Shown here piece after piece: positions 1-34,615 of a stretch of DNA of 34,615 bases (positions are counted from its first letter, which is position 1; each line of letters starts with the position of its first letter). The stretch is from the NCBI GenBank assembly GCA_016927055.1, contig JAFGNK010000033.1, positions 1 through 34,615 on the forward strand, given 5' to 3'. A program made the translations under genes and the position numbers. The notes under the pieces were generated by a model that was not told the DNA's origin, did not search any database, and worked only from the letters and a program-made list of their open reading frames with translations. This stretch comes from Methanotrichaceae archaeon (GTDB lineage Archaea; Halobacteriota; Methanosarcinia; Methanotrichales; Methanotrichaceae).

Positions 1-51
1 AAGTGGCATTGAAGACCAACGCTTGGGCAAAGTCCATTTTAAATACTAGAA

Positions 52-762
52 ATGCTCAGAAGGAGCACCCCTGAAAAAAGGTCTTGTCTCATGCCTCCCG
101 CATCTGGAATTCTCCTGGGCAATCATCTGGATTTTACGGAAGTATACGATATAAGTGCGCCCCTAAACATGGTGCCCACCTACCCTGGCGACAGGCTGTA
201 CTTCCGGGAGTGGATGGCAAGGTTGGATGGGGGCGATGACTATTGTCTGTCTGCCTTATCTCTGAGCTCTCATGCCGGCACGCATCTCGATTTCCCTTCT
301 CATCTGCAGAGGGGTGGAAGGGCCCAGGAAGAGTATTCCCTTAATCGCTTCATAATCCCGGCAGAGGTTATCTCCATCCCAGGAGAGGGGCCGATTCAGC
401 CATCCAGCTTGCAGGGCTGCGAGATCACTAAAGGGCAGGCTCTTCTCTTTAAGACTGACAATTCCCAAAAGCATCTCATGCGTCAAGCTGCCTTCTCGGA
501 AGAGTTTGTCTCCCTTTCTCCCGACGCCGCCCGAATCTGTGCTGCTGGAGGGATCGGCCTGGTGGGAATCGATTACCTCTCCGTAGATAAACATGGAGAT
601 GACTCTCTGCCCGTGCATCGCACTCTTTTGGAGAACGATATTTTGATTCTGGAGGGCATCGATCTTGCTGGCATCCCCAGCGGCAGATACTGCCTCATCT
701 GCCTTCCCCTGAGCATAGAAGATGCAGAAGCCTCTCCCGTGCGGGCCGTTTTAGTGAGGTAA
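52..762 (+). CDS. cyclase family protein (kynurenine formamidase-like metal-dependent hydrolase)
   Basis: ORF contains the SSHAGTHLDFPSH metal-binding motif typical of the cyclase family (PF04199); an alternative start is the ATG at 91. Confidence 0.85.
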   Translation: MLRRSTPEKRSCLMPPASGILLGNHLDFTEVYDISAPLNMVPTYPGDRLYFREWMARLDGGDDYCLSALSLSSHAGTHLDFPSHLQRGGRAQEEYSLNRFIIPAEVISIPGEGPIQPSSLQGCEITKGQALLFKTDNSQKHLMRQAAFSEEFVSLSPDAARICAAGGIGLVGIDYLSVDKHGDDSLPVHRTLLENDILILEGIDLAGIPSGRYCLICLPLSIEDAEASPVRAVLVR

Positions 763-766
763 TGAT

Positions 767-4153
<3,387 letters not shown>

Positions 4154-4231
4154 CCTTGCCCCCTCTAAAAAGCGAAGAGCAAACAGCGAAGAGCAAAAAG
4201 CGATAGATGAAAAGATAATATTTTATGGCGC

Positions 4232-5185
4232 TCAGGAAGCGCTCAGGGCGAAGTATGCCAGCAGGGCTTCCAGCTGAATTCTCTCATTGGCGCCTTCCGT
4301 CATGCGAAAATCGATCTCTCCGATGCGGTCGATAAGTCTTACTTTATCTTTGTCCGGTATATCCAGGTCCAGCATGGCACGGTGAATCTGAACCACCACG
4401 TCCTGGCCGGAGAGCCCCTTGGAGAGCAGCAGATCATCGAGTGCCGCTCGAGCTCCCACGAAATCTCCGGATAAGGCCGTCTTTATGAAATTTCGAATCT
4501 CCTCCGGCCTGGCGGTGGATGTGATCTGGTAGATCGTCTCCTCGTCCACTTGATCGCCTAAAAGGGCAGCTGCCTGCAGGGCATTGATGGCCTTTCGCAT
4601 ATCTCCGCCGGCAACATATTCGATGGCGGACAGGCCGCCTTCTGATACAATCAGCTTTTCCTCTTCTGCAATGAATTTGATGCGCTTGGTGATTGCCGTT
4701 GCCGAAAGGGGCTTGAAGCGGTAGACGGCGCAGCGAGACTGGATGGGCTCAATTATCTTGGAGGAGTAGTTGCAGGAGAGTATGAACCTGGTTGTTGCCG
4801 AGTAGCGCTCCATGGTGCGCCGCAGAGCGCTCTGGGCATCGTTGGTCAGGGCATCGGCCTCGTCCAGAAATATGACCTTAAAATCGGCCTGCCCTAGCGG
4901 TGCCATGCGGGCGAAGTCCTTGACCTTGTGGCGTATGATATCTATGCCCCTCTCATCGCTGGCATTCAGCTCGATGAAGTTGTTTCGCCATGTCTCGCCA
5001 AAGATCTCTTTGACGATGGAGATGGAGGCTGCTGTCTTGCCCACGCCCGGTGGCCCGGAGAACAGAAGATGCGGTAGGTTTCTGGTCTTTACATAGGACT
5101 TGAGACGTCTGACTATCTCGTCCTGGCCCACAATGTCGTCCAGCTTTTCAGGCCGGTACTTCTCGATCCAGATCTCCTCTTTGAT
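4232..5185 (-). CDS. rfcS: replication factor C small subunit (clamp loader AAA+ ATPase)
   Basis: Walker A GPPGVGKT, Walker B DEAD, SRC motif (QSRCAVYRF). The ORF track begins at GTG 5131, but the conserved N-terminus [19 protein letters not shown] is encoded in frame upstream to at least 5185. Confidence 0.93.
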
Positions 5186-5229
5186 AAATAACCCCTCTCT
5201 AGAATGGTTCGTGCTATCATTATATCAAT

Positions 5230-5267
5230 ATTCCTGCAAAGAGCTATGAGCATTCCTGTAAAGAGCT
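5230..5267. repeat. 22-bp-period direct repeat in the rfcS/ileS divergent intergenic region
   Basis: ATTCCTGCAAAGAGCT (5230) and ATTCCTGTAAAGAGCT (5252), 15/16 identical. Confidence 0.75.
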
Positions 5268-5315
5268 GCCTGTAGCATCTATCGGCTTTTTCAAGGTAAC
5301 AAAGGCTAAATATAG

Positions 5316-8300
5316 ATGCGGCACATGAAGGCAAATCGTTTTTCGGAGGAACGGCAAGTGATCTCTGAGGTGGCTGGACAGTATAATGCAGAGGATCTAG
5401 AGAACCAGGTCAGATTGTTGTGGGAGAAGGGGCAAACCTATCGCAAGGTCCGGGAGCTTCGCGTAGGCGGCAAGAAATTCTTTTTCGTGGACGGTCCGCC
5501 CTACACCACGGGCCGCATTCACATGGGCACCGCCTGGAACAAGGTGATCAAGGACTCTGTGCTGCGCTACAAGTCCATGAACTGCTTTGAGGTCAAGGAC
5601 AGAGCGGGCTGGGATATGCATGGCCTGCCCATTGAGGTCAAGGTAGAGGAGTCCCTTGGCTTTAGAAGCAAGAAGGATATCGAGGCTTACGGAGTCGACA
5701 AGTTCATCGCCAGGTGCAAGGAGTTCGCGCTGAGGCAAAAAGACGACATGACGGCACAGTTTCAGATCCTGGGGGCCTGGCTGGACTGGGACGATCCCTA
5801 CATGACGCTCAAGAACGAGTATCTGGAGGCGGCCTGGTGGACTCTCAAAAAGGCGCATGAGCATAACCTCCTGGAGAGGGGCCTGAGGGTTGTCAACTGG
5901 TGTCCGCGCTGCCAGACGGCCATCGCCGACTCTGAGGTGGAGTACTGGGATGAGACCGACTACTCCATCTATGTCAAGTTCCCCGTGCTGGGCGAAGAGA
6001 ACACCTACATCGTCATCTGGACCACTACCCCCTGGACTATTCCCGCCAATGTGGCTGTGGCTGTGAATCCTACCTTCCAGTACTCCAAGGTGCGGGCCTG
6101 GAGGGATGGAAAGGCTGAGGTCCTCATCATGGCCTCGGATCTGGTCGAGTCCGTGCTCAAGATCGGCCGCTATCAGGACTACGAGCTATTTCAGGTGCTT
6201 ACTGCCCAGCAGATGCAGGAGCTCTCTTACAGCCATCCTCTGGGCGGCCTGGTACCCCGACAAAAAGAGATCCAGCACCACGTTTATGCGGCAGACTTCG
6301 TCACGGCAGAGAACACCGGCTGCGTGCACATTGCTCCCGGCCACGGTCTCGAAGATTACGAGCTGGGACTGAACCATCATCTCGAGATCTTCTGCCCGGT
6401 GGGTGAGGACGGACGCTATACGGCTGAGGCGGGAGAGAAGTACCAGGGCCTGTATGTTAAGGAAGCCGATAGCGAAGTTATCGCCGATCTGGAGAGCCGG
6501 GAACGGCTTGTCGCCCAGGGACGGCTCGCGCACCGCTACGGTCATTGCTGGCGCTGCAAGACGCCCATCATATTCATCGCTACCAGCCAGTGGTTTTTGC
6601 GAATATCCGATCTGCGAGACAAAATGCTGGCCGAGGTCTCCAAGGTAAAATGGTATCCGGAGTGGGCGGGATCGGCTCGCTTCTCGGACTGGATCAACAA
6701 TGCCCGCGACTGGTGCATCTCCCGGCAGAGATACTGGGGAATTCCCCTGCCCATCTGGACCTGCCCCACCTGTGGCCATCTGGAGGTAATGGGCACTGCG
6801 GCAGAGCTTGAGGAGAGAAGCGGCAGCAAGCTGGCTGATCTGCACCGGCCGGATGTGGACTCTGTCTTTTTGGACTGCCCATGTGGCGGCAAAATGAAGC
6901 GTTCCCCGGATGTCTTTGATGTCTGGTTTGACAGCGCTGTAGCCTCCTGGGCTACTTTGCGTTTCCCCAGCCACGAGGAGGAATTCTCGGACTGGTGGCC
7001 GGCCGATTTTATCACGGAAGGGCATGACCAGACACGCGGCTGGTTCTACTCTCAACTGGGCGCCGCCATGGTATCCTTTGGCAGAGCGCCTTACAAGAGC
7101 GTTCTCATGCACGGCTTTACCCTGGACGACCAGGGCCGGAAGATGTCCAAGAGCATAGGCAACATCGTCCAGCCGGAGGAGGTTGTGCAGAAGTTTGGGG
7201 CCGACATCCTGCGCTTTTATGTTCTGGGAGCCAATGCTCCCTGGGAGGATCTGCACTTCTCCTGGGATGCTGTGGAGAATACCTCTCGCATGCTCAACAT
7301 CTTCTGGAATGCTTATCGCTTTGCCCTGCCCTACATGGTCCTGGATAAGTTCGATGCCGGCAAGGCAGATCTATCCCAATACGAAGGGCACCTGCGTCTT
7401 GAAGATCGCTGGATTTTATCCCGCATAAACAGTCTTATCGAGGTGGTTACTGAAGAGATGGAGGTCTATCAGTTGCACCGCATTGTGCGCTCCATCTCCG
7501 ACTTCATACTGGAGGATCTCTCCCGCTGGTACATCCAGCTCGTGCGGCCCCGCACCTGGATTGAGCAGGATGATCCGGACAAGCTCGCAGCTTACGCCAC
7601 CATCTATGAGGTAATGGTCAAGCTCTGCCAGCTCATGGCGCCTTTTTCGCCCTTCATCTCCGAGTCCATCTACCAGAATCTGGTGAAAGGGCTGGATGAG
7701 GATGCTCCGCAGTCAGTGCATATGTGCCAGTGGCCCAAAGCCGATCAGGAGCGGATAGACAAGCACCTGGAAACCAGCATGACACTGGTGAGAGAGATTT
7801 CCATGGCTGCCTCCAATGCCCGCCAGAAGGGAGGCCGCAAATTGCGCTGGCCTGTTTCGGATATCTTGATAGCTCCCGCCAAAGAGGCCGTGGACCTGGG
7901 CGGCCTGGAAAATGTGCTCAAGGGCCAGACCAACTCCAAGAAGATAACCATGCTTGCAGCCGGTGAAAAGCCCAGGATGGATCTTAAGATTGCTCCCGTT
8001 CATAAGAAGATCGGGCCGGTTTACAAAGGCGTTGCCAAAGCGGTGGTGGCTGCCCTGGAGGCCGCGGATCCCGCTGAGGTCAAGAGGCAGCTGGACGGCG
8101 GTGAGGCCACGATATCTCACAACGGAAAGGAGTATAAAATAACCGCCGAGATGGTGCAGATCAAGGAATTGCCGCCCCAGGACCTGCCTGCGGCTGAGTT
8201 TTCCAGGGGCTTTGTCTACGTGGATATTGCTCTTACCCCTGAGCTGGAGGCGGAAGGATATGCCCGAGAGATCATCCGTCGCATTCAGGATATGAGAAAA

Positions 8301-8516
8301 GAGCTGGATCTGCGCGTGGAAGACCAGATCCGGGCCATCGTCGATATCGAGAGCAAGCCTATCCTGGACTTGGCCCTGCAAAAGAAGGAGCATATTGCTG
8401 GCGAGGTTCGGGCCGCAGACTTCCTGCTGGGCCTGGGACTGGAATTGAAGGGAAAGCTGGTTAAAGACTGGGATATCGAGGGCGTCTGTGTGAGAATCGG
8501 CATAGATCTGATTTAG
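5316..8516 (+). CDS. ileS: isoleucyl-tRNA synthetase
   Basis: Class I signature GRIHMGTAWN, KMSKS motif (GRKMSKSIGN), editing domain TTTPWTIPAN, WDMHGLPIE. Confidence 0.97.
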   Translation: MRHMKANRFSEERQVISEVAGQYNAEDLENQVRLLWEKGQTYRKVRELRVGGKKFFFVDGPPYTTGRIHMGTAWNKVIKDSVLRYKSMNCFEVKDRAGWDMHGLPIEVKVEESLGFRSKKDIEAYGVDKFIARCKEFALRQKDDMTAQFQILGAWLDWDDPYMTLKNEYLEAAWWTLKKAHEHNLLERGLRVVNWCPRCQTAIADSEVEYWDETDYSIYVKFPVLGEENTYIVIWTTTPWTIPANVAVAVNPTFQYSKVRAWRDGKAEVLIMASDLVESVLKIGRYQDYELFQVLTAQQMQELSYSHPLGGLVPRQKEIQHHVYAADFVTAENTGCVHIAPGHGLEDYELGLNHHLEIFCPVGEDGRYTAEAGEKYQGLYVKEADSEVIADLESRERLVAQGRLAHRYGHCWRCKTPIIFIATSQWFLRISDLRDKMLAEVSKVKWYPEWAGSARFSDWINNARDWCISRQRYWGIPLPIWTCPTCGHLEVMGTAAELEERSGSKLADLHRPDVDSVFLDCPCGGKMKRSPDVFDVWFDSAVASWATLRFPSHEEEFSDWWPADFITEGHDQTRGWFYSQLGAAMVSFGRAPYKSVLMHGFTLDDQGRKMSKSIGNIVQPEEVVQKFGADILRFYVLGANAPWEDLHFSWDAVENTSRMLNIFWNAYRFALPYMVLDKFDAGKADLSQYEGHLRLEDRWILSRINSLIEVVTEEMEVYQLHRIVRSISDFILEDLSRWYIQLVRPRTWIEQDDPDKLAAYATIYEVMVKLCQLMAPFSPFISESIYQNLVKGLDEDAPQSVHMCQWPKADQERIDKHLETSMTLVREISMAASNARQKGGRKLRWPVSDILIAPAKEAVDLGGLENVLKGQTNSKKITMLAAGEKPRMDLKIAPVHKKIGPVYKGVAKAVVAALEAADPAEVKRQLDGGEATISHNGKEYKITAEMVQIKELPPQDLPAAEFSRGFVYVDIALTPELEAEGYAREIIRRIQDMRKELDLRVEDQIRAIVDIESKPILDLALQKKEHIAGEVRAADFLLGLGLELKGKLVKDWDIEGVCVRIGIDLI

Positions 8517-8535
8517 ATCGCCGGAGTTTTATAAG

Positions 8536-9012
8536 ATGAGCGCAGAAAACGGTGTTATGGAGGCACCAGTTCCCGTAAGGGTCAAAGGGGTCTACATTGC
8601 CGAATCGGAAGGCAGTTCGCCGGCACCGGTAGTTCTCCTGGAGGATGAAAAGGCAAGGATAGTGCCCATCTTTGTGGGGCTGTCCGAGGCCATCTCCATT
8701 CATCATGCCCTTTCTGGGGAGCTGTCGCCCCGGCCCATGACTCATGATCTCTTCATCTCTGTTCTGGAGTGCCTTTCCGCCAGCATCACCAATGTGCTCA
8801 TTGATGATCTGGATGGTGGCATCTACTACGCTCGCCTCACCATAAAGAACGGCAGCAAACAGAGCGAGGTAGATGCCCGTCCCAGCGATTGCCTGGCTCT
8901 GGCTCTGAGGAGCCGTGCCCCCATCGAGGTGCAGGAAAAGGTCGTCCTGGAGTCAAGCATAAGCAAGAGTGATGTGGAGAAGCTGATCAGCATCGATAAC
9001 TATCTGCAGTGA
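8536..9012 (+). CDS. bifunctional nuclease family protein (DUF151)
   Basis: VVLLEDEKARIVPIFVG...RPMTHDL...ARPSDCLALALRSRAPIEV, typical DUF151 pattern. Confidence 0.88.
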   Translation: MSAENGVMEAPVPVRVKGVYIAESEGSSPAPVVLLEDEKARIVPIFVGLSEAISIHHALSGELSPRPMTHDLFISVLECLSASITNVLIDDLDGGIYYARLTIKNGSKQSEVDARPSDCLALALRSRAPIEVQEKVVLESSISKSDVEKLISIDNYLQ

Positions 9013-9113
9013 GATAGTCAGATCTCGGGCCTATTATCTCGGGATTTTTACATATTTTAAATTTAAAAAAATATTTAAGCTATACTAAGATCATCATCGG
9101 CTTTGCTCCCATT

Positions 9114-9599
9114 TCATAGCAACGGCCTTCCCGGCGGCTCGTCATCGTCCAGGAAGTGGCTTATGCCCATGCGGTCCGGGTCATTGTGAGGCTCGACCCC
9201 CTCCCGATAGCTGTCTTGCTGCATAAACTGCCTTACTGTCGGTGTGTCATAGTCCTGGGCGGCAGGTTTCAAGTCCTCTCGCAGGAAATTCTTGACGGCG
9301 GGAGTGTGACTGTCGTAGCTGCCGGAAAACCAGTCGTGGATGCTGGGAAATGGCAGGTAAAAGGTGAATTGATCCCAGAGGGGCAGGATGGGATGATAGT
9401 AGCTTAGGAAGACCGGTGATCCGGCTGTGGTGTTGTTGCCAGCCACAAAGGAAGATAGGGAGAGCGGACTGCTGTAACCCGGATAACTCAATCCCTGACC
9501 GTAGGCGTAGCTACTGCCATAGAGATACATGGTCCCTTCGGCGCTGCATGCAGAAAGCATGAACAGGAGAGATAGAGATATCTGTGCCCAGTGTTTCAT
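9114..9599 (-). CDS. predicted secreted lipoprotein of unknown function
   Basis: Internal start MKHWAQISLSLLFMLSACSAEG gives a signal peptide with an LSAC lipobox; Tyr/Ser/Pro-rich mature part. Confidence 0.55.
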   Translation of the reverse strand: MKHWAQISLSLLFMLSACSAEGTMYLYGSSYAYGQGLSYPGYSSPLSLSSFVAGNNTTAGSPVFLSYYHPILPLWDQFTFYLPFPSIHDWFSGSYDSHTPAVKNFLREDLKPAAQDYDTPTVRQFMQQDSYREGVEPHNDPDRMGISHFLDDDEPPGRPLL

Positions 9600-9856
9600 A
9601 TTAGCAGCCACCATTTTGAGAAGGTGGATATAACTCTTGGGATCTGGGGGATCTGTCTGGTGGTGTATTTTCCATGCCCTTGTTGCCACTTGTTGTGTAG
9701 CATTGGCTCACCCATGTATCCCTCTTTCCTGGAGCGTGTAGCTATGCAGCGTTCCGCGCATGCTGCCGGCTGAATGGAAAAGGGCCATTTTGCAATATAA
9801 AAATAAAATTCGGCTCCAATCCCTGCATTTATCCGATCAGCAATGCGGATCGCCTC

Positions 9857-9898
9857 TTTGGGCCAATCGGGATGTTATGTCCCGGCTCAATGGCCAAA
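9857..9898. repeat. imperfect inverted repeat upstream of the tRNA gene
   Basis: TTTGGGCCAATCGGGATGTTATGTCCCGGCTCAATGGCCAAA folds back on itself with mismatches. Confidence 0.4.
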
Positions 9899-9983
9899 TA
9901 AGAGCATGATCCTGTTTTTTCCGGTGAACCGAAGAGGTGAAAGTGGGATATGGGTGCGGCTCATTGGCTGCCCACCCACCGAC

Positions 9984-9994
9984 ATGTTTAAATG
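9984..9994 (+). promoter_or_regulatory. candidate TATA box for tRNA-Ala
   Basis: ATGTTTAAATG about 30 nt upstream of the tRNA 5' end, in GC-rich context. Confidence 0.45.
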
Positions 9995-10020
9995 GGGGAC
10001 GACTTACCTTCAGTGCTGTT

Positions 10021-10093
10021 GGGCAGGTAGATCAGCTGGAAGATCGCTACCTTGGCATGGTAGAGGCCTCGGGTTCAAATCCCGACCTGTCCA
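10021..10093 (+). tRNA. tRNA-Ala (anticodon GGC)
   Basis: Cloverleaf by eye: acceptor GGGCAGG/CCTGTCC with G3:U70 (alanine identity element), D arm GATC..GATC, anticodon arm CTACC-TTGGCAT-GGTAG, T arm TCGGG-TTCAAAT-CCCGA, discriminator A. Confidence 0.93.
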
Positions 10094-10220
10094 TTTTCGT
10101 CTGTTTTCTGTCGCTTAATCCCTTCAGGCATCATTGCTTCTTATCAAAGGTTATGCGAAAGGTCTTTTAGTCCCTGGCTTAAGTCGTAGGCTTGGTTTTG
10201 CCTGGGGGCCCCGGCAAAGG

Positions 10221-10838
10221 ATGAGAGAAATGTACGAGATCCTGCAGATGCTGTTCATGGCCTTTACCATCGGTCTTACGGGAGCGCTTGCTCCCGGGCC
10301 GACCCTGGTGGCCACTGTCAACTCCTCCCTCAAAGATGGCTGGACGGCAGGCCCCAAGGTGGCAGCAGGCCACGCTCTGGTGGAGACTCTGATATTTTTG
10401 CTCATCATCGGAGGGCTGGCTGATGTCATGCAAGGGTATTCCCGTGCCATCGCTCTGGTGGGCGGCCTGGCCCTTATTATCTTTGGAATTATGACCGTGA
10501 AGGGCAGCCAGAGCGCCACCATGGCCGTGTGGCAAGGTCAGGCTGTAGGCAATGCCTACCTGGCTGGAGTTATCACCAGCATGGCCAATCCCTACTTCTG
10601 GATCTGGTGGCTCTCCATCGGCAGCGCCCTGGTGCTCTCCGGCCTGAAGGTGGGATTGATCATGGCTGCCATTTTCATGATTGGCCACTGGGCAGCGGAC
10701 TTCGGATGGCTGATTTTGGTGTCGAGCAGCCTGGATCGGGGGCGCAGCATCCTCTCCGAGACGAATTATAGAAGAATCCTGGGAATATGCGGCGGCTTTT
10801 TGGTCTGTTTTGGCATCTATTTCCTGAGCGCCGCTTGA
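10221..10838 (+). CDS. LysE/RhtB family transporter
   Basis: Six hydrophobic segments, GALAPGPTLVATVNSSLKDGWTAG motif; ORF opens at 10134 but ATG 10221 is the likely start. Confidence 0.85.
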   Translation: MREMYEILQMLFMAFTIGLTGALAPGPTLVATVNSSLKDGWTAGPKVAAGHALVETLIFLLIIGGLADVMQGYSRAIALVGGLALIIFGIMTVKGSQSATMAVWQGQAVGNAYLAGVITSMANPYFWIWWLSIGSALVLSGLKVGLIMAAIFMIGHWAADFGWLILVSSSLDRGRSILSETNYRRILGICGGFLVCFGIYFLSAA

Positions 10839-10953
10839 ACCGACGCGCTCGAAAGAGGAAGCAAATGAACGAAGGAAAATGGAGTGCAAGCCTTCTGATG
10901 AATGCTTGAGGCCCTCGGCCAGCCTGGGCCAGGGATGCCTTCGCCTTTCCTTG

Positions 10954-10990
10954 CTAGCCCTTGCCTAAGGGGCGGGCTAGCAGGTGTAGC
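10954..10990. repeat. strong inverted repeat (potential hairpin)
   Basis: TTGCTAGCCC...GGGCTAGCAG arms around a short GC-rich loop. Confidence 0.5.
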
Positions 10991-11245
10991 GAGCGGACGG
11001 CCTTCTGCGGGGCTCTGGCGTCTCTGGCCAGCTTGCGTGCGGTCTTTTGCAGGGCCTTCCGGCGGTTGCCGGAGGGGGGGTGCGGCGGCATGGGGTTTCT
11101 ATGGCGTCTATTACTGCTGTATAAGCTGGAGAGCACCATCTGCGGGGTTGGGGTGAAATGATATCTTATAATAATATCTCTCCGTTTAATGCATATCGGA
11201 AAAAATAGAGGTGGATTACAGGTTATACGCACCTATCGATGAGGA

Positions 11246-11446
11246 TCAATTGCAAGATCCCTGTTCCTTTACCATACCCGACTTTTTCGGATCGAACTTC
11301 ATTGCCCTGTCGTACACGATCTCTGAATAGCACGGCACATTACTCCGTAGTGCTAAATGGGGCTTCCTAATCAGTCCTACTACTCCAATCTTGTCGTGAT
11401 GTTCGCTACGACTGCCACACCCAGGGCAGCGTCCATTTGCGTCCAT
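11246..11446 (-). CDS. short ORF with CPGCG zinc-ribbon-like motif, possible gene remnant
   Basis: MDANGRCPGCGSRSEHHDK...; isolated between intergenic stretches; no family recognised. Confidence 0.2.
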   Translation of the reverse strand: MDANGRCPGCGSRSEHHDKIGVVGLIRKPHLALRSNVPCYSEIVYDRAMKFDPKKSGMVKEQGSCN

Positions 11447-11491
11447 TCTGCAGCTGGATCCCCCTGCTGCTAGACCGCATTTGCCTGGAGT

Positions 11492-13210
11492 CTAAGGCAG
11501 ACTGTTGGGGATTGCTCCTTTTACCAGCCCGGTTATCAATGAGAACCCAACACCATTTGATGAGGGATTTATGGGCTGAATCTCAATAATCCAATTTCCT
11601 CTGGCAGCACTTCTCAGGAAGTAGTAATCGTAGTTCGAGCCTACGAGGTGAACGACATTTTGGTTGTCCCCCTGGACCGGTAGAACGCTTCCATTCGGCT
11701 GGATCACAGTTAAATTGAAGTGGGCATCCTTCCATGAAATGCCTATCATCTCCGCCTGCTCTGAGATCGACTGGCCCTTCTGATTTGCTGAAATTGCCTG
11801 ATTTTCAAAGCCCAACAATCTCATAAACCTCTGAGGCGATGCACCAGGATATGTCATGCCGTTCTCCACCTTCAAAGCATTAAGAGCCACAACAGACTGG
11901 CTCCAGGGCAGGGTTATCGTCGTACCGGCTGGAATTGTGTAGGAATTGGCGGGCGGAAGGCGACTGGAGGGTGCAGCATAGGGATAATAGAGCGCCGCGT
12001 GGGTATAATATGGATACTGGCAGACGCCATTGATGCATGTCTTTCCATCTCTGCAGACCACAGGTAAATGCAAGCAGCCCCCGACCGGATCGCAGTGGTC
12101 TACGGTGCAGGGATTGCCGTCGTTGCATTTCCATGGATTATAACAGCCTGTTTTACGGTCGCATCTATCATAAGTACATGTATTTCCGTCATCGCAGTTC
12201 CTGGACATACTCACGCAAGCAGTACCATTGTAAGAGTCGATGGTACAGGGATCCCCGTCATCGCAGCTTGTCGTCGTATTGTAGCACTCTCCGCCATAAC
12301 AGTAATCGAAGGTGCTGGCGTCTCCATCATCGCAAATCTTCAGTTCATGCTCGCACTCTGTACCGTTGAGGGTATCTAGGGTACAGGGATCATGATCATC
12401 ACAGCTATGGGGCTGGCTGGCCATGAGCGCCTCGCTTGCGGATAGGGCAGTGGTGTTATTTTCGCTGAAGATGCTGCCGCTATCTATAGGCACATTAATA
12501 CAAATGCCATCTTTACAGGAATCAAGAGTACTTTCATTTCCGTCATCACAATTTAACAGTTCGAAAACGCAGCCCGTTTCGTTGTGGGTATCCCTGGTGC
12601 ACAAATTGCCGTCATCACAGATGGGCAACGCTTTAGCCATCTCTTTGCCGCTTTGAGATTCATTGTTTGTAGTATTCTCTCCTGCAGTCTCATTTTGTAT
12701 TTCAGGTATTACTGAACTTAGAGATTCCTGCATTAGAGATTCCTGCATTTTGACATTAAAATTGCTGCTGTCTCCGAGCAAGGGCAAATTGACACAACCG
12801 GATGGGCCGCAGATGTCCGCCGTGCTAGCGTTTCCGTCATCACAATTCACCGGATCGTGAACGCAGCCGTCAGCTCCGTAAGAATCCCTGGTACATGGGT
12901 TGTTGTCATTACAGTTTGCAGATGTATTAATTGTGTCTCTTAATATTGAAGGCTCCTGGTTGTTTTGTCTTGAAATATTGGCTTTATCCGTCGTGCCGAT
13001 ATCGTTGCCTACTGCAAAGAGCGTCCATGGAAATGAACTGCTCTCATCGCAACTCTGAGGCACATGCTGACAAAGCATTCCATCGCACAGGTCCTTGGTA
13101 CAGGGATTTTTATCATCACAATCCCCGCATTGAGCTGAAGCGTAACATGTTAATAATAATGTACAAAAAATAAATATAATAAAAAAAACGCAATGCTCAT
13201 CTTTCCTCAT
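11492..13210 (-). CDS. secreted cysteine-rich repeat protein with C(D/N)D-x-CTxD-type repeats and a C-terminal non-repeat domain
   Basis: Signal peptide MRKDEHCVFFIIFIFCTLLLTCYASAQ from internal ATG at 13210 (ORF opens at 13330); about six double units such as CDDGDPCTIDSYNGTACVSMSRNCDDGNTCTYDRC. Confidence 0.8.
   Translation of the reverse strand: MRKDEHCVFFIIFIFCTLLLTCYASAQCGDCDDKNPCTKDLCDGMLCQHVPQSCDESSSFPWTLFAVGNDIGTTDKANISRQNNQEPSILRDTINTSANCNDNNPCTRDSYGADGCVHDPVNCDDGNASTADICGPSGCVNLPLLGDSSNFNVKMQESLMQESLSSVIPEIQNETAGENTTNNESQSGKEMAKALPICDDGNLCTRDTHNETGCVFELLNCDDGNESTLDSCKDGICINVPIDSGSIFSENNTTALSASEALMASQPHSCDDHDPCTLDTLNGTECEHELKICDDGDASTFDYCYGGECYNTTTSCDDGDPCTIDSYNGTACVSMSRNCDDGNTCTYDRCDRKTGCYNPWKCNDGNPCTVDHCDPVGGCLHLPVVCRDGKTCINGVCQYPYYTHAALYYPYAAPSSRLPPANSYTIPAGTTITLPWSQSVVALNALKVENGMTYPGASPQRFMRLLGFENQAISANQKGQSISEQAEMIGISWKDAHFNLTVIQPNGSVLPVQGDNQNVVHLVGSNYDYYFLRSAARGNWIIEIQPINPSSNGVGFSLITGLVKGAIPNSLP
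12720..12749. repeat. exact 15-bp tandem duplication inside the cysteine-rich gene
   Basis: AGAGATTCCTGCATT x2, encoding MQESL-MQESL on the minus strand. Confidence 0.9.
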
Positions 13211-13362
13211 TTCGTTGTCCACACTCTTCACTCCCAATACGTCGAAGATAGTTCTTTTTATATCTAGCTTTCCCTCTTTAGAAGCTCTTTTAAAGCTTGA
13301 TATTGACCAAATTTCAGGGTCAATATTCATGTGATTGGACTGGCAATATCATCTGTCAAATG

Positions 13363-14526
13363 TCAAGAGAAAGAACTCAATGTAGTCTGCCGGCTTTTGA
13401 GCTGCTCCTTGAGAAGGTCGCTTTGCAGGATAAATTTCTTAATAGGCAGCTGTAGCTTGCTGCAGATATGTCCCAATGCGCTTTTCATATCCTCGAAGGG
13501 TAAAGCCTTATCTTGCATGGCATTTCTCACATTCTCCCTCACATTGAAAACACCTAAAGGCACATATCCCGAATAAGCCTCCCGCAAGATGATCGCACCT
13601 GCCTGTTTTTTCTCGCGTGCCAGAGCCTCTAAAATAGCCATTTTGCAGGAATAGTAGCAGCCACCCACACGGGAATAGCCTTTCTTACCCCCATTATTTT
13701 CATAGTCGGAAAATATCAGCTCTTCATTTCCCAGGATATGCAAAAAGGCCTCCATCCATTCATATTGCCAAGCAGTTGGCAGGAGCAGGACTGCATAATA
13801 GTTGTTGAGACTGGAAAACTCCCTCACCTGGCAGCAATCGATGACATCATACTCCCTGACCTTGTGCAAAAGCCGGTTGGCCAGAGTGCTGTCGCAGGCG
13901 GTGATGGACCAGCGTGTGGGAACCAGGCGGCGCCTCTTCTTGGTACCCATGGTTCCCATGGAAAATGCCTTCTGGATGCAGGAGAAGGGCAGTCCTTTCT
14001 GGTGCAGGTCAACAACAGCATCTGCTGCCAGGAGATCGCCATCGAAATATACCTTCTCTAGATTCTGATCCCACCTGGCATTGCTGATCTCGAGCCTGTC
14101 CAGATGTGCGCTGGGCCCAAATGGCGTATGCTCATCGCTAAAAGACATGCCCTTAGGGGGGTGTTGGAACTGCGCTTCGCTCTCAATGGAGGAAGAGGAT
14201 AGGGATATGTCCCGCAGCTTATCTATGAAGCGATTCTCCAGTTGCGTAACTTTGACGGTCTTCTTTCCCCTGATCAGATTTAGCCGGTATCGTATAATCT
14301 CCTCCTGAGACTTCTTTTCCGGTATCCAGGACTCGGGCCGGTCCATGATGATTGTGTCGCCGTGCAGAGGGGCGATCATGGGGCCAGCGTAAACTTTGGG
14401 GTAGTTCCAGCTGCCAATGAAGACGGAGGGAGGCGTGCTGCCTTCAAGCTGTGTGCCTACCTCCTGGGAGGGAATATACATACTGGCCGTCAATTTTTTT
14501 AGATAGGCTTGCTTGCCTTTGATCAC
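13363..14526 (-). CDS. nreA: Nre-family archaeal DNA repair protein (DUF650/DUF651)
   Basis: [19 protein letters not shown]..., [34 protein letters not shown]-terminal QTTLSSFS resembles a PCNA-interacting peptide (QxxLxxF). Confidence 0.82.
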
Positions 14527-14679
14527 AATGAACGATCAGGCAATGCGAATAAAAGCATAATGGACGCGGGGCGAAAGTATCTTCCTGGCTATCTTTGCTT
14601 CCGGCAAGGACAGAAAGCACAAATTACACGGTTACCTATTTACATTCAAAGGTTCAACTATTTCCCGAGGTGTCCCTAG

Positions 14680-15411
14680 ATGAAATCGACTGTGATAATA
14701 ATAGCATTGATGATGCTGCTATGTACCACTGCATTTGGACAGATGAATCAGTATTCCACCAGCGCGCCGGGAAGCGCGCCCACACCTACTCCCCCCAGCA
14801 GCGCAGAGGCCTTAGGGCTGCAAGTGCCAACAGATATCGTCACATCCCAGCAGACTCCAACCGCGCAGGAGAGGACGCAAACTCTGATGAGTGCAAGCCA
14901 GGATGCAGCCTACGCCTCTGCGCCGGCTGTAGCCAGGTCTACTGCTACCAGCCCTGTCTATAATAAGGTGATAGTTCCAACTGGCGGCTATGCGCCCAAT
15001 AGCCTTTATATCTCCTACGCACCTCGAACCGTAGCAAGCTGCAATCTCTATGCTAACCTGCCTTTATGGATGAAGACCTCAGGAACAGGCTATATCTGGT
15101 TTTATGAATGGTATCCAAGCGGCATGCTCGATACTCAGTATGCCGGATATGTGTATTCCCCGGGCTGGTACAAGAGATGGTTCTTTGGCGATACTCCGGG
15201 CTGGCACATTCTCCAGTATTATTGCAACGGCTGGAGCAACTATGCCTACATTTACGTATCCGGCCCTGGCGGCTACTGGGTGAATCCAAATCCAAGTCCG
15301 AGTCCCGTGCCCTATCCGTATCCCTATTGGGACAGCCAGATAACCTACACATATCCACCCACCGGCCATACCTACTACTCCTATAAATCGACCACATCCT
15401 ATGGGAACTGA
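14680..15411 (+). CDS. secreted protein of unknown function, Pro/Tyr-rich C-terminus
   Basis: Signal peptide MKSTVIIIALMMLLCTTAFGQ; low-complexity PNPSPSPVPYPYPYW tail. Confidence 0.65.
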   Translation: MKSTVIIIALMMLLCTTAFGQMNQYSTSAPGSAPTPTPPSSAEALGLQVPTDIVTSQQTPTAQERTQTLMSASQDAAYASAPAVARSTATSPVYNKVIVPTGGYAPNSLYISYAPRTVASCNLYANLPLWMKTSGTGYIWFYEWYPSGMLDTQYAGYVYSPGWYKRWFFGDTPGWHILQYYCNGWSNYAYIYVSGPGGYWVNPNPSPSPVPYPYPYWDSQITYTYPPTGHTYYSYKSTTSYGN

Positions 15412-15465
15412 TCTGGTGGAGTAAAATCAACCTAAAACCGGGAAAAATGACATCAGCATAAATCT

Positions 15466-15511
15466 GGCGATTATCGCCCCCCTGCCCCGGCAGGGGATCG
15501 GTCTTTTTTTT
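15466..15511 (+). terminator. double hairpin followed by a T8 tract
   Basis: GGCGA-TTA-TCGCC (15466-15478), then CCCCTGCC-CC-GGCAGGGG (15479-15496), then TTTTTTTT (15504-15511), about 55-100 nt after the 14680-15411 stop codon. Confidence 0.7.
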
Positions 15512-15854
15512 AGCAGCCCCTTACTTTAATCCAATCTCTTATTTTTGCCCAAAGCAATTGGCTGGAGCGCATTCATGACCCGATTTTCGCCAAGAGCTAA
15601 CAGGTCCTTTAAAATTAAAACCCTAATACACACCGAGCCAGGATCCAGATACCCCCCTGCCATGGCCCCAGTACAGCTGGACCTAATTGAAGCCATGATG
15701 GAGAGAGGATAATGTGCCCTTGAGAACGGCTGATCGTTCTTCGCCCCGTCAAGGCTTCGCGTGAGATTCAAACCCGCGTCCGGTTTCATGCGAAGGCGCG
15801 AAGTCAAAACATTGGCTTATTTAAGCCCGGCTGTACTAGTTCAACTCAATCTCA

Positions 15855-16095
15855 GCAATCCATCAACAATGTCATCTTTTCTGCATATTCATATCGAGCG
15901 GCGATTTCTTCTATAAAGCAAGCCCAGTCCTGCTTAGTTCATCTTTTCAGTGACCTTAACCATGCGTTTCCCTGTCAATGGCTCGCAGGCAAGGAAAATA
16001 TTGGACTTGCCACAGCGTTTGTATTCATAATCGTGTTTAGCTGTCCGTCCTGGAGATGCTGGGATTGGGATTTTAGCTTTGAGGAAGATTAAGCC
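15855..16095 (-). pseudogene. IS630-type transposase remnant, frameshifted and truncated
   Basis: Minus-strand reading gives LKAKIPIPASPGRTAKHDYEYKRCGKSNIFLACEPLTGKRMVKVTEKM, then after a 1-nt shift TKQDWACFIEEIAARYEYAEKMTLLMDC*; matches the remembered IS630-type DDE pattern (EPLTGKR.VKVTE..TK.DWA.FI.EIA.RY..AEKI.LVMDN). Confidence 0.75.
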
Positions 16096-16110
16096 ATCCC
16101 AAGCTCATTG

Positions 16111-17130
16111 TCATAGGATGCTCTCGATCAGAAAGATCCCTTTCTCCTCTTTGGTCTCAATTCTAGCATCCAGGAAATGCCCGGCTGTCCAGATGTTGGT
16201 TTTGGCATGCAGAGATATCTCTCGCATAGTGTAGCTTCCCCCTGCTAAGGCCAGATAGGGAATAAGCTGGTCGGCCAGGTGCACATCCACGGTTGACCCG
16301 GATTTCAGCTCAATAATAAGCTCCTTTGCTGCCCTTCTACCCACCTTCTCCGCAGGCAGACCTCTCTCTCCCAGGCTGCTTGTACCCTTATGACCTGACC
16401 AGAGAGTGATGCCGCTTCCCATGGAAGGCAGACGCAGAACTTGCTGCGTTATCTGAGCTGCAAAGCCAGCCTGCTGCAGCGCCTGCGTCGCCGAGTCAGC
16501 CTGTCTGGCAGCCACGTGCATGGGCAGGTTGGAGCAGTGAGACACTCCCTGCACAGTGCTCTGCGTGCTCTGGCTGATTTCGCAAGCTTGGTCTTTCAGG
16601 TGCGCAGCCTTCAGCGTTGCAGGCTCGACCTCTAAGAGCACCTCTCCCTGTCCCCGTGGATAATATCCTCTCTGCAGCACTTCCAGGCTCACCTTTGCCT
16701 CGAAAGAGGAGAGGGCGGGCAGAAAGACATTCTTGAAATAATCAACTGTAGGAGCCCATTGCACATCCGTGCCTCCTTGAACCTGCAAAGAAGAAGGTGC
16801 ATCGGCCCGGAGAAGGGCGGGCAGAAGGCATTGCATGAGCAGGGTTACGCTCCCGGCAGTTCCAATCTCCACTCTGTGCCTGCCGCTTTTAATCTTTCCC
16901 GGTGTGAATGCGATCTCGCTGGATCCCGGCTTCACTCCAGATGTCCTGGCATCACAAATACCGGCTAATGCCGTTATGGCCCTCGCATGCTGAGCCGCCA
17001 GGCCGGGCCTGGGCCGGCCTTGTCGGATCTTGGTTATGTGCACGCTTTTTCCTGTCACTGCAGAGAGCGCCACGGCTGTGCGCACGATCTGGCCGCCGCC
17101 TTCTCCAAAGGAGCCGTCTATTTCGATCAT
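16111..17130 (-). CDS. rtcA: RNA 3'-terminal phosphate cyclase
   Basis: IDGSFGEGGGQIVRTAVALSAVTGKSVHITKIRQGRPRPGL, GYYPRGQGEV, HLADQLIPYLALA. Confidence 0.95.
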   Translation of the reverse strand: MIEIDGSFGEGGGQIVRTAVALSAVTGKSVHITKIRQGRPRPGLAAQHARAITALAGICDARTSGVKPGSSEIAFTPGKIKSGRHRVEIGTAGSVTLLMQCLLPALLRADAPSSLQVQGGTDVQWAPTVDYFKNVFLPALSSFEAKVSLEVLQRGYYPRGQGEVLLEVEPATLKAAHLKDQACEISQSTQSTVQGVSHCSNLPMHVAARQADSATQALQQAGFAAQITQQVLRLPSMGSGITLWSGHKGTSSLGERGLPAEKVGRRAAKELIIELKSGSTVDVHLADQLIPYLALAGGSYTMREISLHAKTNIWTAGHFLDARIETKEEKGIFLIESIL

Positions 17131-17204
17131 CGGACACTCTTTCTAATCTTGTTTTGCCTGCTCTGGCTGCTACGACTACTGTGCTTGCTATCGTTCTTTG
17201 CTCT

Positions 17205-17852
17205 TTAGATGAATTCACCCTGCGGTACATCCGACAGGAATCCCTGATCCTGGCTGTCGCTTAGTATCTGTTCGGCATTGGGATCGAATCCTTCTTCCAC
17301 ACTATCGATCAATATCGTCCCGTGAGAAAGGGGATCGGTAAGGCCGCCTGGCTGAGGATTCGGGCGGGTGGGCAGTACGTCTACTATTATTGAATTGCTC
17401 ATCTCTCCTAAACGGTAGAAGTTTATTGTATGGCGACCGACAGCGTCTGCCCGGAAGACAAACTGAGTGTATCCTGGAAAAAGCCGGTATTCTCTTACAT
17501 CTTGATCGCCGCCGGGGTAGACCTCAACCATCGTAGCCAGTCCGCCCTGTGTGAAGGCGAGCAATTTGAAATTAGAATTGAAGGGGCACTGCATATGTTG
17601 GGTCCAGCAAGTGCTGCCCTGAATCCAGAATGTATTGCATTGCATGATAGCAGGATTGAAAGGCTGGCTCTGGCCATTTATTATCAAATAAGCAGGCTGT
17701 ACTCCATCGACCTCAAACTCAACTGGACCGGTATTCTCCATCCGATTTTCCTGGTCGAAGAAATAAAATTCCTGATATTCGTCCTGCTCCGAGGCCATGG
17801 TGGCCGCCGTCAGTGACAGGAACATTAGAATGATTGAGATCCTCATGCCCAT
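17205..17852 (-). CDS. secreted protein of unknown function
   Basis: Signal peptide MGMRISIILMFLSLTAATMA; no recognised domain. Confidence 0.6.
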   Translation of the reverse strand: MGMRISIILMFLSLTAATMASEQDEYQEFYFFDQENRMENTGPVEFEVDGVQPAYLIINGQSQPFNPAIMQCNTFWIQGSTCWTQHMQCPFNSNFKLLAFTQGGLATMVEVYPGGDQDVREYRLFPGYTQFVFRADAVGRHTINFYRLGEMSNSIIVDVLPTRPNPQPGGLTDPLSHGTILIDSVEEGFDPNAEQILSDSQDQGFLSDVPQGEFI

Positions 17853-17977
17853 TACAAAATCACCGGACTGAATGGGGCTTTGATTATAGATGAATGTTTG
17901 CGCAAAAGCGATCGATTGAATAAGAATCTAAAAAAAGGAGAAAATGCCTCCAAAGCATTCCACGCGGGACGCTACTC

Positions 17978-18805
17978 TTATCTCTGGCCCGGCTTAAAGC
18001 CGCTCACTTTTATGCTGGATATGGATCCCTCAACTTTTTTAATCTCTTCGGCAGATCCTTGCAGGCTCTTTAAAATCGCCTGGCCAGTTGGATCGTTGGT
18101 CATGCAGTCCAATGGGAAGTCTGATTCATCGATCAGGCAGACATCTTCAAATCCCGCCGACTTTATGACATCCAGATATTTCTCCTTGCGGAGGGCTCCC
18201 GTCACACAGCCCACATAAGCCTCAATCGATTGCTTGATAAAATCGGGCAGCTTCTTCTTGAGGACTATATCGGAGACCAGCAACCTGCCTCCCGGCCTTA
18301 GAACTCTAAAAGCCTCTCGGAAAGCTTTCTCTTTGTTCGGCACCAGGTTGATGACGCAATTGGAGATGATGACATCGACGGATTTATCCTCGACCGGCAA
18401 GGCCTCGATCTCACCGGATCTAAACTCCACATTGCCGTAGCCTCCCTTTTCGGCATTGGCTCTCGCCCGCGCCAGCATCTCTTCCGTCATATCGACGCCA
18501 ATGACATTACCCTTAGGGCCGACAATCTTCGAAGCCAAAAAGCAGTCAAAGCCGGCGCCAGATCCCAGATCTAGGACCGTCTCTCCCTCTTTCAAGGACG
18601 CAAGCGCAATCGGGTTGCCGCAGCCAAGCCCCAGGTTCGATTCTGCGGGCACGGCCCGCATCTGCTCATCCGTGTAGCCGATCTTCTTGCTGATCTGCTG
18701 GGGCTTGGCTGATCCGCAGCAGCCCGACGAGCAGCAGGAGATGGCATTCTTTGCCACACGCGAATAGCTCTCTTTTACTGCCTTCTTTAGCTCTTGATCT
18801 TTCAT
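17978..18805 (-). CDS. arsM: arsenite S-adenosylmethyltransferase (ArsM-like)
   Basis: N-terminal CCSSGCCGSA, ESNLGLGCGNPIALASLKEGETVLDLGSGAGFDCFLAS, VISNCVINLVPNKEKAFREAFRVLRPGGR. Confidence 0.92.
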   Translation of the reverse strand: MKDQELKKAVKESYSRVAKNAISCCSSGCCGSAKPQQISKKIGYTDEQMRAVPAESNLGLGCGNPIALASLKEGETVLDLGSGAGFDCFLASKIVGPKGNVIGVDMTEEMLARARANAEKGGYGNVEFRSGEIEALPVEDKSVDVIISNCVINLVPNKEKAFREAFRVLRPGGRLLVSDIVLKKKLPDFIKQSIEAYVGCVTGALRKEKYLDVIKSAGFEDVCLIDESDFPLDCMTNDPTGQAILKSLQGSAEEIKKVEGSISSIKVSGFKPGQR

Positions 18806-18818
18806 CTCTTCTGCCCCC

Positions 18819-19094
18819 CTATTCTTTAAAAGCCTCGTTTATTACCGGCCCCAGCCGGGACTTGACCATGCCCTCAAGCTCTTCTACCTTGATTAAAGAA
18901 AGGCAGCAGATCTTGCCGTCTTTCTCCAGGCTGAGCAAAGCCAGCTTGTCACCTGGGCGTATCTTTGCTCTCTCTCGGATTTCTTTGGGCAGGACCATCT
19001 GTCCCCTTTCGTCTATGGTTACTATCGATTCCACTCTGCAACTGCTTACCTCGCCAGGGCTGCAACAGGATTCGTTCTGATCTCTAGTGGTCAA
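18819..19094 (-). CDS. AbrB/MazE-type DNA-binding protein with Cys-pair motifs (resembles the family named HgcAB-associated protein)
   Basis: VESIVTIDERGQMVLPKEIRERAKIRPGDKLALLS swapped-hairpin motif, SCCSPGEVSSC and ICCLSLIK cysteines; 13-nt gap to arsM. Confidence 0.8.
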   Translation of the reverse strand: MTTRDQNESCCSPGEVSSCRVESIVTIDERGQMVLPKEIRERAKIRPGDKLALLSLEKDGKICCLSLIKVEELEGMVKSRLGPVINEAFKE

Positions 19095-19130
19095 TAATGC
19101 GCCTCATGCTATTATTGAAATTGCAGAATC

Positions 19131-19172
19131 TTCTGAGTATATAATATTTTCTGAAAAATCAGAAAAATCTGA
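19131..19172. promoter_or_regulatory. candidate operator/promoter for the AbrB-arsM operon
   Basis: Overlapping palindromes TTTTCTGA-AAAA-TCAGAAAA (19147-19166) and TCAGA-AAAA-TCTGA (19159-19172), plus a half-site TTCTGA at 19131, next to AT-rich TATATAATATT. Confidence 0.55.
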
Positions 19173-19386
19173 TATTTTTTTACTTCCATACTCATCTCAT
19201 TATTAATATTACCAATTTAAAAAGATTTATTACTAAGTATTACAACAACCTTAATGTAGGATAACAAGGCCGTTTAGTTTAGCTGTCTTTCCATTATCCA
19301 GGGAATCAGTATGCTGGCTGATCATGCTTAAACGCTTTAAAAAAACGGGGCAAAGATAATTGAGGGATTGAGCAGGAGTAATATGT

Positions 19387-19803
19387 GTGAGTAACAATTT
19401 AAATATTCTCGTAGCTGATGACGACCTGGTCAGCCGGGAGATTGCTACGCGAATGCTCAAGAAGATGGGCATCAGAGCAGATGTGGCAGCCAACGGTTTG
19501 GAGGCAATTCACGCCATGGCGAAGCAGACCTATGACCTGGTGCTCATGGATATTCAGATGCCGATAATGGATGGGATCGAGGCATCTAAGATTATCACAA
19601 AGCACTGGCCTCTGGGACCGAAGATCATTGTTATCACAGATTGTGTTCCGAATCTGTATCGGGAGCTCTGTTTAAATGCCGGAGCCTGCGAGTTCATTAC
19701 CAAACCGGTTAGAATGAAGGAGCTGGCAATGGCTATCTTGCGCTATTCTTCGCCAAATACCGAGCAAGCACCCGAGTCGGTTTTTGCCGGGCGCGCTGAA
19801 TAG
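19387..19803 (+). CDS. stand-alone response regulator receiver protein
   Basis: NILVADDDLVSREIATRML, YDLVLMDIQMPIMDG, ITKPVRM; GTG start; no output domain. Confidence 0.9.
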   Translation: MSNNLNILVADDDLVSREIATRMLKKMGIRADVAANGLEAIHAMAKQTYDLVLMDIQMPIMDGIEASKIITKHWPLGPKIIVITDCVPNLYRELCLNAGACEFITKPVRMKELAMAILRYSSPNTEQAPESVFAGRAE

Positions 19804-19988
19804 CATTTTTTCTCCTGAGGACAATTTTCATCTGCACCGAAAACCATAATCGGAAAAAAGCTGCCGCAGCAGAGCCTGGGCTTTGTGCCTATGGCCTCTG
19901 CTTTAACTTGTAGGGTTGCGAAAGATGAAATGCCAAATGCCTGTTTGCTGTCGCCCAGTGGTCTTTTATGCTACTATTACCACTACTA

Positions 19989-20264
19989 CTATTTTATAGC
20001 CTCGGCATACTGCTTGGTAAACTCCTTGCACTGGCCGATGATGCGCTCTGTAGCCTCTCTCAGAACAACTATGGGATCTACATCTTTAGTTGTGAGGCGG
20101 AAGACGGGGTTGTCCATGATGGGAAATTTGGTATCATAGGTGGCCATCAACACTCTTTCATCCGCCAGAAGTTCGGTTCTTAGCAGGTTCAAGATGGTAT
20201 GCCCTTCCCCCACAAACTCGATGATGGCCTGATTCTCAGTTTTTTTGACGATCTTCAAATTCAT
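19989..20264 (-). CDS. rpoL: DNA-directed RNA polymerase subunit L
   Basis: GEGHTILNLLRTELL...VLMATYDTKFPIMDNPVFRLTTKD...ERIIGQCKEFTKQY; start at internal ATG 20264 overlaps the csl4 stop (ATGA). Confidence 0.88.
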   Translation of the reverse strand: MNLKIVKKTENQAIIEFVGEGHTILNLLRTELLADERVLMATYDTKFPIMDNPVFRLTTKDVDPIVVLREATERIIGQCKEFTKQYAEAIK

Positions 20265-20824
20265 CAAACCACCCCCAGTCCGTAGGCTGAACTCATCTTG
20301 CGCGTCTCGGTATTGGCACAATTGGGGCAGACCAATTTGTTCTCTTTCTTGACCAGGCCCGTAAGACAGCGGTTGCAGTAAGCTTTGATAACGCCTAGGT
20401 CCTCGTCGCCCGTAGAAAGCCTCATCTGCCTTTCATCGATGATCTTGGCCTTGAGAATATCGCGAAGCGAGAAGAGTTGGCGCAGGTCTTTGACATAGGA
20501 GTTTCTCACATTGGATATGTGAATGGTTGCCTCCTCATCTGAGATGGGTCTGTCCTCATGCCCCTTCTTGAATGCCAGCGAGACTATGACCAGGCTGTCC
20601 TTGAGATCAATTACCTCTCCCACCACGATATCACCCTGACAAAGCTTTACCGGGGCATTAGTCTTGGGTATGACACTCGCGGATCTGGCCCTCGAATCGA
20701 TCTTGACCAGGCCCGCAGTAGATGCAAAAATCTTTCCTCCCCTGGCGTAGGTGCAGTCTCCGGGAACAAACTCCTCAGTTGATCCCACCACATCTCCAGG
20801 AAGTACAAAGCTGCCGTCCATCAT
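20264..20824 (-). CDS. csl4: exosome complex RNA-binding protein Csl4
   Basis: N-terminal VLPGDVVGSTEEFVPGDCTYARGGKIFAS, S1-like domain, C-terminal zinc ribbon CNRCLTGL...CPNCANTETR. Confidence 0.92.
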   Translation of the reverse strand: MMDGSFVLPGDVVGSTEEFVPGDCTYARGGKIFASTAGLVKIDSRARSASVIPKTNAPVKLCQGDIVVGEVIDLKDSLVIVSLAFKKGHEDRPISDEEATIHISNVRNSYVKDLRQLFSLRDILKAKIIDERQMRLSTGDEDLGVIKAYCNRCLTGLVKKENKLVCPNCANTETRKMSSAYGLGVV

Positions 20825-20848
20825 AATTCCTCTATAATTCCTCTATAA
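20822..20848 (-). repeat. 11-bp tandem duplication immediately upstream of csl4
   Basis: Plus strand CATAATTCCTCTATAATTCCTCTATAA; on the minus strand gives two GAGGAATTAT units before the start. Confidence 0.7.
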
Positions 20849-20985
20849 GTGCATTAAATCCAGTATCATCTCTAGCATCTAGAATTACTAGTATCTAAAG
20901 CCTGGCATCTCAGCTGCAAACATCTCACAATGATCTTTGCGCTGCATTCCGGGTGTAGAATGCAAGTTTGGTATCTTTGTGGCAT

Positions 20986-21585
20986 CTATTGGCATGTTAT
21001 TCTATATAGCTCAACCTCAATGACCTTGACATCTTGGCTATGAAACTCAAAGCATCTCTTCAAGGGAAAAGGCATGTGATAGATCTCCTGCACAGAGCAG
21101 GGCGACACAAAGCTTCTGATGAAACCCTCGCTTCCCTGATTATGCAGAGAGTATATCGTCTTGGCGATTTTAAGGGCTTTGGATAGAAAGGCGCGGTCTC
21201 CAATGCTCGCCTTCTGGGCTCCAAAGGGCGGATTCATGACCACGGTATCGATGCCTCTGAGAGCCAGAGAGTGTACATCCGCGCGGATGAAGTCCACATC
21301 CACGTTTAGCTTTTCTGCATTTCTTCTGGCTACAGCCAAGGCTTCGCCATCGATCTCAACACCAATGGCCTTTGCACCCAGCAGGGCTGCGCCTATGGCC
21401 AGCATGCCCGTCCCGCAACCCAGGTCACAAACGGTGCCCAGTTCTCCGCGCATTGCCGCCAGGAAAAGCATCTGGGCAGCGACAGAGGCGGGCGTAGCAT
21501 ATTGCTCTCTTTGGAAAGAGGGCCGGCTAAAACCCTCCAGCCGCTCCAGCATCATCTCAAGCTGCTTTCTCTTCATCCTTGCCAA
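20986..21585 (-). CDS. METTL5-like class I methyltransferase
   Basis: RKQLEMMLERLEGF..P...LEQY.TP, DLGCGTGMLAIGAALLGA, VVMNPPFGAQ (NPPF catalytic motif). Confidence 0.88.
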   Translation of the reverse strand: MARMKRKQLEMMLERLEGFSRPSFQREQYATPASVAAQMLFLAAMRGELGTVCDLGCGTGMLAIGAALLGAKAIGVEIDGEALAVARRNAEKLNVDVDFIRADVHSLALRGIDTVVMNPPFGAQKASIGDRAFLSKALKIAKTIYSLHNQGSEGFIRSFVSPCSVQEIYHMPFPLKRCFEFHSQDVKVIEVELYRITCQ

Positions 21586-21603
21586 GCAGACATGCTTTGC
21601 GGC

Positions 21604-24057
21604 CTATATCAAGTATAGTATTGCCTCGATTGCCAGGAGCATCACCAAGAGCGCCGTTAGACCCTTGAGGAGGAATATGGCTTTCGAGTGGTTGAAGGCG
21701 CTTTCTTGGGCCCTTTTCTCAATTTCGGGATACTGGGGCGCTTCGCTGGATTCAGGGCCAGCATACTCGGTCCCGGCCTTTTGAAGCTGTTCTTCATGAT
21801 CCGGATCATAACCCTTATCATAACCCTTATCATACCCCTGATCGCCGAGAACATCTATCGGCTCTTCATTCCGTTCTCCATTTCCCTCCACGTTCGCACC
21901 TGGAAATGCCCTTTCATGTGACTCTTGCCTCTTGGTCTCTTGTTTTAGGGGCATTTCCTTCTTTGCGTTGGTATGTAAGAATAGCTGGCCAGAACTCTTG
22001 CAGGCCACGTCGGCTTTGATTGGGACCAGCCATCCATCATCATGATTTGCGGTCTCTAAGACAAAGATCTCGGACGCTTCACGGCTGCCATCTGCTAAGA
22101 TCATGTCTCTTGCCAGCCCTTTCTCTTTTGAGATCTCCCGGACCGGTAGATCTGTCTTTGTTATGGGTCCGGGGGGTTCAGGATTTGGCTCAACCTGAAC
22201 ATCATTTATCTTGATCTGAACTGAAGATTTTCCTTTTTCGGTTGTAGGCAAGAGATCCAGAGCCTCATCCCATGTCAATATGTTGTTGTTATCATCGATT
22301 TTAGATAGCGAATCGCTTGCCAATGCTCTGGCAATAAGAAGCAGGGCAGCTCTCTGCTCTGCAAAGGCGATCTGATAGCCGCTGCCTGTGGTGGTCTGCT
22401 CCTCCTGGCATTGCCTGCTAACATTTGCTGACGTAACTTCCAGGACTTCTGCTGCCTTGGCAATCATAATTTCGGCTATCTTTATCGGATCTTCTTCTGC
22501 TGAATCGAAATGCTTTTTTGCATGGCGCAAAGCTGCGGCTGCTGTTCTCAGCTTCTCGGTCGGATCTCTTCTTGATTTCTGCATCTCTATGCTGGCATTG
22601 ATATTTTTCAGTGCCTGGCAAAGAAAGCCGTCCTCCTCTTGTGTCCACCCTTGACCTCCTCCCATGAGATATTCCGTGGCATTGGTTAGTGCACGGGTCT
22701 GCTTCAAGGGCTCGTTTGCCAAAAGCTCAATGCTGTAGGCCTCCTTCATGCTGGCAATGATTCTTTGCAGCCCCAGGATTCCAGCTTTTTTATCATCATC
22801 GGCGTTTGCAGCTGCATTGTCCAGGGAGGCCTGGGCCTTTTCCGCCAGTGCCAGCGCCTCCTCGTCCGGCACCTGCCCGCAGAGCCTGGCGAGATAGGAC
22901 CGGCTCTTTGCAATTGCTGCTGCCACTTTGATCTCGGCCAGGTCGTTCGGGTGGGTGGATGCCAGCTCTAGATAACGATCTGCTGCCTGGGCGAATAGCT
23001 GGGAGGCCTCCTGCCTCTGCTGCTGATTGGATACTCGGCCCGTCTTTTCTTTTTCTCCCACTTCGGCGTTATTTTCGGCCTCTTCGCTGCTCTCTGCCTC
23101 TTGCAAGCAGCTTTTTGCCAGGCAGTTGTAAGTCTTCGCCAGGCAATAGAGAGCATTCTGATAATTGGGCTTTAGTTGGCAGGAAATGAGTAAAACGGCC
23201 CTCTCCAGTGGTTCGCGAGCAGCAGTTGCCTGTCCCATCTGCAGAAATGTGCATCCCAGGTTGGATAGGACGATTCCCTGGCTAGAGCTTTCACCCTGCT
23301 CTTCGAATAAAGAGAGGCTGGAATGCAAATAGCCTAGTGCTTTATCCCAGTCCTTTCTCTGGCCAGCAATTTTTCCCAGACGGTCCAGCACCCAGGCAGC
23401 GCTCCTTTTATCGCCCAGTCTCTGAAAGTCGGTCAGGCTTCTCTCCAAGTATCGGGCAGCAAGCTCCATCTCTCCCATATCGGCATAGGTCCGGCCCAAG
23501 CTTCCCGTCATCTGAGCGATGCCGAGATCGTCGCTCCCTTCCTCAAAGGTCTTCAGGCTGCGGTAATAGTACTCGATTGCTTTGTCCCAGTTCCTGCTAC
23601 GCCGGTAAGCAGAGCCTAAATTTCCCAATACATGGGCAAGGCCGATATGATCTCCCTCCCTGGCAAAGCAGTCGGCAGCCTTCTGGTAGTAGAAGGCAGC
23701 TTTGGCCAGGTCTCCCTTGCAGGCATTGGCCTGCCCCAGGTTATTTTGCAACACCGGTCGTAGAATGGGATCGCGGCAGAGAGACAGAGCCCTGTTGTAT
23801 GTATTTATGGACAGGTTGTGCAGGCCTGCCCTGCGGCAGATATCTCCCAGCCGCTTGATCTCATAAACATCCTGGAGCTTAAGAGAAAGTTCGTGGCAGA
23901 TATCCTCGTCGATCCTGCCTTTCCTGGAGCTTTCCAGCAATTGGCTTATTAGTTCATGGCAGCTTCCTTCGATGGCCTTGTTATCGATTTTTTGTAGGCC
24001 ATCACCTCCTTTTAAAAAAGATGCATAAATTTCCTGGAGAACGACTAATTGGTCCAT
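21604..24057 (-). CDS. TPR-repeat protein with single C-terminal transmembrane anchor
   Basis: Consecutive TPR units (e.g. GLAHVLGNLGSAYRRSRNWDKAIEYYYRSLKTFEE), long variable region, C-terminal hydrophobic AIFLLKGLTALLVMLLAIEAILYLI, no N-terminal signal. Confidence 0.85.
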   Translation of the reverse strand: MDQLVVLQEIYASFLKGGDGLQKIDNKAIEGSCHELISQLLESSRKGRIDEDICHELSLKLQDVYEIKRLGDICRRAGLHNLSINTYNRALSLCRDPILRPVLQNNLGQANACKGDLAKAAFYYQKAADCFAREGDHIGLAHVLGNLGSAYRRSRNWDKAIEYYYRSLKTFEEGSDDLGIAQMTGSLGRTYADMGEMELAARYLERSLTDFQRLGDKRSAAWVLDRLGKIAGQRKDWDKALGYLHSSLSLFEEQGESSSQGIVLSNLGCTFLQMGQATAAREPLERAVLLISCQLKPNYQNALYCLAKTYNCLAKSCLQEAESSEEAENNAEVGEKEKTGRVSNQQQRQEASQLFAQAADRYLELASTHPNDLAEIKVAAAIAKSRSYLARLCGQVPDEEALALAEKAQASLDNAAANADDDKKAGILGLQRIIASMKEAYSIELLANEPLKQTRALTNATEYLMGGGQGWTQEEDGFLCQALKNINASIEMQKSRRDPTEKLRTAAAALRHAKKHFDSAEEDPIKIAEIMIAKAAEVLEVTSANVSRQCQEEQTTTGSGYQIAFAEQRAALLLIARALASDSLSKIDDNNNILTWDEALDLLPTTEKGKSSVQIKINDVQVEPNPEPPGPITKTDLPVREISKEKGLARDMILADGSREASEIFVLETANHDDGWLVPIKADVACKSSGQLFLHTNAKKEMPLKQETKRQESHERAFPGANVEGNGERNEEPIDVLGDQGYDKGYDKGYDPDHEEQLQKAGTEYAGPESSEAPQYPEIEKRAQESAFNHSKAIFLLKGLTALLVMLLAIEAILYLI
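21805..21840. repeat. 12-bp tandem repeat (3 units) encoding (KGYD)n
   Basis: ATCATAACCCTT/ATCATAACCCTT/ATCATACCCCTG. Confidence 0.85.
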
Positions 24058-24202
24058 AGAGTATAAGATAACTTATATCTTTATATAGTTTTTGAAACAT
24101 CTAAGAAACATCTAATTTTGTAATTTCTGGCGTCAGTTTTGTGATTAGCATCATGAAGAAGCCTTTTATATCTTGGTCGTAAGTGCTTTTGGGAGATTCC
24201 CG

Positions 24203-25444
24203 ATGGAGTTTACTGCACAGGAAAAATATGAATTTAAGCGTCTTCTCGATGGCCTGAGGGGAAAGACTGGTCGGGGGACTGAGCTGATTTCTCTCTATAT
24301 TCCACCCGATAAGCAGATCTCTGATGTTATGAGTCAACTGCGTGAGGAGTACGGACAGGCAGCCAACATAAAATCTCGTGTCACCAGACTTTCCGTGCAG
24401 GGTTCCCTTGAGTCGGCCATGTCCCGGCTCAAGCTCATCCCCAAACCTCCTGCCAACGGCGTGGTCATATTCATCGGCAGCGTGGATGCCGGTGCTAATA
24501 AAACCGATATGTTCAGCGTAGCTCTAGAGCCGCCCGACCCCCTCATCACTTACAGATACCATTGTGATTCTTCATTTCTCCTGAGCCCGCTAGAGGAGAT
24601 GCTGGCCGACAAGAAAACCTTCGGGCTTGTCGTGCTGGACAGGCGCGAGGCGGCCATTGGTGTTCTGAGGGGCAAATACATAGAACCCTTAAAGCACCTC
24701 ACCTCGACTGTGCCCGGCAAGCAGAGGAAAGGCGGCCAGTCCAGCCACAGGTTCCAGCAGCTCCGTCTTATCGCTATCCATGACTTCTACAAGAGGGTAG
24801 GTGAATCTGCCAATGATGCATTCCTCCCTATCGATCCCAAGGATCTGCAGGGCATCCTGGTAGGCGGTCCCTCGCCCACCAAGGAGGAGTTCGTGGAAGG
24901 AGGCTTCTTGCATCACGAGCTGCAGCGAAAGGTACTGCATGCGATAGACGTCTCTTACACAGACGAATCCGGGCTTTACGAGCTGGTTGATGCGGCTCAG
25001 GATCAACTCCTGGATTTGGAGGTGACGCAGGATAAACTGCTCATGCGCCGTTTCATGAAGGAGCTGGTGTCTGATAAAGGCTTGGCGGCTTACGGCGAGA
25101 AGGAGGTCCGCCATAACCTGGAACTTGGGGCGGTGGAGGTGCTTCTTCTATCCGAGGATCTGAGAAAGACGCGAGTTAAGATTGAATGCACCAACAGAAG
25201 CTGCGACTTTTCTGAGAGCCAGACCCGAACCAGTGCCTCAGAGGCACTTGGCAACTGTGTGAAGTGCGGCAGTGCACTTACCGTTGCAGAGGAAGAGGAC
25301 ATTGTCTCCGATCTATCCAAGCTGGCAGATCAAAGTGGAGCGGAGGTCAAGATCATCTCCACGGAGTTTGAGGAGGGCGCGCAGCTTTTCAAGGCTTTTG
25401 GCGGGATTGCTGCTGTCCTCAGATATAAGACCAGCCATATTTAG
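24203..25444 (+). CDS. prf1: peptide chain release factor aRF1
   Basis: GGQ motif (PGKQRKGGQSSHRFQQLR), RGTELISLYIPPDKQISDV, IKSR; SD-like GGGAG before ATG 24203. Confidence 0.95.
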   Translation: MEFTAQEKYEFKRLLDGLRGKTGRGTELISLYIPPDKQISDVMSQLREEYGQAANIKSRVTRLSVQGSLESAMSRLKLIPKPPANGVVIFIGSVDAGANKTDMFSVALEPPDPLITYRYHCDSSFLLSPLEEMLADKKTFGLVVLDRREAAIGVLRGKYIEPLKHLTSTVPGKQRKGGQSSHRFQQLRLIAIHDFYKRVGESANDAFLPIDPKDLQGILVGGPSPTKEEFVEGGFLHHELQRKVLHAIDVSYTDESGLYELVDAAQDQLLDLEVTQDKLLMRRFMKELVSDKGLAAYGEKEVRHNLELGAVEVLLLSEDLRKTRVKIECTNRSCDFSESQTRTSASEALGNCVKCGSALTVAEEEDIVSDLSKLADQSGAEVKIISTEFEEGAQLFKAFGGIAAVLRYKTSHI

Positions 25445-25449
25445 GGGCG

Positions 25450-25908
25450 ATGAGAACGATCGAGGTAACTATTTGCTCATCGGTTCGGCCTACAGAGCGC
25501 GTGGAGAAGGTCGTATCCGCTATTGAGAACATATTTCCCGGCCTGATCATGGACATTCGCGCCGATAGGATTGAGGCCTACAATGGCCCGGATAGCCTGA
25601 AGGCGCTGCATGAGCTTTTAAGAAATCAGCAGATTTTGGACACAGCCCGATCCGTAATGCTGCGCGGACTGGTGGGCAATACAATCCAGTTCCAGCTTAA
25701 CAAGCAAGCCGCTTTTATGGGATTTGTGAGCTTTCCTATCGAAGAGGAGCCTTTGGGCTCGCTGCATGTGCAGATCATCGGAGGCGAGCGCGTCATTAAT
25801 TGGCTGGCGCCTGAGACCGAGAACGGCGTGCCGGTCCGGGAGATCGATCTGAGTGAGCTGGATGTGGATGAGCTGGGCGAGGATGGGCTGGGGGGAGCGG
25901 ATGTTTAG
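25450..25908 (+). CDS. UPF0201 family RNA-binding-domain protein
   Basis: TICSSVRPTERVEKV..AI.NIFP, LHELLRNQQILDTARSVMLRG, FQLNKQAAFMG.VSF. Confidence 0.85.
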   Translation: MRTIEVTICSSVRPTERVEKVVSAIENIFPGLIMDIRADRIEAYNGPDSLKALHELLRNQQILDTARSVMLRGLVGNTIQFQLNKQAAFMGFVSFPIEEEPLGSLHVQIIGGERVINWLAPETENGVPVREIDLSELDVDELGEDGLGGADV

Positions 25909-26671
25909 CTTCTCCTCCAGCAAGCTGGTGGACAGGCCCTTTGACTGGGCCTATCAGCTGAAAGATCTGGGCTACAGCGGCTGGGAAATCGTAAACGAGG
26001 GAAAGCAGAAGCTGACGCGAGAGAATCTGGCTGAGGCAAGACAGATCGTCGAGACTACTGACCTCATAATTACCATTCACTTGCCCTATTCCGACCTGAA
26101 TTTGGCCTCTGTCAACCAGCCCATTTGGGAGGAGACGGTGCGGCAGATGAAAAGCTGCCTGGACCTTGCCAGCGACTTTGCCCGCCTGGCGGTGCTGCAT
26201 CCCGGCCACTTCTCACCCCTGGGAATGCATATGCCCGATGCCGCCTGGTCGCAGAGCATCCTGGGCATACAGCAGGTCTGCGATCATGCAGCGCAGCTGG
26301 ACATGAGAATTGCTGTGGAGAACATGGTTAACATGCCTGCCATTTTAGGACGCCGGCCGGAGGAGGTTTTGGGAATAATAGAGACGGTGGACCGGGAGAA
26401 TGTGGGCTTTGTCTTTGATGTGGGCCATGCCAACACCAACGGAAATGTGGAGAGCTTCCTGCCGTTTAAGGACAAGATCATTCACACTCATGTGCACGAC
26501 AATCACGGGGAGAGAGACGAGCACCTGCCGGTGGGAAATGGTACCGTCCCCTGGAAAAAGGTTGCAGCAGCCTTTAAGGATTACCGTGGCCGCATAGTCA
26601 CAGAGTCCCGCTCTTTAGAGGAGGGGCAAAGGTCTGTAAATCGCCTGAAGACGATGATGAACCTGCTGTGA
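25901..26671 (+). CDS. sugar phosphate isomerase/epimerase (xylose isomerase-like TIM barrel)
   Basis: IIHTHVHDNHGERDEHLPVGNGTVPW, VENM, FVFDVGHAN; ATG 25901 overlaps the upstream stop. Confidence 0.88.
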   Translation: MFSFSSSKLVDRPFDWAYQLKDLGYSGWEIVNEGKQKLTRENLAEARQIVETTDLIITIHLPYSDLNLASVNQPIWEETVRQMKSCLDLASDFARLAVLHPGHFSPLGMHMPDAAWSQSILGIQQVCDHAAQLDMRIAVENMVNMPAILGRRPEEVLGIIETVDRENVGFVFDVGHANTNGNVESFLPFKDKIIHTHVHDNHGERDEHLPVGNGTVPWKKVAAAFKDYRGRIVTESRSLEEGQRSVNRLKTMMNLL

Positions 26672-26674
26672 GGG

Positions 26675-26728
26675 CCTGCCCCAGGCTTTAAGCCCTTGGC
26701 CCCTGCCCCCGGGCTCAAGCCCCGGGCT
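26675..26728. repeat. two tandem ~27-bp GC-rich hairpin-forming units
   Basis: CCTGCCCCAGGCTTTAAGCCCTTGGCC followed by CCTGCCCCCGGGCTCAAGCCCCGGGCT; each unit self-complementary. Confidence 0.65.
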
Positions 26729-26792
26729 GACAACAATTTCATCCCATACCACCAATACCGCTAATAACAATATCACTACTATTGCTACTATC

Positions 26793-27425
26793 ATGTCGAT
26801 CTTCGAGAACCTGTCTGAAAGCATGCTGGCCGGCTTTGACCGCAAAGACCGTGCTCGTGAGGAGGCTTTTCGTCTCTCCCGCGAGGTTATTCGCCTCTGC
26901 TCTTCCTCCATCCGGTCTGTGCACAGAAATGACCTGGCCTCAGCAAAGAGTTACATGGAAGAGGCGGCCCATGGCCTGGAGAGGATTCAGGTGGCCCTGA
27001 AGGATCACCAGGATGTGCGCTACGCCGGATTTGTGGATGGAGCGGAGCAGGAGTATGCAGAAGCGCGAAATGTCTATTCCATCACCACCCGGCATGAGAT
27101 CTTGACTGCTGACGAGGTGGGAGTAGAGCCCGTTAACTATCTGGGGGGCCTGGGAGACGTGACCGGCGAGCTGCGCCGTCATATTCTGGACCTCATTCGT
27201 GCCGGACGGGCGGCAGAGGGCGAGTACTTCCTGGGCGTCATCGAGGAGATCTACTACCTGCTCATGCTCTTTGACTATCCGGATGCCATCAGCCGTGGCC
27301 TGCGCCGCAAGAGCGACCTGGCCAGGAGCATGCTGGAGAGGACGCGCGGAGACCTGACCAATGCTCTGGAGCTGGCCAAGATGCAGGAGTCGCTCTGCAG
27401 CCTCCGTGAGCTGCCCAAAAAATAG
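26793..27425 (+). CDS. translin family protein
   Basis: REEAFRLSREVIRLCSSSIRSVHR, NYLGGLGDVTGELRRHILDLIRAG, GLRRKSDLARSMLERTRGDLT. Confidence 0.85.
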   Translation: MSIFENLSESMLAGFDRKDRAREEAFRLSREVIRLCSSSIRSVHRNDLASAKSYMEEAAHGLERIQVALKDHQDVRYAGFVDGAEQEYAEARNVYSITTRHEILTADEVGVEPVNYLGGLGDVTGELRRHILDLIRAGRAAEGEYFLGVIEEIYYLLMLFDYPDAISRGLRRKSDLARSMLERTRGDLTNALELAKMQESLCSLRELPKK

Positions 27426-27481
27426 ATTAGCAATACAGGTTAGTAATCTTAAGAATTGTTAAATTCCTGGAGCTAAAAAGC

Positions 27482-29095
27482 ATGAAGTTTGATCCCAGCC
27501 TGATTAAAGAGGCTGCCAAAGAGGATTTCGACAAGGCCTGGCAGCAGGGAAGAGAGTATCTCGGCAAGCCTTCCCTAAATGAGAGATATCCCAGAAATAG
27601 CTATTCTTTCGGGACCGTGCACCCCATATTCGATACCATTCAGAAGCTTCGAGAGGCCTACATCCGCCTGGGCTTCTCCGAGGCCATGAACCCGGTGATG
27701 GTAGAGGCATCCGACGTTTACCGCCAGTTCGGCTCAGAGGCGTTGGCCGTCCTGGATCGCTGCTTTTACCTGGCAGGGCTGCCCCGGCCGGACATAGGCA
27801 TGCCTGATGAGAGAATATCTCAGGTAAACGCACTTTTGGGAAGGGAGCTTTCCGGGGATGAGGTGGAGGCCTTCCGCCAGATTCTGCACGGCTACAAGAA
27901 GGGCAAGGTGGAGGGAGATGACCTGGTGCAGGAGATCGCCGGGGCTCTGGGCGCTCACGATGCTCTTATCTCCACCGTTCTGGAGAAGGTCTTTCCCGAG
28001 TTTCGGGAGCTGAAGGCCGAGGCCACCACCCGCACCTTGAGGAGCCATATGACCTCCGGGTGGTTCCTGTCCTTATCCGATCTTCATTTCCGAAGCAAGC
28101 TGCCTCTCAAGCTTTTTTCCGTGGACCGCTGCTTCAGGCGAGAGCAGGCGGAGGATGCCGCCCGGCTGATGAGCTACTACTCGGCCAGCTGCGTCATCAT
28201 GGGTGAAGAGGTAAGCGTTGAGGATGGAAAAGCCGTTGCGGACGGTCTTCTCAGCCAGTTTGGCTTTGAGAAGTTTCAGTTCCGGCCGGACGACAAGAGA
28301 AGCAAGTACTACACTCCCGGAACGCAGATCGAGGTCTATGCCTACCACCCCGGCCTGGTCGGCTCGGCCACGAAGTACAATTCGGGATGGGTGGAGGTGG
28401 CCACTTTTGGCATCTACTCGCCCACCGCTCTCTCCCAGTACGACATTCCCTATCCTGTCATGAACCTGGGCCTGGGGGTGGAGAGAATCGCCATGATTCT
28501 GCACAACTCCCAGGATATGCGGGCCCTCTCTTACCCGCAGTTTCAGACCAACTGGGAGCTGACGGCCCGGGAGATGGCGCAGTTGATCTCGGTGGAGAAG
28601 CTTCCTGCCACGCCGGCCGGCCAGGCGATAGCCGAGGTCGTGGCTGCCGTATGCACTGAGCAGGGGGAGACGCCCTCGCCCTGCGAGTTCACCGCCTGGG
28701 AGGGTGAGCTCTTCGGACGAAAGATCAAGGTCTCCGTGGTTGAGCCGGAGGAGAATACCAAGCTGTGCGGTCCGGCTGCCCAAAATGAGATCGTGGTCTA
28801 CAAGCAGAACATCATGGGCATTCCTCACACCTCTCGCTGGGAAGAGGCCTTCAACGAGGGTGTGACTACGGGCATCAGGTATATCGATGCCTTTGCCGCG
28901 CTGGCAGCCTATGAGATCGAGGCGGCCACCATGGCCGGAAAGGAATCGGAGACGAGGGCCCGGATCGTGAGAAGTCCGGGTGATATCAACATCAAGATTC
29001 ATCCGGCGCTGGAGAGGTACATCACCAGCTATAAACACAAGATGGACATGAGAGGGCCGGTGTTCACCACGGTGAAGAGCGAGATTCTGGGTTAA
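27482..29095 (+). CDS. sepS: O-phosphoseryl-tRNA(Cys) synthetase
   Basis: HPIFDTIQKLREAYIRLGFSEAMNPVMVE, TLRSHMTSGWF, FSVDRCFRREQ, GLGVERIAMI; class II SepRS pattern. Confidence 0.95.
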   Translation: MKFDPSLIKEAAKEDFDKAWQQGREYLGKPSLNERYPRNSYSFGTVHPIFDTIQKLREAYIRLGFSEAMNPVMVEASDVYRQFGSEALAVLDRCFYLAGLPRPDIGMPDERISQVNALLGRELSGDEVEAFRQILHGYKKGKVEGDDLVQEIAGALGAHDALISTVLEKVFPEFRELKAEATTRTLRSHMTSGWFLSLSDLHFRSKLPLKLFSVDRCFRREQAEDAARLMSYYSASCVIMGEEVSVEDGKAVADGLLSQFGFEKFQFRPDDKRSKYYTPGTQIEVYAYHPGLVGSATKYNSGWVEVATFGIYSPTALSQYDIPYPVMNLGLGVERIAMILHNSQDMRALSYPQFQTNWELTAREMAQLISVEKLPATPAGQAIAEVVAAVCTEQGETPSPCEFTAWEGELFGRKIKVSVVEPEENTKLCGPAAQNEIVVYKQNIMGIPHTSRWEEAFNEGVTTGIRYIDAFAALAAYEIEAATMAGKESETRARIVRSPGDINIKIHPALERYITSYKHKMDMRGPVFTTVKSEILG

Positions 29096-29136
29096 GGAGA
29101 ATCCAATGTGCTTAACCTTACGGGTTTACGAATCCA

Positions 29137-29165
29137 ACCACAGAGACACAGAGCTCACAGAGAAC
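29137..29165 (+). repeat. copy of the ACCACAGAG-type dispersed repeat
   Basis: ACCACAGAGACACAGAGCTCACAGAGAAC between sepS and rpiA. Confidence 0.65.
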
Positions 29166-29194
29166 TCGATTAACTGGGATAATTTAGAGGCTTA

Positions 29195-29887
29195 ATGAAA
29201 GATGTTTCTGCCAATGCGGATGCCAAGAGGCTTGCCGGTGAAGCGGCTGCAAAGCTGGTGAAGAGCGGCATGGTGGTGGGCCTGGGCACAGGCTCCACGG
29301 TGGCCTGGACCATCAAGCGACTGGGAGAACGGGTCAAAGAAGGAGGGCTGGATTTTCTGGGGATTCCCACTTCCTTTCAGGCGGAGAATCTGGCCATCGA
29401 CTCCGGGATAAAGCTCACTACACTAAATCAGCATTCTGTCCTGGATCTGGCCATCGATGGAGCCGATCAGGTGGACCAAAACCTGTACGTCATCAAAGGC
29501 GGGGGAGCGGCGCACACGAGGGAGAAGGTGGTTGCCTGCTCGGCGCGGCGGTTCGTGATTGTGGCGGATGAGAGCAAGTACGTCGAAAAGCTCACCTGGC
29601 CGGTACCGGTGGAGGTCCTGCCATTTGCTTTTCGGCTGGTGGAGCCGCGGCTAAAGGAACTGGGCGGAAAGCCGGTGCTGCGACTGGGAAAGATGAAGGA
29701 CGGTCCGGTGATCACGGACAACGGCAACTTCGTGATGGATGTGGACTTCGGTGTGATCAAAGATCCGGCGGCTTTGGCAGTGAAAATTAGCCCCATTCCG
29801 GGTGTGGTGGAGCACGGGATCTTCGACAACCTGGACGAGCTGTACCTGGCAAGGGCGGGCGGGGTGGAGAGGATAGGGAGAGCTTGA
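29195..29887 (+). CDS. rpiA: ribose-5-phosphate isomerase A
   Basis: [39 protein letters not shown]. Confidence 0.96.
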
Positions 29888-29890
29888 GTC

Positions 29891-30235
29891 TTAAGGAAGC
29901 AACTGAAGCTCAATCATTATTGGCTCAAGGCTGCTCTTGATCTGAGGAAGCTCATTTTCGATGATATTCCAGATCTCATACAAATCAACTCCCATATAAT
30001 TATGGATTAGCACATCTCGAAATCCTGCCAGTCCTCGCCATTGGATTTCGGGGTGTGATTGTCTCAGATCTGGAGAAAGATGCTTGGTTGCTTCACCGAT
30101 AATCTCGAAGTTGCGGATTATTGCGTCTTGCATCATGTTAGATGCGTGAAAGGCCCCCTTACCTTCTGTAGAATAGGATTCGATTCTTTGAATGCACTCC
30201 CAGATATGGATCAAGTAAAGTTTGTCGTCCTTCAT
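29891..30235 (-). CDS. HEPN-domain toxin (HepT-like, DUF86)
   Basis: RDVLIHNYMGVDLYEIW gives the RxxxxHxY motif; IIRNFEIIGEATKHLS; ATGA-type overlap with the nucleotidyltransferase gene. Confidence 0.9.
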   Translation of the reverse strand: MKDDKLYLIHIWECIQRIESYSTEGKGAFHASNMMQDAIIRNFEIIGEATKHLSPDLRQSHPEIQWRGLAGFRDVLIHNYMGVDLYEIWNIIENELPQIKSSLEPIMIELQLLP

Positions 30236-30528
30236 AATGGTGTTGCCTCGGCAAGCACTCTGTCTCTGATGTACCAGTGCAGGGCTCTTTCGCTAACCAC
30301 ATCCACCTTTCGCTGCAGGAGGTCTTCGAGGTCCTGCATAAGGGCTACATGATCCATTAAGCTCTTCCCCGGTTCCATCTCTACCAGAATGTCCAGGTCG
30401 CTTTCGGGCCCAGCCTCTCCTCTGGCTACGGAGCCGAAGACCCGAAGGTTATGGGCACCGTGCCTGGCAGCTATGGCCAGGATCTCCTGGCGTTTGGCTT
30501 TCAGCAATTCCTCAATTTTCATAGGCAT
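30232..30528 (-). CDS. MNT-type nucleotidyltransferase antitoxin (MntA-like)
   Basis: VFGSVARGEAGPESDLDILVE (GS..DxD) and KVDVVSE. Confidence 0.92.
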   Translation of the reverse strand: MPMKIEELLKAKRQEILAIAARHGAHNLRVFGSVARGEAGPESDLDILVEMEPGKSLMDHVALMQDLEDLLQRKVDVVSERALHWYIRDRVLAEATPL

Positions 30529-30559
30529 ACCTAGTAGATTTTTTAAAAAATTATAAATT

Positions 30560-32413
30560 TTACCTTATTATATTATTTATTTTAGTAATCAATGCTGACA
30601 ACTCAGTTACTTTCTCAATTTCCTCTTTCGTAGCGATTTCAGCAATCCTCTTTCCGAATTCGGGTTTGCTTGCTTTTCTTACCGTTGAATCGCAATTTTC
30701 ATATATATATTTATTGACTTTATTTATGAGGCGGTCTGAAAACTTTCCGGATTTTCTTATGGAATAGATCTCCTCTGGCATCCATTTATCTGCTCCAGTC
30801 TTTGGCCAATTTGAATTTAAGCATCTGCTAATCAATTCATCAGAAAATATATCTTCAAATTCTTTATCACCTACTAATACGATATTATTTTCTAGGAACT
30901 CTGGGCTAAAGCTAATTTGCTTGAGTTTATCAAGAGTAACCTTTCTAGATTTATCTTTTTGAATATCTTTATCTATAAATAATACCGTAGCTTCGCTCTT
31001 ATTTCTATTTAATAGCTTTAAAAAGGGCTCCCAACTGGCATTCCCATCCAGATTTACTAAAACTATGCCGTCTTCTGCTAGCGATCTTGAAATTAATTTT
31101 TTATAAATTATGGGCAGGGCATTTTCCTCAGTATCTCCTTCAACAATTAAGAAGCAACGTTCAAAAAATAAACTACTATTTTTAATACATGATATTTCAG
31201 AAATGCTATCCAAGAACTCCTTTATATCTTGTTCATTATAATCTTTTAGATATTCTGCATATGAAATTCCGTTTTCTTGTATTATGTGATTTATGATACG
31301 CGCAGGAGCCCGATCGATCATTGAAATGGAATGAGTACAAATGATTGCTTGAACATGTGAAGAAGGATTAAAAGATAGATCCATTAAAGTATAATATATT
31401 TCCTTTTGAGCACTATAATGCAAACTCGCGTCTGGTTCATCGTAACCCCTAATAATCATTTTATGAGGTTCTTTTATCTTCATCTCTTTATCCCATTCAA
31501 TTATAGCTAAAAGTAGTCTTTTCTTAGATCCTTCCCCTATGCTATTTATCGAATGAGGACCGGTTCCAAAGTCAACCAAGATATCAGAAAGCGTAAATCC
31601 TTGCGCAAAATCGATAGAGTAGTTTCCGTAAATGTTTATGACTTTATCTATCTTTGTTATTACTTTTTCTTTTAGGTTTTCTTGGATTTTTTTATTCAGA
31701 ACTTCTTCAATTTCATTTTTTTTAAGGACTAGCTCCTGCTTCAATGTTTCATTTCCATTTCCATCATAATCATAGAAAAAAGTTTTGTATATATTCCGCA
31801 ATGTTGTTTGGACATGGAGTTGAGGGTTGCCATAATTTGAACTATCATAATACTCAAATACTGGCAATAATTGCGAGATCTCCGACCATTTGATATTACT
31901 ATAGCCGGCTACTTTTTTCAGTGAATTGAATCTTTCTCGAACAAAATCTGTTAATTTCGCTTTGGCATTTTCTGCAGTATCATAATCTAAACCTAACGTC
32001 TTTGAAAGCGTTTTTAGTTCAGCAGCTTTTAATTCATTGAAATTATTAAGTTCTTTTATTTCAAATAAAAATCTTTGTATGAATATGTTTGTCGTCACTA
32101 TGCCTGTTTCATCCAGTGAAAACTCTTTTTTAAGCGTTATTTTATCATCCAATACATACTCAGGAGGTATCTTTTCTTCTGAATTAGGCTTGAATGTGAG
32201 AATAATGCTACTTGTTGTTTCACGATGGCCATTTAGTTCTTGGAAACTATCGTAGCTAGGCATTTTATTATTGATGAAAAGATCTAGCGCTCTAAGGATG
32301 CATGATTTTCCAGAGTCGTTTTCTCCTACAAATATTGTCATCTTGCTAATAGGAATATCTCCGCTGTCTTTATAGCATTGGAAATTTAGTAACTTCATGG
32401 AGACTAATTCCAA
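30560..32413 (-). CDS. OLD-like AAA/ABC-type ATPase with C-terminal TOPRIM domain
   Basis: Walker A GENDSGKS, signature-like GEGSKKRLLLAI, Walker B-like MIIRGYDEPD, H-loop CTHS; TOPRIM-like FLIVEGDTEENALP and VLFIDKDIQ; TTG start, AT-rich gene. Confidence 0.85.
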   Translation of the reverse strand: MELVSMKLLNFQCYKDSGDIPISKMTIFVGENDSGKSCILRALDLFINNKMPSYDSFQELNGHRETTSSIILTFKPNSEEKIPPEYVLDDKITLKKEFSLDETGIVTTNIFIQRFLFEIKELNNFNELKAAELKTLSKTLGLDYDTAENAKAKLTDFVRERFNSLKKVAGYSNIKWSEISQLLPVFEYYDSSNYGNPQLHVQTTLRNIYKTFFYDYDGNGNETLKQELVLKKNEIEEVLNKKIQENLKEKVITKIDKVINIYGNYSIDFAQGFTLSDILVDFGTGPHSINSIGEGSKKRLLLAIIEWDKEMKIKEPHKMIIRGYDEPDASLHYSAQKEIYYTLMDLSFNPSSHVQAIICTHSISMIDRAPARIINHIIQENGISYAEYLKDYNEQDIKEFLDSISEISCIKNSSLFFERCFLIVEGDTEENALPIIYKKLISRSLAEDGIVLVNLDGNASWEPFLKLLNRNKSEATVLFIDKDIQKDKSRKVTLDKLKQISFSPEFLENNIVLVGDKEFEDIFSDELISRCLNSNWPKTGADKWMPEEIYSIRKSGKFSDRLINKVNKYIYENCDSTVRKASKPEFGKRIAEIATKEEIEKVTELSALITKINNIIR

Positions 32414-32629
32414 TTAGCTCACCTTTTTAAAAGAATATTTTCCCTTAATATACTGATTTAAATATTTGCCTTGAGAAGAAGCAGCCATAAATGAGTCATA
32501 TATCCCTTTTGGGACTTTGTAATATTCATAAATGTTTCCATTATTAAATTCTACCTCAAGAAGTTCAGTAGTTTCGTAATATCCAATTGATTTTACGTTA
32601 CTTGATTTTACGGCTTTTCTTTCTATAAT
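32414..32629 (-). CDS. KTSC-domain small protein, not in ORF track, no canonical start
   Basis: Minus-strand frame reads IERKAVKSSNVKSIGYYETTELLEVEFNNGNIYEYYKVPKGIYDSFMAASSQGKYLNQYIKGKYSFKKVS*; matches the remembered KTSC pattern; stop codon directly abuts the OLD TTG start. Confidence 0.75.
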   Translation of the reverse strand: MIERKAVKSSNVKSIGYYETTELLEVEFNNGNIYEYYKVPKGIYDSFMAASSQGKYLNQYIKGKYSFKKVS

Positions 32630-32689
32630 TATATCCCCCGAGAGCTGAAATGGATTGTCTTATGATTGCTTATATTTCTTGCGATTAAT

Positions 32690-32893
32690 TTATGAAATCT
32701 GGGTCTCTTCATCGAATCGACCAAACTCATCCCAAGATCCTTCGCCAAAGACGCCGCAGAATTTCAAGGCATCAAACCGCACCACTTTCGGCTTCAGCCT
32801 TTCTCCTTCATTAAAATCCACTTCATCCAGTGGTTTGAGTACACCGCCTTCATAAACACACCCAACGGTCTTTGATGCGCTCAATTGTTCCAT
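32690..32893 (-). CDS. AF2212-like (DUF104) antitoxin, apparently without an adjacent PIN toxin
   Basis: VYEGGVLKPLDEVDFNEGERLKPKV matches the antitoxin pattern; downstream gene is KTSC/OLD rather than PIN. Confidence 0.75.
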   Translation of the reverse strand: MEQLSASKTVGCVYEGGVLKPLDEVDFNEGERLKPKVVRFDALKFCGVFGEGSWDEFGRFDEETQIS

Positions 32894-33124
32894 CTTCCAT
32901 CTCAGAACGATATGATGCTCTTATAGTTCTTTGCACTAGTTCGTATAATGCTACTTAAATATAGAATGCGCTTTACCAGGTTATAGATAATTAAATAATA
33001 TTATATGCGTTATATTGAATTATGCAAACAACTATAATATTCAATCTTGTTGTTTCCTTCCAGTGGTCCCGCCTAAGTAAATCGGAAGATGTACTCTGCC
33101 TTGCTGCTGCTTGTGGCTGTTTGC

Positions 33125-33400
33125 CCTCCAGGCTACGATCCCGATCAGCTCTCCAAGCATTCTGCAGCGCAAATTCGCTGCCATCCAATTCCGGCGCGCC
33201 CTCACGATGGTAGCGTACCGGCAATCTGGCCCCACTAGTGCCAGCTCACCCGGCCCACGTGCACGTGCCCCCAGGCTCGCCCACATGTGCACGCTGGGAC
33301 GCGGGAGCGCGCCAACCGGAGCTTGCACCATTTTCACGCATCTTTCCTTGATGGGCATCGTTTCCGGAGACTGCTTCGTGAAGAAACCCAGATTTGTGAG
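33125..33400. repeat. left copy of a diverged direct repeat flanking the antitoxin-PIN module
   Basis: Contains CTGCAGCGCAAATTCGCTGCCATCCAATTCCGGCGCGCCCT, aligned by eye with the copy near 34150-34340. Confidence 0.55.
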
Positions 33401-33455
33401 TAGGCAAGCCCATAGCCATTTATCCGTGGAAAACCAAAAGGTGATTGGTGAGATA

Positions 33456-33644
33456 ATGGATGGAGCAATTAAGGCGCGATATGAGAACAAAGTCCTAAAG
33501 CCCCTGGGAGAACTGGATCTGAAAGAAGGAGACGAGGTCGAGATTAAAGTGCGAGGAAGTGCTATCAGTAGGATCTTTGGGATTGTGAAATGCTGGGAAG
33601 GGCTAGAAGAAGCACATGAAGATTACGAGACAAATGTTCATTGA
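33456..33644 (+). CDS. AF2212-like (DUF104) antitoxin, VapB-type
   Basis: MDGAIKARYENKVLKPLGELDLKEGDEVEIKVRG; internal ATG 33456 of the 33111-33644 ORF; overlaps the PIN gene. Confidence 0.85.
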   Translation: MDGAIKARYENKVLKPLGELDLKEGDEVEIKVRGSAISRIFGIVKCWEGLEEAHEDYETNVH

Positions 33645-34107
33645 TGCCAATATCTTCACATATCTTCTGACTGGCCATCCCATTTATGGCAGAAACTGCC
33701 AGCAGCTTCTCGAAAAGGTCGAAAGCGGCGATTTGGAGGCATTCATCTCGCCCCTGGTTATCGACGAGGTATCCTATGTTCTGATGGTTCAGACGGCGAG
33801 GAAAACGGGCGTCTCGCAAGATGCCAAATCGATAAAGCGAGCCATGTTGGCAGACTGGCAAGAATGCCTTACCCCCGTAGGCAAATTCTATGACTATCTC
33901 GACCTGCTAATCTCGACAGGCCATTTGAAGGTTCTGAGCCTGGACTATTCCGTCTCCAGAATTGCCCTGAAGTGCGCTAAAGAATATCGACTCCTTTCCA
34001 GGGATGCCTTGCATGTCGCCTGCTGTGAGGCATACGGGATAAGAGAGATGGCCACAAACGATGGCGAATTTAAGCGAGTCAGTTTCTTAACATTATGGAA
34101 TCCATAA
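33616..34107 (+). CDS. PIN-domain toxin, VapC-type
   Basis: Acidic residues present: MFIDANIF, PLVIDEVSYV, LLSRDALHVA, MATNDGEF. Confidence 0.9.
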   Translation: MKITRQMFIDANIFTYLLTGHPIYGRNCQQLLEKVESGDLEAFISPLVIDEVSYVLMVQTARKTGVSQDAKSIKRAMLADWQECLTPVGKFYDYLDLLISTGHLKVLSLDYSVSRIALKCAKEYRLLSRDALHVACCEAYGIREMATNDGEFKRVSFLTLWNP

Positions 34108-34149
34108 CAGCAAGGTAGCTGGCATTGTAGCGAATCAATCAGAGCAGGC

Positions 34150-34340
34150 TTTCATTGGCTGCAATCACGATCCTGCTCGCATATCGACTGCAACGCAAAT
34201 TCGCTGCCGCCAAATCGCGACGCGCCCTGATGAATGGCAGCGGGGCACGTGCCCACGTCCGCCCAGGTGCGCCGGGATTCGAGTTAAAATAGCAATTTCT
34301 TTTAGGCCCGACGTCGTGTAGAAATCCAACCCTCAATTTC
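34150..34340. repeat. right copy of the diverged direct repeat
   Basis: Contains CTGCAACGCAAATTCGCTGCCGCCAAATCGCGACGCGCCCT. Confidence 0.55.
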
Positions 34341-34465
34341 ATCGATTACAGGTCTTCTTTTCCACTTTCTGGAAATAAGAGGATATCAAAGAAAGAGCAT
34401 CCTTTTTATGGTTCCTCGCTGTTTCAAGTGGGCAATAGAATAATCGAGTCCTCTGGGAGTCCTAG

Positions 34466-34567
34466 GTGCGTTCTGCGTCTCTGTGGTGACAGTCCGTAAC
34501 CATTTGGTTATAACCAGTGGCGACCGATGTTTCACCACAAAGATCACAAAGCTCACAAAGAACGCAC
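34466..34567. repeat. inverted pair of ACCACA(G/A)AG-type repeat arms with a central palindrome
   Basis: Left arm GTGCGTTCTGCGTCTCTGTGGTG (34466-34488), right arm CACCACAAAGATCACAAAGCTCACAAAGAACGCAC (34533-34567), spacer contains TAACCA-TT-TGGTTA (34497-34510). Confidence 0.7.
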
Positions 34568-34615
34568 AAAGCGACTAAACTTGCAGATGGAAACTGCAGT
34601 AACCTCAGGTTAGCC

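Follow-up and report, generated by a model that had tools for sequence, protein, structure and literature searches.

A recurrent gene pair joins a small KTSC protein to an OLD-family ATPase-nuclease and may represent an undescribed kind of defence module

OLD proteins, which combine ATPase and nuclease activities, are common in defence systems. PMC10568477 defines class 1 by its lone gene, class 2 is represented by Gabija, and class 3 is that of the retrons. Some HerA systems have been noted to include a KTSC protein termed 'DNA-binding' (PMC9503650), although the same author group that calls KTSC DNA-binding in that paper calls it RNA-binding in another. We analysed a stretch of 34,615 nucleotides (the window) from a Methanotrichaceae archaeon, whose genome assembly comprises 2.37 Mb in 212 contigs, and in which an OLD gene directly follows a KTSC gene. 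The features of the locus are as follows.

32690-32893, minus strand: orphan AF2212-like (DUF104) ORF, PF01954 with E 1.2e-12, judged to lie outside the module
32669-32677, minus strand: TATA-like element AAATATAAG, proposed from sequence and spacing
32632-32640, minus strand: probable ribosome-binding site of the KTSC gene, CGGGGGAT, by direct reading
32414-32626, minus strand: KTSC protein (PF13619) of 70 residues with a non-canonical start, ATA at 32626 or ATT at 32629
32414-32428, minus strand: probable ribosome-binding site of the OLD gene, AAGGTGA, inside the last KTSC codons (aaaaaggtgagctaa, then TTG)
30560-32413, minus strand: OLD-family ABC ATPase and TOPRIM nuclease of 617 residues with a TTG start

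The initial annotation had proposed an OLD-like gene starting with TTG at 32413, and Pfam agrees, with matches to AAA_15 (PF13175, E 5.2e-29) and to OLD-like_TOPRIM (PF20469, E 2.7e-11). The protein has the features of the OLD family, namely an ABC ATPase with Walker A and B motifs, signature and H-loop, and a C-terminal TOPRIM domain with a glutamate, a DxD and further acidic residues. In an alignment with the clade defined below, the Walker A residues G30, N32, D33, G35 and K36, the Walker B residues D325 and E326, and also G293, G295 and H361, are conserved in all 29 members. In the TOPRIM domain, E425 and E429 are kept in 29 of 29, D481 and D483 in 28 and E518, E520 and D521 in 27, the remaining members having gaps at these positions. 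The ATPase and catalytic motifs are intact. PADLOC placed the protein between GajA, Old and AriA, at about 105 bits each.

The KTSC frame contains no ATG, GTG or TTG downstream of its last upstream stop, and the gene is therefore missed by ORF lists. Its start was placed at ATA or ATT by alignment with homologues, which themselves begin with ATC in Methanolobus vulcani, with TTG in genome G168 and with ATG elsewhere. The Pfam match (E 2.5e-23, 82 bits against a cut-off of 25) spans 58 of 58 positions, and an AF2 model with a pLDDT of 95.5 superimposes on the solved structure 7x8c with a TM score of 0.96, so that both match and fold place the protein in the KTSC family. A complete domain with a fold predicted at such confidence rules out that the gene is a degraded fragment. 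The sequence of 7x8c is that of the M. vulcani KTSC protein, which is itself encoded ahead of an OLD homologue (L004/L045).

As had been noted from the sequence at the outset, the KTSC stop directly abuts the OLD start, the TAA ending at 32414. The same layout, with GGTGA in the final KTSC codons and the stop touching the start, is common to the window, Methanolobus (aaaaaggtgaaataa, then the GTG of OLD) and Methanoperedens (aagaaggtgaaatag, then the TTG of OLD); in Methanolobus, GGAGGAG also stands 7 nt ahead of the ATC of KTSC. The touching codons, together with the position of the OLD ribosome-binding site within KTSC, are strong evidence that the two genes form one translation unit. Such translational coupling suggests that KTSC is a dedicated OLD subunit, and the two proteins would then probably form a physical complex. 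The TATA-like AAATATAAG could give the pair an archaeal promoter of its own.

The pair is not confined to this locus, so that the condition by which the initial annotation would have refuted the operon, a pairing restricted to this site, did not refute it. The joint search for KTSC and OLD homologues that the initial annotation had suggested was carried out across the phylum in 394 archaeal genomes. Of the five OLD proteins closest to that of the window (E below 1e-40, a set that counts the window protein itself), four had KTSC adjoining. The chance of finding KTSC within 1.5 kb of four out of five is about 1e-14, a rough figure that ignores relatedness and takes as inputs roughly 78 KTSC matches among those listed and, for each of the 394 genomes, an assumed size of 2.5 Mb. 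The search was widened to 84,980 species genomes with an OLD profile and a KTSC profile; a scan of genome contigs with the single protein had detected no relatives, and an alignment query did detect them. KTSC-OLD pairs were found in several lineages, comprising Methanolobus, Methanoperedens, Methanomassiliicoccales, three haloarchaea and Chloroflexota, and in three gene orders, with KTSC upstream, downstream (Leptolinea, Chloroflexi) or divergent (Methanomassiliicoccales). In public annotation, a Haloferax plasmid carries KTSC with an AAA ATPase. In a Helicobacteraceae MAG, a divergent KTSC-like gene lies downstream of OLD, and a MAG labelled as Micrarchaeota holds a near-copy of a Chloroflexota locus, which is possibly contamination. 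The distribution is patchy; within the class, 9 of 238 genomes have a match (E<=1e-10). Viral contigs yielded distant OLD proteins only, none of them with KTSC, and thus offer no evidence for a phage-borne module. In some loci the pairs have defence neighbours, namely GmrSD, type I HsdS, a Cap4-like nuclease and a Schlafen-type AlbA_2. At L054 (3951-13765), a Chloroflexota pair lies in a defence island with HsdS, a Schlafen AlbA_2 and a large Cap4-nuclease/ATPase protein.

Several further arrangements came to light in these scans. At L029 (1-1692), a haloarchaeal KTSC gene stands 18 bp ahead of another AAA_15 ATPase gene, and KTSC may pair with further OLD-type ATPases in this manner. At L128 (1627-3786), a remnant of the KTSC C-terminus shares its reading frame with the beginning of a different OLD-like ATPase; since it is a C-terminal remnant only, it makes a weak case for a fusion of KTSC to OLD. 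At L008 (1401-1502, plus strand, genome G290), the 3' end of a clade OLD gene is accompanied by a KTSC-like fragment on the other strand. A Streptomyces plasmid OLD match of 26% identity has no annotated partner gene alongside. The long haloarchaeal KTSC ORFs at L124-L127 look proviral, with terminase- and portal-like neighbours by eye, and are unrelated to OLD.

Most relatives that lack KTSC have, in its place, a gene of about 100 codons that touches or overlaps the OLD start. This partner occurs in Bacteroidota, Cyanobacteriota, Armatimonadota, Acidobacteriota, Pacearchaeota and some methanogens, and one haloarchaeal locus (L006) has both kinds. It scores 14.5 bits against the Pfam WYL family, which is below the cut-off; on the Deinococcus plasmid pDrdII, however, PGAP annotates the pair as a WYL domain protein and an AAA ATPase. 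An AlphaFold model of the partner (pLDDT 85.7) best matches the ssDNA-bound C-domain of DriD and PafBC. KTSC and the WYL-like partner are not similar in fold, their Foldseek lists sharing no significant match, and it is thus their position alone that argues for a common function. Downstream of methanogen WYL-OLD pairs, a second small protein family (L005, 3418-3738; L058, 6592-6900) gave no Pfam match.

A maximum-likelihood tree groups 29 OLD proteins in one supported clade (99/97). A 100/100 branch separates it from a Gabija-like set of 11 OLD proteins from bacteria, the genes for most of which are followed immediately by a long helicase-like ORF. Within the clade, KTSC is intact in 13 members, one of which has a WYL-like partner as well; 12 have a WYL-like partner, two KTSC fragments and two neither; an intact small neighbour is thus present in 25/29, or in 27/29 when fragments are counted. 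By parsimony the partner label changes at least five times on the tree. The two members without a partner and the two with fragments indicate that the partner may be dispensable. Among more distant OLD loci, 64 have neither KTSC nor a WYL-like gene within 1.5 kb, a comparison that is biased in that the relatives were chosen from a KTSC-linked query; two OLD-like loci outside the clade do have KTSC, as a gene (L029) or a remnant (L128).

The clearest single result is a natural swap between two genomes of one genus, G168 and G085, whose DNA on either side of the module site is 92% and 94% identical. Between these flanks G168 carries a KTSC-OLD pair of 2.4 kb (L129, 8974-11397), and at the same site G085 carries a WYL-OLD pair, also of 2.4 kb (L173, 7399-9792). 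Homology ends at 8974 of L129 and restarts at 11397, and the swapped unit is the small gene plus OLD, and nothing more. The site, which has a gene for a wecC-like dehydrogenase on one side and one for a flippase on the other, is a putative defence exchange site. In G085 the companion match is split over two frames and the OLD match begins at residue 11, and this copy may be decaying.

The window also holds other small systems. Directly downstream of OLD is a pair of HepT-like (HEPN) and MNT nucleotidyltransferase genes (29891-30528, minus strand). Upstream, at about 33450-34107 on the plus strand, an intact AF2212-like antitoxin gene overlaps its PIN toxin gene, and the two pairs make up a small toxin-antitoxin/defence cluster beside rpiA. 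Of the three AF2212-like genes in the whole genome, two lie within the window; the second of these is the DUF104 ORF at 32690-32893, which, as first described, is an orphan, having no PIN gene behind it and no PIN toxin in the same operon as expected of an AF2212-type toxin-antitoxin pair. In a synteny comparison with congeners no empty site for the module was found, and the region behind rpiA varies. In one congener (G540), two apparently near-identical PIN/antitoxin cassettes (L168, 1125-1849 and 3635-4359) flank a HEPN-MNT pair, next to the end of an OLD gene that is 63% identical.

Our literature search, outside whose reach lay the survey of ABC-ATPases by Krishnan et al. (2020), returned no description of KTSC-OLD or WYL-OLD, and for KTSC with OLD we found no name, in keeping with the initial impression that the combination is not a named system. 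The two are a conserved pair, and they are best read as belonging to an OLD class not yet described, whose small regulatory subunit can be exchanged; the initial suggestion that KTSC regulates the OLD enzyme is thus the best reading. Since the WYL-like protein occupies the place of KTSC in related modules, the small partner is probably an exchangeable sensor and OLD the constant effector, and because it is often exchanged it probably acts as a trigger or brake of the nuclease. That it senses nucleic acid is suggested by the resemblance of the WYL-like partner to the ssDNA-binding domain of DriD, and by the fact that, in the antiphage complex SIR2/HerA, KTSC forms a domain of HerA. Defence neighbours, patchy spread and exchange at a site form the context of a putative role against viruses or plasmids. 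We give a probability of about 50% to KTSC-OLD being a horizontally spread two-gene defence module, with OLD as effector and KTSC as nucleic-acid-sensing subunit. According to this model, an OLD multimer would be kept inactive with ATP bound; the small partner would bind a nucleic-acid structure, such as ssDNA or aberrant DNA, that arises when a virus or plasmid invades, and, so bound, would license or load the OLD ATPase, upon which the TOPRIM domain would cleave nucleic acid. More tentatively, the pairs may form a distinct OLD class in which a constant ATPase-nuclease is combined with interchangeable sensors (KTSC, WYL-like and perhaps others) responding to different triggers, so that swapping would retune detection.

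The main rival to a sensor is an antitoxin. KTSC or its WYL-like counterpart would restrain a self-harmful OLD, and inhibition by phage, or loss of the antitoxin, would free the nuclease in a form of abortive infection. The small gene comes first in order and is translated first, both genes have weak start codons, the small partner is exchangeable as in toxin-antitoxin systems, and the window's pair clusters with the HEPN-MNT and AF2212-PIN toxin-antitoxin pairs. Gene order is variable, however, with KTSC downstream in Chloroflexota; in the clade, two OLDs are maintained with no partner and two more with KTSC fragments only; and the fusion of KTSC to HerA suggests a working domain rather than a labile antitoxin. 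We regard an antitoxin role as unlikely, though it is the most probable of the alternatives. Less probable again is that OLD acts alone, in the manner of class 1, with KTSC regulating its own operon at the level of transcription or translation. Class 1 OLDs do work as single genes (PMC10568477), and the absence of a partner in two clade members fits this, but the pairing outlasts inversion and changes of order, promoter-proximal control being less natural for a downstream KTSC, and the partner has been exchanged repeatedly.

We consider it improbable that the pair serves DNA repair or recombination rather than defence: OLD is related to Rad50/RecF-type ATPases, and by eye the haloarchaeal pairs have an Mre11-like gene nearby and L049 a Rad50-like one, whereas the sparse distribution across the class, the low G+C island, the plasmid copies and the allelic exchange at one site all speak against such a role. 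The block had been described as much more AT-rich than the core genes, which holds for OLD (32% G+C) and KTSC (29%) but not for the DUF104 ORF (46%; window, 51%). The initial annotation had taken DUF104, KTSC and OLD for one toxin-antitoxin operon in which KTSC and OLD replaced a PIN toxin, a proposal that has the shared strand and the 60-nt gap in its favour and that we now hold to be very improbable, given that DUF104 is ruled out as a component by its differing G+C and its absence beside every other KTSC-OLD or WYL-OLD pair among the homologous loci, that the intervening TATA-like element suggests separate transcription, and that an intact AF2212-PIN pair stands 0.5 kb away on the other strand.

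If the preferred reading of an effector with an exchangeable sensor is correct, the conserved small partner offers a direct handle on what triggers OLD, and the solved structure 7x8c gains a cellular context. Such partners are easily overlooked by annotation, being of 70-110 residues, starting with ATA, ATT or ATC and, in the WYL-like type, falling below Pfam cut-offs.

The pair belongs to an OLD-family system, yet Gabija, class 1, retrons and PARIS each miss a defining feature. With Gabija (GajA-GajB) it shares the OLD-type ABC ATPase and TOPRIM, but it has a small KTSC or WYL-like partner in place of a UvrD-like helicase: beside OLD there is no helicase ORF, either in the window or in those KTSC- and WYL-type loci whose ORF lists were inspected by eye. 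The likeness to Gabija drawn at first is thus too narrow a name, there being no GajB-type helicase and the clade standing apart from GajA in the tree. Class 1 OLDs, among them P2 Old and the Thermus scotoductus OLD (6p74, to which the OLD profile has its best sequence match in the PDB), likewise work with neither helicase nor reverse transcriptase, but are single genes, whereas here the small partner is coupled and conserved. As to class 3, which has an adjacent reverse transcriptase and ncRNA, Pfam assigned the neighbouring genes to HEPN, MNT, AF2212 and PIN and not to a reverse transcriptase, and an Rfam search of the window gave one tRNA only. The OLD ATPase domain matches the AriA model of PARIS (AriA-AriB) end to end in PADLOC, but there is no separate AriB, KTSC is no nuclease, and AAA_15 and the OLD-type TOPRIM, the pair's one nuclease, share a chain. 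The structure 7x8c is of the same family and from a protein encoded next to an OLD homologue, but was solved alone, and we found no paper linking it to OLD. In the SIR2/HerA antiphage complex (8wiv, 8wld, 8wof) KTSC is likewise joined to a defence ATPase, as the HerA C-terminal domain, the machinery there being a HerA translocase and a SIR2 effector and here OLD with its TOPRIM. Finally, the WYL-like partner shares its fold with the regulators DriD, which binds ssDNA, and PafBC; these are transcription factors, whereas the partner is a lone domain of about 100 residues, without an HTH, encoded beside a nuclease.
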